Shown in pieces: positions 1 through 64,000 of a stretch of DNA of 64,000 bases. The DNA is taken from contig JAFGXY010000047.1 in the NCBI GenBank assembly GCA_016936395.1, positions 1 to 64,000 on the forward strand, written 5' to 3'. The translations under genes and the position numbers were made by a program. The notes under the pieces are model-generated. The model worked only from the letters and a program-made list of their open reading frames with translations. It made no database searches and was not told the origin of the DNA. This DNA comes from Paracoccaceae bacterium (GTDB taxonomy: Bacteria > Pseudomonadota > Alphaproteobacteria > Rhodobacterales > Rhodobacteraceae). Position 1 is the first letter of the stretch, and each line of letters opens with the position of its first letter.

Positions 1-1116
1 GGACTATGGACCCATGCCCCGCAGGAGGGGTCCCTTTTGGACGCCGATCACCCCGGTAGCGGGGTCACTATTGCGCGCCGATCAACATATTTGGCCTATG
101 TGACGGAGGCGCTTTGCGCCCAGTTGCGGATCGACAAGGTATCTGCGCCGAAAGCCAAGGCCTATATCCGCGGCATGCTGGAGCGCATTTTCCGCTCGGT
201 CCACGAGATGCTGCTATCCTCGATTCCAGGAAAGACGTTCTCCAACACCGTGCTGCGCGGAGAATACGACTCCGAGGCCGAAGCTGTCCTTAGCCTCGAT
301 GACCTGGTGCGAATTCTGACGATCTGGGTGGTGGACATCTACCATAACAGTCAGAACCTCGGCCGTGACGACTTGGCGCCGGCAGATCTCTGGGCGCACG
401 AAATGACTGTCGGCATGGGCTGCCGTCCCGTTCCGGGATTGAAAACACTGACCCATGTTTTCGGCACAACCCTCATGCGGCGGGCGCAACAGAACGGCAT
501 TCGCATCATGCATGCCAACTATTTTTCGAAAGAGTTTGCCCTTCACCTGTTGCGCGATCCCACCCGCCGGTTCCGGGTCCGGTGGTGGGAAGAAAACATG
601 AGCGAAGCTCAGGTGGAGATTCGGCCGAATGTATGGATACCACTCGAGGTCATGGACGAACGGGCAAGGGGCCTTAGTGTTGACGAGTGGATCCGGGTTT
701 TCGAGCGGGCGCATGTCAAACGCGATCCAAAAGCCGCCTCGCGACGTGAAATGGCCGAGGATGAGATTGATGCTCTGGTGCAAGACCGCATTGCACTGCG
801 CAGGAAAGTCAAACGCAAAACCTTCGCGACCGAGGCGGATCTTATGCGCCTTGAGGAGGCCACACTTCGCTTTTTCGTCACCCCGACCACGCGCATCACC
901 AGCGATCAAACCAGCGGGATCTATGGCGTGCCCATCGGCGCTCTGCCGGGGGCGGACGAGGTGGCGACCGACAGTAAAGCCGCCGCAAGTGCTTTGCCGG
1001 TGAAGCACAAAAATCAGACCGGCGGCGAGAAATCGATTGCGCCACCAAGGCCCGCTCAGTCGGCACCGCGCGGTCGGAGAAAAGCCACAACCTGGAAACC
1101 CGGAACAATGGAATGA
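1..1116 (+). CDS. TnsB/TniA-type DDE transposase, 5' end missing
   Basis: This is the C-terminal part of a Mu/TnsB-type transposase that performs 3'-end cleavage and strand transfer. The reading frame is open from base 1, so the gene starts before the window and the first two catalytic aspartates are not visible. The third acidic residue is probably the Glu coded at 181-183 in a GMLERIFRSV context, matching the Glu-Arg-x-Phe pattern of the integrase-fold third motif. A beta-rich Mu-C-like segment follows, then a basic, proline-rich tail. The stop overlaps the next start as ATGA, so it is translationally coupled to the TnsC-like ATPase. Identification rests on motif and gene order. Confidence 0.85.
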   Translation, partial: GLWTHAPQEGSLLDADHPGSGVTIARRSTYLAYVTEALCAQLRIDKVSAPKAKAYIRGMLERIFRSVHEMLLSSIPGKTFSNTVLRGEYDSEAEAVLSLDDLVRILTIWVVDIYHNSQNLGRDDLAPADLWAHEMTVGMGCRPVPGLKTLTHVFGTTLMRRAQQNGIRIMHANYFSKEFALHLLRDPTRRFRVRWWEENMSEAQVEIRPNVWIPLEVMDERARGLSVDEWIRVFERAHVKRDPKAASRREMAEDEIDALVQDRIALRRKVKRKTFATEADLMRLEEATLRFFVTPTTRITSDQTSGIYGVPIGALPGADEVATDSKAAASALPVKHKNQTGGEKSIAPPRPAQSAPRGRRKATTWKPGTME

Positions 1117-2237
1117 TCCCGATGGATAAGCTGGAAAACCAAATTGACAGCGCGAACCCGGCTGACACCGAGATCTTGCCGCTGACCGACCACGACCCGC
1201 GTCCACCGCTCAATGACACCCCGGCGCTCGTGGAATGGCTCTTTCGGCGGTATTACGTCAGCAGATGGGACAATGAATTCTTGGAGCGCCTCGGGATGGT
1301 TCTCCGGCGGGACAGGGATGGAAATCTGCTTCCGGAAGGCAAGCTGTTCCGCAGTGAGCGCAAGGGCGTTACGGTGACGGCCGCCTCACAGGACGGGAAA
1401 ACCGCGCTGGTCGTGCAAGTCCTCAAGCGGCTGTTCAACGACAGCTTCACGGACACGCGGTGTGGTGAAAAAATCGCATACTGTCGCCTTCGCACTGACG
1501 CAACTCTTACAAGCGTTTACAAGGATCTTTGCCGTTCGACCGGGTATTTCAATTTCCCTGCCAAGCTGACCCGGACAGAAGCCAATGATCTGGCCATGCA
1601 TTGTCTGCGCAAAAAGGGGATCACAATCATCGTCATCGACGAGATTCACAACCTTTTCAAGAACACCGAGCCGGTCAATCTTTTCCTCAGAACGCTCGTT
1701 CAGGATGGGACCGGCTTTTGCGTCATTCTGATCGGGACGCCAAAGGTGCATGACTTCATCTATGAAAACTCCGACAACATCGAGCTGGCAGAGCGCTATT
1801 TCGACATGGCCCTGGAACGGTTTCCGCGGGACGAAACCATTGGCCTCATCAGCGGCGCCCTGAAAGGATTGGCCACCGATGCCGGCATCAAACTCGCTAT
1901 GAGTATTCGCGCCGACCCCTATTTCGCCGACCGCATCTATGATGGTTGCCGCGGCAGCTACGGACGCTGCATGTTCCTGATCGCCAATTCTGTTGTGCGC
2001 GCCCTCGAGGAGGGTGGAGATACCGTCGACATCGAGGACTTCCGCCGGTTTTTCGGTCTGAAGTATCGGCACTTCAATCCTGAGAACCCGTTCAACATCA
2101 GTGACTGGGCGTCACGCGCAAGTGCCATCATGCTTGCCCCGCCGACTGCCGCGACGGACATTTACAATCAGGATCCCACCGAAAAGCCGAAGCGGAAACG
2201 CGGTCGGCCGCGCAAGACGGCAGAGGCGTCATCATGA
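1113..2237 (+). CDS. TnsC/TniB-type AAA+ transposition regulator
   Basis: A 374-residue ATPase that in Tn7/Tn5053-like systems links target recognition (TniQ/TnsD) to the transposase. A Walker A-like motif reads AASQDGKT near residue 90; the usual first glycine is replaced by alanine. A clear Walker B reads TIIVIDEIHNLF near residues 173-184, followed by an ILIGTP sensor-like strand. The last 20 residues are very basic and contain KRGRPRK, an AT-hook-like core, which is not a standard TniB feature as far as I know. The start overlaps the transposase stop (ATGA) and the stop overlaps tniQ in the same way. Length lies between TniB (about 300) and Tn7 TnsC (about 555). Confidence 0.85.
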   Translation: MIPMDKLENQIDSANPADTEILPLTDHDPRPPLNDTPALVEWLFRRYYVSRWDNEFLERLGMVLRRDRDGNLLPEGKLFRSERKGVTVTAASQDGKTALVVQVLKRLFNDSFTDTRCGEKIAYCRLRTDATLTSVYKDLCRSTGYFNFPAKLTRTEANDLAMHCLRKKGITIIVIDEIHNLFKNTEPVNLFLRTLVQDGTGFCVILIGTPKVHDFIYENSDNIELAERYFDMALERFPRDETIGLISGALKGLATDAGIKLAMSIRADPYFADRIYDGCRGSYGRCMFLIANSVVRALEEGGDTVDIEDFRRFFGLKYRHFNPENPFNISDWASRASAIMLAPPTAATDIYNQDPTEKPKRKRGRPRKTAEASS

Positions 2238-4225
2238 TCCGGTTTGCCCTGTCGCCACCTCTCCCCCTGCATGATGACGAAAATGGTCAGGGGTATTTTG
2301 CGCGGCTGGGCTATTTCCACGCCGGGGTAAGTGCTGGCAAGTTCTGTCGGTATTCAACCGTCGACAGGTTCGACTTCCGGTCCGGCAGAGCCCCATTTAT
2401 CGAGGCGGTCGCCGCTTTGTCTGGCGTTGAACTGGAGCGCATTGAGGCCAACACCCTGCGCCAGGATGGGGCCGATGTGTTCCATCTCCGAGGACAGAAA
2501 CTCGCGCTTCCGGTCGTCCGGAGGACATTTGCGCGCTTTTGCCCTGAATGCCTTCGTGCCGATACCGAAGGCTTTTCCGGTATCGCTGAGGGTGCATCCC
2601 GACTGCGGTGGGCATGGCTCTTGCGTCCAGTCGTTGCTTGTCCCATCCATAATGTGCGCTTGGCAGAGTTGCCCGCGCCAGATCCAGTCAACGCTTTTGA
2701 CCTTCCGAAGCTGTTCGCCCAGCAGGACGTTCAGCTTGCCGATATGACCAGCACTGACATCCTCGCACCGGGCCCACTTCAGCACTACGTCGTCAGCCGC
2801 TTGTCTGTGGGTGGGGCAGGGGGTGCGTGGCTGGATGGCCAAGACATCGCCCCGGCGGTCAAGGCATGCGAGATGCTGGGCGCGCTGATCGAGGGCGGAC
2901 CGACCGCGCAGGTGATCAATCATTCCGAGGAAGACTGGGCGCGGGTTGGCGATATCGGTTTTGAGGTCTGCTCCTCAGGTCCCGATGCGATCCTAGACGT
3001 CTTTGGGCGGTTGCGGGTGGCCGGCGGTCACACCAGTGGCCGTGCAGGGCCGCAGGCGGCCTACGGCTTTTTCTTCAACTGGTTGAAACACAACGCGCGG
3101 GCGCGGGACTCTGGTTTGCTTCGGGATATTTTGCGCGAAGCGATCGTCGAGAATTTTGCGATCGGACCGGGCGAGGTCATTCTGGGTCAGGAAATCACGC
3201 AGCGGCGCGTCCATTCCGTGAACTCACTCTCCCATGCGACCGGGCTTAATCGATGGCGGCTTTACAGGCTGATGCGCAAGGCCGGGATGATACCTGAAAC
3301 GGACGATGCCGCGGCATTCAACCAATGGGTATTTCCGGCTGAAGAGGGCGAGCGGCTGGTCGCCAGGGTCGCAAACTCTGTGCCTCTGAACAAGGTTCAA
3401 CACGTGCTGGGGTGCAGTAAAACCCAGGCAGAAGTTCTCGCGCAACACGGGCTGATTACCTCGGTCACGCCGATCGCAAACGATCAGATCGGCCAGACAT
3501 GGGGGCAGTTCAACCGGGATGATCTGGAGGCGTTCAACGATGAGGTGTTTCAAGACACGCGGTATCACACTTCTGAATCCGAAGATTTTGTCAGCTTGAC
3601 GGCGGCGGTAACAGGCAAGTCGTCAACGGCCGAGATACTGCAGTGGCAACTTGGTGGACAACTGCGCGGGACCCGTCTTCTGGATGGCGTCCGACGGCTT
3701 GATCACCTGCGGTTTGATCGGCAGGCGATATTGTCACTGGCGAAGGAACGGCGCGGATCCGACCTCAACCGCGTCACGCTTGTTGCCACGATCCTCGGTA
3801 TTTCGCCGAAGTCAGTCAAAAAGCTTCTGAAAGCAAAGAGCAGCGGTCCACGGCTTTCGCCAGCGGCTGCTTCCGCCATCGCAGACCTGCAAGGCACCGC
3901 CTATGTCTCGACAGCTGAAATTGAACGATTTCTCTCCGAATACATCACGCTTGCTTTGGTTGCCCGCCAAGTCGGACGGCATTTCACCTCCGTCCGTCGG
4001 GAGCTGAACAAGGCTGGCATCGTGCCTGCCACAGATGCCTCGTCCCTCGGCGCTCGGATCTATCGGCGCGCTGATGTGGCGGCGCTCATCGCCTCACAGG
4101 GCATGCAGCCATCAGTGCCGACGAATATTGGAAAACACGCGCCCGTCGACGCTGTTTTCGGCAATAAAACCGTGATATCTGGCAATAATGGCGATTTTGG
4201 TGAATCCGATGATGTCATTTTGTGA
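2234..4225 (+). CDS. TniQ/TnsD-family target-selection protein
   Basis: A 663-residue TniQ-domain protein, expected to bind the target DNA and recruit the TnsC-type ATPase. The N-terminal part carries a TniQ zinc-binding pattern, FCPEC near residue 105 followed by ACPIH about 35 residues later. The long C-terminal part has several stretches resembling helix-turn-helix units (for example around LSHATGLNRWRLYRLMRKAG and LVARQVGRHFTSVRRELNKAG), as in TnsD-like proteins. It is longer than classical TniQ (about 400) and TnsD (about 508). Its last 22 codons coincide with the repeats of the transposon end, so coding and end functions overlap. It is coupled to tnsC by ATGA. Confidence 0.85.
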   Translation: MIRFALSPPLPLHDDENGQGYFARLGYFHAGVSAGKFCRYSTVDRFDFRSGRAPFIEAVAALSGVELERIEANTLRQDGADVFHLRGQKLALPVVRRTFARFCPECLRADTEGFSGIAEGASRLRWAWLLRPVVACPIHNVRLAELPAPDPVNAFDLPKLFAQQDVQLADMTSTDILAPGPLQHYVVSRLSVGGAGGAWLDGQDIAPAVKACEMLGALIEGGPTAQVINHSEEDWARVGDIGFEVCSSGPDAILDVFGRLRVAGGHTSGRAGPQAAYGFFFNWLKHNARARDSGLLRDILREAIVENFAIGPGEVILGQEITQRRVHSVNSLSHATGLNRWRLYRLMRKAGMIPETDDAAAFNQWVFPAEEGERLVARVANSVPLNKVQHVLGCSKTQAEVLAQHGLITSVTPIANDQIGQTWGQFNRDDLEAFNDEVFQDTRYHTSESEDFVSLTAAVTGKSSTAEILQWQLGGQLRGTRLLDGVRRLDHLRFDRQAILSLAKERRGSDLNRVTLVATILGISPKSVKKLLKAKSSGPRLSPAAASAIADLQGTAYVSTAEIERFLSEYITLALVARQVGRHFTSVRRELNKAGIVPATDASSLGARIYRRADVAALIASQGMQPSVPTNIGKHAPVDAVFGNKTVISGNNGDFGESDDVIL

Positions 4226-4243
4226 ATCCGATGCGTCACCCAT
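4160..4243 (+). repeat. Candidate TnsB-binding iterons in the right end
   Basis: Short repeats occur at near-helical spacing. GGCAATAA is at 4160 and 4181 (21 bp apart), and GTGAATCCGATG is at 4200 and 4222 (22 bp apart). The 22 bp period is like that of the overlapping TnsB sites in the right end of Tn7. They begin inside the tniQ 3' end and continue past its stop at 4225. GTCACCCAT at 4235-4243 also recurs inverted as ATGGGTGAC at 4306-4314, near the presumed terminus. Binding by the transposase is inference. Confidence 0.6.
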
Positions 4244-4351
4244 CTCGTTCGGCAGAACGCGGCTTCAACGAAATCAGTTACTTAAGGTCCAAAATTGTGC
4301 TTTTTATGGGTGACTCTACAGTGAATTGCGCCAAGCAAAGGAAATGATCTT

Positions 4352-5344
4352 GTGACCGAGCCAGAGTCCTCCGCGCCAAAGGCGACATGGGCCTTCGTGC
4401 TGCTGGCCGTTCTGGCATTGGCGGTTGCGGGCGCAGTCTGGTGGGTAACACGCCCCGGACCGCTGCTGATCCAGGGTGAGGTGGCCGCCCCGCGCGTCGA
4501 TGTGTCGGCCCGCACCTCTGGCAGGGTCTCCGAAGTGGCGGTCGATCTGGGCGATACGGTCGAGACCGGCATGGTGTTGGTTACTCTGAGCAATCCCCAG
4601 CTTGTCACCGCTCATGCCGCGGCGGCATCGGGGCTGGAAGTGGCGCGCGCGTCCGAGATTGCAGCAGGGGCGACCCGACCGGAATTGATCCGTGTGCGCG
4701 AAGCTGACCTTGCCTTGGCGCAGGCCGACTTGCGGCTGGCGCAAGGACAGATCGTCCGTGACACCGAACTGTCGCAACAGGGTCTGCGCCCGCAGGCGCA
4801 GCTAGACCAGTCATTGCGCAACGTCGAAACCGCCACCCGCCGGGTCGAGGCCGCACAGGCGCAGCTTGATCTGGCCCGCGCCGGTGCGTCACCAGAAGAC
4901 CGGGCCGTGGCCGCAGCCCAGGTGGCGCAGGCCAGGGCGACGCTGGAGCAACGGCAGGCCGATCTGGATGAGCTGACCGTCACCGCGCCGATGTCCGGCG
5001 AGATCTCTGCCCGACTGATCGAACCCGGCGAGAATATCGGCCCCGGCACGCCGCTGTTCACGATCGTCGATCTGGAGAACGCATGGTTCACCTTCAACCT
5101 GCGCGAGGATCTGCTGGCAGGCCTGAAGGTTGGCGACTTGCTGTCGGTGCGGGTGCCTGCGTTGGAGGCGGAGGTCGTGGCGCAGATCAGCCTGATAAAC
5201 GTTCAGGGCCAATACGCAAGTTGGCGGGCCACCCGCGCCACTGGCGATTTCGACCTGCGCAGTTTCGAGTTGCGCGCCCGCACCACGGCACCGCTGGCCG
5301 GTCTGCGACCCGGCATGTCGGCGTTGATCACGCTGGGGGGCTAG
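4352..5344 (+). CDS. HlyD-family periplasmic adaptor (membrane fusion protein)
   Basis: A 330-residue adaptor linking inner-membrane permeases to an outer-membrane channel. There is one N-terminal membrane anchor (about residues 12-33), then a biotinyl-lipoyl-like strand (VDVSARTSGRVSEVAVDLGDTVETG), a long alanine/glutamine-rich helical hairpin (about 85-205), the returning lipoyl half, and a beta-barrel. Length and layout match YhiI/YbhG-type proteins. The start is GTG with AAAGGA upstream. It is followed 6 bp later by two ABC-2 permease genes. It lies just right of the candidate transposon end at 4320 and left of the degenerate copy at 8.0 kb, so it may be cargo. Confidence 0.85.
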   Translation: MTEPESSAPKATWAFVLLAVLALAVAGAVWWVTRPGPLLIQGEVAAPRVDVSARTSGRVSEVAVDLGDTVETGMVLVTLSNPQLVTAHAAAASGLEVARASEIAAGATRPELIRVREADLALAQADLRLAQGQIVRDTELSQQGLRPQAQLDQSLRNVETATRRVEAAQAQLDLARAGASPEDRAVAAAQVAQARATLEQRQADLDELTVTAPMSGEISARLIEPGENIGPGTPLFTIVDLENAWFTFNLREDLLAGLKVGDLLSVRVPALEAEVVAQISLINVQGQYASWRATRATGDFDLRSFELRARTTAPLAGLRPGMSALITLGG

Positions 5345-5350
5345 GGCGGA

Positions 5351-6505
5351 ATGGGCCGGGTCATGGTGCGCGAATTGGCCCTGCTGCTGCGCCGCCCGGT
5401 CTTGTTGGGGCTGGTGGTGGTGTTGCCGGTGCTGCTGATCGCGCTGCTCACCAGTATCTTTCGTGCAGGAATTCCCACCGGCATGGCCGTGGCCGTGGTC
5501 GATCTTGACCGGTCTGACCTGTCGCGCAGCATCACCCGGATGCTGGATGCGGCCCCCGAAGTGCAGGTCACGCATCAGGCGCTTAACCTGTCCGAGGCGC
5601 GCGCCCTGATCGTTTCTGGCGCGGTGCGCGGGGCAGTCTGGCTGCCTGCGGGGCTGGAGCGGGACATGACGCGCGGCGAGCGGCCCGAGATCGTGACCTT
5701 CTACGACAACCAGTACATGAGTGCGGGGTCGATGGTTGCACGGGGTGCGCGGGGCGCGATCGACACAGCCCTCGCCGGTCTGCGCCTGTCGATCCGGCAA
5801 GGCAAAGGCGAGGCGCCCGCGCAGGCGCAATCGGCCCTGCAACCGATCCCGATGCAAACCCATGCGCTGTTCAACCCGGCGTTTGATTATGTGCATTTCC
5901 TGCTCGCGGCGCTGGTGCCGACAGTTTTGCAGATCTTGGCGGCGGCAGGGACGGCCTATGCCATTTCGCTGGATTTCGGTCCCGGTCGTGATCCGCGCGA
6001 CCTGGTTCGACTGGCGGGCGGCATTCTACCTGCGATGTTGGGCAAGATTCTGCCCTATACCGGGGCGTTCCTGTTGGTTCTCGGGCTGTCGGATGTGGTG
6101 CTGTATGGCTGGCTTGGCGTGCCGTTGCGCGGATCCCTGCCGCTGATGGCGGCAGGCGCGGTTCTGTTCGTGCTGGCAGCGCAGTTGATCGGCACTCTGG
6201 CCTTTGTGCTGACGCGCAACATCGGCACGGCGGCCAGCATCGTCGCGGTGATCACCGCCCCGGCCTTCGGCTATATGGGTCTTGGTTTCCCGCGCGAAGC
6301 GATGTCGCCGGTGGCGCAGGCGTGGGGCGCGCTGATCCCCGGCACATGGTATGTGCAATTGCGCATCGACCAATCGCTGCGCGCGACGCCGGTCGAGATT
6401 TCGATCTGGCCTGTTCTGTGGCTGGCGCTGATCGCGCTGGGGCTTGCAGCGCTGGTGCTGGCGCAACTGACGCGCCTGCACCGGACAGGCACGGTGGCGA
6501 CATGA
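5351..6505 (+). CDS. ABC-2 type permease (first of two)
   Basis: A 384-residue inner-membrane permease of the ABC-2 type (YhhJ/YbhS/YbhR-like). It has one N-terminal membrane segment (about 15-38), a large periplasmic domain (YDNQYMS near residue 118 is typical of the family), then about five C-terminal membrane helices. No ATP-binding cassette is fused to it. It overlaps the next permease by ATGA, indicating tight co-translation and probably a heterodimer. Confidence 0.85.
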   Translation: MGRVMVRELALLLRRPVLLGLVVVLPVLLIALLTSIFRAGIPTGMAVAVVDLDRSDLSRSITRMLDAAPEVQVTHQALNLSEARALIVSGAVRGAVWLPAGLERDMTRGERPEIVTFYDNQYMSAGSMVARGARGAIDTALAGLRLSIRQGKGEAPAQAQSALQPIPMQTHALFNPAFDYVHFLLAALVPTVLQILAAAGTAYAISLDFGPGRDPRDLVRLAGGILPAMLGKILPYTGAFLLVLGLSDVVLYGWLGVPLRGSLPLMAAGAVLFVLAAQLIGTLAFVLTRNIGTAASIVAVITAPAFGYMGLGFPREAMSPVAQAWGALIPGTWYVQLRIDQSLRATPVEISIWPVLWLALIALGLAALVLAQLTRLHRTGTVAT

Positions 6506-7665
6506 ACGCCGTGCTGCGCGCGATGCGCGATGAATTGCGGGCGTTGTTCGGCGATGCGCAGGTGCTGTCGATCCTGCTGGTGTCGCTGCTCATTTATGCC
6601 GTGATCTACCCGCTGCCCTACCGGGCAGAACTGTTGCGCGATGTGCCCGTGGTGTTGGTCGATCAGGACCGCACGACCGCCTCGGCCGACCTTGCCCGCC
6701 GGGTTGATGCCTCGGAGGCGGTCGCTATTCGCACCGACGCGCGCGACATGGCGCAAGCTGTGCGGCTGGTGCAGGAACGCCGCGCCTACGGTGTGCTGCT
6801 GATCCCCGAAGGATTTGAGCGCCAACTGCTGCGCGGGCGGCAAAGCCCGGTCGCGGTCTATGCCGATGCCAGCTATTTTCTGATGTATCAGCGCGTCATG
6901 CAAGGCGCTGCCGTGCCGATCCGCCAGATGGGGGCCGAGGTCGAGGTGGGGCGGCTGATGGCCGCGGGCGCAGCACTTCAGGTGGCGCGGGCGCAGGTCA
7001 GCCCGGCCACTCAGGTGGAGGTACCGCTGTTCAACCCAGCTGCGGGATACGCCACCTATGTCTTGCCGGCGGCTTTCGTGTTGATCCTGCAACAGACCAT
7101 CCTGATGGGGCTTGCCCTGGCCGCCACGCGGCGCTTGCAGGGGGCAGGTAATCCGGTGGTGCTGGTGCTGGGGCGCATGGCCGCGTGGGTCGCGATCTAT
7201 GCGGTGCTGCTGCCGATCTATCTGATCGTGCTGCCCGCGCTTTACGGTCTGCCGAATTTGGGGCGTGTCCGCGATGCTCTTGCCATCGGCTTGCCGTTCG
7301 TTCTGGCAGCCGGCTTGCTGGCCCAATGCGTGGCTGCAGTGTTCAGATCCGACGCGGTGGTTCAGATCGTTCTGCTGGCGTTGGGGTTACCGTTCTTCTT
7401 TCTGTCCGGCTTTGCCTGGCCGGTTGAAGCCATTCCACCGGTGTTGAACGCCGTGGCCCAGCTTGTGCCATCTACGCCCGCGATCTCTGGCTTGGTCCGC
7501 GTCAGCCAGATGGGTGCACAACTGCCGGATGTTGCGATGCCCCTGTGGCACCTTTGGGCCCTGACGGCGGGGTTCGGCCTTCTTGCCGTGCTGATCCAAA
7601 CCCTGCAAACCAGATCAGCGTCCGGGTTGAGCGACATGCAGGCAACAGGCAGATCGGAAACCTGA
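6502..7665 (+). CDS. ABC-2 type permease (second of two)
   Basis: A 387-residue paralogue of the preceding permease with the same layout: one N-terminal membrane helix, a periplasmic domain containing YADASYFLMYQ, and a C-terminal helix bundle. The chosen ATG at 6502 overlaps the upstream stop; longer in-frame extensions would run deep into the upstream gene. The adaptor plus two permeases form a complete export pore apart from the ATPase. No nucleotide-binding protein is encoded between the two transposon-end copies, so the energy source must be supplied elsewhere or has been lost. Confidence 0.85.
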   Translation: MNAVLRAMRDELRALFGDAQVLSILLVSLLIYAVIYPLPYRAELLRDVPVVLVDQDRTTASADLARRVDASEAVAIRTDARDMAQAVRLVQERRAYGVLLIPEGFERQLLRGRQSPVAVYADASYFLMYQRVMQGAAVPIRQMGAEVEVGRLMAAGAALQVARAQVSPATQVEVPLFNPAAGYATYVLPAAFVLILQQTILMGLALAATRRLQGAGNPVVLVLGRMAAWVAIYAVLLPIYLIVLPALYGLPNLGRVRDALAIGLPFVLAAGLLAQCVAAVFRSDAVVQIVLLALGLPFFFLSGFAWPVEAIPPVLNAVAQLVPSTPAISGLVRVSQMGAQLPDVAMPLWHLWALTAGFGLLAVLIQTLQTRSASGLSDMQATGRSET

Positions 7666-7850
7666 GGCATGCGGGGGGATGGGCCATTTGCGCCAAATGC
7701 CAGAACCGTTTCCGCACCTTCGGTCATAAACGTGCCAAGATCGGGCGGACCAGACCGTCATGTTGGTGCGGGATGATTGCTTTGGCCGCCACGTATGGCG
7801 CAGACCCTGCGTCATAGGGCCTTTGGTCCATGCAAATTCCACCGGTGTGA

Positions 7851-7991
7851 CGGTCTGTTCGTTGTGCTGCGGCATGCGGTGTTTCCGACCCCCGCGAGAA
7901 AACAACCGAAAAACAGGCGGTTTCCGGCGACACTGCGGTCGCTTTGACCGCAAATAAGATCCTTGGTGAACCTTCCGATGCCGTTGTGTGA
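7851..7991 (+). pseudogene. Possible remnant of a second tniQ 3' end
   Basis: In one frame this short stretch ends in GEPSDAVV followed by a TGA at 7989-7991. It lies at the same place relative to the downstream repeats as the intact TniQ C-terminus, which ends GESDDVIL. The two endings align as G-E-(P)-S-D-x-V-hydrophobic-stop. Upstream, the same frame is closed by stops at 7815 and 7848, so any gene is truncated. This could reflect shared transposon-end DNA alone rather than protein homology. Confidence 0.35.
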
Positions 7992-8083
7992 ATTCTATGC
8001 GTCATTTCGAACCGGAAGCATCCGCGATCTAGGAAAATCAGTGGTTTACGTTTAACGCTGTGCTTTTTATGGCGCAGTCCAGA
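7926..8083 (+). repeat. Degenerate second copy of the transposon right end
   Basis: This is in the same orientation as the end at 4.16-4.32 kb. Shared blocks in the same order are: GTGAA units 22 bp apart (7966 and 7988; compare 4200 and 4222), GTGAAT-n3-ATGCGTCA (7988-8004; compare 4222-4238), AAATCAGT (8035-8042; compare 4271-4278) and GTGCTTTTTATGG (8060-8072; compare 4297-4309). The distance from the first to the last shared base is 85 bp here and 88 bp in the intact copy. The terminal ACA (TGT inward) has become AGA, and the 9-bp inverted repeat is lost, consistent with decay. Confidence 0.7.
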
Positions 8084-8184
8084 CCGCTTTGAATCGGTTT
8101 GCTGCAATGCTAGACTTTTTCGACGATCGCCCTTAGAAGGCGTCGTTAGCGCTAATGGCGCATCGCAACCGAAGAGGTAACGTC

Positions 8185-9636
8185 ATGGTGTCGCGTGTTA
8201 TCCCGGTCGAGCCTTTCGATCTTGTGATCTTCGGCGGCACCGGCGATCTGGCACGACGCAAGATCTTTCCGGGGCTGTATCGGCGGTTTCTGGCCGGGCA
8301 GATGACGGCTGACAGCCGGATCATCGGTGCGGCGCGGGCCGAATTGTCTGACGACGATTTCCGCGCCACCGTGGCCAAGGCGATTGCAGAATTTGTCTCG
8401 GAATCGCGGCAAGACCCGGCGATGATCGCCGAATTCCTTACCCGTCTGCATTATGTGGCGATTGATGCCACCGGTGCGGGCGGCTGGGCCGCGCTGAAAG
8501 ACCTGATGCGCGAGGGCGTGGTGAGGGCGTTCTATTTCTCGGTGGCACCCACGCTCTTTGGCGATATCGCACTGCGTCTGAGTCAGCATGGTGTGGCCGA
8601 TGCGGCATCGCGGATCGTGGTGGAAAAGCCGTTCGGTCGCGATCTGGCCTCGGCGCGGGCGTTGAACGCGACGCTGGCGCTGCACTTTGACGAGACCCAG
8701 ATTTACCGCATCGACCACTACCTTGGCAAAGAGACGGTGCAGAACCTGATGGCCGTGCGTTTTGCCAACATCCTGTTCGAGCCGTTGTGGAAGGCCGAAT
8801 ACGTCGACCATGTGCAGATCACGGTTGCCGAAACCGTGGGGGTAGAGGGCCGCGGCGCCTATTACGACAAGTCGGGCGCGATGCGCGATATGGTGCAAAA
8901 CCATATGATGCAGCTTTTGTGCCTGATCGCGATGGAGCCGCCCTATCACTTTGACCCCAACGCGGTGCGCGATGAAAAGCTGAAGGTCATTCGCGCGCTG
9001 GACCCGGTTCGCCCGCAAGATATCGTGCGTGGTCAATATCTGGCCGGGGGCGGGCAGGGGGCCTATACCGCCCATAGCGAAAACCCCCATTCCACCACCG
9101 AAAGCTACATCGCGCTGCGGGTGCATGTGTCGAACTGGCGCTGGAAGGGCACGCCGTTTTATCTGCGCACCGGCAAACGGTTGCGGGCGCGGGCGTCGGA
9201 AATTGCCATCACCTTCAAGGAACCGCCGCATTCGATCTTTGACGACGCGCAGGGCTGGCGCGAAAATGTGCTGGTGATCCGGTTGCAGCCCGATGAAGGC
9301 ATGCACCTGAAAGTCATGATCAAGGAACCCGGCCCGGGCGGCATGCGGCTGATGCAGGTGCCGCTGGACATGTCCTTTGCCGATGCGCTTGGCGATGATC
9401 ACGACGATTTGCCCGATGCCTATGAACGGCTGATCATGGATGTGATCCGCGGTAACCAGACCCTGTTCATGCGCGGCGACGAGGTCGAGGCTGCCTGGGC
9501 CTGGACTGATCCGATCATCGAGGGCTGGACCGCGCGCGGCGACAAGCCGCAAAGCTATGATCCTGGGACATCGGGCCCCGAAGATGCGCTGATGCTGATG
9601 CACCGCGACGGCCGCCGCTGGCGGGAGATCAGGTGA
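8185..9636 (+). CDS. zwf: Glucose-6-phosphate 1-dehydrogenase
   Basis: Oxidises glucose-6-phosphate to 6-phosphogluconolactone with NAD(P)+, the entry to the Entner-Doudoroff and pentose phosphate routes. The 483-residue protein has the nucleotide-binding motif FGGTGDLARRK near the N-terminus, the EKPFGRDL segment, and the substrate/catalytic motif RIDHYLGKE near residue 180. The ATG at 8185 is chosen because GAAGAGG lies just upstream and the N-terminus then fits the family. It is the first gene of zwf-pgl-pgi. The degenerate transposon end stops about 100 bp before it, so its promoter region abuts the insertion. Confidence 0.97.
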   Translation: MVSRVIPVEPFDLVIFGGTGDLARRKIFPGLYRRFLAGQMTADSRIIGAARAELSDDDFRATVAKAIAEFVSESRQDPAMIAEFLTRLHYVAIDATGAGGWAALKDLMREGVVRAFYFSVAPTLFGDIALRLSQHGVADAASRIVVEKPFGRDLASARALNATLALHFDETQIYRIDHYLGKETVQNLMAVRFANILFEPLWKAEYVDHVQITVAETVGVEGRGAYYDKSGAMRDMVQNHMMQLLCLIAMEPPYHFDPNAVRDEKLKVIRALDPVRPQDIVRGQYLAGGGQGAYTAHSENPHSTTESYIALRVHVSNWRWKGTPFYLRTGKRLRARASEIAITFKEPPHSIFDDAQGWRENVLVIRLQPDEGMHLKVMIKEPGPGGMRLMQVPLDMSFADALGDDHDDLPDAYERLIMDVIRGNQTLFMRGDEVEAAWAWTDPIIEGWTARGDKPQSYDPGTSGPEDALMLMHRDGRRWREIR

Positions 9637-10307
9637 TGGAATTCATCGCCTATCCCGATGCCGAGTTGATGTATCTGGCGCTTGCCAAACAGATCTCGGG
9701 CGAATTGGGGGCGTTCTTGCGTCGCGATGGCCGGGCGTCATTCTGCGTGCCGGGTGGCACCACGCCGGGACCGGTGTTCGACACGCTGTCCGGGGCGGAC
9801 CTGGACTGGCAGAATGTCGCGGTTTTTCTGAACGATGAACGCTGGGTGCCCGAATCCAGCCCGCGGTCAAACACCCGGCTTTTGCGCGAACGCCTGCTGC
9901 GCGGCCCGGCCGGTCGGGCGCAACTGGTGCCGCTTTACGCCCCGGCGGCCCAACCCGAGGATGTGCTGGAGGCGTTGTCAGATGGCATCGCCCCGCACCT
10001 GCCGATTTCTGTGCTGCTCTTGGGCATGGGGGCCGACATGCACACCGCCAGCCTGTTTCCGGGCGCTGATCTGCTGGAACAGGCGCTTGCCCCCACCGCG
10101 CCCATCCTGATGGCCCTGCGCGCGCAAGCCGCAGGCGAGCCGCGCATCACCCTGTCGGCCCGGGCATTGAGGTCGGCGTTTCACACGCATATCCTGATCA
10201 AGGGCCCGGAAAAGCGCGCGGCTTTGGAACGCGCCCAGGGTCTTTCTGCCAGCGAGGCCCCGGTGCGGGCGGTGCTGGATCTCGCAACCGTGCATTGGGC
10301 CGAATAA
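9636..10307 (+). CDS. pgl: 6-phosphogluconolactonase
   Basis: Hydrolyses 6-phosphogluconolactone made by Zwf. The 223-residue DevB/SOL-type protein has [13 protein letters not shown] near residue 37, the LNDERWVP motif, and [14 protein letters not shown] near residue 128. The last motif is usually GxDGHTASLFP; here Met replaces the Gly before His. The ATG overlaps the zwf stop by one base (TGATG), with the end of zwf supplying GGGAGATCAGG as ribosome site. The order zwf-pgl-pgi indicates one operon. Confidence 0.95.
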
Positions 10308-10308
10308 C

Positions 10309-11913
10309 ATGACTGAGATCTGGGACGCATTGAAAGACCATCACGCGGCCGTTCGCGGGCGACCGATCCTTGATCTGTTCGCCGATCCGGCGCGGGCGGT
10401 GGAATTTTCGGCCACCAGTGACGGGATGCTGTTTGACTATTCCAAGACCAACCTTGATCCGCGCGGCCTGGGGTTGCTGCTGGATCTGGCCGACAGCGCC
10501 GGGGTAGCGGCAAAGCGCGATGCGATGTTTGGCGGCGCCAGAATCAACCAGACCGAAGGCCGCGCCGTGCTGCACACCGCGCTGCGCAATCTGGATGCGA
10601 CGGTGCTGGTGGACGGTGTCGATGTGATGCCGCCGGTGCGGCGCACCCATGCCCGGATGCAAGCCTTTTGCGCCGATGTGCGCGAAGGCCGGTTTGTCGG
10701 GCAGGGCGGGCGGATCACCGATGTGGTGAATGTCGGCATTGGTGGCTCTGACCTTGGCCCGGCGATGGCGGTGCTGGCGCTTGCCCCCTATCATGACGGT
10801 CCGCGCTGTCATTTCATCTCGAACGTCGATGGCGCGCATGCGACCGATACCTTGCGCGGCCTGAACCCCGAAACCACGCTGGTGATCGTGGCCTCCAAGA
10901 CCTTCACCACCATCGAGACGATGACCAACACCGAAACCGTGCGGGCCTGGATGGCGCAACATGTGGCCAATCCGGCGGCGCAATTTGCCGCCGTGTCCAC
11001 CGCCGCCGACAAGACCACCGCCTTCGGTATTCCTGATGAACGGGTGTTCGGTTTCGAAGATTGGGTCGGCGGGCGCTATTCGCTGTGGGGGCCGATCGGG
11101 CTGTCGGTGATGCTGGCGGTGGGGCCGCAGGCGTTTGACGATTTCCTGCGCGGTGGCGCGGCGATGGACCGGCATTTCCGCGAGGCGCCGTTTGGCCAGA
11201 ACCTGCCGGTGTTGCTGGCGCTGGTGGGGCTGTGGCACAACCAGATCTGCGGCTATACAACCCGCGCGGTTTTGCCTTACGATCAACGCCTTAGCCGCTT
11301 GCCTGCCTATCTGCAACAGCTTGAGATGGAAAGCAACGGCAAGCGCGTGGCGATGGATGGCTCTGATCTGGCCTATCCCTCGGGCCCGGTGGTCTGGGGT
11401 GAGCCGGGCACCAATGGCCAGCACGCCTTTTACCAACTGATCCATCAGGGCACCCGCGTGGTTCCTTGCGAATTTCTGGTGGCCCGGCGCGGCCATGAGC
11501 CAGAGCTTGCGCATCAGCACCTGATGCTGGTGTCAAACTGTCTGGCGCAATCCAAGGCCCTGTTGCGTGGCCGCACGCTGGATGAGGCAACGGCGCTGAT
11601 GGCGAAAAAGGGCCTGACCGGGGCCGAGCTTGATCGTCAGGCCCGCCACCGGGTGTTTCCGGGCAACCGGCCTTCCACGACGCTGGCCTATGACCAACTC
11701 ACGCCCTTTACCCTTGGCCAGATCATCGCGCTTTATGAACACCGGGTGTTTGTCGAAGGTGTGATCCTTGGGATCAATTCCTTTGACCAATGGGGGGTGG
11801 AACTGGGCAAGGAACTGGCGCTTGCCCTGCAACCGGTGCTGGAGGGCAAGACCGATATTGACGGCAAGGACGGGTCCACCGCCCGCCTTGCCGCATGGTT
11901 TCGGGGGGAATGA
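10309..11913 (+). CDS. pgi: Glucose-6-phosphate isomerase
   Basis: Interconverts glucose-6-phosphate and fructose-6-phosphate. The 534-residue protein shows [34 protein letters not shown], the EMESNGK segment and [18 protein letters not shown] with the catalytic His. It starts one base after the pgl stop. A strong hairpin with a T-run follows at 11956, probably ending the zwf-pgl-pgi transcript. Confidence 0.97.
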
Positions 11914-11923
11914 CCGCCCTCCC

Positions 11924-11953
11924 ATTCCTCTTGGTGCAAATACCCGCGGGGGG
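11924..11953 (-). repeat. Rhodobacterales-type intergenic repeat (GGTATTT...CAAGAGGA)
   Basis: On the minus strand this reads GCGGGTATTTGCACCAAGAGGA. The same core (GGTATTTT-GCCAAGAGGA) is present at 29626-29658 and 56859-56889, and a weaker form at 42578-42610. All four lie between genes. It is a dispersed repeat of unknown role, here adjoining the pgi terminator. Confidence 0.6.
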
Positions 11954-11955
11954 TC

Positions 11956-11983
11956 GGGGGGCGGCAAGCCCCCCGCCTTTTTT
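11956..11983 (+). terminator. Rho-independent terminator after pgi
   Basis: Stem GGGGGGC (11956-11962) pairs with GCCCCCC (11968-11974) around a 5-nt loop and is followed by CCTTTTTT. It would end the zwf-pgl-pgi transcript before the convergent ridA-like gene. Confidence 0.8.
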
Positions 11984-11986
11984 GCC

Positions 11987-12340
11987 TTACTTCAGCGCGG
12001 CGGTGACGATCACTTCCACGCGGTAGGCCGGGGCAGCAAGCTTTGCCTCGCCTGTCGCGCGGGCCGGCGTGTGGCCCTGTGGCACCCAGGTATCCCAGAT
12101 CCGGTTCATCTCGGGAAAGTCGGCAATGTCGGCCAGCCAGATCTGGGCCGAAAGGATGCGGGTCTTGTCGGTGCCGGCGGCGGCCAGAATCCGGTCCACC
12201 TCGGCCAGACAGGTCTGGGTCTGCGCGGCCACCGAGTCGCCGGGTTTGCCGACTTGTCCCGCGACCCAGATGATCCCGTTGTAGCACACGCCCTCACTCA
12301 TCCGGGTGCCGGTGCCAAGGCGTTTGATGTCGTCGTTCAT
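11987..12340 (-). CDS. RidA (YjgF/YER057c/UK114) family protein
   Basis: A 117-residue protein of the Rid family, whose best-known members hydrolyse reactive enamine/imine intermediates from PLP enzymes. Seen are the IWVAGQVG strand, TCLAEVDRILAAAG, and the C-terminal PAYRVEVIVTAALK in which the family Arg that binds the carboxylate is present. A RidA subfamily cannot be fixed by eye. It is convergent with pgi and transcribed alone. Confidence 0.88.
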   Translation of the reverse strand: MNDDIKRLGTGTRMSEGVCYNGIIWVAGQVGKPGDSVAAQTQTCLAEVDRILAAAGTDKTRILSAQIWLADIADFPEMNRIWDTWVPQGHTPARATGEAKLAAPAYRVEVIVTAALK

Positions 12341-12424
12341 GGCGCTCTCCTTCGGTCATTGCCGACCGCTTGCCTAGCGGCCAGCGTCGGCAAAGAAAAG
12401 GGGGCGTCGCGCAGCGAAAGGGGA

Positions 12425-12498
12425 TGGAGCGGGTGAAGGGAATCGAACCCTCGTCATCAGCTTGGGAAGCTGCTTCTCTACCATTGAGATACACCCGC
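12425..12498 (-). tRNA. tRNA-Gly (anticodon CCC)
   Basis: Folds as a 74-nt tRNA on the minus strand: acceptor GCGGGTG/CACCCGC, D-arm TCTC...GAGA, anticodon loop TTCCCAA (anticodon CCC), T-loop TTCGATT, and an encoded CCA at 12425-12427. The outermost anticodon-stem pair (27-43) appears to be a G-A mismatch, which is slightly unusual. Confidence 0.95.
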
Positions 12499-12577
12499 AC
12501 AAAGGTTGAGTTAAGACAAGCAGCGGCGCAGGTCAAGCGGGGTGAGGCTAAATCCATCTGGTTTGGCCAGAAGAAGA

Positions 12578-12602
12578 CCCCCCGATACTGGGGATCGGGG
12601 GG
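12578..12602 (-). terminator. Hairpin downstream of the fasciclin gene
   Basis: CCCCCCGAT at 12578-12586 pairs with ATCGGGGGG at 12594-12602 around a 7-nt loop. On the minus strand it is followed by TCTTCTTC, only a weak U-tract. It lies 116 bp beyond the fasciclin stop and before tRNA-Gly. Between 12603 and 12718 I see no gene. Confidence 0.5.
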
Positions 12603-12718
12603 GCAGAACACGCGCGTGCCGGGGCAAACCCTTGGGGACATTGAACAGGCGCGCCACCAACACACGCGGCAAGGCACGCGGGGGGGAGTGATGACCCCGC
12701 GCAACCAAGTCCTCGGCC

Positions 12719-13261
12719 TTACATGGCGGGCAGCAGCACCGTGTCGATCACATGGATCACGCCATTCGATTGCTTGACATCGGCGATGGTGACGGTGGCG
12801 ATATTGCCCATGCCATCCTTGATCTTGATCGCATCGCCGTCTTTCATCGCGGTAAACTCGCAGCCGCCGACGGTGCCAACCGGGTGCATGCCCTTGTCAT
12901 CGGCAATCATCTTGTCGATGTCAGCGGCCATCGCATTGGCGGCCACCACATGGCAGGTCAGGATTTTCACCAGCTGATCCTTGTTTTCCGGCCTCAGCAG
13001 GGTTTCCACCGTGCCTGCGGGCAGCTTGGCAAAGGCCTCATTGGTGGGCGCGAACACGGTGAACGGGCCAGCCCCCGACAGCGTTTCCACCAGACCGGCG
13101 GCCTGCACCGCCGCCACCAGCGTGGTGTGATCGGCCGAATTCACGGCGTTTTCAATGATGTTCTTGTCTTCATACATTGCGGCGCCGCCGACCATCGGGT
13201 TTTCGGCAAAGGCAACGGCGCTGGACAGGGCAAGGATTGATGCGGCAAGGGTCAGTTTCAT
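12719..13261 (-). CDS. Secreted fasciclin-domain protein
   Basis: A 180-residue exported protein with one FAS1 (fasciclin) domain. The signal peptide spans about residues 1-19 ([19 protein letters not shown]). The FAS1 hallmarks are present: [17 protein letters not shown] in the H1 region and [13 protein letters not shown] at the end. FAS1 proteins usually mediate adhesion; this one is periplasmic or extracellular. The ATG at 13261 is chosen because it begins the signal peptide and has GGAGAAG upstream. It lies just downstream of an ECF sigma/anti-sigma pair and has a candidate ECF promoter at 13310-13338, suggesting it is the regulated output of that pair. Confidence 0.92.
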
Positions 13262-13309
13262 CGGGTCTTCTCCGGTGTTCTGAGGCAGGACCACCCTGCC
13301 TTCCTCCCA

Positions 13310-13338
13310 TCTACGAAGCGAAAACCCTTCGAGTTTCA
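13310..13338 (-). promoter_or_regulatory. Candidate ECF-sigma promoter for the fasciclin gene
   Basis: On the minus strand TGAAAC (13338-13333), a 17-nt spacer and CGTAGA (13315-13310) resemble -35/-10 boxes of ECF sigma promoters. This would place transcription start roughly 40 bp before the ATG at 13261. The match is by eye. Confidence 0.4.
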
Positions 13339-13377
13339 GGCCGATGCGATTTTTCGCCCCACCTCACGTCGCTGTGA

Positions 13378-14028
13378 TCAGGCACCGATTTCGGCGGTCA
13401 GGATCACCGGGCCGGTCGGCGCGCCGGTGGGCGAGCCACCCGCCGGTTCCACCGACACCGCCAGCACCCAGCCCGCAGGCGGGCGCGGCGTGCTTACCTG
13501 CAACGTCGCCGCGCCCAACAGGCCCAGCGACACCGGGGCCGCGTCGGGCGCGATGATCCACAGCTCATAGCTTTGGCCCGCGGGCGCAGGCAGGCCCGCG
13601 ATCTGGCGGACGGAAAGGCGGCTGCCGTCATGCCGAGCCTCATAGGCCTGGGGGGCATTGGCACTGCCCAGCGTCGCCAGCAACGGCGCTTGCGGGGCAG
13701 GTGGGACCAGAACCAACACCCCAACCGCCAAGGCCGCTGCCGCCGTGGCCCCGGCCAGCCACAACCGCCAGCTTTGGCGCGCGTGGGCAGGGTGCGGGAA
13801 CAGCCGCGCCTCGATCTGCGGCAACAGGTCGGGCAGGGGAACCGGATCATATCCGTCGTTCAACGGCGACAGTCGGGTTTCCCAATCGGTCACGCGGGCG
13901 GCAAACACCGGATCGGCCTTGATCCGCGCCTCAGCCGCCAGACGATCGGCCAGATCCAGCACGCCCAGCACATATTCACCGGCCAAGGCATCGTCATCAT
14001 CTTCGGGGGGCAATGAAGTGTCGGTCAT
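13378..14028 (-). CDS. RskA/anti-sigma-K-like membrane anti-sigma factor
   Basis: A 216-residue single-pass protein expected to hold the ECF sigma factor encoded just upstream. The N-terminal cytosolic part (DDALAGEYVLGVLD, then a DWETRLSPL segment) resembles the zinc-less anti-sigma domain of RskA/RskA-like proteins. One membrane helix spans about residues 88-110. The C-terminal periplasmic part carries the RskA-type pattern SYELWIIAPDAAPVSLGLL and a closing beta strand. The ATG overlaps the sigma stop (ATGA), so the two are coupled. Confidence 0.88.
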   Translation of the reverse strand: MTDTSLPPEDDDDALAGEYVLGVLDLADRLAAEARIKADPVFAARVTDWETRLSPLNDGYDPVPLPDLLPQIEARLFPHPAHARQSWRLWLAGATAAAALAVGVLVLVPPAPQAPLLATLGSANAPQAYEARHDGSRLSVRQIAGLPAPAGQSYELWIIAPDAAPVSLGLLGAATLQVSTPRPPAGWVLAVSVEPAGGSPTGAPTGPVILTAEIGA

Positions 14029-14606
14029 TGGTCAAGACACTCCTTAAGTTTCAACAGGCTGCGGCGCAACCAGGTGCGCATGGTGTTCAGGGGCACCGCA
14101 TGGCGAAGCGCCAAGGCGTCATAGGACAGCCCGTCCAGATAGGCCCCGCGCACCGCCTGTGCCTTTGCCGGTTCCAGCGTGTCGAAACACTCGGCCACCC
14201 GCCGCGCCTCGCCCATCGCGATCAGCCGGGTTTCGGCGCGTGGCGCGTGATCGGGGATCGACTCCGCCTCGCCGTCTTCGGATTGTTCAGGCCTGCGGGC
14301 GCGCAAACGGTCAATCGCGTGGTTGCGGGTCAGTGCCACCAGCCAGGCCATGCCGACGCCGCGCGCCGCATCATAGCGCCCCGCCCGCAGCCAGACCCGT
14401 GTGAACACCTCTTGCAACGCATCCTCCGCTTCTGCCTTGGTGCCAAGGATACGCAGCAGAACCCCCATAAGTTTCGGCCCGGCCGTATGGTAGAGCAGGC
14501 CAAAGGCCGCACGATCCTGTTTTGCCACGCGTTCCAGAAGCAGGCAGATGTCGGTTCTGGCCGCTGGCCGGGCCTGTGCGCTATCCACGTCGCCGCCGCC
14601 GACCAT
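14025..14606 (-). CDS. ECF sigma factor (SigK-like)
   Basis: An RNA-polymerase sigma factor of the ECF type, about 190 residues. Region 2 is seen in GLLYHTAGPKLMGVLLRILGTKAEAEDALQEVF and NHAIDRLR; region 4 in LDGLSYDALALRHAVPLNTMRTWLRRSLLKLKECL. Three starts are possible: GTG 14615, ATG 14606, GTG 14588. All lie within the last codons of the RACo-like gene, so the sigma gene overlaps its upstream neighbour. The pairing with an RskA-like anti-sigma and a fasciclin gene mirrors mycobacterial SigK-RskA-MPT70/83. Confidence 0.9.
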   Translation of the reverse strand: MVGGGDVDSAQARPAARTDICLLLERVAKQDRAAFGLLYHTAGPKLMGVLLRILGTKAEAEDALQEVFTRVWLRAGRYDAARGVGMAWLVALTRNHAIDRLRARRPEQSEDGEAESIPDHAPRAETRLIAMGEARRVAECFDTLEPAKAQAVRGAYLDGLSYDALALRHAVPLNTMRTWLRRSLLKLKECLDQ

Positions 14607-16617
14607 CGCTGCCACTGCCCTGGGTGTTGAACGACACTTGCGGCAAGGTCAGCACCGAAAACAGGTTCGGGAACGGGTCGACCGCATGCGGAATGGCATT
14701 GGCATTGACGAAATGTTCCTGAAACCGCGGCTCGATGGCGGTTTCCACCTTGTGGATGTCATGCACCACCGCCTCGATCTGGTCGCGCGCCGCCACGTTG
14801 CACAGGGCAATGCGCGCCCCGGTGCCTGCGGCATTGCCGGCGCTGGTGACGTGGTCAAGGGGGGCGTCGGGGATCATCCCCAGCACCATGGCGTGTGTCG
14901 GGCTGATATGCGCGCCAAAAGCCCCGGCAAGGGTGATGCGGTCCACATGATCGATGCCCATTTCATCCATCAACAGCCGCGCCCCGGCGTAAAGCGCGGA
15001 TTTCGCCAACTGGATGGCGCGGATATCGCCTTGGGTCACCATGATGCGCGGCCCACCCGCGGCGCTGGCATCATGCAGCAGATAGCTGTGGGTGCGGCCA
15101 TCCGGGATGCAGCGCTGCGTGCCGGTCTGATCCGGCCCGCCGATCAGGCCACCCGGATCGACCAGCCCTGCCATCCGCATTTCCGCCACGGCCTCAATGA
15201 TGCCCGACCCGCAGATGCCGGTGATGCCGGACGCTGCCGTTGCCGCCGCAAAGCCCGCATCATCGGACCACACCTCAGACCCGATGACGCGAAAGCGTGG
15301 TTCCTTGGTGACGGGGTCGATCTCGACCCGCTCGATCGCGCCGGGGGCGGCCCGCTGGCCAGAACTGATCTGTGCGCCCTCAAACGCCGGGCCGGTGGGG
15401 GAAGAACAGGCCAGCACTCGGGTCTTGTTGCCCAGAAGGATCTCGGCATTGGTGCCGACATCGACAATCAGAACCATCTCGTCCGACTTTCCCGGCTGCT
15501 CCGACAGCGCCACCGCCGCCGCATCGGCACCCACATGCCCGGCGATGCAGGGCAGGATGTAAACCCGCGCCGCCCGGTTGATCGCCGCCAGATCCAGATC
15601 GCGCGCATCCAGTGAAAGGCTGCCGCTGGTGGCAAGGGCAAACGGTGCCTGACCCAGTTCAACCGGATCAATCCCCAGCAGCAGATGGTGCATCACCGGG
15701 TTGCAGACCACGACCACCTCATAAATGCTGGCCGGATCAACACCGCCTTGCGCCGCAATCGACAGCGCCAGATCGTTGATCGCCGCGCGCACCACACGGG
15801 TCATCTCGACATCGCCACCGGGGTTCATCATGACATAGGACACCCGGCTCATCAGATCCTCGCCAAAGCGGATCTGCGGGTTCATCACCCCGCCCGAGGC
15901 CAGCACCCGGCCATCACGCAAATCGCACAGGTGGGCGGCGATGGTGGTGGAGCCAAGGTCGATGGCAAGCCCATGGATGGCAACGTCATGAAAGCCGGGC
16001 CACAGATCAAGGATGCGCGGCGCGGCGTCATGGTTGCCCTTGTGCAACGCGACCGTCACGCGCCAGTTGCCCTTGCGCAACACCGGCTGCAAGCGGCGCA
16101 AAAGGGCCAGATCGGCGGTTACGTCAGCCACCTGCCACTGGTTGCGCAGCGCAAGCGCCAGACGTTCAAAGTCGCCGGTGGGTTCGTGCATGTCGGGTTC
16201 GGCCACCTCGACATACAAGAGGCGGGTTGCGGGGTCCATTTCGATCACCCGCTCGGTCACCGACTTGCGAATCACCTGCTTGTGGACCTGGCTTTCGGGC
16301 GGCACGTCGATCACGACATCGCCCATGATCCGGGCCTGACAGCCCAGACGGCGTCCCTCTGCCAAGCCGCGTAGCTGTTTGTAGCGGTCTTCCACCGCGT
16401 TCCAGTCGCTCAGCGCATCCTCGGCCACCGTGACGCCATGCTTGGAAAACGCGCCATAACCGGGGCTGATCTGGCACTTCGAGCAGATGCCCCGCCCGCC
16501 GCAGACGGAATCAAGGTCCACCCCCAACTGACGCGCGGCCGCCAGCACCGGCGTGCCGAACGGCACACGTCCGCGCTTGCCCGAAGGCGTGAAGATCACA
16601 AGGGGGTCGTCTGACAT
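14581..16617 (-). CDS. ASKHA/RACo-like corrinoid protein reductive activator
   Basis: A 678-residue protein resembling RACo/RamA-type activators, which use ATP hydrolysis and an Fe-S centre to re-reduce inactive cob(II)alamin in corrinoid methyltransferase systems. The N-terminal 2Fe-2S ferredoxin cysteines appear in VCGGRGICSKC, with a further Cys in RRLGCQARI. The large C-terminal DUF4445/ASKHA part has AIDLGSTTIAAHLCDL, VDVGTNAEILLGN and GICGSGIIEAVAEM. The start ATG at 16617 has GGAG seven bases upstream. Four palindromes (16682-16793) lie immediately upstream, suggesting separate regulation. The last residues are Arg-rich and overlap the sigma-factor start. Confidence 0.9.
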   Translation of the reverse strand: MSDDPLVIFTPSGKRGRVPFGTPVLAAARQLGVDLDSVCGGRGICSKCQISPGYGAFSKHGVTVAEDALSDWNAVEDRYKQLRGLAEGRRLGCQARIMGDVVIDVPPESQVHKQVIRKSVTERVIEMDPATRLLYVEVAEPDMHEPTGDFERLALALRNQWQVADVTADLALLRRLQPVLRKGNWRVTVALHKGNHDAAPRILDLWPGFHDVAIHGLAIDLGSTTIAAHLCDLRDGRVLASGGVMNPQIRFGEDLMSRVSYVMMNPGGDVEMTRVVRAAINDLALSIAAQGGVDPASIYEVVVVCNPVMHHLLLGIDPVELGQAPFALATSGSLSLDARDLDLAAINRAARVYILPCIAGHVGADAAAVALSEQPGKSDEMVLIVDVGTNAEILLGNKTRVLACSSPTGPAFEGAQISSGQRAAPGAIERVEIDPVTKEPRFRVIGSEVWSDDAGFAAATAASGITGICGSGIIEAVAEMRMAGLVDPGGLIGGPDQTGTQRCIPDGRTHSYLLHDASAAGGPRIMVTQGDIRAIQLAKSALYAGARLLMDEMGIDHVDRITLAGAFGAHISPTHAMVLGMIPDAPLDHVTSAGNAAGTGARIALCNVAARDQIEAVVHDIHKVETAIEPRFQEHFVNANAIPHAVDPFPNLFSVLTLPQVSFNTQGSGSDGRRRRRG

Positions 16618-16681
16618 GGGGCAACTCCTTCGCACCTGCTTGTAGTGGCTTTCGGCGCCGCGGCAATGGAACAGGGCACGC

Positions 16682-16793
16682 GATTTCTCTGCGAGAAATC
16701 AAGTTCATGATGTTTCTGCGAAAGATCAAAGACGCCACTGATCATCCAGAGTTTTCGTAGAAAACTCGATGAACGCAATTCTCGTAGAGAATT
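16682..16793. promoter_or_regulatory. Array of four palindromic operators
   Basis: Four inverted repeats share a core TTTC/TTCTC-3nt-GAAA/GAGAA. They are GATTTCTC-TGC-GAGAAATC (16682-16700), TTTC-TGC-GAAA (16713-16723), GAGTTTTC-GTA-GAAAACTC (16749-16767) and AATTCTC-GTA-GAGAATT (16777-16793). Their centres are at 16691, 16718, 16758 and 16785, i.e. 27, 40 and 27 bp apart. They fill the gap between a small ORF and the RACo-like gene, 65-176 bp before its start. A dimeric regulator binding cooperatively is the simplest reading; no regulator gene is adjacent. Confidence 0.7.
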
Positions 16794-16795
16794 CG

Positions 16796-17032
16796 TCAGA
16801 ACAGCATCTGAACCGGCCGCGGGTCGCAGATCACGATGAACTGATCGCCCGCCCGCAACAGGTGAAAGCCGCGCGCCCGCACCTCGTGCACAAAGCGGTC
16901 TTGCCCGATCTCGCGTTGCACCCAATGCACGCTGCGTCGCACCACACCGCCACGCGCCTGCTTGGCCGAAAACACCTGATCGACCCAGTAATCCGCGTTG
17001 CTCTGTCTGATGATCGGTTGCGTGCGGCCAGA
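16796..17032 (-). CDS. Small conserved-looking protein with no clear start codon
   Basis: A 78-codon frame opens after a TAG at 17033-17035 and ends at TGA 16796-16798. Its translation includes NADYWVDQVFSAKQARGG, VVRRSVHWVQREIG and GFHLLRAGDQFIVICDPRP. It looks like a genuine compact alpha/beta protein, with a composition unlike a chance frame. I recall similar small proteins in Rhodobacterales (sometimes named phosphoribosylanthranilate isomerase, without basis), but this is memory only. No ATG, GTG or TTG lies near the N-terminus. An ATG at 17045 is in another frame, so a one-base indel, a rare start (ACG/ATC) or decay are possible. Confidence 0.55.
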   Translation of the reverse strand, partial: SGRTQPIIRQSNADYWVDQVFSAKQARGGVVRRSVHWVQREIGQDRFVHEVRARGFHLLRAGDQFIVICDPRPVQMLF

Positions 17033-17061
17033 CTACCGGCCTCATGGTTAACACTGGGTTA

Positions 17062-18042
17062 TCACGCACGCCCGCGCCGTCCACCACGACGCCCGCCTGC
17101 CGATTGCGCCTGTGCTGCCGAGGCTTCGGCGAATGTCATCCCGGCCTCGACCGCCTCCAGCACCTTGGCAAAGCGGATCCACTCACCGCCGTTGGCATCA
17201 TGGTTCATCACGAAATTGGCGGCGCGGATCGCCTCCATTTCCACCTGACGGACCGGGTTCATGATGGCGGATGTCATGCCCGCGCCAATCGCCATCGGCA
17301 GGAATGCGGCGTTGATGCCATGGCGCTGCGGCAGGCCAAAGCTGATGTTGGAAGCGCCGCATGTGGTGTTCACGCCCAATTCCTCGCGCAGGCGGCGGAC
17401 AAGGGCAAAGACCTGATGCCCGGCGGTCGCCATCGCGCCGATCGGCATCACCAGCGGGTCAACCACGATGTCATGCGCCGGAATGCCGAAATCTGCCGCG
17501 CGCTGCACGATCTTTTTCGCTACGGCAAAGCGCACGTCGGGGTCTGGACTGATGCCGGTGTCATCGTTGGAAATCGCCACCACCGGCACATTGTATTTCT
17601 TGACCAGCGGCAGCACCAGTTCCAGCCGCTCTTCCTCACCTGTCACCGAGTTCAACAGCGGGCGGCCCTCGCAGGCGGCAAGACCAGCCTCCAGCGCTGC
17701 CGGAACCGAGCTGTCGATGCACAAGGGCACGTCCACCGTGCCTTGGATCATTTCGATCAGCGCTTTCATCAAGGGCGGTTCGACAAAGTTGTTGTCGGCA
17801 TAACGCGGGTCTTCCGCCATCTTGTTGGTGAACACCGCCCCCGAATTCACATCCAGCACCATGGCCCCACAGGCGACCTGCTCCAGCGCATCGCGCAGGA
17901 CGGTGTCGAAATTGCCCACCTCCAGTTCGGCGGCCAGCTTCTTGCGTCCGGTCGGGTTGATCCGCTCGCCGATCACGCAGAACGGCTCATCAAAGCCGAT
18001 GGTGACGGTTTTCGTTTTTGATTCAAGTACGGTGCGGGTCAT
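17062..18042 (-). CDS. Methyltetrahydrofolate:corrinoid methyltransferase-like protein
   Basis: A 326-residue pterin-binding TIM barrel related to AcsE/MtgA/MtrH-type and MetH folate-domain enzymes. It would move methyl groups between a corrinoid protein and tetrahydrofolate. Seen are the N-terminal FCVIGERINPTGRKKLAAEL, MVLDVNSGA, PLCIDSSVPAALEAGLA, LLNSVTGEE and DIVVDPLVMPIG, all typical of the pterin-binding barrel. The C-terminus is a Gly/Arg-rich tail (GGRRGGRRGR). It lies between the MetF-like gene and the small ORF, in the corrinoid cluster. Confidence 0.88.
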   Translation of the reverse strand: MTRTVLESKTKTVTIGFDEPFCVIGERINPTGRKKLAAELEVGNFDTVLRDALEQVACGAMVLDVNSGAVFTNKMAEDPRYADNNFVEPPLMKALIEMIQGTVDVPLCIDSSVPAALEAGLAACEGRPLLNSVTGEEERLELVLPLVKKYNVPVVAISNDDTGISPDPDVRFAVAKKIVQRAADFGIPAHDIVVDPLVMPIGAMATAGHQVFALVRRLREELGVNTTCGASNISFGLPQRHGINAAFLPMAIGAGMTSAIMNPVRQVEMEAIRAANFVMNHDANGGEWIRFAKVLEAVEAGMTFAEASAAQAQSAGGRRGGRRGRA

Positions 18043-18057
18043 TCTTAAGCCTTTACA

Positions 18058-18978
18058 TTAAGCAGCTATGGCGGGTCTGCCCGAGGCGCCGCCGTGATCC
18101 ATCACCCATTGGGCGCAGGTCTTGATACCGCCCAATGGAAAGAAATGCACCTGTTCGATGCCAAAGCCGGGGTTGGCGGCCTTATGTGCGGCCAGATCGG
18201 CCAGCAATCCGGCTGGCTCATAGGGGGCCAGCAGCCTTGTCACGTCCATCGCGCGCTTTTGCAGCACTTGCAAGGACGAGCCGACGCCGCAGGCAATGGC
18301 GAACTTGATCAGGGTTTGCAGCTTGGCCGGCCCTGCCACGCCGATGTGCACCGCCAGCGCCACACCCTCGGCCTGCAAGCGGTTGACCCAGGCAATCACC
18401 GGGGTGGCATCGAAACAGAACTGCGTCGTCATCGCCATCTTCGCATCGGTGCGCTCGACAAAGGCAGATTTCCAGCGCGCGGCCTGCATCACCATCCGGT
18501 CTGAGCCATCGGGGTCGATGTCGCGGTTGCCCTCGGGGTGGCCTGCCACGTGCAGGCGATCAAACCCATCAAACGCGCCCGATTCCAGCAATTGCATCGA
18601 GGTGTGAAAATCGCCCAGCGGCTTCGCCACGCCGCCCGCCAGCAAAAGACCTTGCCGCACGCCGGCATCGCGGTAGCGGCTGACCCATTCGGTCAGGGTG
18701 GCACGGTCCTTGATGATCCGCGCCGGGAAATGCGGCATCGGGGCAAAGCCTTCCTGCGACAGTCGCCGTGCCGTCGCCACCATGTCTTCGATCGGCGTGC
18801 CGTCGATATGGGCGATGTAGACCCGTGTGCCCGCAGGCAGCAGCGTGCGGAAGTCGTCGATCTTTTCGGCGGTGCGCGGCATCACCTCGATCGAATAGCC
18901 TTTCAGAAACGCCTCAAGCGTCGGTTGGGGCGAGGCGGGCAGGTCGGCTTTGCCGGACCGGAAGCTAAACAAGGCCAT
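18058..18978 (-). CDS. MetF-like methylenetetrahydrofolate reductase
   Basis: A 306-residue TIM-barrel protein of the methylenetetrahydrofolate reductase superfamily, expected to interconvert methyl- and methylene-tetrahydrofolate. Motifs include YIAHIDGTPIEDMVATARRL, GFAPMPHFPARI, LLLAGG, HVAGHPEG and TTQFCFDA. It differs from housekeeping MetF and fits the divergent type found with corrinoid methyltransferases. The ATG at 18978 is preferred since GGGAGAGAG precedes it; earlier in-frame starts would overlap the upstream gene. The next gene starts about 15 bp after its stop. Confidence 0.85.
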   Translation of the reverse strand: MALFSFRSGKADLPASPQPTLEAFLKGYSIEVMPRTAEKIDDFRTLLPAGTRVYIAHIDGTPIEDMVATARRLSQEGFAPMPHFPARIIKDRATLTEWVSRYRDAGVRQGLLLAGGVAKPLGDFHTSMQLLESGAFDGFDRLHVAGHPEGNRDIDPDGSDRMVMQAARWKSAFVERTDAKMAMTTQFCFDATPVIAWVNRLQAEGVALAVHIGVAGPAKLQTLIKFAIACGVGSSLQVLQKRAMDVTRLLAPYEPAGLLADLAAHKAANPGFGIEQVHFFPLGGIKTCAQWVMDHGGASGRPAIAA

Positions 18979-19009
18979 CACTCTCTCCCTCAGGGTCATG
19001 CGCGGTGCC

Positions 19010-19312
19010 TTAGGCCTGTGCCCAGCCATCGGCCGCGATCAGCGCTTTCAGTCGCTCGGTGTCATAGGTGGCTTCCAGACGCGCCGCTTCAGTCTGGGCG
19101 ACCGCCATGTCGTCGCCTTCCACGGTGTAGGCGTCCGCCTTGCGCCACTCGGCAAGGTAGGCATCGGCCTCCTTGGCCCCCACTTTCATCGCGCAACGGT
19201 CGATTGCCTGCTCAAAGCGTTCCGACAGTTGCACCTTGGCCCCACGCCGCCCCTTGCCCACAATCACCTGGGCTGGAATGTCGCGCCAATAGACCACCGT
19301 GACCTCTGCCAT
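19010..19312 (-). CDS. Virulence-factor-domain protein
   Basis: A 100-residue protein beginning MAEVTVVYWRDIPAQVIVGKGRRGAK, which matches the small virulence-factor domain family (a name only; no biochemical role is established). It is the first gene of the minus-strand one-carbon group and runs about 30 bp before the MetF-like gene. This family recurs next to corrinoid one-carbon genes in Rhodobacterales, so a role in the same pathway is likely by context. Confidence 0.75.
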   Translation of the reverse strand: MAEVTVVYWRDIPAQVIVGKGRRGAKVQLSERFEQAIDRCAMKVGAKEADAYLAEWRKADAYTVEGDDMAVAQTEAARLEATYDTERLKALIAADGWAQA

Positions 19313-19586
19313 GCCGTGATTCCCTTCATTCCCAAGACCCTGTTCTAATCGCCCGCCCGCGACAAAAGGGTGCGTTTTCGACACAGCGCGACGCGGACGC
19401 GACCCGCGTCAGAGCGATGTAATACAAACCGGCCTTCGCGGCGACGGGGGGAAATACGAATATTTCTCATGCAGATCATGCATGAAGCCCGTGTAACGCT
19501 GTGATGACGCCCGTTTTGCCGGATCACCGCTTGCGACAGGGGGGGATCAGCGCTACCTTCAGACCAACAACTCATGGAGGGCGGAT
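19313..19586. other. Divergent intergenic region, 274 bp
   Basis: Separates the minus-strand one-carbon group from ppx/gppA. It should hold both promoters. TCATGCA occurs twice, 2 bp apart (19467-19482), within an AT-richer stretch, a possible regulator site. The GGAGGGCGGA before 19587 is the ppx/gppA ribosome site. None of the palindromes seen at 16.7 kb is repeated here. Confidence 0.5.
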
Positions 19587-20723
19587 ATGACGCCCGAGCG
19601 TCCCCGGGGGGGGGACGCATCGCAAACATCGGTCGAGCTGGTAGAAGGCTCCCGTGTCATCGACTCGTCACCCCCTCAGAAGCCGGGGTCAGGCACGCTT
19701 TATGCAGCGCTTGATCTGGGCACAAACAGTTGCCGGATGCTGATTGCCCAACCCAAGGGCAGTCAGTTTACGGTCGTGGACAGTTTTTCCAAGACTGTTC
19801 AGCTTGGCGTGGGGCTGGAAGCCTCGGGCCGGCTTTCGCGTGCCTCGATGGGGCGGACGGTGCAGGCCCTGCGGATCTGCCAGAAAAAGATCGAGCGTCA
19901 CGGTGTGGTGCGGATGCGTCTGGTCGCGACCGAGGCCTGTCGGCGTGCTCGCAACGCGCGCGATTTCATCCGTCAGGTCAAGCGTGAAACCGGCCTTCAG
20001 CTTGAAATCATCCCGCCCGAAGAAGAGGCACGTCTGGCGGTGATCTCTTGTGCGCCGCTGGTAAACGTGCGGACCGAGCAGCTTTTGGTCGTCGATATCG
20101 GCGGCGGCTCGACCGAGTTGGTGTGGATCGACCTGTCCGATGTGGCACCCGAGGACCGACCGCGCGCCATCATGGGGCTGCACTCTGGCTTTCAGGCCCA
20201 GCCCGAGGGCGGGGCGCGGGTGGTGGACTGGATTTCGGTGCCGCTGGGGGTGGCAACCTTGCGCGACCAGTTCATTGATGTTGACGATGACGCTGCCCGC
20301 TTTGCGCTGATGAGCTGGTTCTTTGAAGAACAGCTTGCCAGCTTTTCGCCCTATAACGCCCAGCACCCGCGCGAAGGCTTTCAGATCATCGGCACCTCCG
20401 GCACGGTGACCACGGTGGCTGCCAGCTATATCGGTTTGCGCCGCTATGACCGGACCAAGGTCGATGGCTTGCAGATGACCAGTGACCAGATCGACTTTGT
20501 GATCCGCGATTACCTGTCGCTTGGCCCGGAAGGCCGCCGCACCGACCCGCGCATTGGCCGTGACCGGCATGCGCTGATCATGTCGGGGGCGGCTATCCTT
20601 CAGGCGCTGATGCGGATATGGCCGACCGACCGTTTGTCAGTGGCCGACCGTGGCCTGCGCGAGGGGCTGCTTTATGCCCAGATGACCGCCGATGGCGTGT
20701 TGACCGAAGGACCATTCGAATGA
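19587..20723 (+). CDS. Ppx/GppA family exopolyphosphatase/pppGpp phosphatase
   Basis: A 378-residue protein of the actin-fold Ppx/GppA family that removes terminal phosphate from polyphosphate or from pppGpp. Motifs are [14 protein letters not shown], a central [15 protein letters not shown] and [11 protein letters not shown]. The C-terminal extension of E. coli Ppx is absent, so it is the short form and substrate choice cannot be read. It overlaps rlmE by ATGA. Confidence 0.92.
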
Positions 20724-21478
20724 CCGACAAGAACACCTCGGGGCGCGGGCAGCGCGAATTGCGGGTGCGGGTGAAGACCGCCAAGGGCCGCAAGCTTTCG
20801 TCCACGCTGTGGCTGGAGCGGCAGCTGAACGACCCTTACGTTATCCGCGCCAAGAAAGAGGGCTATCGCGGCCGCGCGGCCTACAAGATCCTGGAACTGG
20901 ATGACCGCTATGGATTTTTGAAGCCGGGGGCGCGGGTGGTTGACCTGGGCTGTGCGCCGGGGGGCTGGTGTCAGGTCGCGGTGGTGCGGGTCAACGCCTT
21001 GGCGCAGAACCCGAAAAAGCCGGTGGGAACCGTGCTGGGGGTGGACTTGCAAGAGATCGAGGCAATTCCGGGCGCCGAGCTGCACCAGCTTGATTTCCTG
21101 TCGGACGGCGCCGACGATCTTGTCAAGGGCTGGCTGGGCGGCCGCGCCGATGTGGTGATGTCCGACATGGCGGCGGCTGCGTCTGGCCACAAGGGCACCG
21201 ACCATTTGCGCATCGTGGCCCTGATCGAGGCGGCGCTGGAGTTTGCCTTTGACGTGCTGGAAGATGGCGGCACCTTTGTGACCAAAGTGCTGGCGGGCGG
21301 GGCCGAAAGTGCGATGCAGACCGTATTGAAGAAGAACTTCACCAAGGTGGCAAACGTCAAACCCCCGGCCAGCCGGTCGGACAGTTCGGAAAAATTCGTG
21401 GTGGCGATGGGCTATCGCGGCAGGGCGCTTGCAGCGGCCAAAGCCGCCGAGGATGATCACGACCGAACCGATGACTGA
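20720..21478 (+). CDS. rlmE: 23S rRNA (uridine-2'-O)-methyltransferase
   Basis: RlmE/FtsJ methylates U2552 of 23S rRNA. The 252-residue protein has the FtsJ fold: [29 protein letters not shown] (SAM site), [18 protein letters not shown] with the catalytic Asp, and the KDKE-tetrad Lys in FVTKVLAGG. It starts inside the ppx/gppA stop (ATGA), a pairing common in alphaproteobacteria. A terminator follows at 21507. Confidence 0.95.
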
Positions 21479-21506
21479 ACCGATATTCCACTGTTGCAGT
21501 CACGCC

Positions 21507-21531
21507 AAAGGCACCCCACGGGGTGCCTTTT
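21507..21531 (+). terminator. Rho-independent terminator after rlmE
   Basis: AAAGGCACCC pairs with GGGTGCCTTT around CACG, with A-rich and T-rich flanks. It could work in both directions, ending ppx-rlmE and the convergent DUF882 gene. Confidence 0.8.
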
Positions 21532-21556
21532 CACCAAACGCTGATCTGCACGGGCC

Positions 21557-22126
21557 TCAGCCGCCCCAGGTGCGAACCGGGCCACAATCCATGTGGACGA
21601 AGTTTGACCGCGAATAGCGACCCACCCCCCCCGACGCACAGGCCGACGCCGCCTTGGCCATCTGCCCGACCGACCGCGACTTCAGCCGCAGGTCAGCCGC
21701 CTGACCCTTCATGTGCAACGAATTCTTCGCCACACCGCCCGACTTGGACCGCAGCATCGCATTGGTGCTGGGGCTGCGATAGCCCGACAGCATCATGTAG
21801 GGTTCCGACACATCCATCAGACGATGCGCTGCGGCCATGATATCCACCGTGCGCGGGTCGATCTTGATGGTATCGCCCGAGCGCCAGTCGCGCATGAAGT
21901 GGTTGATCTCTTTCAGAACCTCGGGGACGTATTCCCCCTCGACCCAATAGATCGTGTCGATGCTTTCGCCGGTGCGGCCCGAGTACATCCGGACGCGGCG
22001 AATATCGCCTGCGCCTTTCAACAACCCGAACGCATTGGAGTAGGTGGGGGCTGCCACAACCATTGTTGCCGCGAAGGCACCCAATAGTCCGCGCCGCGTG
22101 AAGCCGAACGTCGATTCATCTGCCAT
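21557..22126 (-). CDS. DUF882/YcbK-like peptidase M15 family protein, Tat-exported
   Basis: A 189-residue protein of the YcbK/DUF882 family, likely a periplasmic zinc-dependent peptidoglycan peptidase-like protein. A twin-arginine signal FTRRGLLGAF precedes a hydrophobic stretch. The metal-binding pattern of the M15/D-Ala-D-Ala carboxypeptidase fold is seen: SGYRSPSTN, SLHMKGQAADLRL and FVHMDCGPVRTW supply His, Asp and His. The ATG at 22126 is chosen because it gives a proper Tat signal. It faces away from a YcbB-type L,D-transpeptidase gene, another cell-wall enzyme. Confidence 0.9.
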   Translation of the reverse strand: MADESTFGFTRRGLLGAFAATMVVAAPTYSNAFGLLKGAGDIRRVRMYSGRTGESIDTIYWVEGEYVPEVLKEINHFMRDWRSGDTIKIDPRTVDIMAAAHRLMDVSEPYMMLSGYRSPSTNAMLRSKSGGVAKNSLHMKGQAADLRLKSRSVGQMAKAASACASGGVGRYSRSNFVHMDCGPVRTWGG

Positions 22127-22449
22127 TCTAAGCGCCTGTCCCGTCGTGTTGTTCGACCACCTGAACGGTGGTTCATCTGCACGTATCCCCAAGTGTTGGA
22201 GAGCTTATGCCACGCTTTGATTCTTTACCCAAGACCGGATTCCTTCCTGTCGCCAGCATGTGCCGGGTGTCGGCAAAAAATTGCTGAAAGCTGCCCCCAC
22301 GATGCGCTGCATTTTTCTCATGCATTTGTTGCAAAATAGAAACGCTTTCCGGGGCCGATGCGCGCAATCGGCGGGAACGTGAATGGACTCGGCCCGCAAC
22401 ATCGCAGACCCTTGTCACATTCGCGGTTTTGAACAGAGGTTTGCGCAGG
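22127..22449. other. Divergent intergenic region, 323 bp
   Basis: Lies between the Tat-exported DUF882 gene and the L,D-transpeptidase. One small hairpin, ACCACC-TGAAC-GGTGGT (22156-22172), sits 30 bp upstream of the DUF882 start and could be an operator or leader hairpin. The central part is relatively AT-rich (ATTTTTCTCATGCATTTGTT) and probably holds promoters. No gene is seen. Confidence 0.5.
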
Positions 22450-24066
22450 ATGATTACGGACAGGGGCATCGCCCGGTTGCGGGCATGGTCGACGGTGGCA
22501 TCTGTCCTTGCGGTCTTGATGGGGCAGCCTGCGCTGGCCCAGGATTTCCCCAGTCCTTTCGTGCAAACCATCGCTGTGGCCGCGTCCGACGATGACGCGA
22601 TTGCTGCGTTTTATCGCGACAATGACTATCGCCCCTTGTGGACCGGCGCGGGCGAGGCCGACGCCGCCCGCCGCGCGGCCCTGTTCAATGCCGTGTCGCG
22701 GGCCGGGGATCATGGCCTGCCGACGGCCCGATATGACGTTCAGGCGCTGTCCGCAATGCTGTCGCAGGCGGTCACCGAAGGCGACCGCGCCCGTGCCGAA
22801 GTGGCGCTGACCCGCGCCTTTCTGTCCTACGCCCGCGATGTGCGGTCGGGCGCGACCGAGCCAAAGCTGGTGGACACCGGCATCGTGCGTGACATCGCGC
22901 GCCCCGATCCGGCCGGTCTGCTGGCCCAGTTGCAAAGTCGCAACCCGGTTGAGGTGATGCAGGATCTGCCCCCCAAAGGCCCGCATTACGCCCAGTTGAT
23001 GCGCGCGAAACTGGCGCTTGAAGGCAAGATTGCCGCGGGGGGCTGGGGGCCGACGGTTCTGGCAGGCGCGCTTGCCCCGGGCGAGACGGGGGAAACTGTC
23101 GTCGCCTTGCGCGACCGGCTGGTGGCCATGGGGTATCTGGGCCGGTCGGCCACCCGCAGCTATGATGCGGCCATCCAGACCGCCGTGACCCGGTTCCAGC
23201 TTGACCACGGTCTTGCCCCGGATGGCATCGCCACGCCCGCGACCCTTGCGCAACTGAATGTCGCGCCGGAACAGCGGTTGAAATCCATCGTGGTCGCCAT
23301 GGAGCGGATGCGCTGGATGGGTGATACCCCGTTGGGCGACCGTCATGTCTGGGTCAACCTGCCCGATTACACCGCCAAGATCATCGACCACGGCAAGGTA
23401 ACGTTCGAAACCCGCGCCGTGATCGGCAAGAACGTGCCGGACCAACGCACGCCCGAGTTTTCGGATGTGATGGAAACCATCGTCATCAACCCGTCCTGGG
23501 GCGTGCCGCGGTCGATCATCGTCAACGAATACCTGCCGCTTTTGCAACGCAATCCCAATGCGGTCAGCCACTTGCAGGTGATCGACCGGCGCGGTCGGGT
23601 GGTGTCGCGCGGGGCGGTCAACTTTGCCGGATACTCGGCCCGGACCTTCCCGTTCGGCCTGCGCCAACCGCCTTCCGATGGCAATGCGCTGGGAAAGGTC
23701 AAGTTCCTGTTCCCCAACACCCACAACATCTATCTGCATGATACGCCGGCAAAAAACCTGTTCAGCCATGATGTGCGCGCCTACAGCCACGGCTGCATCC
23801 GACTGGCCGACCCGATTGATTTCGCCGAAACCTTGATGGCCACACAATCGCCCGACCCCAAGGCCGAATTTTCGCGGGTTCTGAAGACCGGACGCGAAAG
23901 CCCGGTGAAGATCGAAGAAAAGCTGCCGGTGCATCTGGTGTATTTCACCGCCTTTCCGGGGGCCAAGGGCCAGATGACCTATCGCGCCGACATCTATGAC
24001 CGCGATGCCAAACTGTTTCAGGCGCTTGAGGCCGCCGGGGTGGTCTTGCCGATGGTTCGTGGCTAG
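22450..24066 (+). CDS. YcbB/LdtD-type L,D-transpeptidase
   Basis: Makes 3-3 cross-links in peptidoglycan or attaches proteins to it. The 538-residue protein has an N-terminal signal (hydrophobic core VASVLAVLMGQPALA), a scaffold domain (about 45-210), a peptidoglycan-binding repeat (TAVTRFQLDHGLAPDGIATPATLAQL) and a YkuD catalytic domain with the nucleophile in YSHGCIRLADP. The ATG at 22450 is favoured because AGAGG lies 12 bases before it and the signal peptide fits; a TTG seven codons earlier is also open. Confidence 0.93.
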   Translation: MITDRGIARLRAWSTVASVLAVLMGQPALAQDFPSPFVQTIAVAASDDDAIAAFYRDNDYRPLWTGAGEADAARRAALFNAVSRAGDHGLPTARYDVQALSAMLSQAVTEGDRARAEVALTRAFLSYARDVRSGATEPKLVDTGIVRDIARPDPAGLLAQLQSRNPVEVMQDLPPKGPHYAQLMRAKLALEGKIAAGGWGPTVLAGALAPGETGETVVALRDRLVAMGYLGRSATRSYDAAIQTAVTRFQLDHGLAPDGIATPATLAQLNVAPEQRLKSIVVAMERMRWMGDTPLGDRHVWVNLPDYTAKIIDHGKVTFETRAVIGKNVPDQRTPEFSDVMETIVINPSWGVPRSIIVNEYLPLLQRNPNAVSHLQVIDRRGRVVSRGAVNFAGYSARTFPFGLRQPPSDGNALGKVKFLFPNTHNIYLHDTPAKNLFSHDVRAYSHGCIRLADPIDFAETLMATQSPDPKAEFSRVLKTGRESPVKIEEKLPVHLVYFTAFPGAKGQMTYRADIYDRDAKLFQALEAAGVVLPMVRG

Positions 24067-24108
24067 ACACCGGCCCCAAGGCCGTGTCCGGCCGGAAGGA
24101 GTGTCGTG

Positions 24109-25188
24109 ATGGCTCATAGCATTTCCCAGATTGCCGCCGCCCTTGGTGCCGACTGTGCCGGGGCAACCGATTTGCAGGTCAGCGGTGCGGCAGAACCGGC
24201 GCAGGCCGGACCCGATGATCTGGCGCTCGCGGTGAACCCCAAATATGCCGATGGGCTTGCCTTGGGGCAGGCGCGCGCGGCGCTGCTGTGGCCGGGGGCC
24301 GATTGGCAGGGCTTGGGTCTGCAAGCGGCGATCTTTGCGCCGCGCGGGCGGCTGGCGATGGCCGGGCTGACCGCGATGCTGGACCCCGGACCTGCCATCG
24401 CGCCGGGCATCCATGCGCTGAGTGTGGTTGACCCGTCGGCGCAGATTGCCGCAGGGGCGGCCATCGGTCCGTTTGTCACCATCGGGGCAGGGGTGATGAT
24501 CGGGCCGCGCGCGCGGATCGCAAGCCACGTCAGTATTGCCGAGGGCGCGCATATCGGGGCGGATGCACTGATCTTGCAAGGCGCGCGGATCGGCGCGCGG
24601 GTGGTGATCGGCGACCGCCTGATCTGCCAACCGGGCGCGGTGATCGGGGCGGATGGATTTTCCTTTGTCACACCGCAGAAATCCGGCGTCGAAGAAATCC
24701 GCGAAAGTCTTGGCCAACGCGACCAGATCACCGTGCAAAGCTGGACACGGATACATTCATTGGGCGCTGTAACCATCGGAGATGACGTGGAAATCGGCGC
24801 GAATGCCTGCATTGACCGGGGCACCATCCGCAACACCATGATCGGGTCGGGCACCAAGCTGGATAACCTTGTCCACATCGGCCACAATGTGGTTGTCGGG
24901 CGCGATTGTCTGCTGTGCGGTCAGGTCGGCATCGCCGGTTCTGCCCGCATCGGCGACCGGGTGGTGATGGGGGGGCAGTGCGGCGTGAACGACAATATCT
25001 TTGTCGGCGATGACGTGATCTGCGGCGGTGCCACCAAGGTCTTTACCAACGCCCCCGCCGGCCGGGTGCTGCTGGGCTATCCGGCGGTGAAGATGGAAAC
25101 CCATGTCGAGATGCAAAAGGCACTGCGCCGCCTGCCAAGGCTTGCGGCAAAGGTTGCAGAACTGGAGAAAGTCATCCAGAAGTCATGA
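24109..25188 (+). CDS. lpxD: UDP-3-O-acylglucosamine N-acyltransferase
   Basis: Transfers the amide-linked acyl chain to UDP-3-O-acyl-GlcN in lipid A synthesis. The 359-residue protein has the N-terminal LpxD uridine-binding domain, then many left-handed-helix hexapeptide repeats (IGPFVTIGAGVMIGPRARI and similar) and the catalytic His in LVHIGHNVVVG. GGAAGGAG precedes the start. It stands apart from the usual lpxD-fabZ-lpxA order and is instead followed by an acyl carrier protein and a ketosynthase. Confidence 0.95.
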   Translation: MAHSISQIAAALGADCAGATDLQVSGAAEPAQAGPDDLALAVNPKYADGLALGQARAALLWPGADWQGLGLQAAIFAPRGRLAMAGLTAMLDPGPAIAPGIHALSVVDPSAQIAAGAAIGPFVTIGAGVMIGPRARIASHVSIAEGAHIGADALILQGARIGARVVIGDRLICQPGAVIGADGFSFVTPQKSGVEEIRESLGQRDQITVQSWTRIHSLGAVTIGDDVEIGANACIDRGTIRNTMIGSGTKLDNLVHIGHNVVVGRDCLLCGQVGIAGSARIGDRVVMGGQCGVNDNIFVGDDVICGGATKVFTNAPAGRVLLGYPAVKMETHVEMQKALRRLPRLAAKVAELEKVIQKS

Positions 25189-25228
25189 AAGTTCCTTACG
25201 TGCTTGGCCAAAGCGAAAGGATACCGTC

Positions 25229-25495
25229 ATGAGCAGTCAGACCGCCCAAACCATCATCGCCCTCATTGCTGAACAGGCCCTGTTGCAGCCATCGGATCTG
25301 GGCGCCGAAACGCGCCTTGCCGACCTTGGATTGGACAGTCTGGCGATGGTCGAGATCATCTTCGCGCTGGAAGAGACCTTTGACATCGCCATCCCCTTCA
25401 ACGCCAACGAACCCGGCAAGGGTGAGTTTGACCTGTCTTCGATCGGCGCGATCATCGCGGCGGTTGAAGGTCTGGTGTCGCAGAAAGCCGCCTGA
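25229..25495 (+). CDS. Dedicated acyl carrier protein
   Basis: An 88-residue ACP with the phosphopantetheine attachment serine in LGLDSLAMVEIIFALEE. It is not the housekeeping AcpP (which reads ADSLDTVE and is about 77 residues). It follows lpxD by 40 bp and precedes a ketosynthase by 6 bp, so the three likely act together on a special acyl chain. The resemblance to AcpXL of lipid A long-chain systems is positional rather than proven. Confidence 0.88.
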   Translation: MSSQTAQTIIALIAEQALLQPSDLGAETRLADLGLDSLAMVEIIFALEETFDIAIPFNANEPGKGEFDLSSIGAIIAAVEGLVSQKAA

Positions 25496-25501
25496 GCCTG
25501 C

Positions 25502-26707
25502 ATGAAGCGAGTCGTCATCACCGGGGCGGGCACGATCAATGCCCTGGGTCTGAATGTGCCCGACACGTTGGCCGCCTTCGCGGCGGGGCAGTGCGGGATC
25601 GGGCCGCTGGACATTCCCGATGTCGACCGTCTGTCGGTGCGCATCGGCGCGCAGGTCAAGGGCTGGCAGGCGACCGATCACTTCGATCTGCGCGGCCTCA
25701 GCCTTTACGACCGGATGACCCAGTTTGCCCTGTGGTCGGCGCGCCAGGCGGTGGAACAGTCGGGGTTGCAGTTTGACAGCGCCTTGCAAGACCGTGCAGG
25801 CGTGGTTCTGGGAACTGCCGGGGGCGGGCTGAACACCACCGATGACAGTTATCGCGCCGTTTATGCCGAGGGCAAGAACCGCGTCCACCCGCTGACCGTG
25901 CCACGGCTGATGGCCAATGCCGGGGTCAGCCATATCAGCATGACATACGGGCTTCGGGGCCCGTGCTTTACCATCTCGACCGCCTGTGCCAGTTCCAACC
26001 ATGCCATGGGACTTGCGTTTCAGATGGTGCGGGCAGGGACCGCCCCGGTGATGTTGACCGGCGGGTCCGAGGCGATGCTGTGCTTTGGCGGTCTGAAGGC
26101 CTGGGAAGGCTTGCGGGTGATGTCATCCGATGCCTGCCGGCCGTTTTCGGCCAATCGCTCTGGCATGGTGCAGGGCGAGGGGGCGGCGGTGTTTGTATTC
26201 GAAGACCGCGATCACGCTCTGGCGCGAGGGGCCGAAATCCTTGCCGAGATCGTGGGTTTTGCCATGTGCTCTGATGCGCATGACGTGGTGATGCCGGCGT
26301 CCGAAGGGGCGGTGCGCGCGATGCGCGGCGCGCTTGCCGATGCCGGGCTGAACGCTGCGCAGGTGGGCTATGTCAACGCCCATGGCACCGGCACGGCGGC
26401 CAATGACCGCAGCGAGGCGGCCGCGATTGGCGCGGTGTTCGGACCGGACGCACCGCTGGTGTCGTCAACCAAATCGGCGCATGGCCACATGATCGGTGGC
26501 ACCGGCGCGGTTGAGTTGCTGGCCTGTCTTATGGCGCTGCGCGACGGCATCATCGCGCCGACGCTGGGCTTTCAACAGCCCGACCCGAACTGCCCGCTGG
26601 ACGTGGTGCCCAATATCGCGCGGCGGGCGCAGGTCGAGGTCGCCCTGTCCAACGCCTTTGCCTTTGGCGGGCTGAACGCGGTTCTGGCCATCACGCGCGC
26701 CGATTGA
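25502..26707 (+). CDS. Beta-ketoacyl-ACP synthase, FabF-like
   Basis: A 401-residue condensing enzyme that extends acyl-ACP by two carbons, giving 3-oxoacyl-ACP. The active-site triad is complete: Cys in STACASSNHAMG, His in NAHGTGTAANDRSE and His in STKSAHGHMIGGTGAVE. It is a divergent FabF paralogue of the kind found with dedicated ACPs. The coupling with lpxD and the special ACP suggests it serves lipid A acylation. Confidence 0.92.
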   Translation: MKRVVITGAGTINALGLNVPDTLAAFAAGQCGIGPLDIPDVDRLSVRIGAQVKGWQATDHFDLRGLSLYDRMTQFALWSARQAVEQSGLQFDSALQDRAGVVLGTAGGGLNTTDDSYRAVYAEGKNRVHPLTVPRLMANAGVSHISMTYGLRGPCFTISTACASSNHAMGLAFQMVRAGTAPVMLTGGSEAMLCFGGLKAWEGLRVMSSDACRPFSANRSGMVQGEGAAVFVFEDRDHALARGAEILAEIVGFAMCSDAHDVVMPASEGAVRAMRGALADAGLNAAQVGYVNAHGTGTAANDRSEAAAIGAVFGPDAPLVSSTKSAHGHMIGGTGAVELLACLMALRDGIIAPTLGFQQPDPNCPLDVVPNIARRAQVEVALSNAFAFGGLNAVLAITRAD

Positions 26708-26709
26708 GC

Positions 26710-26741
26710 AAAGGCCGCACGCCAGATGGCGGCGGCCTTCC
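26710..26741 (+). terminator. Hairpin after the ketosynthase gene
   Basis: AAGGCCGC and GCGGCCTT form an inverted repeat around a 13-nt loop just past the stop. There is no clear T-run, so termination efficiency is uncertain. It lies between convergent genes. Confidence 0.5.
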
Positions 26742-26760
26742 TGGGAACTCTGCAAGAGCG

Positions 26761-27432
26761 TTACTTGTTGGTGGCAGACACCGCGGTGTAGCCGGCGGTA
26801 AAGCCCTTCAAAGACACTTCAACCGAGACCTTCTGATCCGGGGCAACCACCGGCACGATGGTGATCACGGCTTTGGCGCCCTTCTTGAATTGCTCCACCT
26901 CTTCGGCGGTAAAGCCGATCCGCGAGATGCAGCCGATGGTCGAGCAGAAGGTGAACGGATAGACCTTGGCCTTGGTGCCGTCGACCGACAGCAGCAGGTT
27001 TTCGGTCAGCAAGGTTTCCAGCGGCACCACCACGGTCGCGCCAGCAGCGGCCTTGCCACCATCGGTCAGGTTGAACATGCTGAACTCGGCCACCGAATTG
27101 CCCTGCGGGTCTTTCAGCAGTTGATACAACTGGCAGGGGTCCGCGCCATCAGCGGTGCGGATGCAGCGCTGTTCCCAGGCATCAAACTTGGCCTGCACAT
27201 AAGACGAGCCGACGCCATCATTTGCCTGGGCGACAGGTTTGCCATCGGGGCCAACCTCGGTGCCCATCGACAGATCATCGCTGACCGCTGCATCTGCCCC
27301 GGCAGGGGCTGCAGCGGCAGGATCGGCCGCCGGCGCGGTATCTTGCGCAACAGCAGACAGGGCCAGCCCCGCCGAAAGAAGCACCGCCAAGGAGACGGAT
27401 CTGGAAAGGGTTGCAGAGAAAGAAATTGTCAT
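26761..27432 (-). CDS. Invasion-associated locus B (IalB) family protein
   Basis: A 223-residue exported protein of the IalB family, named after Bartonella, where it affects red-cell invasion; in free-living alphaproteobacteria the role is unknown. The signal peptide ends at about residue 29 (ALSAVAQ), followed by an Ala/Pro-rich linker and the IalB domain with paired cysteines (RCIRTADGADPCQLYQ and TFCSTIGCISRIGF). The ATG at 27432 begins the signal peptide. Confidence 0.9.
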   Translation of the reverse strand: MTISFSATLSRSVSLAVLLSAGLALSAVAQDTAPAADPAAAAPAGADAAVSDDLSMGTEVGPDGKPVAQANDGVGSSYVQAKFDAWEQRCIRTADGADPCQLYQLLKDPQGNSVAEFSMFNLTDGGKAAAGATVVVPLETLLTENLLLSVDGTKAKVYPFTFCSTIGCISRIGFTAEEVEQFKKGAKAVITIVPVVAPDQKVSVEVSLKGFTAGYTAVSATNK

Positions 27433-27896
27433 GTCAGGTCCATGTTCCCGATTAGAGGCTTGTGCCATCGTGGTCGGCATAGCATGCAGCGCGACCCCTG
27501 TCAGGTGGCAAAAGCGTGACTTTGCATCTGCCGCCGACATCCTGTTCTCGCCGGGCAGCAACCACACATCCGGGCAAAAAAGGGCCAGCGTCGCGGCCCT
27601 TTTTCACTGGTGTTTTTATGCTCCCTGTCGGACTGGCCGACGTCATAGGGCCAGACGCTACGGCGTAATGTCACAGGCGTCAACAGGAAATCGGCCCCGG
27701 ATCGGTGACCCAAAAGCATACAAAAGATACACCTTTTCAAAGGGGCAACCCATCCGACCCTTGCGGCCCGGTGTGCGATGCCACAGACACTGGGGGCGCT
27801 GCGATCAAGACTGGCATCACGCGGCGAACCCGGTATGGTTGGGGCGCGCCGGGGCCAGAAACCCGGCGCAGTCACGCGGTCGAGGAGAGCCTGAAC
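27433..27896. other. 464-bp intergenic region with a bidirectional hairpin
   Basis: Lies upstream of both ialB (minus) and the HerA-like gene (plus). A hairpin AAAGGGCC-AGCGTCGC-GGCCCTTTTT (27576-27604) has T-runs on both strands, as in a bidirectional terminator. That is odd between divergent genes and suggests an unannotated short transcript on one side. Several short frames are present, but none resembles a protein I know. Confidence 0.5.
27576..27604. terminator. Bidirectional rho-independent terminator-like hairpin
   Basis: GGGCC pairs with GGCCC, extended by flanking A and T runs, around an 8-nt loop; T-tracts follow on either strand. The flanking genes both point away from it, so what it terminates is unclear. 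Confidence 0.6.
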
Positions 27897-29471
27897 GTGT
27901 CGGAAGAGCCTTCTATCTTTGTCGGCGGCGGCGGTGATGCCTACGCCGTGCCGCAACAGCTTTTGCTGCGCTATGGCAACCGTCACGGGCTGATTGCGGG
28001 GGCCACCGGCACCGGCAAGACGGTCACCCTGCAAATTCTGGCCGAGGGCTTTTCGGCAGCGGGGGTGCCGGTGTTTCTGTCCGATGTGAAAGGCGACCTG
28101 TCGGGGCTGGCGGCGGCGGGGGATCCGGCAGGCAAGCTGCACGCGGCCTTCACCAAACGCGCGGCCACCATCGGGCTGGACCTGCAGTATCGCGCCTTTC
28201 CGGTGCTGTTCTGGGATCTGTTCGGCGAACAGGGCCACCCGATCCGCGCCACCGTGGCCGAGATGGGGCCGCTTCTGCTGTCACGCCTGCTGGAACTGAC
28301 CGAAGCACAGGAGGGCGTGCTGAACGTCGCCTTCCGGCTGGCCGATGAAGAGGAACTGCCACTGCTGGACCTGAAAGACCTGCAAGCCCTGCTGGTCTAT
28401 ATCGGGGAAAACGCGCCTGCCATTTCCACCCGCTACGGCCTTGTTGCCACCGCCTCGATCGGGGCGATCCAGCGCCGGTTGCTGGTGCTGGAAAATCAGG
28501 GTGGGGCTGGCTTCTTTGGCGAACCGGCGCTGGACCTTGGCGACCTGATGCTGACGGATGCGCAAGGCTTTGGGCAGATCAGCATTCTGGCCGCCGACAA
28601 GCTGATGCACAGCCCGCGGCTGTATGCGACGTTCCTGTTGTGGCTGTTGTCGGAACTGTTTGAAACCCTGCCCGAGGTGGGCGACCCCGATAGGCCGAAA
28701 CTGGTGTTTTTCTTCGACGAGGCGCATCTGCTGTTTGATGATGCGCCTCGCGCACTGGTGCAAAAGGTGGAACAGGTGGCGCGGCTGATCCGGTCCAAGG
28801 GGGTGGGGGTGTATTTCATCACCCAGAATCCTGCCGATGTGCCGGAAAACATCTTGGGCCAGTTGGGCAACCGGGTGCAGCATGCCTTGCGCGCCTTTAC
28901 CGCCAAGGACCAGAAAGACCTGCGGATGGCCGCGCAAACCTATCGCGACAACCCCGGCTTCAAGACCGAAGACGCCATCCGCGAGGTCCGAACCGGCGAG
29001 GCGGTGACCTCGTTTCTGGAGCACAAGGGCATCCCCGGCATGGTGCAGCGCACGCTGGTCCGCCCGCCCGCCAGCCAGTTGGGGCCGATCGACCCTGCCT
29101 TGCGGGCGCAACTGATGGCGATGTCGCCGGTCAGGGGCAAATATGCCACCGTGCTGGACCGCGACAGCGCCTATGAGCGCTTGCGCGCCCGTGCGCAGGC
29201 AGCGGCTGCCGCGGTGGCGCAGGCCGAAACCGCGGCCGAGACGGCGAAACGCGGCGAGTCCAGCCTGCGGATTGATCCGTCCGAGTTCAAGCAGGGCCGC
29301 CGCTATGATCCCGATACCCCGGCCAAGCGCGCGCCCCGCACCACCAGCCGGCGATCCACCAGCGATTCGATCGGTGAGGCCTTTGCCAAGAGCTTTGCGC
29401 GCCAGTTGGGCACCAAGTCGGGGCAAGCCATCGTGCGCGGCGTGCTGGGGTCGATCTTCAAGAGCCGGTAA
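27897..29471 (+). CDS. HerA/YjgR-type DUF853 ATPase
   Basis: A 524-residue P-loop ATPase of the helicase HerA-like/YjgR (DUF853) family; its cellular role is unknown. Walker A is [12 protein letters not shown] near residue 38, followed by [13 protein letters not shown]. Walker B is [12 protein letters not shown], with a downstream Arg-containing [10 protein letters not shown] and FITQNPAD. The C-terminal 70 residues are charged and probably disordered. The GTG at 27897 with GAGGAGAG upstream is chosen because it starts at the conserved N-terminus. It is followed by a tandem-repeat block. Confidence 0.88.
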
Positions 29472-29487
29472 GTCGTGCGGCGCCGTG

Positions 29488-29611
29488 GCCTGATCAAAGA
29501 GGGGAGCTCTGCCCGCGCCTGATCAGACAAGGGGGGGCTCTGCCCGCGCCTGATCAGACAAGGGGGGGCTCTGCCCGCGGTTGATCAGACAAAGGGGGGC
29601 TCTGCCCCCCG
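29488..29611. repeat. 29-31 bp tandem repeat block
   Basis: Four consecutive units begin TGATCA at 29491, 29520, 29551 and 29582, so the periods are 29, 31 and 31 bp. The unit is TGATCAGACAAGGGGG followed by GGCTCTGCCCGCG. Units two and three are almost identical; the first and last are divergent. The repeats abut each other with no spacers. The final unit merges into the dispersed repeat that follows. Confidence 0.85.
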
Positions 29612-29658
29612 GCGCGTGCCGCGCCTCCCCCCTGGGGTATTTTTGCCAAGAGGAAATT
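29612..29658 (+). repeat. Dispersed intergenic repeat (GGGGTATTTTTGCCAAGAGGA)
   Basis: CGCGCCTCCCCCCTGGGG followed by TATTTTTGCCAAGAGGAAATT recurs almost unchanged at 56848-56889, including the preceding GGGGCTCTGCCCC hairpin. Shorter forms are at 11924 and 42578. It is always between genes and close to gene 3' ends. Confidence 0.7.
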
Positions 29659-29681
29659 GCCGGGTGACGAGGCCGGCGCCG

Positions 29682-30986
29682 TCAGAGGGGGCGGATTTTC
29701 AGCTTGGTCAGCCGGTTCTCACGGCGCTGCACCACCTCGAAGCGATAGCCGTGGAAGCTGAACGCCTGGCCCTCGGACGGGATCATCTGCGCTTCGTGGA
29801 TCACCAGCCCGGCGATGGTATTGGCCTCGTCATCGGGCAGCGCCCAATCCAGCGCGCGGTTCAGATCGCGGATCGTCATCGCGCCTTCGACCAAGTAATC
29901 GCCGTTCTCGCTGGCCTTGGGCACGTTTTCCTTTTGCACCACATCGAATTCATCCGAGATTTCGCCAACGATCTCTTCGAGAATGTCCTCGAGCGTGATC
30001 AGGCCCTGAAGCGCGCCATATTCATCGACCACCAGCGCGAAATGGGTGCGGCGCTTGAGGAATTCGCGCATCTGTTCGTCCAGCGCCGTGGTGTCGGGAA
30101 TGAAATACGGCTTCATCGCCACCTTGACGATATCCAGATCCTTGATCGACTGGACAAAGCCCTCTTCGCCGCGCACCAGACGATCGACCTCGCGCAACAG
30201 ATCCTTGGCATGCACGACGCCCAGAATGTTTTCCTCATCGCCGCGAAACAGCGGCAGGCGGGTGTGCGGGCTGGCCAGAACCTTTGTGATCAATTCGGCG
30301 GGCGGCATGTCGGCGTCCAGCATTTCGATGGTGCGGCGGTGGCGCATGATCTCATCCACCGTGCGCGAGCCAAGGTCGAGGGCCCCCAGAAGCCGGTCGC
30401 GGTCTTCCTTTTCCACCGCCCCTTCGGAATGGCCCAGGGCAATCGCGCCCATGATTTCATCGCGCAGCGCAAGGATCTTGCCTTCGGGGTCGGCGCGCAC
30501 GCCAAACAGCCGCAGCACACCGCGCACCAGCACGCGCACCACCGTGACGATCGGCGAAAACACCAGGATCAGCACGCGGATCACCGGGGCCACATGGGTC
30601 GCGACGGCCTCGGGATAGGTGATGGCCAGGGTCTTGGGCAGAACCTCGCCAAAGATCAGGACCAGCGCGGTCATGCCAAGGGTGGCGAAGGCCACGCCGG
30701 AATCGCCAAACACCCGCGTCAGCAGGGCCGTGGCCAGCGAGGCCGACAGGATGTTGACGACGTTGTTGCCCAGAAGGATGGCACCGATCATCCGCTCGTT
30801 GTCTTCGGTCACGGCCATTGCGGTGACGGCGCCACGGCCGCCCTTGTCGGCCAGCGTTTTCAGCTTGGCGCGGGATGCGGCGGTCAGCGCGGTTTCCGAG
30901 CCGGAAAAGAACGCCGACAGAACCAGCAAAGCCAGAATGCCGGCCGTGGTGAACCAGAAGGCGGTGTCAATCGAGGCGGGGTCCAT
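29682..30986 (-). CDS. HlyC/CorC (CNNM) family transporter-like protein
   Basis: A 434-residue membrane protein: an N-terminal DUF21/CNNM domain with about four helices (residues 10-150), a CBS-domain pair (about 210-330) and a C-terminal CorC_HlyC domain. These proteins are linked to Mg2+/Co2+ efflux or homeostasis. Typical stretches are SAFFSGSETALTAASRAKL, GNNVVNILSASLAT and VVDEYGALQGLITLEDILEEIVGEI. It lies upstream of xerD on the minus strand only in position; xerD is transcribed toward it. Confidence 0.92.
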   Translation of the reverse strand: MDPASIDTAFWFTTAGILALLVLSAFFSGSETALTAASRAKLKTLADKGGRGAVTAMAVTEDNERMIGAILLGNNVVNILSASLATALLTRVFGDSGVAFATLGMTALVLIFGEVLPKTLAITYPEAVATHVAPVIRVLILVFSPIVTVVRVLVRGVLRLFGVRADPEGKILALRDEIMGAIALGHSEGAVEKEDRDRLLGALDLGSRTVDEIMRHRRTIEMLDADMPPAELITKVLASPHTRLPLFRGDEENILGVVHAKDLLREVDRLVRGEEGFVQSIKDLDIVKVAMKPYFIPDTTALDEQMREFLKRRTHFALVVDEYGALQGLITLEDILEEIVGEISDEFDVVQKENVPKASENGDYLVEGAMTIRDLNRALDWALPDDEANTIAGLVIHEAQMIPSEGQAFSFHGYRFEVVQRRENRLTKLKIRPL

Positions 30987-31052
30987 CTTGTGTCCAGTTG
31001 TATCGGGGCAAACGGGTTATCGGTCTGAAGGCGGGACGGATCAAGTCACGGA

Positions 31053-32030
31053 TCAAGTCCTGGGCTTGGCCAGCGGATGATGATCCAGCACCAGGGCTTT
31101 CAGGTGTTCGTCCAGAACATGGGTATAGATCTCGGTGGTGGACAGATCGGCATGGCCCAGCAGGGTCTGGATCACCCGCAGATCGGCGCCGCCGGCAAGC
31201 AGGTGGGTGGCAAAGGCGTGGCGCAGGGCGTGCGGCGTGACACGCGACGGAGAAACCCCGGCCGCCACGGCAATGTCTTTCAGCATCAGGTGAAAATGCT
31301 GGCGGGTCAGGTGGCCGTCGGCTCCCGGACCGGGAAAGAGGTGCCGCGCGGCAGGTTTGCCGGCCTTGCGGGCGGTGTCTTCGGCGGCGTCACGGATCGC
31401 AAGCCATGCGCTCAGTGCGCTGCGGGCCGGGCCCGACAGCGGCACCATGCGTTCCTTTTCGCCCTTGCCGCGCACCAGAACCATGCGCGGGTCGCCGCGC
31501 ACCGCCGCGACCGGCAGGCTGACCAGTTCGGTGACCCGCATGCCGGTGGCGTAAAGCAGTTCCAGCAGGGCGGTGTTGCGCGCCCGATCAGCCGGGCTGC
31601 GGCCATGGCGGCGCACGGCGTCCAGCAGGCGGGTGACGTCCTCCTGACCCAGGGCATCGGGCAGGCGTTGCATGGCACCAGGGCCCTTGATGCGGATGGC
31701 GGGGTTGTCGCTGCGCCAGCCTTCGTCATGCGCAAAGCGGTAAAGCTGGCGGATCGACGACAGCCGCCGGGCACGGGTGGCCTTGGACAGGCCATTTGCC
31801 TCGCATGACACCAGATAGGCCTCGACATCGTCGCGGGTGGCGGCGGCAAAGCCTGTGCCGCGATGTGCAAGCCAGGCCGCGAAATCCCTGAGGTCGCGGC
31901 CGTAACCCAACTGGGTGTTGCGCGCGGCGCCAAGGTCTGCGGCATGGGCGGCCAGAAAGGTGGAAATCCAGCCATCAGACGTGGCAGGGGCAGACGAGGC
32001 AGGCGAAGGCGCGGGCGGGGGGGCTGTCAT
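31053..32030 (-). CDS. xerD: Tyrosine recombinase XerD
   Basis: Site-specific recombinase resolving chromosome dimers at dif with XerC and FtsK. The 325-residue protein has the N-terminal SAM-like domain and the catalytic set: Arg in YATGMRVTELVSL, His-x-x-Arg in TPHALRHAFATHLL, His in LLGHADLSTTEIY and the nucleophilic Tyr in the same segment. The N-terminus has an extra Pro/Ala/Ser-rich stretch of about 18 residues. Its start overlaps the stop of the hypothetical gene 32027-33583. XerD rather than XerC is chosen by overall look, less certain than the family. Confidence 0.88.
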   Translation of the reverse strand: MTAPPPAPSPASSAPATSDGWISTFLAAHAADLGAARNTQLGYGRDLRDFAAWLAHRGTGFAAATRDDVEAYLVSCEANGLSKATRARRLSSIRQLYRFAHDEGWRSDNPAIRIKGPGAMQRLPDALGQEDVTRLLDAVRRHGRSPADRARNTALLELLYATGMRVTELVSLPVAAVRGDPRMVLVRGKGEKERMVPLSGPARSALSAWLAIRDAAEDTARKAGKPAARHLFPGPGADGHLTRQHFHLMLKDIAVAAGVSPSRVTPHALRHAFATHLLAGGADLRVIQTLLGHADLSTTEIYTHVLDEHLKALVLDHHPLAKPRT

Positions 32031-33583
32031 CCGCGCCGCTCCAGCAGCATCAACTGCAGTGCTGTGCGCCGTGCCACGTCTTCCAGCCCGACATGGCGCA
32101 GGAAGGCCAGCCCGTCGGTGACGCCCTTCAGGTCGCCTTGCACCCCACGCCCGATCTGATCGACCGCCAGAAGCAGCGCCTCGCCCAGACGGCGCTGGTC
32201 GGTAAGCTGGGCAAAGGCGGGGGCGCTTTGGGCGTGCAGGAAGGCGGGCGCGATGGCGCGGCCCAGCGAGTCGGGCGGCGTGGCCCCGGCCAAAGACCCG
32301 GTGGCAAGGCCGATCAGAAACACCTCGCGCGGGGTTTCGGGCTTGCGGGCACGCGCGGCGGTTTCATACTGCATCGACAACAGCCCGATCTCAAAGGCGA
32401 TGCGCCCGGCGTCGCCGGTCAACGGCAGGCGTGACAGATCGGCGGCGAACAGCAGCGCAAACGGCACCTCCAGCTCCACCTCGGCCATCTGCGCCCAAAC
32501 CCCCGGCAGGCTGAGCGCCACGGCGCCGGGGTCTCCGGCGCGCAGGGCGGTGTCAAAGCGCTGAAAGGCATCGACCCGGTCCCAGACCCCGCCCGAGGCG
32601 GCGGGCAGGCGTTCGGTGTAAAGCCCCAGCAGCAGGTTGGGCCCGATCACCCCGGCGCGGGTCAGGCGCTCGGCGGCCTCGATCTGGCCCTTCCATCCGG
32701 CGGTGTCGCGCAATTCGGCATGGGCAAAGGCCAGCGGCAGGCGGGTGGTGGGCTGCGGCTCGCCAATCGCCTCGAACATCCGCCAGGACAGCGGGGTCAT
32801 GGTGGCGGGCACCGGCGGCAGGGCCTCGCCTTCATAAAGGTCGGGGTCAAGGAACCGCGACAACAGCGCGTCTTCGTCTTCGGTGACAAAGCCAAGGGCC
32901 TGAGCGGTGCGCAGCGTCAGCGCGGCGGCGTTCCAGTCACCCGAGCGGGCCAGACAGAAGATCCGCGCCGGAAAGGTGGGGGCAAGATCGGGGGTGGCCC
33001 GCATGGTGTTGCAGCCCTGTTCCTCTTGCCCGGTCAGCAGGGCCACATCAAAGGCCCGGCGAAACAATTCGGCATTGCCGGTGGGCGCGCGGGCCAAAAG
33101 GGCGGCCGCCTGATCCAGCGCCCCCATTGCCAGAAGCCGGTCGATCCGCGCGAGCAGCAAGACGCCCTTGCCAAGACTGTCGGGCGGCGGGGTCGCCTCG
33201 GCCAGCATCAGGGTCATCATCAGGCCTTGCATCGCGGGCAGGGCTTCGCCTTGGTGGGCCTGAAGGGCGGCCACGATCTCGGCCTCGCGGCCCATCCCCC
33301 ACAGGTCGCGCGGCAAACCGGTCACCGTAGAAGACAGCAAGCCCAATCCATCGGGCGACAGACCGTCCAGCCTGCTGACAGCCACGTCCTGCGGCATGGC
33401 TCCGCCGGTGGTGACGGGGGCCTCGTCGCGCTTGGCCGGGGTGCCCAACTTTGCCCCCGCCGGCGTCGCCACCGATTGTGACAACCAGTCGATCGCCGAC
33501 AACGGCGCATCCTGCGCGAGGGCCGCGTTGGCACTTACCGCTGCCAGCAGCGACAGGCAGGTCAGCCGAAGCCTAGTCGGCAT
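32027..33583 (-). CDS. Exported hypothetical protein upstream of xerD
   Basis: A 518-residue protein with a clear signal peptide (hydrophobic core LTCLSLLAAVSANAALA, cleavage near residue 23). The remainder is largely helical and alanine/leucine-rich, with a pair of cysteines (GCNTMRATPDLAPTFPARIFCLAR) that could form a disulphide; the repeat-like helical layout suggests a solenoid. I do not recognise a named domain. It overlaps xerD by ATGA and its own start lies inside the small gene 33573-33773, so the three are probably one operon. Confidence 0.8.
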   Translation of the reverse strand: MPTRLRLTCLSLLAAVSANAALAQDAPLSAIDWLSQSVATPAGAKLGTPAKRDEAPVTTGGAMPQDVAVSRLDGLSPDGLGLLSSTVTGLPRDLWGMGREAEIVAALQAHQGEALPAMQGLMMTLMLAEATPPPDSLGKGVLLLARIDRLLAMGALDQAAALLARAPTGNAELFRRAFDVALLTGQEEQGCNTMRATPDLAPTFPARIFCLARSGDWNAAALTLRTAQALGFVTEDEDALLSRFLDPDLYEGEALPPVPATMTPLSWRMFEAIGEPQPTTRLPLAFAHAELRDTAGWKGQIEAAERLTRAGVIGPNLLLGLYTERLPAASGGVWDRVDAFQRFDTALRAGDPGAVALSLPGVWAQMAEVELEVPFALLFAADLSRLPLTGDAGRIAFEIGLLSMQYETAARARKPETPREVFLIGLATGSLAGATPPDSLGRAIAPAFLHAQSAPAFAQLTDQRRLGEALLLAVDQIGRGVQGDLKGVTDGLAFLRHVGLEDVARRTALQLMLLERRG

Positions 33584-33773
33584 GCAATGTCACCGGAACC
33601 GAAACTTCCGACCGCACCGGCGCAAGGTCCGCCAGATAGGCATAGGCCGACAGCCCCGCCAACCCCAAAATCCCCAGAACCAGACCTGCTTTGATGATCC
33701 GCGCAATCACTGCCTTGTGCCTTTCAAATCTGCGATATCCCGCCCCGGTTTTGTCCGAAGGTCTTGTCCGCAT
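33573..33773 (-). CDS. Small single-pass membrane protein
   Basis: A 66-residue protein: a basic N-terminus (MRTRPSDKTGAGYRRFERHK), one membrane helix at about residues 27-48, and a short periplasmic tail ending SVPVTLHAD. It overlaps the downstream gene by 11 bp and is probably the first gene of the operon ending in xerD. Small proteins of this form are common upstream of this locus in Rhodobacterales as far as I recall; function unknown. Confidence 0.75.
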   Translation of the reverse strand: MRTRPSDKTGAGYRRFERHKAVIARIIKAGLVLGILGLAGLSAYAYLADLAPVRSEVSVPVTLHAD

Positions 33774-33944
33774 CAAAGGCCTTCGGGGCGCAGTGTCACC
33801 TGCACCCTTACCGCCTTCGCTCCGATTATATATGGCAATCGCGCAGAGTTCACGCCATGACATGAAAAATGCGCGTGATGCGGGCGAAAGCCTGCCACCT
33901 TGGACAAATAGGCCCGAAAGCGGCCAAAGACGCGGGGGGAAAGC

Positions 33945-34487
33945 ATGGCACGGCTGAAAAAGACGGTCGCCATGGTGGGGATGATGGGGGCAGGCAAGAC
34001 CGCCGTCGGCACGGCTTTGGCCAGGCTTCTGGCGGTGCCGTTCGTTGATTCGGACGAAGAGATCGTCCGCGCCGCGCACCGCCCGATTGCCGAGATCTTC
34101 GAGCGCGATGGCGAGCCGTTCTTTCGCGCCCGCGAATCCGAGGTTCTGGCCCGGCTGTTGCGCGGCCCGCCTTGCGTTTTGTCCACCGGCGGCGGCGCCT
34201 ATCTGGCCGAAAGCAATCGCAAGCTGATTTCCGAGGCCGGGGTGGCCGTCTGGCTGCGCGCCGATCTTGACCTGTTGTGGCAGCGCGTGCGGCACAAGAC
34301 CACGCGCCCCTTGCTGCGCACCGCCAACCCGCGCGAAACCCTGCGCGCGCTGTATGAAGCGCGGGTGCCGCTTTACAGCCTGGCCGATGTGGTGGTGGAC
34401 GCCTGTCCCGACCTGTCGATCGAGGCCATGGCGGCGCGGGTGCTTGAGGGGCTGCAAGCCCGCCCTGATGTGCTGGATGGAGAGTAG
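33945..34487 (+). CDS. aroK: Shikimate kinase
   Basis: Phosphorylates shikimate in aromatic amino-acid synthesis. The 180-residue P-loop kinase has GMMGAGKTAVGTALA, the shikimate-binding FVDSDEEIVRAAHRPIAEIF, the Arg in EREPFFRARES-like context and STGGGAYLAE, with the lid Arg in HKTTRPLLRT. It is followed one base later by aroB, the common aroK-aroB pair. The upstream 170 bp should hold the promoter, divergent from the xerD operon. Confidence 0.95.
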   Translation: MARLKKTVAMVGMMGAGKTAVGTALARLLAVPFVDSDEEIVRAAHRPIAEIFERDGEPFFRARESEVLARLLRGPPCVLSTGGGAYLAESNRKLISEAGVAVWLRADLDLLWQRVRHKTTRPLLRTANPRETLRALYEARVPLYSLADVVVDACPDLSIEAMAARVLEGLQARPDVLDGE

Positions 34488-34488
34488 G

Positions 34489-35604
34489 ATGACACTGGAT
34501 GTGGTCGCGGTTGACCTTGGAGCGCGCAGCTATGAGGTGCGCATCGGCCCCGGCCTGATTGATGGCGCGGCTGCGCAGGTGCTGCCCTTCCTGCACCGTC
34601 GTAAGGTCGCGGTGGTGACCGATGAAACCGTGGCCGCCTTGCATCTGGACCGGCTGATGGCGTCCTTTGCCGCCAGCGGCATCGAGGCCACCGCCCTGGC
34701 ACTGCCACCCGGTGAAGGCACCAAGGGCTGGCCCGAATTCGCCCGCACCACCGAATGGTTGCTGGAGCAAAAGATTGAACGCCGCGATCTGGTGGTGGCC
34801 TTTGGTGGCGGGGTGATCGGTGACCTTGCGGGCTTTGCCGCCGCCGTGCTGCGCCGGGGCGTGCGCTTTGTGCAGATCCCCACCACCCTTTTGGCGCAGG
34901 TCGACAGTTCGGTCGGCGGCAAGACCGGCATCAATACCGCCCAAGGCAAGAACCTTGTCGGCGCGTTCCATCAGCCCACGCTGGTGCTGGCCGATATCGA
35001 TGTGCTGGGCACCCTGACCGGCCGCGATTTTCTGGCAGGCTATGGCGAGGTGGTGAAATACGGCCTCTTGGGCGACGCGGCCTTCTTTGACTGGCTGGAG
35101 GTCAACGCCCCGAACATGGCCGCCGACCGCACGCTGCGGCAATATGCGGTGCGCCGGTCGGTGGAAATGAAGGCCGGTATCGTGTCGCGCGATGAAACCG
35201 AAGAGGGTGAGCGCGCGCTGCTGAACCTTGGCCACACCTTCTGTCATGCGTTGGAAAAGGCCACCGGGTTTTCCGACCGGCTGCTGCATGGCGAAGGGGT
35301 GGCTATCGGCTGTGCCCTGGCGTTCGAGTTGTCGCAGCGCCTTGGCCTGTGCAGCCAGGAAGCCCCCAGCCGGGTGCGGGCGCATCTGCGCGCCATGGGC
35401 ACTCGGGTGGACATCGCAGACATTCCGGGCGATCTGCCTGATGCCGAGGGCCTTCTGGCGCTGATGGGGCAAGACAAGAAGGTGGTCGATGGCAAGCTGC
35501 GCTTTGTGCTGGCGCGCGGCATCGGCGCGTCGTTCATAGCGGACGATGTTCCCGGTGACGTGGTGAAAAGCGTTCTGACAGAGGCTCTTGCAGCACGACG
35601 TTAA
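34489..35604 (+). CDS. aroB: 3-dehydroquinate synthase
   Basis: Converts DAHP to 3-dehydroquinate, using NAD+ and a divalent metal. The 371-residue protein shows AFGGGVIGDLAGFAAA, TTLLAQVDSSVGGKTGIN, GEVVKYGLL, NLGHTFCHALE and LHGEGVAIGCA, which contain the metal-binding Glu and His residues. The ATG at 34489 follows the aroK stop directly with GGAGAGTAGG upstream. A hairpin terminator follows. Confidence 0.96.
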   Translation: MTLDVVAVDLGARSYEVRIGPGLIDGAAAQVLPFLHRRKVAVVTDETVAALHLDRLMASFAASGIEATALALPPGEGTKGWPEFARTTEWLLEQKIERRDLVVAFGGGVIGDLAGFAAAVLRRGVRFVQIPTTLLAQVDSSVGGKTGINTAQGKNLVGAFHQPTLVLADIDVLGTLTGRDFLAGYGEVVKYGLLGDAAFFDWLEVNAPNMAADRTLRQYAVRRSVEMKAGIVSRDETEEGERALLNLGHTFCHALEKATGFSDRLLHGEGVAIGCALAFELSQRLGLCSQEAPSRVRAHLRAMGTRVDIADIPGDLPDAEGLLALMGQDKKVVDGKLRFVLARGIGASFIADDVPGDVVKSVLTEALAARR

Positions 35605-35620
35605 GTCTGGACAAAAACAA

Positions 35621-35646
35621 AAGACCCGCGACAAGGCGGGCCTTTT
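35621..35646 (+). terminator. Rho-independent terminator after aroB
   Basis: CCCGC (35625-35629) pairs with GCGGG (35636-35640), extended by flanking A/T pairs, and CCTTTTC follows. Confidence 0.7.
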
Positions 35647-35670
35647 CAAGGTGGCTTTCGGTGGAAAGCT

Positions 35671-35745
35671 TGGCTGGGGCGCCAGGATTCGAACCTGGGT
35701 ATGTCGGTACCAAAAACCGATGCCTTACCGCTTGGCGACGCCCCA
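35671..35745 (-). tRNA. tRNA-Gln (anticodon TTG)
   Basis: A 75-nt cloverleaf on the minus strand: acceptor TGGGGCG/CGCCCCA, anticodon stem TCGGT/ACCGA with loop TTTTGGT (anticodon TTG), T-loop TTCGAAT, discriminator G and an encoded CCA. Confidence 0.96.
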
Positions 35746-35847
35746 ACTGTGCCGCGGTGTTTAGCCAAGTGCGTTTGGGGGTGCAAGGGGGATACGGGAA
35801 AAAAAGCGATGATGGACGTGTCGCGGCCGGCGCGCTAAACGGCGGTG

Positions 35848-37029
35848 ATGGAAAAAGCTGATGTCGTGATCCTTGGCGCCGGGGCCGCCGGTCTGTTTGC
35901 CGCCATCGAGGCAGCAAGGCGTGGTCGCCGGGTGCTGGTCATTGACCATGCCGCAGCACCGGGTGAAAAGATCCGCATCTCGGGCGGGGGGCGGTGCAAT
36001 TTCACCAACCTGAACATCGCGCCAGAGCGCTTTTTGTCGCAAAATCCGCGCTTTGCGCTGTCGGCGCTGAAACGCTTCACGCAATGGGATTTCATCGCGC
36101 GGATGGAGGACTGGGGCATCGCCTGGCATGAAAAGACGCTGGGGCAATTGTTTTGCGACGGCTCTGCCGTGCAGGTGGTCAGCGCGCTGACCCGCGATCT
36201 GGCGCGGGCAGGCGGGGTCTTGTGGCTGGGCTGCGAGGTGGGCGGGGTCGCCGCGCGACCGGGCGGCGGCTTCGCAGTGACCACCCGGCGCGGGGATGTG
36301 CGGTGCGACAGTCTGATCGTGGCCACGGGGGGCAAATCAATCCCGAAGATGGGAGCCACCGGCTTTGGCTATCGCTTGGCCGAGCAGTTCGACCTGCCGC
36401 TGGTCGAAACCCGTCCCGGCCTGGTGCCGCTGACCTTTGCCGAGCAGGAACTGGCCTGGATGAAGCCGCTGGCGGGCCTGTCGGTCGATGGCCGGGTGTC
36501 GCTGGGCCGCACGGGTTTTGCCGAGGCGATGCTGTTCACGCATCGCGGCCTGTCGGGTCCGGCGATCCTGCAAATCTCAAGCTATTGGCGCGAGGGCGAA
36601 CCGATTCATCTGGACCTGAGCCAGGGCCGCGATTGTCTGGCCGCCTTGTGTCAGGCGCGCACTGACGCGCCCAAGGCCGCCTTGCGCACCGCCTTGGGCG
36701 CGCTGGTGCCCGAACGGCTGGCGCGGCACCTGGAGACGGTGATCGCACCGGCAGGCCCGATTGGCACCCTGCCGAACACCGCGCTGGACCGGGTGGCCGC
36801 GCTGCTGGCCGGCTGGCGGCTGATGCCGGTGGGGTCCGAAGGCTATCGCACCGCCGAAGTCACCTTGGGCGGGGTCGATACCACCGCGCTGGATGCCCGC
36901 ACGATGCAGGCCAGGTCTGTGCCGGGGCTGTATTTTGTGGGCGAGGTGGTCGATGTTACCGGCTGGCTGGGGGGCTATAATTTCCAATGGGCCTGGTCAT
37001 CGGGCTGGGCGGCAGGGCAAGTGGTCTGA
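35848..37029 (+). CDS. BaiN/YhiN-type NAD(P)/FAD-dependent oxidoreductase
   Basis: A 393-residue flavoprotein of the HI0933/YhiN/BaiN family. The FAD-binding Rossmann motif VVILGAGAAGLFAAIEAARRG is at the N-terminus, ISGGGRCNFTN follows, and GLYFVGEVVDVTGWLGGYNFQWAWSSGWAAG ends the protein. Physiological substrate is unknown. The ATG at 35848 is preferred to the GTG immediately before it. The family includes a known insertion target for some Tn7-like elements, but this copy is intact and 28 kb from the transposon. Confidence 0.9.
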   Translation: MEKADVVILGAGAAGLFAAIEAARRGRRVLVIDHAAAPGEKIRISGGGRCNFTNLNIAPERFLSQNPRFALSALKRFTQWDFIARMEDWGIAWHEKTLGQLFCDGSAVQVVSALTRDLARAGGVLWLGCEVGGVAARPGGGFAVTTRRGDVRCDSLIVATGGKSIPKMGATGFGYRLAEQFDLPLVETRPGLVPLTFAEQELAWMKPLAGLSVDGRVSLGRTGFAEAMLFTHRGLSGPAILQISSYWREGEPIHLDLSQGRDCLAALCQARTDAPKAALRTALGALVPERLARHLETVIAPAGPIGTLPNTALDRVAALLAGWRLMPVGSEGYRTAEVTLGGVDTTALDARTMQARSVPGLYFVGEVVDVTGWLGGYNFQWAWSSGWAAGQVV

Positions 37030-37065
37030 GATCAGCGGGTTGGCGTTCAACGCTAAGATGAAATC

Positions 37066-38115
37066 TTAGCTTTCAGCGGGGTCTGAGTAGCCGTGGATGC
37101 CACCGTTCAAGTCGGTCACTAGCCAGCGTTCGCCATCATGGCGCAGATAGTCCGGCCCCACCGGCACCTTGCCAAAACCGCCCGGCAGATCCAGCACATA
37201 GGTCGGCAGGCAGGTGCCCGACAGCCGACCGCGCAGCGCGGCCATCAAGGCCTGACCTTCGGCAATCGTGGTGCGGAAATGCCCGGCCCCGCGCGCAAGA
37301 TCGCAATGATGCAGGTAGTATGGCTTGACCCGCAGCCGCACCAGCGCGCGAAACAGCGTCTCCAGCGCCTGAACACTGTCATTGACGCCGCGCAGCAGCA
37401 CCGATTGCGAAAGCAGCGGCACCCCGGCATCGGCCAGACGGGCAAGGGCGGCGCGGGCGGCAGCGGTCAGTTCATCGGCGTGATTGGTGTGGATCACCAC
37501 CCAGACCGCGGGGTGCAGGCGCAGGGCGGCGATCAACGCATCTGTGACGCGGTCGGGCACCACCACCGGAACCCGCGTGTGCAGCCGGACAACCCCAACA
37601 TGGGGGATGGCATTCAGCCGCGCCATCAGATGGGCAATCCGCCGCGCCGACAGCACCAAAGGGTCACCGCCGGTCAGGATAACCTCCCAGATCGCCGGGG
37701 TGCGGGCGATGTAATCGAGGGCGGCGTCAAGCTGGGCCTGCGGCAGATGGCCGGTTTCCCCCACGGTTTCGCGGCGAAAGCAAAACCGGCAATAGACCTC
37801 GCAGGTCTTTGTGACATGCAGGATCACCCGGTCGGGGTAACGGTGCGTCAGACCCGGCACCGGCGCATGCGCATCATCGCCGATCGGGTCGGCCAGATCA
37901 TTAGGGCTGATGGTCAGTTCCTGCGCGCTTGGCACGAATTGCCGGGCGACCGGGTCCGAGGCCCGTGCGGCATCCCGCATCTGGGGGGTGACACGCACAC
38001 GAAAAGCCTGCGCCACGGTTTCCAGCACCGGGGCGTCAGCGGCCGGGACCAGCCCTTCGGCCACCAGATCGGCCACGCTGTGCAGTGCGCGCGCCGGGGG
38101 CAATGCGGCGGTCAT
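37066..38115 (-). CDS. KamA/EpmB-like lysine 2,3-aminomutase family radical SAM protein
   Basis: A 349-residue radical SAM enzyme. The Fe-S cluster cysteines are in CEVYCRFCFRR, and the PLP-binding lysine is probably in LDLPGGFGKVPVGP. Length is close to EpmB (about 342), which makes beta-lysine on elongation factor P, and shorter than clostridial KamA (about 416). No epmA or efp gene is nearby, so a free-lysine role cannot be excluded. It shares an ATGA overlap with the upstream transglycosylase gene. Confidence 0.88.
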   Translation of the reverse strand: MTAALPPARALHSVADLVAEGLVPAADAPVLETVAQAFRVRVTPQMRDAARASDPVARQFVPSAQELTISPNDLADPIGDDAHAPVPGLTHRYPDRVILHVTKTCEVYCRFCFRRETVGETGHLPQAQLDAALDYIARTPAIWEVILTGGDPLVLSARRIAHLMARLNAIPHVGVVRLHTRVPVVVPDRVTDALIAALRLHPAVWVVIHTNHADELTAAARAALARLADAGVPLLSQSVLLRGVNDSVQALETLFRALVRLRVKPYYLHHCDLARGAGHFRTTIAEGQALMAALRGRLSGTCLPTYVLDLPGGFGKVPVGPDYLRHDGERWLVTDLNGGIHGYSDPAES

Positions 38116-38582
38116 GACCGCAGGCCGGTTTGCACCAGCATGCCGCGGCGCTTGGCCTCATAATAATAGCCCTTGGCATACCACATCACGGCGCGATCTT
38201 GCGACCCGTCCGCCAGCAGCCAGGCCCCGCGCAGGTATTTCGCGCCGTATTTCAGATTGGTTTCGGGGTCCAGCAAGTCCGAGGGCGGCCCGCGGTGGCC
38301 CATGGTCTGCGCGGTTTGCGGCAGGATCTGCATCAGGCCCCAGTAAGGGCCATTGCGCGCCGCCGGATTGTAGCCGCTTTCGCGTTGGATCACGCGGTGC
38401 AACAGGCTGACCGGAATGTCATATTCGGCAGCATACCTGTCAATCAAGGCGCGCAGTTGCGGCGTCTCGCCGGGGTGCAGGCCACGCTGCGACACAGGCT
38501 CGGGCACGCGGCGGCCGCCACAGGCCGGCAGGGTCAGCAGCAGGCCAAGGCCAAGGGCGGTTCGACGGGTGATCCGGGGCAT
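38112..38582 (-). CDS. Lytic transglycosylase lipoprotein
   Basis: A 156-residue Slt-type lytic transglycosylase that cleaves peptidoglycan. A short lipoprotein signal ends LLLTLPACGG, with the lipobox Cys at about residue 22. The catalytic Glu is in RVIQRESGYNPAARN, followed by GLMQILPQTAQTMG, NLKYGAKYLRGA and AVMWYAKGYY. The ATG at 38582 gives the lipoprotein signal. It overlaps the KamA-like gene. Confidence 0.9.
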   Translation of the reverse strand: MPRITRRTALGLGLLLTLPACGGRRVPEPVSQRGLHPGETPQLRALIDRYAAEYDIPVSLLHRVIQRESGYNPAARNGPYWGLMQILPQTAQTMGHRGPPSDLLDPETNLKYGAKYLRGAWLLADGSQDRAVMWYAKGYYYEAKRRGMLVQTGLRS

Positions 38583-38712
38583 CGGTGAGGGTCCATCAGC
38601 AGGTTTGCCCCCGCTTTTAGCGCACCCATGCCGCAGGCTAAAGCCCCCTGCGCGCCGCAAACCACGACGCGCCAAGCTTGACCGCAAAGAAACAGCCCCC
38701 GCCGCGCGCAAA

Positions 38713-40416
38713 TCAGGCCGAGACCTGTTCGCGCAGGATGGCGGCGGTCATCGACAGCATCAGGTAGATCCCGGCAAAGACCAGCAGGGCAACCATGGTG
38801 TTTTCAAAGGCGCGCGGATAGGCGGCCTCATCGGGCGGGGTGGGGCTGACCGACAGCGACAGATAGCGCACCTGCCGGTTGGCATCGGTGCGCGCGGTTT
38901 CCATCGATTGCAGCGATTGCGCCAACAATAGCTGCCGGGTCTGCACATCGGTCTGCGCCATCAGAAGTTCCGATTGCACCTGCGCCAGCGACTGGCCGCC
39001 ATTCTGGCCTTCGGTCAGCCGCGATCGCAGGGTGGCAATCTCTCGCTCCAAGGTGGCGATGCGGCGCTTGACCGGCTCCATCCGCGCCGGGTTGGGGCGC
39101 GCATTCGACTCCATTTGCGCCAGACCAAGCCGTTCGGTGCTGAGCTGGGTTTCCAACTGGCCGATCTGGGTGGTGATCAGGCCAACCTCAACCTCGGACG
39201 ACAGGACCTTGAACTGCTCTTGCAGCTCTACCACCCGGCGCTGCGCCGCCATCATGGCGGCCTCGGCCAACTCATACGACTCTCGCGCGCCGCGCATCTG
39301 GTCTTCGCGCAGGCGTTGGGTCAGGTGATCGACCTGTTCCTCGGCATAGCCGATCAGGGCGGTGGAAAACGCGGCCGACACCTCGGGGTTGGCGGCGATC
39401 ACCTCCATCTTGATGATGCCTTCGGTCGGATCATACGAGATTTTCACGTTGCGCTTGTAAATCTTGTAGGCATCTTCGCGCGTGGCGCCTTCGGGCAGGC
39501 GCTGGATCGGGTCGATCGCCGGGTCCGAGAAATGCGCGATGAACCCCTTGTCGGCGTCCAGCCGCAACATCGCGTCGCGCGATTGCAGATAGCCTTGCAC
39601 GGCGATCGAATCCTGCGAGGTGGCAAATTGCGTGCCCGAAAGCAGCCCGCCCATGCCCTGCGTGCCCGCCGGATCGGCCTGCTGGATCACGAATTCGGCC
39701 TTGGTGGCATAAAGCGGGGTGGCCACGCCATAGTAATACCAACCCGCCAGCAAGGTGGGCAGAAACACGAAAAAGAACAACCGCGCCGTCAGCAGCGCCG
39801 ACTTGCGCCGCCGTCGCTTTGCCAGATCGCGCTGGATGCGCTGAAGGTCCGACAGGTGGCTGTCTTCGGCGCGCACCTCGGTTGACGGCACCTTGATCGG
39901 CTTGATGGTTTGCGGCAGGCGCACGCCATCGCCGCGCGGCGATACCGCCATGGCGGTGGAGGGGGGGGCCTCGGGGCTGTCCGCCTCATCGGCAGTGATC
40001 ATCTGGATGATTGTCGATTTCTGGAACGGGTCGATCCCGGCCGCGCGCAACAGGCGCACGGCATCGAAATCGGAGGTGGCGGGCAGGCCGTATTTCTGCG
40101 CCATGCGCCGCGCCATCCGCAACTGCCGCCCGGTCAGGCCTTCCTGACGGATCTGGTCCAGATCGGCCGGGGCGGCGGCGGACTGGCTGCCCGCCGCCAT
40201 CATCGCGACCACCTGATCGCTTGCCGTGGGAAACGGCGCATCGCCAAAGCCGTCATCGACCACCGGCGGGGCCGGGCGGTTGGCCGACATCGCTGCAACC
40301 GCCGACTTGGCAGACCGCGCCGCCCGCAACGCCGGCTGAACCGGCGCCGTTGAGGTGGCGGCTGCCGGATCGGCACGGCGCAGGTTGTAGCGCTTAACCC
40401 TGAGCTTGATAGTCAT
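38713..40416 (-). CDS. KpsE/CtrB-type capsule export inner-membrane protein
   Basis: A 567-residue polysaccharide co-polymerase of the KpsE/RkpR/CtrB type, which bridges the ABC capsule exporter to the outer-membrane channel. The family core runs from about residue 230: one membrane helix (FFFVFLPTLLAGWYYY), a long coiled-coil periplasmic part (residues about 370-510) and a second membrane helix near the C-terminus. About 200 N-terminal residues form an extra cytosolic extension with a helical segment (LTGRQLRMARRMAQKYGLPA). KpsE alone is about 380 residues. It overlaps kpsT by 23 bp. Confidence 0.85.
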   Translation of the reverse strand: MTIKLRVKRYNLRRADPAAATSTAPVQPALRAARSAKSAVAAMSANRPAPPVVDDGFGDAPFPTASDQVVAMMAAGSQSAAAPADLDQIRQEGLTGRQLRMARRMAQKYGLPATSDFDAVRLLRAAGIDPFQKSTIIQMITADEADSPEAPPSTAMAVSPRGDGVRLPQTIKPIKVPSTEVRAEDSHLSDLQRIQRDLAKRRRRKSALLTARLFFFVFLPTLLAGWYYYGVATPLYATKAEFVIQQADPAGTQGMGGLLSGTQFATSQDSIAVQGYLQSRDAMLRLDADKGFIAHFSDPAIDPIQRLPEGATREDAYKIYKRNVKISYDPTEGIIKMEVIAANPEVSAAFSTALIGYAEEQVDHLTQRLREDQMRGARESYELAEAAMMAAQRRVVELQEQFKVLSSEVEVGLITTQIGQLETQLSTERLGLAQMESNARPNPARMEPVKRRIATLEREIATLRSRLTEGQNGGQSLAQVQSELLMAQTDVQTRQLLLAQSLQSMETARTDANRQVRYLSLSVSPTPPDEAAYPRAFENTMVALLVFAGIYLMLSMTAAILREQVSA

Positions 40417-41053
40417 AAAGCTGCTTGGCCTCTTCCAGAGTGTCGAACATGTAAAGCTGCCCGTGGCGCAGCACGGCAGCCTGTTTGCAGAATTTTTCCA
40501 GCGTCTGCGCCTGGTGGCTGACAATCACCACGGTGGCATTTCCCAGCCGGTCGCGCAGGATGCGGCCTGCCTTGCGGTTGAACTCGACATCCGTTGTTGC
40601 AGGCATGCCTTCGTCGATCAGGTAGATATCAAACTCCAGCGCCAGCATCAGCGAAAACGAGAACCGCGCCCGCATGCCCTGGCTGTAGGTGCCGACGGGC
40701 ATGTCGAAATATTCCTCGATCCCGCACAGCCAGCGACAAAAGCTTTCGACGTAATCGGGGTCGAGGCCATACAGCCGCGCCACGTAGCGGGAATTTTCGG
40801 TTGCGGTATGCTTGTTGACCACGCCACCCATGAACCCCAGCGGAAACGAGATCCGGCTGGTGCGGGTGACCCGGCCTTCATCGGGCTTTTCAAGCCCCGC
40901 CATCATGTTGATGATCGTTGTCTTGCCCGCGCCATTCGGTGCAAGAATGCCCAGCGAATTGCCCAGCCGCACCTGAAACGACGCCCGATCCAGAATGACC
41001 TTGCGTTGCGTTCCTGTCCAGAAGGACTTGGAGACATTCTCGAACTCGATCAC
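40394..41053 (-). CDS. KpsT-type capsular polysaccharide ABC transporter ATPase
   Basis: A 219-residue ATP-binding subunit of the ABC-2 capsule exporter. Walker A is APNGAGKTTIINMMAG, the signature is YSQGMRARFSFSLMLA and Walker B is DIYLIDEGM. The GTG at 41053 is chosen: it has AAGGGGG upstream and the protein then begins with IEFENVSKSF as KpsT does. It is followed by kpsE. No kpsM permease is encoded within the window near them. Confidence 0.9.
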   Translation of the reverse strand: MIEFENVSKSFWTGTQRKVILDRASFQVRLGNSLGILAPNGAGKTTIINMMAGLEKPDEGRVTRTSRISFPLGFMGGVVNKHTATENSRYVARLYGLDPDYVESFCRWLCGIEEYFDMPVGTYSQGMRARFSFSLMLALEFDIYLIDEGMPATTDVEFNRKAGRILRDRLGNATVVIVSHQAQTLEKFCKQAAVLRHGQLYMFDTLEEAKQLYDYQAQG

Positions 41054-41248
41054 CTGCCGCCCCCTTCGGGCAAGACCCCTGTCAGACGCCTGACCGCCGG
41101 ACATCCCCACACTATCGGCCTTCCAAGCCTATCGGCAAAGGGTTAATGCCCGATTGCAGGCGTTTTGCAAGCACCGCGCCAAGCGCAGGTTCTATCTGGG
41201 TTTTCAGGCAGCATTGTGTCCAAGGTTGCCCAGCATCGCCCGCGTGTA

Positions 41249-42463
41249 TCATCGCAACCGCAGCAGGCGGGCAATGCCAACGGCCAGCCCCCCGGCGATC
41301 AGCGATATCGCAAGGCCCAGCCGCGCCGCCTCGGCCATGCCGCCGCCCGGCAGGGCGGTCTCCAGCGCCAGAACCGGCGCGGTAAACCCCATGCCCGAGA
41401 TCAGCGCCACAATCGCAAGGTCTGGCACGCGCACCCCGGCGGGCAGCGAGACCCCAAAGACCCGGGCCGCCAGCGCGGCCCCCAGCATCATCCCCAGCGG
41501 CTTGCCCAGCCACAAGGCCGCCAGAACCGTGATGGTCGTCGGCGCAAAGGCGCGCAGATCAATGCCGCCCCGCGTCAGCCCGAACAGGAACAGCACCACG
41601 ATCACCGGCCGCACCAGCAGATGCGCAAGCCGGTTCAGCGGATCGTGCAAGAACTCTTCGGCTTCGGCAAACAGGCCAAAGGCCCGGTCGGCATGCGGGA
41701 TCACCGGTATCATCGGCAACAGGCCCAAGGCCCCCGGCAGCCCGGCCAGCACCACGCCCGCCCAGCACAGCGCCCCCGCCACCACATAGGGCCACAGCGC
41801 AAAGGCGCGGCGATGGTCACGCTCGGGCCGGTCGCGCCCTGCCAGCCTGCCAAACCCCGCCTATGCCGCCGCCACCGCCACCGCCGACAGCACCAGCCAC
41901 GACAGCCGCAAACCGGCCACCGGATAGACCAGCCCCACCACGACCAACCCCATGATATCATTGGCGATGGTGATCAGCAGCAGCAGATGCAGCGCCGGGT
42001 GGCCCGCGCCAAAGACCCACCGCCCGACCAGATAGCCAAGCACAACATCCGACCCGATCGGCACCGGCCAGCCGGCACCCGGCGTGGCCTCCAGCGCGGT
42101 CTCGAACAGCGCCCCCGCCAGCAGCCAGACCCCCACCGCGCCAACCCAGCCGCCGATCATGGCACCCAAGGGCAGAGCGCCGCGCCGCCCCGACAGGGCG
42201 CCGCGCTTCAGCCGGATCGCTTCCCACAACTCCTTGCCGAAAAAGAACAAAAACAGCGCCATCAACCCGTCCGAAACCAGCCCCATCGGCGTCAGGCCCA
42301 GCGGAAACGGGGTCAGCCACAGCGGCAGGCCGACCTCGATCAGCCGCCATTCGATGGCGTCATAATAGCTGGACGGCGACAGGTTGACCCACAGCGTCGC
42401 GGCACCCGCCCCGGCCAGCAGGGCAACAGCAAACTGGCGAACAAAGGGCGACACGCGATACAT
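41249..42463 (-). pseudogene. nhaA: nhaA Na+/H+ antiporter gene interrupted by an in-frame amber codon
   Basis: The frame from ATG 42463 gives 200 residues of an NhaA-type antiporter (SDGLMALFLFFFGKELWE, GWPVPIGSDVVLGYLVG with the Asp pair region, TIANDIMGLVVVGLVYP) and then meets TAG at 41861-41863. The same frame continues without a shift and resumes with WPYVVAGALCWAGVVLAG, PHADRAFGLF and MGFTAPVLALETAL through to 41249. Together they make a full-length antiporter of about 404 codons. So a single nonsense change splits the gene between helices in the middle. It may be a true pseudogene, a sequencing error, or a suppressed codon. Confidence 0.88.
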
Positions 42464-42577
42464 GGCAAGACTGTCCTGACGGGGTAAGCCGTGCTCTACC
42501 GCCGGTGCTGCCGCGCTGCAATGCTGCGGCGCGCAAAGGTCATGGGTGTTGCCCGATCACCCAAGCGCACCCCACCG

Positions 42578-42610
42578 GATTTGCTGCTTGAAAAATACTC
42601 CCGCGCGGAG
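42578..42610 (-). repeat. Weak copy of the dispersed GTATTTTT...CAAG repeat
   Basis: On the minus strand CGCGGGAGTATTTTTCAAGCAGC resembles the repeat at 29626-29658 and 56859-56889. It lies between the nhaA start and the TetR gene. The remainder of 42464-42642 shows nothing notable. Confidence 0.4.
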
Positions 42611-42642
42611 CGCATTCGACGCCGCGTCCCGCGCGCGCCGCG

Positions 42643-43275
42643 TCAGGTCCGCGTCATCCCATCGGGCGGCAACAGGCCCAGACCGCGCAGATAGATGCCG
42701 ATCCCGGCCTCCAGCAATTCTTCGGGGGGAAACGGGCTACGGCTGCTGCCGGTGGCGCTGCCGCGCATGTAAAGTTCCACCACGCCATGGCTCATTGCCC
42801 AGATATGGGCAGAAAACATCGTCGAGGGCGGCCGCAGGGTGGCTGGCAGATGTTCCGACAACCGCTCGGCCGCGCGCTCCAGCACCGCGCGCGCCTTGGC
42901 CGCCACCAGCGCCAGATCGGGGTGATCGTTCAAACTGAGGCCCGCTTCGAACATCGCCATGTAATGGCCGGGGTATTTGCGGGCAAAGGCCAGATAGGCG
43001 CGGCCCGTCGCCTCGAACGCCGCAAGCGCCGAGGGGCGACCGTCGTCATAGGCGTATTCCATCAGGGCGGCGAAAATGTCGTAGCCTTGGCGCGCCACTT
43101 CGGCCAGCAGGTCTTCGCGACCGGCAAAATGGCGGTAAACCGCGGCAGGGGTGACATCGGCGGCCTTGGCGGCCTCGGACAGGGTAAACCCGGTCGGCCC
43201 CTGATCGGCGATCAGGCCAAGGGCCGCTTCGACCAAGGCCTGCCGCAGGTTGCCATGATGATAGCCGCGCTTCAC
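42643..43275 (-). CDS. TetR/AcrR-family transcriptional regulator
   Basis: A 210-residue repressor-type protein. The N-terminal helix-turn-helix is [21 protein letters not shown] at about residues 29-49. The rest is the variable ligand domain, including a WHG-type segment ([21 protein letters not shown]) typical of TetR_C_13/33-like members. It starts inside the ppk2 stop, so it may be co-transcribed with ppk2. Target unknown. Confidence 0.9.
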
Positions 43276-44147
43276 GCTTTTCCCTTGCGCATGGCCGGCC
43301 CGCCACAGATCGCCGGATCGGGCGTGCCGATCAGCGCCAGATCGCGGCCCTTGTAATCGACCGCGCCCAGAATGGTCTGGATCGCCGCAATCCGGGCCCG
43401 CCGCTTGTCATCCGACAAGATCGCCGTCCACGGGGCAAAGTCAAAGCTGGTCTGCGCCATCGTCTCGTCGACCGCCTGACAATAGGCATCCCATTTGCCC
43501 AGGCCTTCAATGTCGACGGGCGACAGCTTCCACTGTTTCAGCGGGTCTTTCTCGCGGTCCAGAAACCGCTTGAGCTGTTCGGCCTGCCCGACCTCAAGCC
43601 AGATCTTGCGGAAGATAAAGCCTTCCTCGACCAGCATTCGTTCGAATTCCGGCAGTTGCGCGAAAAAATGCGCGCGTTGTTCCGGTGTGCAAAAGCCGAA
43701 GACATGTTCGATGATGGCGCGGTTATACCACGACCGGTCAAACAGCGCGATTTCACCCCGTGCGGGCAACCAATTGATATAGCGCTGGAAATACCACTGT
43801 GCCGCCTCATGGTCCGACGGTTTGGCCAAAGCCACCACCCGTGCCACCCGCGGGTTCAGGTTCGTGCGGACGGTGCCGATGGTGCCGCCCTTGCCAGCGG
43901 CATCGCGGCCCTCAAACACCACAACCAGACGCTTGCCGCTGGCCTTGATGTCGGACTGCATCTTGACCAGCTCGATCTGCAAGGCGTCAAGCCGGGCCTC
44001 ATAATCCTTCCTCTTCATCTCCTCACGATAAGGATATGATTTATCAAGGATATCGTCCTTATCGGCATCTTCTATCGCCTTGCGGATGGCCTTGGGCGCT
44101 TGGTCGTTGAAAAAGCGGCTGATGGCACCGTCGAATGGCAGGTTCAT
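43272..44147 (-). CDS. ppk2: Polyphosphate kinase 2
   Basis: Transfers phosphate between polyphosphate and nucleoside diphosphates. The 291-residue protein has the PPK2 Walker [16 protein letters not shown], Walker B-like [19 protein letters not shown] and an [19 protein letters not shown] end segment. Length and motifs fit the single-domain class I type that makes GTP/ATP or polyP. It is followed by, and overlaps, the TetR gene. Confidence 0.93.
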
Positions 44148-44189
44148 GGCTGTGTCCCCCGGTTTTCGCCAGTTTAGCGATTGCCGGGT

Positions 44190-45140
44190 TCAGCGCAATC
44201 CAGCGCGCACGGCGGCGCGGTCTATGGCGGCAATCACGTCATCGGGGTTGGTGTGGTGCGGCATGTGGCCGACACCGGGCAACACGGTCAGGTTGCCGTT
44301 CGGGATCAACTGCATCAGCGGCTGCGAGTGAACGTGCATCGGCACGATGGTGTCGGCATCGCCATGCACCAGCTCGATCGGCAGGCTCAGGCTGGGGTAA
44401 TCCTTGCGCATCACCTCAACTTGCGGGCGCAGCGCATTGATCTGGCTGACGTTTACCGCCAAAGTCTGCCGCCGCAGCGTCAGGTCGATGCCCAGATGAT
44501 CGGCATAGCCTTTGGGCGCGCTTTGCGGCGCGAACACCCGGTTGATCGCCTGGCGTACCAAGCCCTGCGGCACAAAGGCCGACACCAGCGGCACCAGCGT
44601 TGCCCGCCCCAGTGGCGATGATGTCAGCCGATACCAGGGGTCCAGGGTTCCCGGCCAGGGCAAGGACGGCGACGCCACCAGCACCAACCCGGCGGGCGGG
44701 TCTTGCAACGCCCATGCCAAGGCGACCGTGCCACCATAGCTTTGCCCCAGAACCAACGGATTTTCCACGCCCAAGGCGGCAACCGCGCCACGCAGGATGC
44801 GGGCTTGGCTGGCAACTGAAGGGTCAAGGTCGGGCAGGGCGTCGCTATAGCCCAGACCGGGGCGGTCGACAGCGATCACCCGGTAACGGTCGGCCAAGCG
44901 CGCCATCAGCGCAAAGGTGAATTCGCGCAAATTTCCGCTGGCACCATGGATCAGCACCAGATCGGGGCCGCTGCCCGCCATCTGCACATGCACCTGCAAG
45001 CCTTCGACTGTCACAAACTGCCCAGTCGGAGGATGCGCGGCGAGGGCCGCCGCGTCGCGCGCGGACAACCGCCAAGCGGTGGCTGCGACAAGCCCAAGGC
45101 CAAGCAGGGCGGCACTAACGGCCAATGTGTTGCGGGTCAT
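44190..45140 (-). CDS. Alpha/beta-fold hydrolase
   Basis: A 316-residue hydrolase with an N-terminal membrane anchor or signal (about residues 7-25). The catalytic triad is readable: Ser in [12 protein letters not shown], Asp in [10 protein letters not shown] and His in [10 protein letters not shown]. The oxyanion strand is [14 protein letters not shown]. The substrate cannot be read. The ATG at 45140 overlaps the metA 3' end by 26 bp, so the two may be co-transcribed. Confidence 0.88.
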
Positions 45141-46032
45141 AAGGTGTTGACTGATATATCTCGTTGATCCAATTGCCATATAGCAGGTGCGCGTGGCTTC
45201 TCCACCGGTTCAGGGGCGGCTTCGCGGGATTGTCATCGGGATAGTAGTTGACCGGCACGTTGACCAGCTTGCCCGCCGCTGTATCGCGGTCATATTCCTG
45301 TTTCAGCGTGTCACTGTCGTATTCAAAATGGTTGAAGATATACAGCGCGCGGTGACCGGGGTCTTCGACCAGACAGGGGCCAACCTCATCCGACCCCAGC
45401 AGAGTGTGCAGGCCGGGGGCGGCGTCGATCTCGGCCTGACGCATTTCGGTCCAGCGGCTGACGGGGATCACGCAATCATCGGAAAATCCACGCAGATAAT
45501 GTGAGGTGGGCGCAAGATTCCGGTGGCGAAAGCAGCCAAAGGCCTTTTGGTCGAGGATGTGTTTCTGCACGCCGTGAAAGTGATAGATCATCGCCATGCC
45601 GCCCCAGCACACGCCAAAGGTCGATTGCACATGGGTCTGGGTCCAGTCGAACACCTCGGTCAACTCGTCCCAATAGGTGACCTGATCAAAGGGCAGGTGT
45701 TCGATCGGCGCGCCGGTGATGATCAGGCCATCGAACTTTTCGGTCTTCACCTCCTGAAACGGGCGGTAGAACGCCTCCATATGCGCGGCGGCGGTGTTCT
45801 TGGTCTGATGTTCAGACATGCGGATCAGCGACAGGTCGATCTGCAACGGCGTGGCCCCGATCAACCGGGCAAACTGGTTTTCGGTCTGAATCTTCTTGGG
45901 CATCAGGTTCAACAGCCCAATCCGCAGCGGGCGGATATCCTGCCGCGCCGCGCGTTCTGGCGACATGACCGACACGCCTTCACGGCGCAGCACGTCAAAG
46001 GCGGGCAGGGTCTCGGGCAGGGTGATGGGCAT
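45115..46032 (-). CDS. metAA: Homoserine O-acetyltransferase, MetA family
   Basis: Activates homoserine for methionine synthesis. The 305-residue MetA-fold protein has the acyl-enzyme Cys at residue 142 ([12 protein letters not shown]). Residue 111 is Glu (GAPIEHLPF). In characterised MetA proteins Glu at this position favours acetyl-CoA, whereas Gly (as in E. coli) favours succinyl-CoA. So acetylation is expected rather than the succinylation implied by the family name. It follows an ATPase gene by 22 bp, which leaves no room for a SAM-II riboswitch directly upstream. Confidence 0.9.
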
Positions 46033-46054
46033 GGAGGGCGCGTCCTTTCAGACG

Positions 46055-46942
46055 TTAGCTGGGCACCGCATCGCGCCGGTCTATGGCGGCGGCGATCAGC
46101 GTGTCGAAATCGGCAGGGGTCTTGACCTGTGCCACCTCATCGGCCGTGACGGTTACACCCCATGCGGCCATGGCGGCATAGCGCGGCTGGCGATGCGCAA
46201 GCGCGCGGGCATAGGTCCAGCGCACGAAATGATCAGGGTCGCAGGTTTCTTCGGTTAGTCCGTATGTTGTGCGGTATTCTTCCCACATGGCATGAAGAAA
46301 CGCCGGTTGGTAATACATCGGCTTTGGTGCACGGTCAAAGCGGCGCACCAGTTCGGCGGTATGGTCATCTGACCCCTTGATCCAGACCAGCAAGGCGGTG
46401 CCGGACAGATGGGTCATCACCGGATCGGCAGGATCGGCCGCATCGACCACCTCGCAGATCGAGCCCGAGGTATCGCAGACAAAGTGTTGATAGCCGTAAA
46501 TCTCTTCGGCCCGCCGCAGGAAATGCCCGGTGTCGAGCATGGCCGAGATTTCGGCCCTGCGGTGCAGGTCCTGCCGGGCCATATATTCGGCAAACGGCAG
46601 GCCCCCTTTGGCCGGATCGCCGGGTTTGCCCAGATAGGTGGACAGGGGCGCCAGATTGTCGAAGGTGATATTGGATGCGATATAGACGCTGTCGGTCATC
46701 AGGAGTTCGCGCAAGAGCGGCACCTTTATCGCCTCGCGCTTGAAGTTGTCGGCGATGTATTCGCCCATGTAGCGGGTGCCGATGCGGTAATCGACCGAGT
46801 AATGGAACCAGCCGCCGCCATCGCGGGCGGGGGTGTCGCGCAGCATGTTGGACAAAAAGGTCTTGCCCAGACCCGACATGCCGAACAACAGCACCCGCTT
46901 GTGCGTGGCCGCCAGATAGTCTGCCCCGGAGTCATAAATCAT
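46055..46942 (-). CDS. P-loop ATPase of unknown role upstream of metA
   Basis: A 295-residue protein with a P-loop at residues 17-27 (LLFGMSGLGKTFLS) and a YLGKPGDPAKGGLP segment. It is not an AAA+ or ABC protein that I recognise and looks like a kinase- or GTPase-like P-loop fold. The ATG at 46942 places the P-loop at the expected distance; upstream in-frame codons have no family look. It lies directly before metA and is probably co-transcribed with it. Confidence 0.75.
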   Translation of the reverse strand: MIYDSGADYLAATHKRVLLFGMSGLGKTFLSNMLRDTPARDGGGWFHYSVDYRIGTRYMGEYIADNFKREAIKVPLLRELLMTDSVYIASNITFDNLAPLSTYLGKPGDPAKGGLPFAEYMARQDLHRRAEISAMLDTGHFLRRAEEIYGYQHFVCDTSGSICEVVDAADPADPVMTHLSGTALLVWIKGSDDHTAELVRRFDRAPKPMYYQPAFLHAMWEEYRTTYGLTEETCDPDHFVRWTYARALAHRQPRYAAMAAWGVTVTADEVAQVKTPADFDTLIAAAIDRRDAVPS

Positions 46943-46997
46943 CGCGCCCCCCTGTCGGCCCGCCTGACAGTTACCGCCCCAAGCGTGCCGCTTCAAT

Positions 46998-47028
46998 GCA
47001 AAACCCCGCCCCGGATTGCGGGGCGGGG
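46998..47028 (-). terminator. Rho-independent terminator of the FadL-like gene
   Basis: CCCCGCCCC pairs with GGGGCGGGG around a 7-nt loop; on the minus strand it is followed by TTTTGC. It ends the transcript of the gene at 47052-48137. Confidence 0.8.
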
Positions 47029-47051
47029 TCTGTCCGTGCCGTGCGGCTGAA

Positions 47052-48137
47052 TCAGAACGAATAGCCAACCTTCATGCCAACGCCGACCGCATGATTGCCC
47101 GAAAAGCTTGAAGCGCCGCCAAGTGCGTTGGCATTGCCGATATCGACATAGCGCACACCGGCCGAGATTTTCATGTTCTCATGCGTGTAGGTGCCGCCGA
47201 CCTGAATGGACTTGTAGCCATCGGTCGGACCCAGGTTGCCGACAATGCCGCCGTGGGTCTTTTCGTAGCCGATTGAAATCGCGCCCGCGAACGCATCACT
47301 GAACTTTCGGCCCACGCCAATCGAATAGCTGATGGTGTCGTCATCATAGTCGACCAGCGGGTTGGCGGTGCCGGCAAAGGGTGACACCAAGGTGGTTGCG
47401 GTCCAGTCCACCCAACGGATCGACCCGAACACCAGCGTGTCCTTGGCAACCCCCGATTGGAAATCCAGCGTCAGGGACTGCGGAAGCTCCACCTCGGTGC
47501 TGGCCGAAAATGCCCCGCCCGCGAAGACCGACACGCCCGTATGCAGCAGATCATGTTTCGTGCTGGAGGCGTATGTCAGTGCGACACGCAGCGCGATTTC
47601 AGGCTTTTCATAAGCGAAACCAATCAGATAGCCAATATCGCGGTCATTGGTGACGGAAGCCGAGTAAAACGTGGTGCCACCATTTGCTAGCGATACATTG
47701 CCGCCGATCCCGACCGATCGAACCCCGCCATGCACCGAGATTGCATCGCTGAACTTGTAGCGCCCGATCAGGGCCACCGTATCGCCGCGCAACTTGGCAT
47801 TCGAGCCGCGGATTGGGTAAAGGCTGCCAGCCGGGTAATCGATGTCTGCGCCGAACGACGGATCAATTGTCAGGCCAAGTGAAAACTTTGGCGAAAGGTC
47901 GGTCTTGATGGCAAAGCCGACGGTCGAATAGCTTTTGGCGACATCTCCGGTCGTGACGGCCGGGTTGGATTTCAGCGCGCCCGCCACATCGGGCGTGACA
48001 TAACCATAGGTCAATTCGACATAGTTGCCCTTTTCGAACATGAAGCCGAGCGGGACCGATGACCGCTCAAAGCCGCCTGCTTGTGCCGAACCGGTTGCCA
48101 ATGCCGCTGTCCCTGCGGCGAGTAACAGTCTTTTCAT
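47052..48137 (-). CDS. OmpP1/FadL-type outer-membrane protein
   Basis: A 361-residue outer-membrane beta-barrel of the FadL/OmpP1 type, expected to admit hydrophobic compounds. The signal peptide is MKRLLLAAGTAALATGSAQA. The mature part consists of alternating beta strands, and the last residue is Phe (GMKVGYSF), as for barrels. It is shorter than the second copy (51039-52292) and lacks the NGYFANGYG hatch motif. GAGG lies just before the ATG at 48137. Confidence 0.82.
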   Translation of the reverse strand: MKRLLLAAGTAALATGSAQAGGFERSSVPLGFMFEKGNYVELTYGYVTPDVAGALKSNPAVTTGDVAKSYSTVGFAIKTDLSPKFSLGLTIDPSFGADIDYPAGSLYPIRGSNAKLRGDTVALIGRYKFSDAISVHGGVRSVGIGGNVSLANGGTTFYSASVTNDRDIGYLIGFAYEKPEIALRVALTYASSTKHDLLHTGVSVFAGGAFSASTEVELPQSLTLDFQSGVAKDTLVFGSIRWVDWTATTLVSPFAGTANPLVDYDDDTISYSIGVGRKFSDAFAGAISIGYEKTHGGIVGNLGPTDGYKSIQVGGTYTHENMKISAGVRYVDIGNANALGGASSFSGNHAVGVGMKVGYSF

Positions 48138-48232
48138 TTTTTCCTCATCCTGAGTGAAGGATTTCCCCACACCTCCCGTATCGGTTGCGTCAAAAAGCGT
48201 CAATTCAGACGCAACGTCACACCCCTTGACAC

Positions 48233-49069
48233 TCAGCGGTGTGGCTTGCGGGTTTCGGCGCGCAGGTTGATCAGGTTGGCCATGATGATCAGTGCCGCAC
48301 CCAAGATCAGGCTGATTGCAATCGGCTCGGCATAAAGCGTGGCGCCGATCACCGCGATCAGCGGCAGGCGGGCAAAGTCGATGGGCATGACGAAAGACGC
48401 AGGCGCCAGTCGCAGCGCCGATGTCAGGCACAGGTGCGCCAGAACGCCTGCGCCGCCGATCAGTGCAAGCCAGGGGGCGGTCGCGGTGGTCGGCCATTGG
48501 ACCTGGCCATCCGATGCCGCCAGCACCGCACCGAAGGTAAATTGCATCGCCGTCAGCCAGAACAGGATCGACACGATGCTTTCGGCTCGCGTCAGGCGCT
48601 TTGTGGCAATATTGGTCAGGGCAAAGCACAGGGCCGAGGCGGCGGCGGCCAGCACGCCGGGATTGACCGCGCCAAGGTCGGGCTTGGCGACGATCAGGAT
48701 GCCGACAAACCCAATCATGGCGGCCAAGGCCCGAACGCCGGTGATCTTTTCGCCCAAAAGCAAGGGCGACAGCAGCATGACCCAGATCGGTGAGGTGAAT
48801 TCCAGCGCGAAGACCTGCGCCAGCGGGATCAGGGTCAGCGCCCAGAACCACAGGTTCTGTCCGGTGAAATGAATGGCATTGCGCAACAGATGGCCGGGCA
48901 GGCGTTTGGTGCCGACCTCGGACAGGCGGCCAAGGGTTGCGGCAACGATCACCACAAGGACAAAGCCGATCAGCGACCGTGCGGCCATGATCTCGAAGGT
49001 GTCGTGCACCCCGCCGATCTGCCGCGCCGCAACCGCCATGGCGCTGAATGCGGCAATCGAGCCAATCAT
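48233..49069 (-). CDS. EamA/DMT-family permease
   Basis: A 278-residue inner-membrane transporter with about ten helices in two EamA repeats (for example AMIGFVGILIVAKPDLGA and LPLIAVIGATLYAEPIAISLILGAALI). The substrate is unknown. The ATG at 49069 leaves a short first helix; translation might begin upstream at a CTG. The gene begins about 35 bp beyond the ABM gene. Confidence 0.88.
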   Translation of the reverse strand: MIGSIAAFSAMAVAARQIGGVHDTFEIMAARSLIGFVLVVIVAATLGRLSEVGTKRLPGHLLRNAIHFTGQNLWFWALTLIPLAQVFALEFTSPIWVMLLSPLLLGEKITGVRALAAMIGFVGILIVAKPDLGAVNPGVLAAAASALCFALTNIATKRLTRAESIVSILFWLTAMQFTFGAVLAASDGQVQWPTTATAPWLALIGGAGVLAHLCLTSALRLAPASFVMPIDFARLPLIAVIGATLYAEPIAISLILGAALIIMANLINLRAETRKPHR

Positions 49070-49104
49070 CCACAGCGCGGCGGCAAGGGGGCGGTGTGGC
49101 GCGG

Positions 49105-49383
49105 TCAGTCGCGCAGCTCCTCAACCCGGAAATCGCGCAAGATGCCGCTGGTGGCGGCAAACCAGACGCTTGCCCGGGTGCGGGTCTGGTGCGCGTCAAA
49201 ATCGGCGCGGGTGCGAAAGCTCTCCATCACCTCCCACACCATCGGGTCATCGGTTTCGGTGATTTCGAAGGTCAGGCAGCCGGGTTCGCCCCGCGACAGG
49301 CGGATGTGATCCGCCACATGGGCGCGCACGGCCTGCGCCTCGGCCTCGGTCGTGCAGATCAGATGGCCGCGCAGACGGATCAT
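49105..49383 (-). CDS. Antibiotic biosynthesis monooxygenase (ABM) domain protein
   Basis: A 92-residue ABM/YgiN-like ferredoxin-fold protein, usually a dimeric oxygenase or quinone-related enzyme. The typical pattern is present: [36 protein letters not shown] and [18 protein letters not shown]. It overlaps the stop of guaA by ATGA. Confidence 0.85.
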
Positions 49384-50948
49384 TCCAACTCGATCGTGCC
49401 GGGGGGTTTGGACGTGCAGTCATAAAACACCCGGTTGATCCCCTTGACTTCGTTGATGATCCGCGTCGCGGTTTCGCCCAGAAACTCATGCGTGAACGGA
49501 TAGTAGTCGGCGGTCATGCCATCGACGGATGTGACCGCGCGCAGGGCAAGCGCATAGTCATAGGTGCGCCCGTCGCCCATCACGCCCACGGTCTTCATCG
49601 GCAGGATGGCGGCAAAGGCCTGCCAGATATCGTCATACAGCCCGTGCTTGCGGATCTGGTCGATATAGACCGCATCGGCGCGGCGCAGGATGTCCAGCTT
49701 TTCAGGGGTGATCTCGCCGGGGCAGCGGATGGCAAGACCGGGGCCGGGGAAGGGGTGGCGGCCGATGAAGCTGGCGGGCAGGCCAAGTTCACGGCCAAGT
49801 GCGCGGACCTCGTCCTTGAACAATTCGCGCAAGGGTTCAACCAGCTTGAGGCCCATCTTTTCCGGCAGGCCGCCGACGTTATGGTGCGACTTGATGGTGA
49901 CCGACGGCCCGCCCGATAAGCTGACCGACTCGATCACATCAGGATATAGCGTGCCTTGCGCCAGAAACTTTGCCCCGCCCACCTCATGCGCGTGTTTCTG
50001 GAACACGTCGATGAACAGCCGACCAATGGTCTTGCGTTTGACCTCGGGGTCGCTGACGCCGGTCAGCGCGCCAAGGAACAGATCCGACTCGTCAGCGTGG
50101 ATCAGCGGGATGTTGTAGGTGTCGCGGAACATGGTGACGACCTGCTCGGCCTCGCCCAGCCGCAGCAGGCCGTGATCGACGAAAACGCAGGTCAACTGGT
50201 CGCCGATCGCTTCATGGATCAGCACGGCGGCGACCGAGCTGTCGACGCCGCCCGACAGGCCGCAGATCACCTTGGCATCGCCGACCTGCTGCCGGATCTT
50301 GGCGATGGCATCCTCACGATAGGCCCCCATCGTCCAGTCGCCGGTGAACCCCGCCAGCCGCACGAAGTTTTCATACAGTTTCGCGCCTTTGGGGGTGTGG
50401 TGCACCTCGGGGTGGAACTGCACCGCGTAGAATTGGCGCGCCGGGTCGGCGATGATGGCAAAGGGCGCATTGGGCGAGGTGCCGTAGACCTCAAACCCCG
50501 GGGCAATCCTTGACACGTGGTCGCCATGCGACATCCAGACCTGTTCGCGCCCGCCGGTTGTGTTGGGGTCAAACCAGCCCTCCAGCAGCGGCAGCCCGGT
50601 GCCGCTGGGGGTGACATAGGCACGACCGAATTCGGCGGTGCCATGCCCGCGTTCAACCAGCCCGCCAAGGCAGTGCATCATCACCTGCTGGCCATAGCAG
50701 ATGCCAAGGACCGGCACGCCGGCGGTGAACAGCGATGCAGGCGGCATTGGCGCGCCGGGCGCAAACACCGACGCAGGCCCGCCCGACAGGATGACAGCCT
50801 TGGGGGCAAAATCGGCAAGGAAAGCGTCGTCCACCTTGTTGAAGGGGTGAATCTCGCAATAGACGTTCAACTCGCGCAGGCGGCGCGCGATAAGCTGCGT
50901 CACCTGAGAGCCGAAGTCGATGATCAGAAGGCGGTCATGCTGTGTCAT
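49380..50948 (-). CDS. guaA: GMP synthase (glutamine-hydrolysing)
   Basis: Converts XMP to GMP. The 522-residue protein has the class I glutamine amidotransferase with the nucleophile in [11 protein letters not shown] and the His/Glu in [10 protein letters not shown], followed by the ATP-pyrophosphatase loop [14 protein letters not shown] and the dimerisation domain. The ATG at 50948 is chosen since the protein then begins [19 protein letters not shown]. It heads guaA-ABM-EamA. Confidence 0.96.
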
Positions 50949-50986
50949 GGCTCGGCAATAATGCGGCGCCATGACCGGTGCAAGAG

Positions 50987-51023
50987 GCCCGCCCCCCGCT
51001 GACAGGTGTTTTCGGGGGCGGGC
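50987..51023. terminator. Hairpin between the FadL-like gene and guaA
   Basis: GCCCGCCCCC (50987-50996) pairs with GGGGGCGGGC (51014-51023). A T-run follows on the plus strand only, although the adjoining gene lies on the minus strand. It probably still limits read-through of the 51039-52292 gene into guaA. Confidence 0.5.
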
Positions 51024-51038
51024 GTTGGTTTTTCAGGG

Positions 51039-52292
51039 TCAGAACTTCCAGCTGACGCCCATAGAAACTTCATGCTGGGTCATTTCGAGCGAGATCGGGT
51101 TGCCAAAGCCAGCGCCTTCGATCGCATCGCCGAACGCATAGGTGTAGGACCCGGTCAAGGTGGCCCGATCGCTGATCTTGTAGCTGGCGCCGACCGAGGC
51201 ATGCCATGTGGGTGTGGCGGGGGCGAGGATGTTGAAGGCCACGTCCTTGCCGTCGATGAACTCGGAATTGTGGCTGATGCCGCCGCGCACCGTCAGCCGT
51301 TCATCAACATCGTAGCTGGCCCCGACGCGAAATACATCCATGTCGGTCCAGCCAAAACCGGGGCCGTTCGCCGCGCCAAGCGGCCCACCCAACCCAGCAT
51401 TCGGGTTTGAGATTGCGGCCACATCGCTGTAGAAGATGCGCTGGTATTCGGCGGTCAGCGTCAGTTTCGGGTTGGTGGCAGGCTTGTAGGCCACGCCGAC
51501 GGTTGCCATGGCCGGGATGTCGAAATCGCCCTCTTCCGCAAACAGGCCACGGTATTTGTCGAATGGTTTCATGTTGATCTTGGTGCGATAGGCCGCGCCA
51601 AAGGTCAGTTGCGCATTGGGCTGATACAGGATGCCAAGGTTGACACCAAAGCCATGCGACCAGTCGTCATCGTTGCCGGTGACAAAACCGGGGGCGCTGG
51701 TCAATCCCTCGAACGCCTCCAGCCCGGTGGCGCTGAACCGCTGGATCGCCAGAACCGGGCCGATGCCGAAGCTGAAGGTGTTGTCGATGCGCTTGGCGTA
51801 GTTCACCTGAATGAACAACTGTTCCAGATTAACCCCAAGCGGCGATGTTCCGGCACCCAGTCCGGCGAAAGGGTTGACGTTATATTCGCTGTTCATGCCT
51901 CCGTTGCCGAAGGCAAACACCCCGATGGTGCTGTCGTCGCTGAGCTTGAAGTTCGCGCCGCCGCAGGGGATCAGGAAAAACTCGTTTTCGCTGGACTGGG
52001 TGCCCACGGTCAGCGGACCGCCCGGCGAGATGGTATAGCTGCGCTTGGGCATGAAGGAGGTCAGGCAGATGCCCCACTGATTGCCCACCATCACGCCGGT
52101 GGCGGGGTTTTGCGCCATGCCAAGCACGCCCGTCGGGAAGGCAACGCCCGCACCGGCGATGCCTTTCGAGGCGCCGCCGTAGCCATTGGCGAAATAGCCG
52201 TTGGTCGCCAGTGCCGGGGTTGCTGCCAAGGTTGCAGCGCATGCCACCGCAGGGGCCAGCGCCGACATGCGGCGCAGGGTTTTACTCGTCAT
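51039..52292 (-). CDS. FadL/OmpP1 outer-membrane transport protein
   Basis: A 417-residue long-chain fatty acid or hydrocarbon transporter-type barrel. The signal peptide ends near ATPALA, followed by TNGYFANGYGGASKGIAGAGVA, the N-terminal hatch region of FadL. It contains many beta strands and ends with the Phe of SMGVSWKF. It is the clearer FadL of the two in this window. The ATG at 52292 has AGGGAGAGAA upstream. Confidence 0.92.
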   Translation of the reverse strand: MTSKTLRRMSALAPAVACAATLAATPALATNGYFANGYGGASKGIAGAGVAFPTGVLGMAQNPATGVMVGNQWGICLTSFMPKRSYTISPGGPLTVGTQSSENEFFLIPCGGANFKLSDDSTIGVFAFGNGGMNSEYNVNPFAGLGAGTSPLGVNLEQLFIQVNYAKRIDNTFSFGIGPVLAIQRFSATGLEAFEGLTSAPGFVTGNDDDWSHGFGVNLGILYQPNAQLTFGAAYRTKINMKPFDKYRGLFAEEGDFDIPAMATVGVAYKPATNPKLTLTAEYQRIFYSDVAAISNPNAGLGGPLGAANGPGFGWTDMDVFRVGASYDVDERLTVRGGISHNSEFIDGKDVAFNILAPATPTWHASVGASYKISDRATLTGSYTYAFGDAIEGAGFGNPISLEMTQHEVSMGVSWKF

Positions 52293-52392
52293 TTTAATTC
52301 TCTCCCTTAAGGGGTCCCTCAACCCCGACTTTTCGCGTCATGGCGACACGGCCCCTCCTGCCTTGACGCCTCACGCATGATCACATTCGTAT

Positions 52393-52410
52393 GAGGCGAT
52401 ATGTCGCCTC
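52393..52410. promoter_or_regulatory. Perfect inverted repeat upstream of the mttB-like gene
   Basis: GAGGCGA-TATG-TCGCCTC, 7 bp arms and a 4-nt centre, 107 bp before the methyltransferase start and 100 bp before the divergent FadL-like gene. It is a likely operator for one of the divergent genes. Confidence 0.5.
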
Positions 52411-52516
52411 GTCAAGCAATGTCGCATCTGGGGTGCGGAAGGGCGCTATTTTCTGTTCGCAAGTCGGGCAGGGCGGTAACACAAAGGGCAAGAACACACC
52501 GCACAAGGAGCGCGCG

Positions 52517-54076
52517 ATGCACAGCACACCCGTCGATTCGGATCAGACCCCGCGGCGCGCGCGCGGCGGCGGCGGATCGGCGCGCCGGGCCGAGCGCACG
52601 GCGGTGTCGTTGGACACGGTCCGGTTCATCCAGCGCAACATCCCGAACTTCGACATTCTGAACGATGAGGCGCTGGCGATCATCGAATGGAATGCCGAAA
52701 CGGTGCTGGAAGAGATCGGCGTCAATTTCGTCGAAAACCCGGCGGCCTTGGCGTTGTGGCGCGCCGCAGGGGCCGATGTCCGCGGCGAGCGGGTGCATAT
52801 TCCGCGCGGCCTTGCGCGGCGTCTGTGTGCGACTGCCCCGGCAAGCTTTACCCAACATGCCCGCAATCCGGCGCGCAATGTCGAGATCGGCGGCCGCAAT
52901 CTGGTGCTGGCCCCGGTCTATGGTCCGCCTTTCGTGCGCGATCTGGCAGGCGGGCGGCGCTATGCCACGATCACCGATTTCCAGAACTTCGTGAAGCTGG
53001 GGTATATGAGCAAATGGCTGCACCATTCCGGCGGCACGGTTTGCGAACCCACGGATGTTCCGGTGAACAAGCGGCATCTGGATATGCTGCACGCCCACAT
53101 GGTGCTGTCGGACAAGCCCTACATGGGGTCGGTCACCGAACCCAGCCGGGCCGAGGATTCGGTCGCGATGTCGAAGATCCTGTTCGGGGACGCGTTCGTT
53201 GACCGCAACACGGTGATGACCAGCCTCATCAACATCAACAGTCCGCTGACCTTTGACAGCATCATGATGGGGGCATGGGAGGTTTACGCGCGCGCAAATC
53301 AGGCCGTGATCATTTCGCCCTTCATTGTGGGCGGCGCGATGGCCCCGGTCACGGTGGCGGGCACGCTGACGCAGGTGCTGGCCGAGGTGCTGGCGGGCGT
53401 GGCCCATTCCCAACTGATCCGACCTGGTGCCCCGGTGATCTTTGGCGCTTTTGTGACCAGTATCGACATGAACAGTGGGGCGCCAACCTTCGGCACGCCC
53501 GAGGCCGCGCATATCACCTATGGCGCGGGGCAACTCGCGCGGCGGCTGAACCTGCCGTATCGGTCGGGCGGGGCGTTCTGCGGATCGAAGCTGCCCGATG
53601 CGCAGGCAGCCTATGAGACGGCCAACAGCCTGAACACCGCGCTTTTGGCGGGGGTGAACTTCATGCTGCACGCCTGCGGCTGGCTGGAGGGCGGGTTGGT
53701 CAGCAGCTATGAGAAATACGTGATGGACGCCGATCAGTTGGGCACGCTGCACCATCTGGCCCAAGGCATCATGATGGACAGCAACGGGCAGGCGATGGAC
53801 GCGCTGCGCGAGGTCGGCCCCGGCGGGCATTTCCTGGGCTGCGCGCATACTCAGGCCAATTTCAAATCGGCATTCTGGCGCAGCGATCTGTTCGACTACA
53901 AGCCGTTCGAGACCTGGGCCGAAGAGGGCGCGCGCGACACCCAGTCGCTGGCCGCCGAGCGGGTCAGAAAACAGCTTGGCGACTATCAGCAGCCCGCCCT
54001 TGATGACGCTGTGCGCGAGGCCCTGGACGATTACGTGGCCCGCAAGAAAGCCTCGATGCCGGATGCCTTCATCTGA
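52517..54076 (+). CDS. MttB-family (trimethylamine-methyltransferase-like) methyltransferase
   Basis: A 519-residue TIM-barrel methyltransferase of the MttB superfamily, which transfers a methyl group from a quaternary or tertiary amine to a corrinoid protein. Typical stretches are SVTEPSRAEDSV, TSLININSPLTFD, VHSQLIRPGAPV-like ANSQLIRPGAPVIFG, and FMLHACGWLEGGLV. There is no in-frame amber codon, so it belongs to the non-pyrrolysine group, whose known members act on glycine betaine, proline betaine, carnitine and related compounds. AAGGAG precedes the ATG. The N-terminal 30 residues are Arg/Gly-rich and probably disordered. No corrinoid protein gene is adjacent. Confidence 0.9.
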   Translation: MHSTPVDSDQTPRRARGGGGSARRAERTAVSLDTVRFIQRNIPNFDILNDEALAIIEWNAETVLEEIGVNFVENPAALALWRAAGADVRGERVHIPRGLARRLCATAPASFTQHARNPARNVEIGGRNLVLAPVYGPPFVRDLAGGRRYATITDFQNFVKLGYMSKWLHHSGGTVCEPTDVPVNKRHLDMLHAHMVLSDKPYMGSVTEPSRAEDSVAMSKILFGDAFVDRNTVMTSLININSPLTFDSIMMGAWEVYARANQAVIISPFIVGGAMAPVTVAGTLTQVLAEVLAGVAHSQLIRPGAPVIFGAFVTSIDMNSGAPTFGTPEAAHITYGAGQLARRLNLPYRSGGAFCGSKLPDAQAAYETANSLNTALLAGVNFMLHACGWLEGGLVSSYEKYVMDADQLGTLHHLAQGIMMDSNGQAMDALREVGPGGHFLGCAHTQANFKSAFWRSDLFDYKPFETWAEEGARDTQSLAAERVRKQLGDYQQPALDDAVREALDDYVARKKASMPDAFI

Positions 54077-54077
54077 G

Positions 54078-54124
54078 GCCCCTCCAACGGCCTGCCGCTG
54101 GGCAGGGCAGGCCGTTGGAGGGGC
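54078..54124. terminator. Long perfect hairpin between convergent genes
   Basis: A 19-bp perfect stem (54078-54096 with 54106-54124) and a 9-nt loop, with no U-tract on either side. It lies between the convergent mttB-like and DUF6477 genes and probably acts as a bidirectional terminator or mRNA stabiliser. Confidence 0.7.
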
Positions 54125-54133
54125 TGGCCCGGT

Positions 54134-54412
54134 TCAGAGCGGGCGCACCAGAACCTGCGCTTCGGCCAGCAGCGCAATCAGCACGTCGATGTGACGGGCA
54201 ATCGAATAGCGGGCGTCGCCGGTCTTGCGGTCGGCCTCCATCCGCCCCTCTTCGGTCAGCAGTCGCGACAGCGCCACCTCGGGCGAGGCCGGCAGGTCGA
54301 TGAGCCGTTTCAGGTCACGGTCCCGGCGGTAGTCGGTCACGCCGAACCGGGCGGCGCGCAACAGCAGACGGGGGCGGCGCAGATCGGCAAGGCGGGTGCG
54401 AAAGTCGGACAT
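54134..54412 (-). CDS. DUF6477-family protein
   Basis: A 92-residue protein, FRTRLADLRRPRLLLRAARFGV then YRRDRDLKRLIDLPASPEVALSRLLTEEGRMEADRK, which I place in the small Rhodobacterales DUF6477 family on recall. It is highly charged and helical and has no known function. It is divergent from the gafA-like gene, with 216 bp between them. Confidence 0.75.
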   Translation of the reverse strand: MSDFRTRLADLRRPRLLLRAARFGVTDYRRDRDLKRLIDLPASPEVALSRLLTEEGRMEADRKTGDARYSIARHIDVLIALLAEAQVLVRPL

Positions 54413-54542
54413 GGGACAGCTCCTGTTGTGTCTGCGTCACCATAAAGCAGCACAACCTGGCGTTGCATTTTTTGGGGATAACCGCGCGGTCCTTTCCAAT
54501 TCGCTTCATATTTTTAGCAAATTATCCACATAGCCGCCGAAA

Positions 54543-54592
54543 TTAACCAAGGCGTAACCTAATCTCCCTCAGGTTGCGTTAACCAAAATTAA
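54543..54592 (+). promoter_or_regulatory. CtrA-like binding boxes upstream of the gafA-like gene
   Basis: TTAA-CCAAGGC-GTAAC at 54543-54558 differs by one base from the CtrA consensus TTAA-N7-TTAAC. TTAACC at 54579 is followed by TTAA at 54589 with a 6-nt gap, a half-site pair. They lie 37-86 bp before the start codon of 54629-55747. Confidence 0.5.
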
Positions 54593-54628
54593 AGGGCAAG
54601 AAACCGCGCGGCGGCCCCGGAAACAAAG

Positions 54629-55747
54629 ATGACATCGAACCTGTCCGCTGACTTCACCTTGCCTGCCTGGTTGCCAGATACCGTTCGGCTTTATCTGGAC
54701 CATACGGGTGTCGGGGTTCCCATCCGCGAACTGGCGCGACGCGAAGGGGCGCATGCCTCGACCGTGATGCGCAAGGTCCGTCGCCTTGAGGCACGGCGCG
54801 AAGACCCGCTTGTGGATGAAGCCCTTGCCCTGTTGGGGGACAGATCGACCGCATCAGCCAAAAAGGATGGTCCCAAGATGACTGTGATGCCCCATGCGCA
54901 ACCCCAAAAACTGGATGACATCACCCTTGCCAGCGAAGGGCGCCGCATCCTGCGCCGCCTGGCCGAGCCGGGGGCCGTGCTGGCAATTGCGCCAGACATG
55001 GAAAAAGCCGTGGTCATCCGCGCCTTTCCCGATGGCAAACAGGCCCGAACCGGGGTGGTGGACCGGGCCGTGGCTCAGGCCTTCGCGCTGAAGGACTGGA
55101 TCGTTTGCGCCAAGCAAGGCCGGGTGTCGCGCTATGAAATCACCTCGGTCGGGCGGGCGGCGCTCAAGCGGTTGATTGACGAGGCGGACCTCGCGCGCCA
55201 TGCGCATCAGGCCGGTCTGGCCGAGGCGGCGATGCCCTTTGCCGACCAGCACCGCACTTGGGACATGCGCAGCATTGCCGAAGGCGGCCAATCCCGCCGC
55301 GTCCGCTATAACCTTGCCGAAAGCCCGATCGCGCTCTTGGGGCGCAGGCGTGACAAGGATGGCCAGCCGTTCCTGGAACCCGACCTGATCCGCGTGGCCG
55401 AACGTCTGCGCGAAGATTTCGAGTTGGCACAGATGGGGCCACGCGTCGCGCAGAACTGGGAACGGTTTCTTACGGCGGGCGACCGTGGCGCGTTTCGCCC
55501 CGATGCCGGCCATGGCGAAGGCCCGTCCCGCGCCCGCGAACGGGTGGCGGCGGCCTTGCGCGATCTTGGCCCCGGTCTGGGTGATGTGGCGCTGCGGGTG
55601 TGCTGCTTTCTGGAAGGCATCGAGACGGCGGAAAAACGCATGGGCTGGGCCGCGCGCTCTGGCAAGGTGGTGCTGCGCATCGCGTTGCAACGGTTGCGGC
55701 GGCACTATGAGGAAACCATGGGCGGGGCGCATCCGCTGATCGGCTAG
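54629..55747 (+). CDS. DUF6456 protein, candidate gene-transfer-agent activator GafA
   Basis: A 372-residue protein with an N-terminal helix-turn-helix ([33 protein letters not shown]) and a C-terminal DUF6456-type domain ([14 protein letters not shown], then [19 protein letters not shown] and [15 protein letters not shown]). GafA of Rhodobacter capsulatus, the direct activator of gene-transfer-agent genes, has this two-part layout and is under CtrA control. Near-consensus CtrA boxes upstream support the match. It sits between DUF6477 and lipA. No gene-transfer-agent structural genes are in the window. The identity rests on recall. Confidence 0.7.
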
Positions 55748-55835
55748 GGTCGGGTTGCCGCCTTTGCATGCCGCCGTGCCGATGGTGCGGCGGCAGCGTT
55801 GCCTTTGCCCCCGTTCGGGCTTATGTCCTGAGGAC

Positions 55836-56810
55836 ATGACAGAACGGGGGCATCTTACCTTGCGCGACCTAAACATTCCCGATCAACGCCACCCCGAAAA
55901 GGCGCATCGCCCCGACAATGCCCAGCCGAAGAAACCGTCGTGGATCAGGGTCAAGGCCCCCACCTCGGAAGGCTACAAGCAGACCCGCGCCATTCTGAAA
56001 GACAAAAAGCTGGTCACGGTCTGCGAAGAGGCGGGTTGTCCCAACGTAGGCGAATGCTGGAGCGCGGGCCATGCCACCATGATGATCATGGGCGAGATCT
56101 GCACCCGTGGCTGCACCTTTTGCAACGTCGCCACCGGCAAGCCGCAGGCGCTGGATGTGTTCGAGCCGGGGCGCGTGGCACATGCGGTGGCCGAGCTGGG
56201 GTTGAAGCATGTTGTCATCACGAGCGTTGACCGCGATGATCTGGATGATGGCGGGGCCGAGCATTTTGCCCAGACCATCCGCGCCGTGCGCCACCAAAGC
56301 CCGGGCACGACGATTGAAATCCTGACGCCCGATTTCCTGAAATGCGCGCCCTCGGCGCTGGAGCGTGTGGTCGAGGCGCGGCCCGATGTGTTCAACCACA
56401 ACCTTGAAACCGTGCCGGGCCTGTATCTGGAGGTGCGGCCCGGCGCGCGCTATTTCCACAGCCTGCGGCTGTTGCAGCGTGTCAAGGAACTGGACCCCGC
56501 AATGTTCACCAAATCCGGCATCATGCTGGGTCTGGGCGAGGACCGGGCCGGGGTGTTGCAGGTGATGGACGATCTGCGCAGCGCCGATGTCGATTTCCTG
56601 ACCATCGGCCAATATCTGCAACCGACCCCCAAGCACCATGCAGTCGCGCGCTTCGTTCCTCCCGATGAGTTCAAGGCCTTTGAGACCGCTGCCTATGGCA
56701 AGGGGTTCGCGATGGTGTCGGCCACGCCGCTGACCCGGTCTTCCTATCACGCGGGGGAAGATTTCGCCCGCCTGCGCGCGGCGCGGCTGGACAGGCTGGG
56801 CCGCGGCTGA
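55836..56810 (+). CDS. lipA: Lipoyl synthase
   Basis: Radical SAM enzyme inserting two sulphurs into octanoyl groups. The 324-residue protein has both cluster motifs: [12 protein letters not shown] (auxiliary cluster) and [10 protein letters not shown] (SAM cluster), and ends with the RSSYHAG serine that ligates the auxiliary cluster. The ATG at 55836 is used; a TTG at 55860 with a GGGGG-type site would give the shorter N-terminus [13 protein letters not shown] typical of relatives, so the start is uncertain by eight codons. Confidence 0.95.
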
Positions 56811-56828
56811 GCGGATTGTGCAGGTGAA

Positions 56829-56889
56829 AGAGAGGGGCTCTGCCCCTCGGCTGCGCCTCACCCCGGGGTATTTTGCCAAGAGGAAATTG
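56829..56889 (+). repeat. Dispersed intergenic repeat, full-length copy
   Basis: AGAGGGGCTCTGCCCCTCGG then GCGCCTCACCCCGGGGTA and TTTTGCCAAGAGGAAATT. It matches 29590-29658 along its whole length apart from small indels. The GGGGCTCTGCCCC part can form a hairpin and may help end lipA transcription. Confidence 0.7.
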
Positions 56890-56920
56890 GCGCCGGGGCG
56901 TGTCTTGGCCGCTGACTGTG

Positions 56921-57388
56921 TCAGCGGGTGCGGCCATAGAGCGCTTCGGCCCGACGCTCAAACGCCCGCACCACGCGCTGCATGGCGTCGTTGAACACCA
57001 CGCCGATGATGCCTTGCAAGATGGCATTGCGAAATTCGAAATCGACAAAGAAATCAACCTCGCAGCCGCCGGAAGACCCGTCTGGGGCATCGCGGAACTC
57101 CCATGTCGACTTCATGTATTTGAACGGGCCATCCAGATATTCGGTGTCGATCTTGCGGAGTGCGGGCCAAAGCGTCACGCGACTGCCGAAGCGTTCACGA
57201 AACACCTTGAAGCTGATCACCAGATCGGCTTCCATCACCTCGGACCCGTTGGCCTGAAGGGTGCGCGACCGGATGCGGGCGGCGGAGTTCCACGGTAGGA
57301 ACTGTGGGTAAGACGCCACATCCGACACCAGAGCATACATCTGATCGGCGCTGTAGGGCATGATACGGGTTTCGGTATGGGTCGGCAT
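56921..57388 (-). CDS. COQ10/RatA-type START-domain protein
   Basis: A 155-residue protein of the polyketide cyclase/COQ10/RatA family. In the COQ10 view it helps ubiquinone function; in the RatA view it is a ribosome-association toxin of E. coli. Typical stretches are YSADQMYALVSDVASYPQFLPWNSAARI and FVDFEFRNAILQGIIGVVFNDAMQRVVRAFERRA. In alphaproteobacteria a ubiquinone-related role is more likely. It is divergent from hpt. Confidence 0.88.
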   Translation of the reverse strand: MPTHTETRIMPYSADQMYALVSDVASYPQFLPWNSAARIRSRTLQANGSEVMEADLVISFKVFRERFGSRVTLWPALRKIDTEYLDGPFKYMKSTWEFRDAPDGSSGGCEVDFFVDFEFRNAILQGIIGVVFNDAMQRVVRAFERRAEALYGRTR

Positions 57389-57452
57389 GCGCAGTTTCCG
57401 TGACGTGATCTTTGCAATTGATTAGAAAGCCCGCAGAAATCAAGAGGACTGC

Positions 57453-58001
57453 ATGACCGAGCGACCATATGTCATCGACCAGATGATCAGCGCCAAAGCC
57501 ATCGCGGCAAGGGTCGAGGCACTGGCGCGCGAGATCACCTGCCATTTTGCCGACAGTGACAAGCTGGTGGTGGTGGGGCTTTTGCGCGGATCCTTCGTGT
57601 TCATCGCCGATCTGGTACGCGAGATCCACCTTCCGGTAGAGGTCGATTTCCTGGAGGCCTCGAGCTATGGCGACACCATGCAGTCGTCGCGCGAGGTGCG
57701 TATCCTCAAGGACTTGCGCGGCGAGATTGCCGGGCGCGATGTGCTGGTGGTGGAAGACATCGTCGACACCGGTTTCACCCTGAGCCACGTTCTGCATCTG
57801 CTGCAGGCGCGGGGGCCGAAGCGGTTGAAGGTCTGCGCGCTTTTGGACAAGCCGACGCGGCGCGAAGTGGCGATCAAGGCCGACTGGATCGGGTTCGAGA
57901 TCCCCGACGAATTCGTCGTAGGCTACGGCATCGACTTTGCGCAGCGCAACCGAAACCTGCCCTATATCGGCAAGGTGCGGTTTACGGACGTTGCCGGATG
58001 A
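57453..58001 (+). CDS. hpt: Hypoxanthine phosphoribosyltransferase
   Basis: Salvages hypoxanthine (and possibly guanine) to the nucleotide using PRPP. The 182-residue protein has the PRPP-binding motif [18 protein letters not shown], the [14 protein letters not shown] loop and the purine-binding [26 protein letters not shown]. It overlaps the following small gene by ATGA. Confidence 0.95.
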
Positions 58002-58171
58002 CGCCGATCTGGCTGTTACGCATGGCAAAATGGCTGCGCCATCCGCCGTCGTGGGGGCGGGTCAAGCTGGTGGTGGGCGTGGTTCTGGCCTGTCTGGTGC
58101 TGTTCGGGATCGAGGTCTTCTTTGGCTGGCCCGAGGCCTTGACGGTGGAAAGACTGCGCCCGCGGCCCTGA
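57998..58171 (+). CDS. Small membrane protein after hpt
   Basis: A 57-residue protein starting in the hpt stop (ATGA): [18 protein letters not shown], then one membrane helix ([21 protein letters not shown]) and a basic end (VERLRPRP). It is too short for many gene finders but the coupling and composition support it. Function unknown. Confidence 0.7.
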
Positions 58172-58260
58172 GCGGTCACGAAAAGGGTAACTGACCTTTG
58201 GGGACAGTTGCGCTATCCTGACGTAGATAAGCGGGTTTTCCGCTTCGGAGGGGAGGGCTC

Positions 58261-59151
58261 ATGTCTCGCTTGCCGCTGTTTGTGCTGGCCGCCGCCCTGA
58301 TCGGCGGGGCGATCTTCTGGCGGGTCACGATGCCAGAGACGTTGCCTGCCGAGCATTTCGCCGGGGTGACCGGCGATGCCGCGCGCGGCGAAGCCATCTT
58401 TACCGCCACTGGCTGTGCGTCTTGCCACATGGCGCCGGGGGCCAAGGGTGAGGCGCAACGGGTGCTGGCTGGTGGGCAACGGTTTGCATCGGACTTCGGC
58501 ACCTTTGTGGCTCCCAACATCAGCCCCGATCCGACCCATGGCATTGGCGGCTGGTCTTTGATGGATCTGGCCAATGCGATGCAGCGCGGCGTGACGCCGG
58601 ATGGCCAGCACCTGTATCCGGCCTTGCCCTATTGGTCTTATGCCCGGATGCAGCCGCAGGATGTGGCCGATCTTTACGCCTATATCCAGACCCTGCCGCC
58701 CAGTGACGTGGCAAGCCTGCCGCATGATCTGGGCTTTCCGTTCAACATCCGCCGCGTGGTGGGCGGGTGGAAAGTCCTGAACCGGGACCGCGATTTTGTG
58801 GTGCAGGGAGATTTGACCGCAGCCGAGGCGCGCGGCCGCTATATCGCCGAGGCGATGGCGCATTGTGGAGAGTGCCACACGCCGCGCAACAGCCTTGGCG
58901 GGCTGGACACCTCGCGCTGGCTGGCGGGGGCGCCCAACCCGTCGGGGCAGGGCGACATTCCCAACATCACCCCGGCCAAGCTGACCTGGAGCGAGGCCGA
59001 GATCGTGGAATACCTGACCTCGGGCTTCACGCCAGACTATGACTCGGTCGGCGGGCATATGGTGCATGTGGTGGAAAACATGGCCAAACTGGCTGACAGT
59101 GACCGGGCGGCGGTGGCAGCCTATCTGAAACGCGTGGCGCGTGCCGAGTAG
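58261..59151 (+). CDS. Diheme c-type cytochrome
   Basis: A 296-residue periplasmic electron carrier with an N-terminal anchor (LPLFVLAAALIGGAIFW). Two CXXCH haem sites are CASCH near residue 54 and CGECH near residue 204. Distal Met candidates are NMAKL and MQRGV. The domain pair and spacing recall the cytochrome c subunits of membrane dehydrogenases (gluconate/alcohol type), but no dehydrogenase genes are beside it. GGAGGGGAGG upstream sets the ATG. Confidence 0.9.
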   Translation: MSRLPLFVLAAALIGGAIFWRVTMPETLPAEHFAGVTGDAARGEAIFTATGCASCHMAPGAKGEAQRVLAGGQRFASDFGTFVAPNISPDPTHGIGGWSLMDLANAMQRGVTPDGQHLYPALPYWSYARMQPQDVADLYAYIQTLPPSDVASLPHDLGFPFNIRRVVGGWKVLNRDRDFVVQGDLTAAEARGRYIAEAMAHCGECHTPRNSLGGLDTSRWLAGAPNPSGQGDIPNITPAKLTWSEAEIVEYLTSGFTPDYDSVGGHMVHVVENMAKLADSDRAAVAAYLKRVARAE

Positions 59152-59171
59152 CGCTGACGGCTGCCTGCCGG

Positions 59172-59639
59172 TCAGCCCCGCAACGCCCCGGCCAACAGGG
59201 TCAGCGCGTGAGTCACGCTGGCGGCGCGCACATTGGCGCGACCGATGGCCCCGAACTCGACAGTTTCCACACGCACCCCTTGCGATGACGCGATGCCAAA
59301 GCACACCCGGCCTTCGGGCTTGAACTCTGACCCGCCCGGCCCGGCGATGCCGGTCACCGCCACGGCCACCGTGGCCTCGGACCGCTGCAAGGCGCCTTGC
59401 GCCATTTCCGCAGCGACCTCTTCGCTGACGGCGCCAAGGCGGTCCAGCGTCAGCGGCGACACCCCCAGCATCGCCACCTTGGCGGCGTTGGAATAGGTGA
59501 TGAAGCCCCTGTCATAGACGGCGGAGGAGCCCGCAACATCGGTCAGCGCCGCACCGATCATGCCGCCGGTGCAGCTTTCGGCGGTGGCAATTTTCGCCCC
59601 TTGGGCGCGGGCAAGCGCAAGCACCTGATCGGCGGTCAT
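59172..59639 (-). CDS. pncC: CinA-family nicotinamide-nucleotide amidohydrolase
   Basis: A 155-residue CinA C-terminal domain protein that deamidates nicotinamide mononucleotide. Typical motifs are [22 protein letters not shown] with the catalytic Ser, [13 protein letters not shown] and [12 protein letters not shown]. It overlaps the pgpA stop by ATGA and is the last of the ispDF-pgpA-pncC operon. Confidence 0.92.
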
Positions 59640-60133
59640 CGCATCAACACTCCATGTGCCACCCCGGCGGCAATGATCGTGGCCACCCCGGCAAACAGCC
59701 CGGCCCAAACGTCATCCAGCATCACGCCCCGGGCATCGCCGCGCCGGTCGGCACGACCGATGATCCAGGGTTTCCAGATATCGAACAGCCGGAAGAATAG
59801 GAATGCCGCCACCCAGCCAGGATAGGCGGCCATCCACCAGTCGTCCATCCCGCGCGACCAGAAGGCAGCGGCGGGGAACAGCAGCGCCAGCCATTGGCCC
59901 GCGACCTCGTCGATCACGATCTCGGACGGGTCTTCGCCGGGGCGGTCGCGCAGCGCCTGATCGCAGGCCCAAAAGCCAAGTGCCGTCACGGCGACAGTGG
60001 CCAGCACCAGAACGGGAAAGCCCAGCAGGTGATCAATCGCCAAACCAAGCGCAAGTGCCACCGCCGAGCCCCAGGTGCCCGGCGCCGGGCGCAAGAGGCC
60101 CACATAGCCAAAGGTGGTGATCGCACGGATCAT
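59636..60133 (-). CDS. pgpA: Phosphatidylglycerophosphatase A
   Basis: Removes phosphate from phosphatidylglycerophosphate to make phosphatidylglycerol. The 165-residue membrane protein shows [29 protein letters not shown] with the metal-binding acidic residues, [11 protein letters not shown] and MLDDVWAGL, with about four helices. It overlaps ispDF at its start and pncC at its end. Confidence 0.93.
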
Positions 60134-61251
60134 GCCCGCACCAGCGCGCAGGTGGCAAGGGCAGCGATGCCCTCTTCGCGCCCGGTAAAGCCCAGCCGTT
60201 CCGAGGTGGTGGCCTTGACGCTGATCCGGCTGGCGTCGACCCCCATGATCCCGGCCAAGGCCGCGCGCATCGCCGCCTGATGCGGGCCGACCTTGGGCCG
60301 TTCGCAGATCAGCGTCACGTCGCAATTGGCAAGCCTGTAGCCCCGCGCCGCCACCCGGTCCATCGCGTGGCGCAGGAAGATGTGGCTGGCCGCCCCTTTC
60401 CATTGCGGGTCGCTGGGCGGGAAATGCACGCCGATATCGCCTTCGGCCAGCGCGCCATAGATCGCATCGGTCAGCGCATGCATGCCGACATCGGCGTCGG
60501 AATGGCCCAAGAGCGCCCGGCCATGTGGCACTTTCACCCCGCACAGCCAGCAGCCATCGCCTTCGGTAAAGGCGTGCACGTCAAAGCCGTTGCCCAGCCG
60601 GATATCCATACCGCGTCCTTTCAAGATCGCCTCGGCGCGGGCGAAATCCGCCGCAAAGGTCAGTTTGAGATTGTCCTCGTCGCCCGGCACGATGGCAACA
60701 CTGTGCCCGGCCCAGCGGGCGACCTCGACATCATCGGCGGCATGGCCCGGATGGGCGCGGTGCGCGGCAAGGATGGCGTCGAAGCGAAAGCCCTGCGGGG
60801 TTTGCGCGCGCCACAGCCCGTCGCGATTGGCGGTGCCTTCGACCTGCGCACCGCCGCGCCACAAGGCATCGGTCACCGGCAGGGCAGGGGCGGCGCCAAC
60901 TGATTGGTCAAGCGCTTTCAGAACCTCGGCAATCACCGGCACCGGCACCAAGGGACGCGCGCCGTCATGGATCAGAACACGGGTCACGCCCGTGCCTTCC
61001 AGCGCGGTCAGGGCGTTGCGCACCGATTCGGCCCGTGTCGCACCGCCCGATACCATGTGCAGGTCAAAGCCTGCCGCGCGGGGGCGGTCATCGGGGTGGA
61101 TCACCAGCACAATGCGGTCAACATGGCCGCGAAAGGCGTCAATGGTATGGGCCAGAACCGGGCGTCCGGCCAGCAATTGCCATTGCTTTGGCACATCCCC
61201 CCCGGCGCGGGTGCCCCGGCCTGCGGCAACGATGATGGCGGCTGTTGTCAT
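60130..61251 (-). CDS. ispDF: Bifunctional IspD/IspF isoprenoid enzyme
   Basis: A 373-residue fusion of the MEP-pathway cytidylyltransferase IspD (about 1-215; [28 protein letters not shown]-like [11 protein letters not shown]) and IspF (about 217-373; [39 protein letters not shown]). Fusion of these two steps is typical of many alphaproteobacteria. The ATG at 61251 has GAGGTGAAC upstream. Confidence 0.96.
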
Positions 61252-61408
61252 GTTCACCTCATGCTGCGTGGTTAAATCACCGCAGTGGCTTGCGCAACCT
61301 GTGCAGAAATCGCACATGAGTGATTAAAAATTATGCAATGCATGTTTTTACGTCATTTCTTATTGGCCCGGATTTGTTATCCCTCTGACTCGGGCTTACC
61401 TGTTAGCT

Positions 61409-62422
61409 GTGCGCACAAGGATTGGGCAATTGGCCATTTCGCTCGACTCGGTTGTGATTGATCCTCCGGTGCTGCTGGCACCGCTGGCCGGAATTACCGA
61501 TCTGCCATTTCGTCAGATTGTGGCCCGGTTTGGCGCGGGACTGGTTGTGTCGGAAATGGTGGCCAGCGAAGACATGGTGCGGGCGCAACCGCTGGCCCGG
61601 GCGCGGGCCGAGCTTGGCTTTGCCGAGGCGGCCACGTCCGTGCAACTGGCGGGCCGCGATCCCTATTGGATGGCCGAGGCCGCCCGCTATGCCGAAGGCC
61701 AGGGCGCGCGGGTGATTGACATCAACATGGGCTGTCCGGCCAAGCGGGTTACGGCGGCGGGCGGCAATGGCGCCTGCGGGTCGGCGTTGATGCGCGAGCC
61801 TGATCTGGCGGTGCGGCTGATCGCGGCGGTGGTGGGTGCGGTCAAGGTGCCGGTCACGCTGAAGACCCGGCTGGGCTGGGACCATGATTGCCTGAACGCG
61901 GCCGAGCTTGCGCGGCGCGCCGAGGCGGCAGGGGTGCGGATGATCACCATCCACGGCCGCACCCGCAACCAGTTCTACAAGGGACGCGCCGACTGGGTGG
62001 CCATCCGCGCGGTCAAGCAGGCGGTCAGCATTCCGGTGATTGCCAATGGCGATATCACCTGCGCCCAGACCGCTGCGCAGGCCCTGCGCCAGTCGGGTGC
62101 AGACGGGGTGATGGTGGGGCGCGGTGCTCAGGGCGCGCCGTGGCGGCTGGCCCAGATTGCCCATGTGCTTTATGGCACGCCCGCGCCCGTGGTGCCCACC
62201 GGCCCGGCGCTGGCCGATCTGATCATCGACCATTATCAGGCGCAGCTTGCGTTCTATGGGCGCAAGCTGGGGGTCCGAACCGCCCGCAAGCATCTGTCGT
62301 GGTATCTGGAGGAAGCGGGCATCCTGCATCACCGCGCCGCGATCGTGACGGCCGATGATCCAGCGCAGGTGGTGGCACTTTTGCGCGCCAGCTTTGCCCA
62401 ACCCGGAAAGGCCGCCGCATGA
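61409..62422 (+). CDS. dusB: tRNA-dihydrouridine synthase (NifR3/DusB)
   Basis: Reduces uridine to dihydrouridine in tRNA with FMN. The 337-residue protein has LLAPLAGITDLPFRQ, INMGCPAKRV, the catalytic Cys in NGACGSALM, IHGRTRNQFYKG and GVMVGRGAQGAPW. The start is GTG 61409 or TTG 61430 (AAGG nine bases upstream), with TTG giving a slightly shorter N-terminus. Position before ntrB is the classical nifR3-ntrB-ntrC order of Rhodobacter. Confidence 0.93.
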   Translation: MRTRIGQLAISLDSVVIDPPVLLAPLAGITDLPFRQIVARFGAGLVVSEMVASEDMVRAQPLARARAELGFAEAATSVQLAGRDPYWMAEAARYAEGQGARVIDINMGCPAKRVTAAGGNGACGSALMREPDLAVRLIAAVVGAVKVPVTLKTRLGWDHDCLNAAELARRAEAAGVRMITIHGRTRNQFYKGRADWVAIRAVKQAVSIPVIANGDITCAQTAAQALRQSGADGVMVGRGAQGAPWRLAQIAHVLYGTPAPVVPTGPALADLIIDHYQAQLAFYGRKLGVRTARKHLSWYLEEAGILHHRAAIVTADDPAQVVALLRASFAQPGKAAA

Positions 62423-63513
62423 CCGCCTATCGCACGCCCTACCCGGTGCCGGGGGTGATCTGGGCCAGCCTGCCGATCCCGGCGCTGCTGATCGGGCATG
62501 ATGGCCGGATCGTCGAGGTCAATCCGGCTGGCGAGACCTTTCTGAATGCCTCGTCGCGCAGCTTGCTGGGCCAGCCCGCGCTGGACCGCCTGTCGATTGA
62601 CGCGCCGATGGAAGAGGCCTTCCTGCGCGCCCGTGAAAACCAGTCACCGATCTTTCTGAACGATGTCGATGTCACCAATGGCGAACGCGCGCCGGTGCAG
62701 TGCAACATTCAGGTGGCACCGATGCATGACGACGCCAGTTATCTGATGCTGCTGATCCACCCGCGCGACATTGCCGACAGGCTTGGCCGGTCGATGAGCG
62801 TGAAGTCGGCGGCAAAGTCGGCCATCGGCATGGCCGAGATGCTGGCCCATGAGATCAAGAACCCGCTGGCCGGCATCTCGGGGGCGGCGCAACTGATCAG
62901 CATGAACGCCAATGCCGAAGACCGCGAGCTGACCGAGCTGATTGTCGAGGAAACCCGCCGCATCGTGAAGCTGCTGGAACAGGTGGAACAGTTCGGCAAC
63001 CTGCGTGCGCCGGACCGCCGCCCGGTAAACATTCACGATGCACTGGATCGCGCCCGCAAATCGGCGCTGGTGGGCTTTGCGGCCCATATGCAGATCATCG
63101 AGGATTATGACCCCTCGCTGCCCTCTACCTACGCCGACCCCGATCAGTTGATGCAGGTCTTCCTGAACCTGATCAAGAACGCCGCCGAGGCCAGCCGGGG
63201 CCAGCCCGGCACCATCCGCCTGCGCACGTTCTACGACCTGTCGCTGCGGCTGCGGCGCAAGACAGGCACCCCTTCGGTGTTGCCGCTGACGGTTGAAATC
63301 ATCGACGATGGCCCCGGCATCCCGCCGGAAATCGCCACTGATATCTTTGAACCCTTTGTATCGGGCCGCGAAAACGGCACCGGACTTGGCCTTGCCTTGG
63401 TGTCAAAGATGATTTCCGACCACGAGGGCTGGGTGCAGGTCGACACGGTTCCGGGCCGGACCGTGTTTCGCGTATCGCTTGCCGTGGCCCCTAGACAGAT
63501 GGAGAAACGCTGA
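62419..63513 (+). CDS. ntrB: Nitrogen-regulation sensor kinase NtrB
   Basis: Senses nitrogen status through PII and phosphorylates NtrC. The 364-residue kinase has a PAS domain (about 15-120), the H-box with phospho-accepting His in [21 protein letters not shown], the N-box [13 protein letters not shown]1 [12 protein letters not shown] and G2 [12 protein letters not shown]. It overlaps dusB and ntrC by ATGA and TGATG. Confidence 0.95.
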
Positions 63514-64000
63514 TGGATGGCACCGTTCTGGTGGCAGATGACGACCGCACGATCCGCACGGTCCTGACGCAGGCGCTGACCCGCGCCGGCTGCAAGGTGC
63601 ATGCGACCAGCAGCCTGATGACCCTGATGCGCTGGGTCGAAGAGGGCAAGGGCGATCTGGTGATCTCGGATGTCATCATGCCCGATGGCAACGGTCTGGA
63701 CGCGCTGCCCCGCATCGGCAAGATGCGCCCCGGCCTGCCGGTGATCGTGATCTCGGCGCAAAACACCATCATGACCGCAATTCAGGCCGCCGAGGCCGAG
63801 GCCTATGATTATCTGCCCAAGCCGTTCGACCTGCCCGATCTGATGAAGCGCTCGGCCCGCGCACTGGAACAAAAACGCCGCGCGCCCAAGGTGCCGGTGC
63901 AGCCGCTGCGCGAGGCGGGCGATGATCTGCCGCTGGTCGGGCGCACCCCGGCGATGCAGGCCCTTTATCGGCTGGTGGCGCGGGTGATGAACACCGACCT
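63513..64000 (+). CDS. ntrC: Nitrogen-regulation response regulator NtrC, 3' end missing
   Basis: The window ends inside this gene. The visible 162 codons contain the receiver domain: acidic pair in [12 protein letters not shown], phospho-acceptor Asp in [13 protein letters not shown], Thr/Ser switch in IVISAQN and Lys in [11 protein letters not shown]. The start of the AAA+ domain follows ([21 protein letters not shown]). It starts in the ntrB stop. NtrC activates nitrogen-assimilation promoters; in Rhodobacter it works without sigma-54 for many genes. Confidence 0.95.

Follow-up and report, generated by a model that had tools for sequence, protein, structure and literature searches.

Repeated occupation, or stacking, of one attachment site by Tn7-like elements is known in kind. 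According to the parts of the literature covered here, conserved genes serve Tn7 and its relatives as insertion sites, either within them or behind them (PMC11406308), a second insertion close to a resident Tn7 is strongly inhibited by that element (PMC11406308), and multicopy integration at one locus is cited from another study (PMC12452197). The locus described here resembles Tn7 at attTn7 (the 3′ end of glmS) and the Tn7-like elements at other fixed genes, as far as excerpts of the two papers describe these, in its tnsB-tnsC-tniQ genes, in TGT/ACA ends with 22-bp repeated sites, in 5-bp target duplications, in insertion a short distance behind a conserved gene and in the carriage of putative defence genes as cargo (PMC11406308, PMC6360697). 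It differs in lying behind an HNH endonuclease gene, a site that those excerpts do not mention (PMC11406308, PMC6360697), and in an ORF in the tnsA position for which no family or structure match was obtained.

Among the matches listed in the literature search, judged by titles, abstract starts and term counts, no paper names an HNH gene as a Tn7-like site. The term "HNH" has zero occurrences in PMC10293859, PMC8649781, PMC11406308 and PMC6360697. The site was not found in the portions covered of these four papers, PMC12452197 and PMC9608740. Tn7-like elements behind fixed genes were already known; the HNH gene is, on these partial sources, possibly a new site for them. Compared with the known cases of repeated occupation, the locus again shows two related elements at one site, of which the older is decayed and further from the target gene, but the older unit is here reduced to one end and its probable cargo.

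The window and its newer element

The window, that is, the whole stretch of DNA analysed, comprises 64,000 nt of the Paracoccaceae bacterium assembly GCA_016936395.1 (contig JAFGXY010000047.1, positions 1-64,000, forward strand). The source genome is referred to as G000 and the window contig as C14. The HNH flank lies on a separate contig, C71; the two contigs are not physically joined, the assembly breaking between them. The features of the window are as follows.

82..1116, + strand: tnsB of the newer element, 3′ part only, the contig beginning shortly before (82-1113 matches residues 438-768 of the TnsB of G005 at 63% identity)
1113..2237, + strand: tnsC of the newer element (Pfam AAA_22 and TniB)
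2234..4225, + strand: tniQ of the newer element (Pfam TniQ, E = 1.5e-15)
4195..4320, + strand: tniQ-side end of the newer element, terminus ACA
4321..4325, no strand: GTGAA target duplication, the other copy preceding the HNH-side end on C71 of the same genome
4352..5344, + strand: hlyD-type adaptor gene (Pfam HlyD_D23), probable cargo of the older element
5351..6505, + strand: first ABC-2 type permease gene (Pfam ABC2_membrane_3)
6502..7665, + strand: second ABC-2 type permease gene (Pfam ABC2_membrane_3)
7753..7957, no strand: unassigned stretch from the end of the G012 match to the fossil end, which may hold a weakly indicated tniQ tail
7958..8083, + strand: fossil tniQ-side end of the older element, terminus AGA
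8084..8088, no strand: CCGCT, expected target copy of the older insertion, partner absent
8084..8184, + strand: host zwf upstream region, partly conserved in sister genomes
8185..9636, + strand: zwf, glucose-6-phosphate dehydrogenase (Pfam G6PD_N and G6PD_C)

The newer element thus encodes a TnsC-type ATPase and a TniQ protein, together with a TnsB whose counterpart in G005 matches solved TnsB chains (E 1.5e-17). Its HNH-side end was located on C71, where the HNH gene (Pfam HNH) is followed by 20 bp and then by TGTAAAGGATACC. The TGT/ACA ends are represented by TGTAAAGG on C71 and by the ACA at 4320, and the 5-bp target duplication by GTGAA, which precedes the end on C71 and follows 4320. A 94% identical copy extends over 3,291 bp in G059, a genome of another genus, and this match stops exactly at 4320. 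Among the cargo on C71 is the gene of an AIPR protein similar to MzaE (L063 4023-5843), probably a defence gene; in the element of G005, a type I restriction system lies next to the tns genes.

Residues 1-437 of TnsB were not found in the source genome's assembly, although a poor 33% match to residues 448-592, with two stops, is present on C52. The ORF preceding tnsB in G005, in the tnsA position, gave no match in Pfam, NCBIfam or PDB and was likewise not found in the source genome, a type of search in which an empty result shows little. The newer element is therefore damaged or incompletely assembled, and its middle is missing from the assembly. It should also be noted that contig positions 1-81 cut into tnsB, and that similar sequence ends C71 and starts C52; presumably IS21-like ends sit at these contig edges.

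The second tniQ-side end, upstream of zwf

The sequence of 7958-8083 identifies this stretch as a tniQ-side end of Tn7-like type. GTGAA pairs 22 bp apart are found at 4200/4222 in the newer end and at 7966/7988 in the fossil end, and at both places they are followed in the same order by ATGCGTCA, AAATCAGT and GTGCTTTTTATGG. Alignment of 4195-4320 with 7958-8083 showed 74 of 123 aligned positions to be identical, with a local alignment score of 38, as against a best score of 24 for random window stretches (n = 4,944) and of 30 for mononucleotide shuffles (n = 5,000); dinucleotide shuffles (n = 2,000, earlier run) averaged 16.5 and reached at most 39, which exceeds the observed score. A profile was also built from three other ends (the newer end of G000 and those of G059 and G005), with the fossil left out, and searched against the window and the fetched loci. 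It matched 7963-8081 with E = 3.1e-8, and the repeated sites of the family are present in this match.

These results bear out the core of the preliminary description, which had listed four blocks shared by the two places, all of them recovered here in the order and spacing given, and had taken the second place for what is left of an earlier, related Tn7-like element that used the target of the newer one. Of the signs of decay that it listed, the changed terminus was confirmed, since 8083 ends in AGA where the five other ends with a defined terminus (newer G000, G059, G005/G432, G416 and G351) have ACA, that of G393 not being well defined. The loss of the inverted repeat, by contrast, is no sign of decay, because the end of G005 lacks it too. 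Its comparison of a frame ending GEPSDAVV with the end of TniQ proved weak, with shuffle fractions of 0.02 against G000, 0.09 against G005 and 0.53 against G393; for the DNA upstream of the fossil end, they ranged from 0.06 to 0.65, and a tniQ remnant at this place was not retained.

No clear tns genes of the older element were recognised beside the fossil end, its HNH-side end is not left in G000, and the CCGCT at 8084 has no partner copy by the HNH flank. The older element is treated as a remnant rather than as an element because of the lack of a clear tns remnant and of this partner. An old HNH-side end directly after 4325 was considered, since TTGCGCCA resembles the reversed fossil terminus, and was discarded, as these bases also align with the leader of hlyD in G012; the hlyD leader of G006 is unlike either.

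The hlyD gene and the two ABC-2 permease genes match G012 at about 85% and G006 at 73%, in both cases in other surroundings. A divergent set is present in G003, and the remaining matches among 61 genomes are short. These genes are probably the cargo of the older element.

From 8084 on, the sequence is that of the zwf upstream region. A palindrome, GTTAGCGCTAA(T/C), lies at 8145-8156 before zwf and is present in most of the sister upstream regions compared, though not in G003, the closest sister; it resembles a regulator site.

The attachment site behind the HNH gene

The target of these elements is the 3′ end of the HNH endonuclease gene that precedes zwf. The region upstream of zwf, which had been proposed as the target, was rejected because it is from the HNH stop that the elements keep a nearly constant distance, and because the element in G432 is flanked by a gene that we take to be mgtC-like, with zwf following only later (L090). 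The region behind HNH was examined in 22 genomes, seven of which carry an HNH-side end, the other 15 having none when judged by eye. Six of the seven readable ends start 19-21 bp after the HNH stop, at +19 (G351), +20 (G000, G393, G416 and, with a changed terminus, G398) and +21 (G005). The seventh, in G432, belongs to an element that shares 98% identity with the G005 element over 3,951 bp, yet starts at +84 with a clean TCGGG duplication (L094 2086-2169, L090 4042), so that the distance to the HNH stop is not strictly fixed.

G000, G005 and G432 have matching target duplications. In G416, GGTGGT is found on both sides, equal to a 5-bp copy with a one-base slip, and no match was found in G351 or G393. 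The HNH side of the G059 element is absent from that assembly; another contig of G059 carries HNH and the same flank without the element, and fits an insertion at +20 in four of the five duplicated bases. The HNH gene itself is present in all 17 genomes chosen and in all six genomes behind a set of named loci. No such end was found behind HNH in Ruegeria intermedia, whose TniQ is 29% identical.

An empty site, of the kind that the preliminary description suggested seeking in sister genomes, is present in G003, where HNH and zwf are 118 bp apart. When the HNH flank as far as +16 is joined to 8084-8184, the spacer measures 117 bp, and the older insertion accordingly falls at +17 to +21, the position seen in G005; the joined site agrees with G003 in only 72 of 119 aligned columns. 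With the flanks joined, CCGCT at 8084-8088 would correspond to these same positions after the HNH stop. Positions 8084-8092, CCGCTTTGA, form the right half of an inverted repeat (CCAAAGCGCTTTG) found upstream of zwf in several sisters; here the older insertion split it.

Profiles of both ends were searched against 394 genomes of the family, a size at which the search filters lose weak matches. The tniQ-side profile, with the fossil included, matched six genomes at E ≤ 0.01: G000 (at two places), G059, G351, G393, G416 and, weakly, G157. The HNH-side profile matched 13. Five of its places fell below 1e-6 (G351, G393, G000, G416 and G398), all 19-20 bp behind HNH, four of the five being training sequences; the nine other places (E 8.6e-6 to 0.009) had no HNH match in flanks of about 1.5 kb. 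tnsC was detected at E ≤ 1e-60 in four of the 394 genomes.

Decayed elements occupy the same position behind HNH in G416 and G398, and neither genome has a tnsC match at 1e-60. A profile built without the HNH-side end of G416 detected this end at 2.8e-15. The G416 element shares the site and the family of ends with the fossil and likewise has no tnsABC in the stretch searched; it differs in that both ends are kept, 1,705 bp apart, with 113 aa of tniQ (70% identity) and what we take by eye to be an IS-like gene, and in that no newer element lies beside it.

Two further matches were noted away from this site. The weak tniQ-side-end-like match in G157 (L110, about 3656-3722, E = 0.007) has no HNH, zwf, mgtC, tns, tniQ or hlyD/ABC match in 6.5 kb and is perhaps an orphan end elsewhere. 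The HNH-side-end-like match in G318 (L116, about 1501-1571, E = 8.6e-6) begins with TGTAAAGG, has none of these matches in about 1.5 kb on each side and is perhaps a related element at another target.

Probable order of insertion and decay

The order of the locus, with the newer element nearest HNH and hlyD, the two ABC permeases and the old end beyond it, is very probably the outcome of serial occupation and decay of Tn7-like elements at one attachment site behind HNH. The place just behind the HNH gene would be an attachment site of a Tn7-like family in these Rhodobacteraceae. The older element probably inserted about 21 bp after the HNH stop and then decayed, with loss of its HNH-side end and tns genes, so that hlyD and the two ABC permease genes came to adjoin the HNH flank at about +16, while its tniQ-side end would survive, with a mutated terminus, at 7958-8083. 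As the HNH 3′ end stayed intact, a second, related element probably entered later at +20, which duplicated GTGAA and pushed the older remains towards zwf, away from HNH. That this insertion fell inside the older element, as had been suggested, is no more than possible, the HNH-side end of that element having been lost; what remains of it has the newer element at its HNH-side boundary, next to the hlyD leader.

It is suspected that TniQ recognises the HNH 3′ end and that decay of the old ends allowed re-entry, which would be explained if dead ends lose the Tn7-type inhibition of a second insertion. The wider proposal, which we consider evenly balanced between right and wrong, is that the TniQ of a Tn7-like clade in Rhodobacteraceae reads the HNH 3′ end directly, as a homing site not described before, and that this site is refilled repeatedly, as dead ends give no target immunity, leaving a layered insertion record with stranded cargo.

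The older unit might instead have been non-autonomous, with hlyD/ABC between two ends, moved by a related transposase and never possessing tns genes of its own, in keeping with the lack of a clear tns remnant beside the fossil end. This appears unlikely, given that the decayed element of G416 kept both ends and a piece of tniQ with no tnsABC in the stretch searched, so that tns loss from a full element suffices for the state of the older unit; nor is an old HNH-side end visible in G000. That the two ends share orientation and family would also suit one large element with its outer end at 8083, an internal end copy at 4320 and hlyD/ABC as cargo beyond tniQ, which is very improbable: 8083 was rejected as the outer end of the current element because the GTGAA before the HNH-side end pairs with 4321-4325 and not with CCGCT at 8084-8088, the G059 element ends at the equivalent of 4320, and the terminus at 8083 is AGA. 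That 7958-8083 is a conserved zwf promoter, a possibility raised in the preliminary description, or a chance resemblance is hardly credible, even though the stretch adjoins the conserved zwf upstream region and one of at least 2,000 dinucleotide shuffles reached the observed score, given the profile match, the scores of at most 24 for random stretches and a search with 7900-8200 in 41 genomes, of which 38 had no match and, besides the source genome, two sisters matched from 8079 and 8103 only, that is, in the zwf promoter, the conserved part of which begins right after 8083. For 7958-8083, neither of the findings that would have contradicted the preliminary description was obtained, namely its presence in genomes lacking the element or its identity with a conserved promoter.

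Serial occupation followed by decay at this locus suggests that Rhodobacteraceae have a site where Tn7-like elements land recurrently, with layered insertion and decay taking place there. Such layering would strand cargo genes in the chromosome, and with relatives such as the element of G005 the choice of a new target by TniQ can be tested directly.
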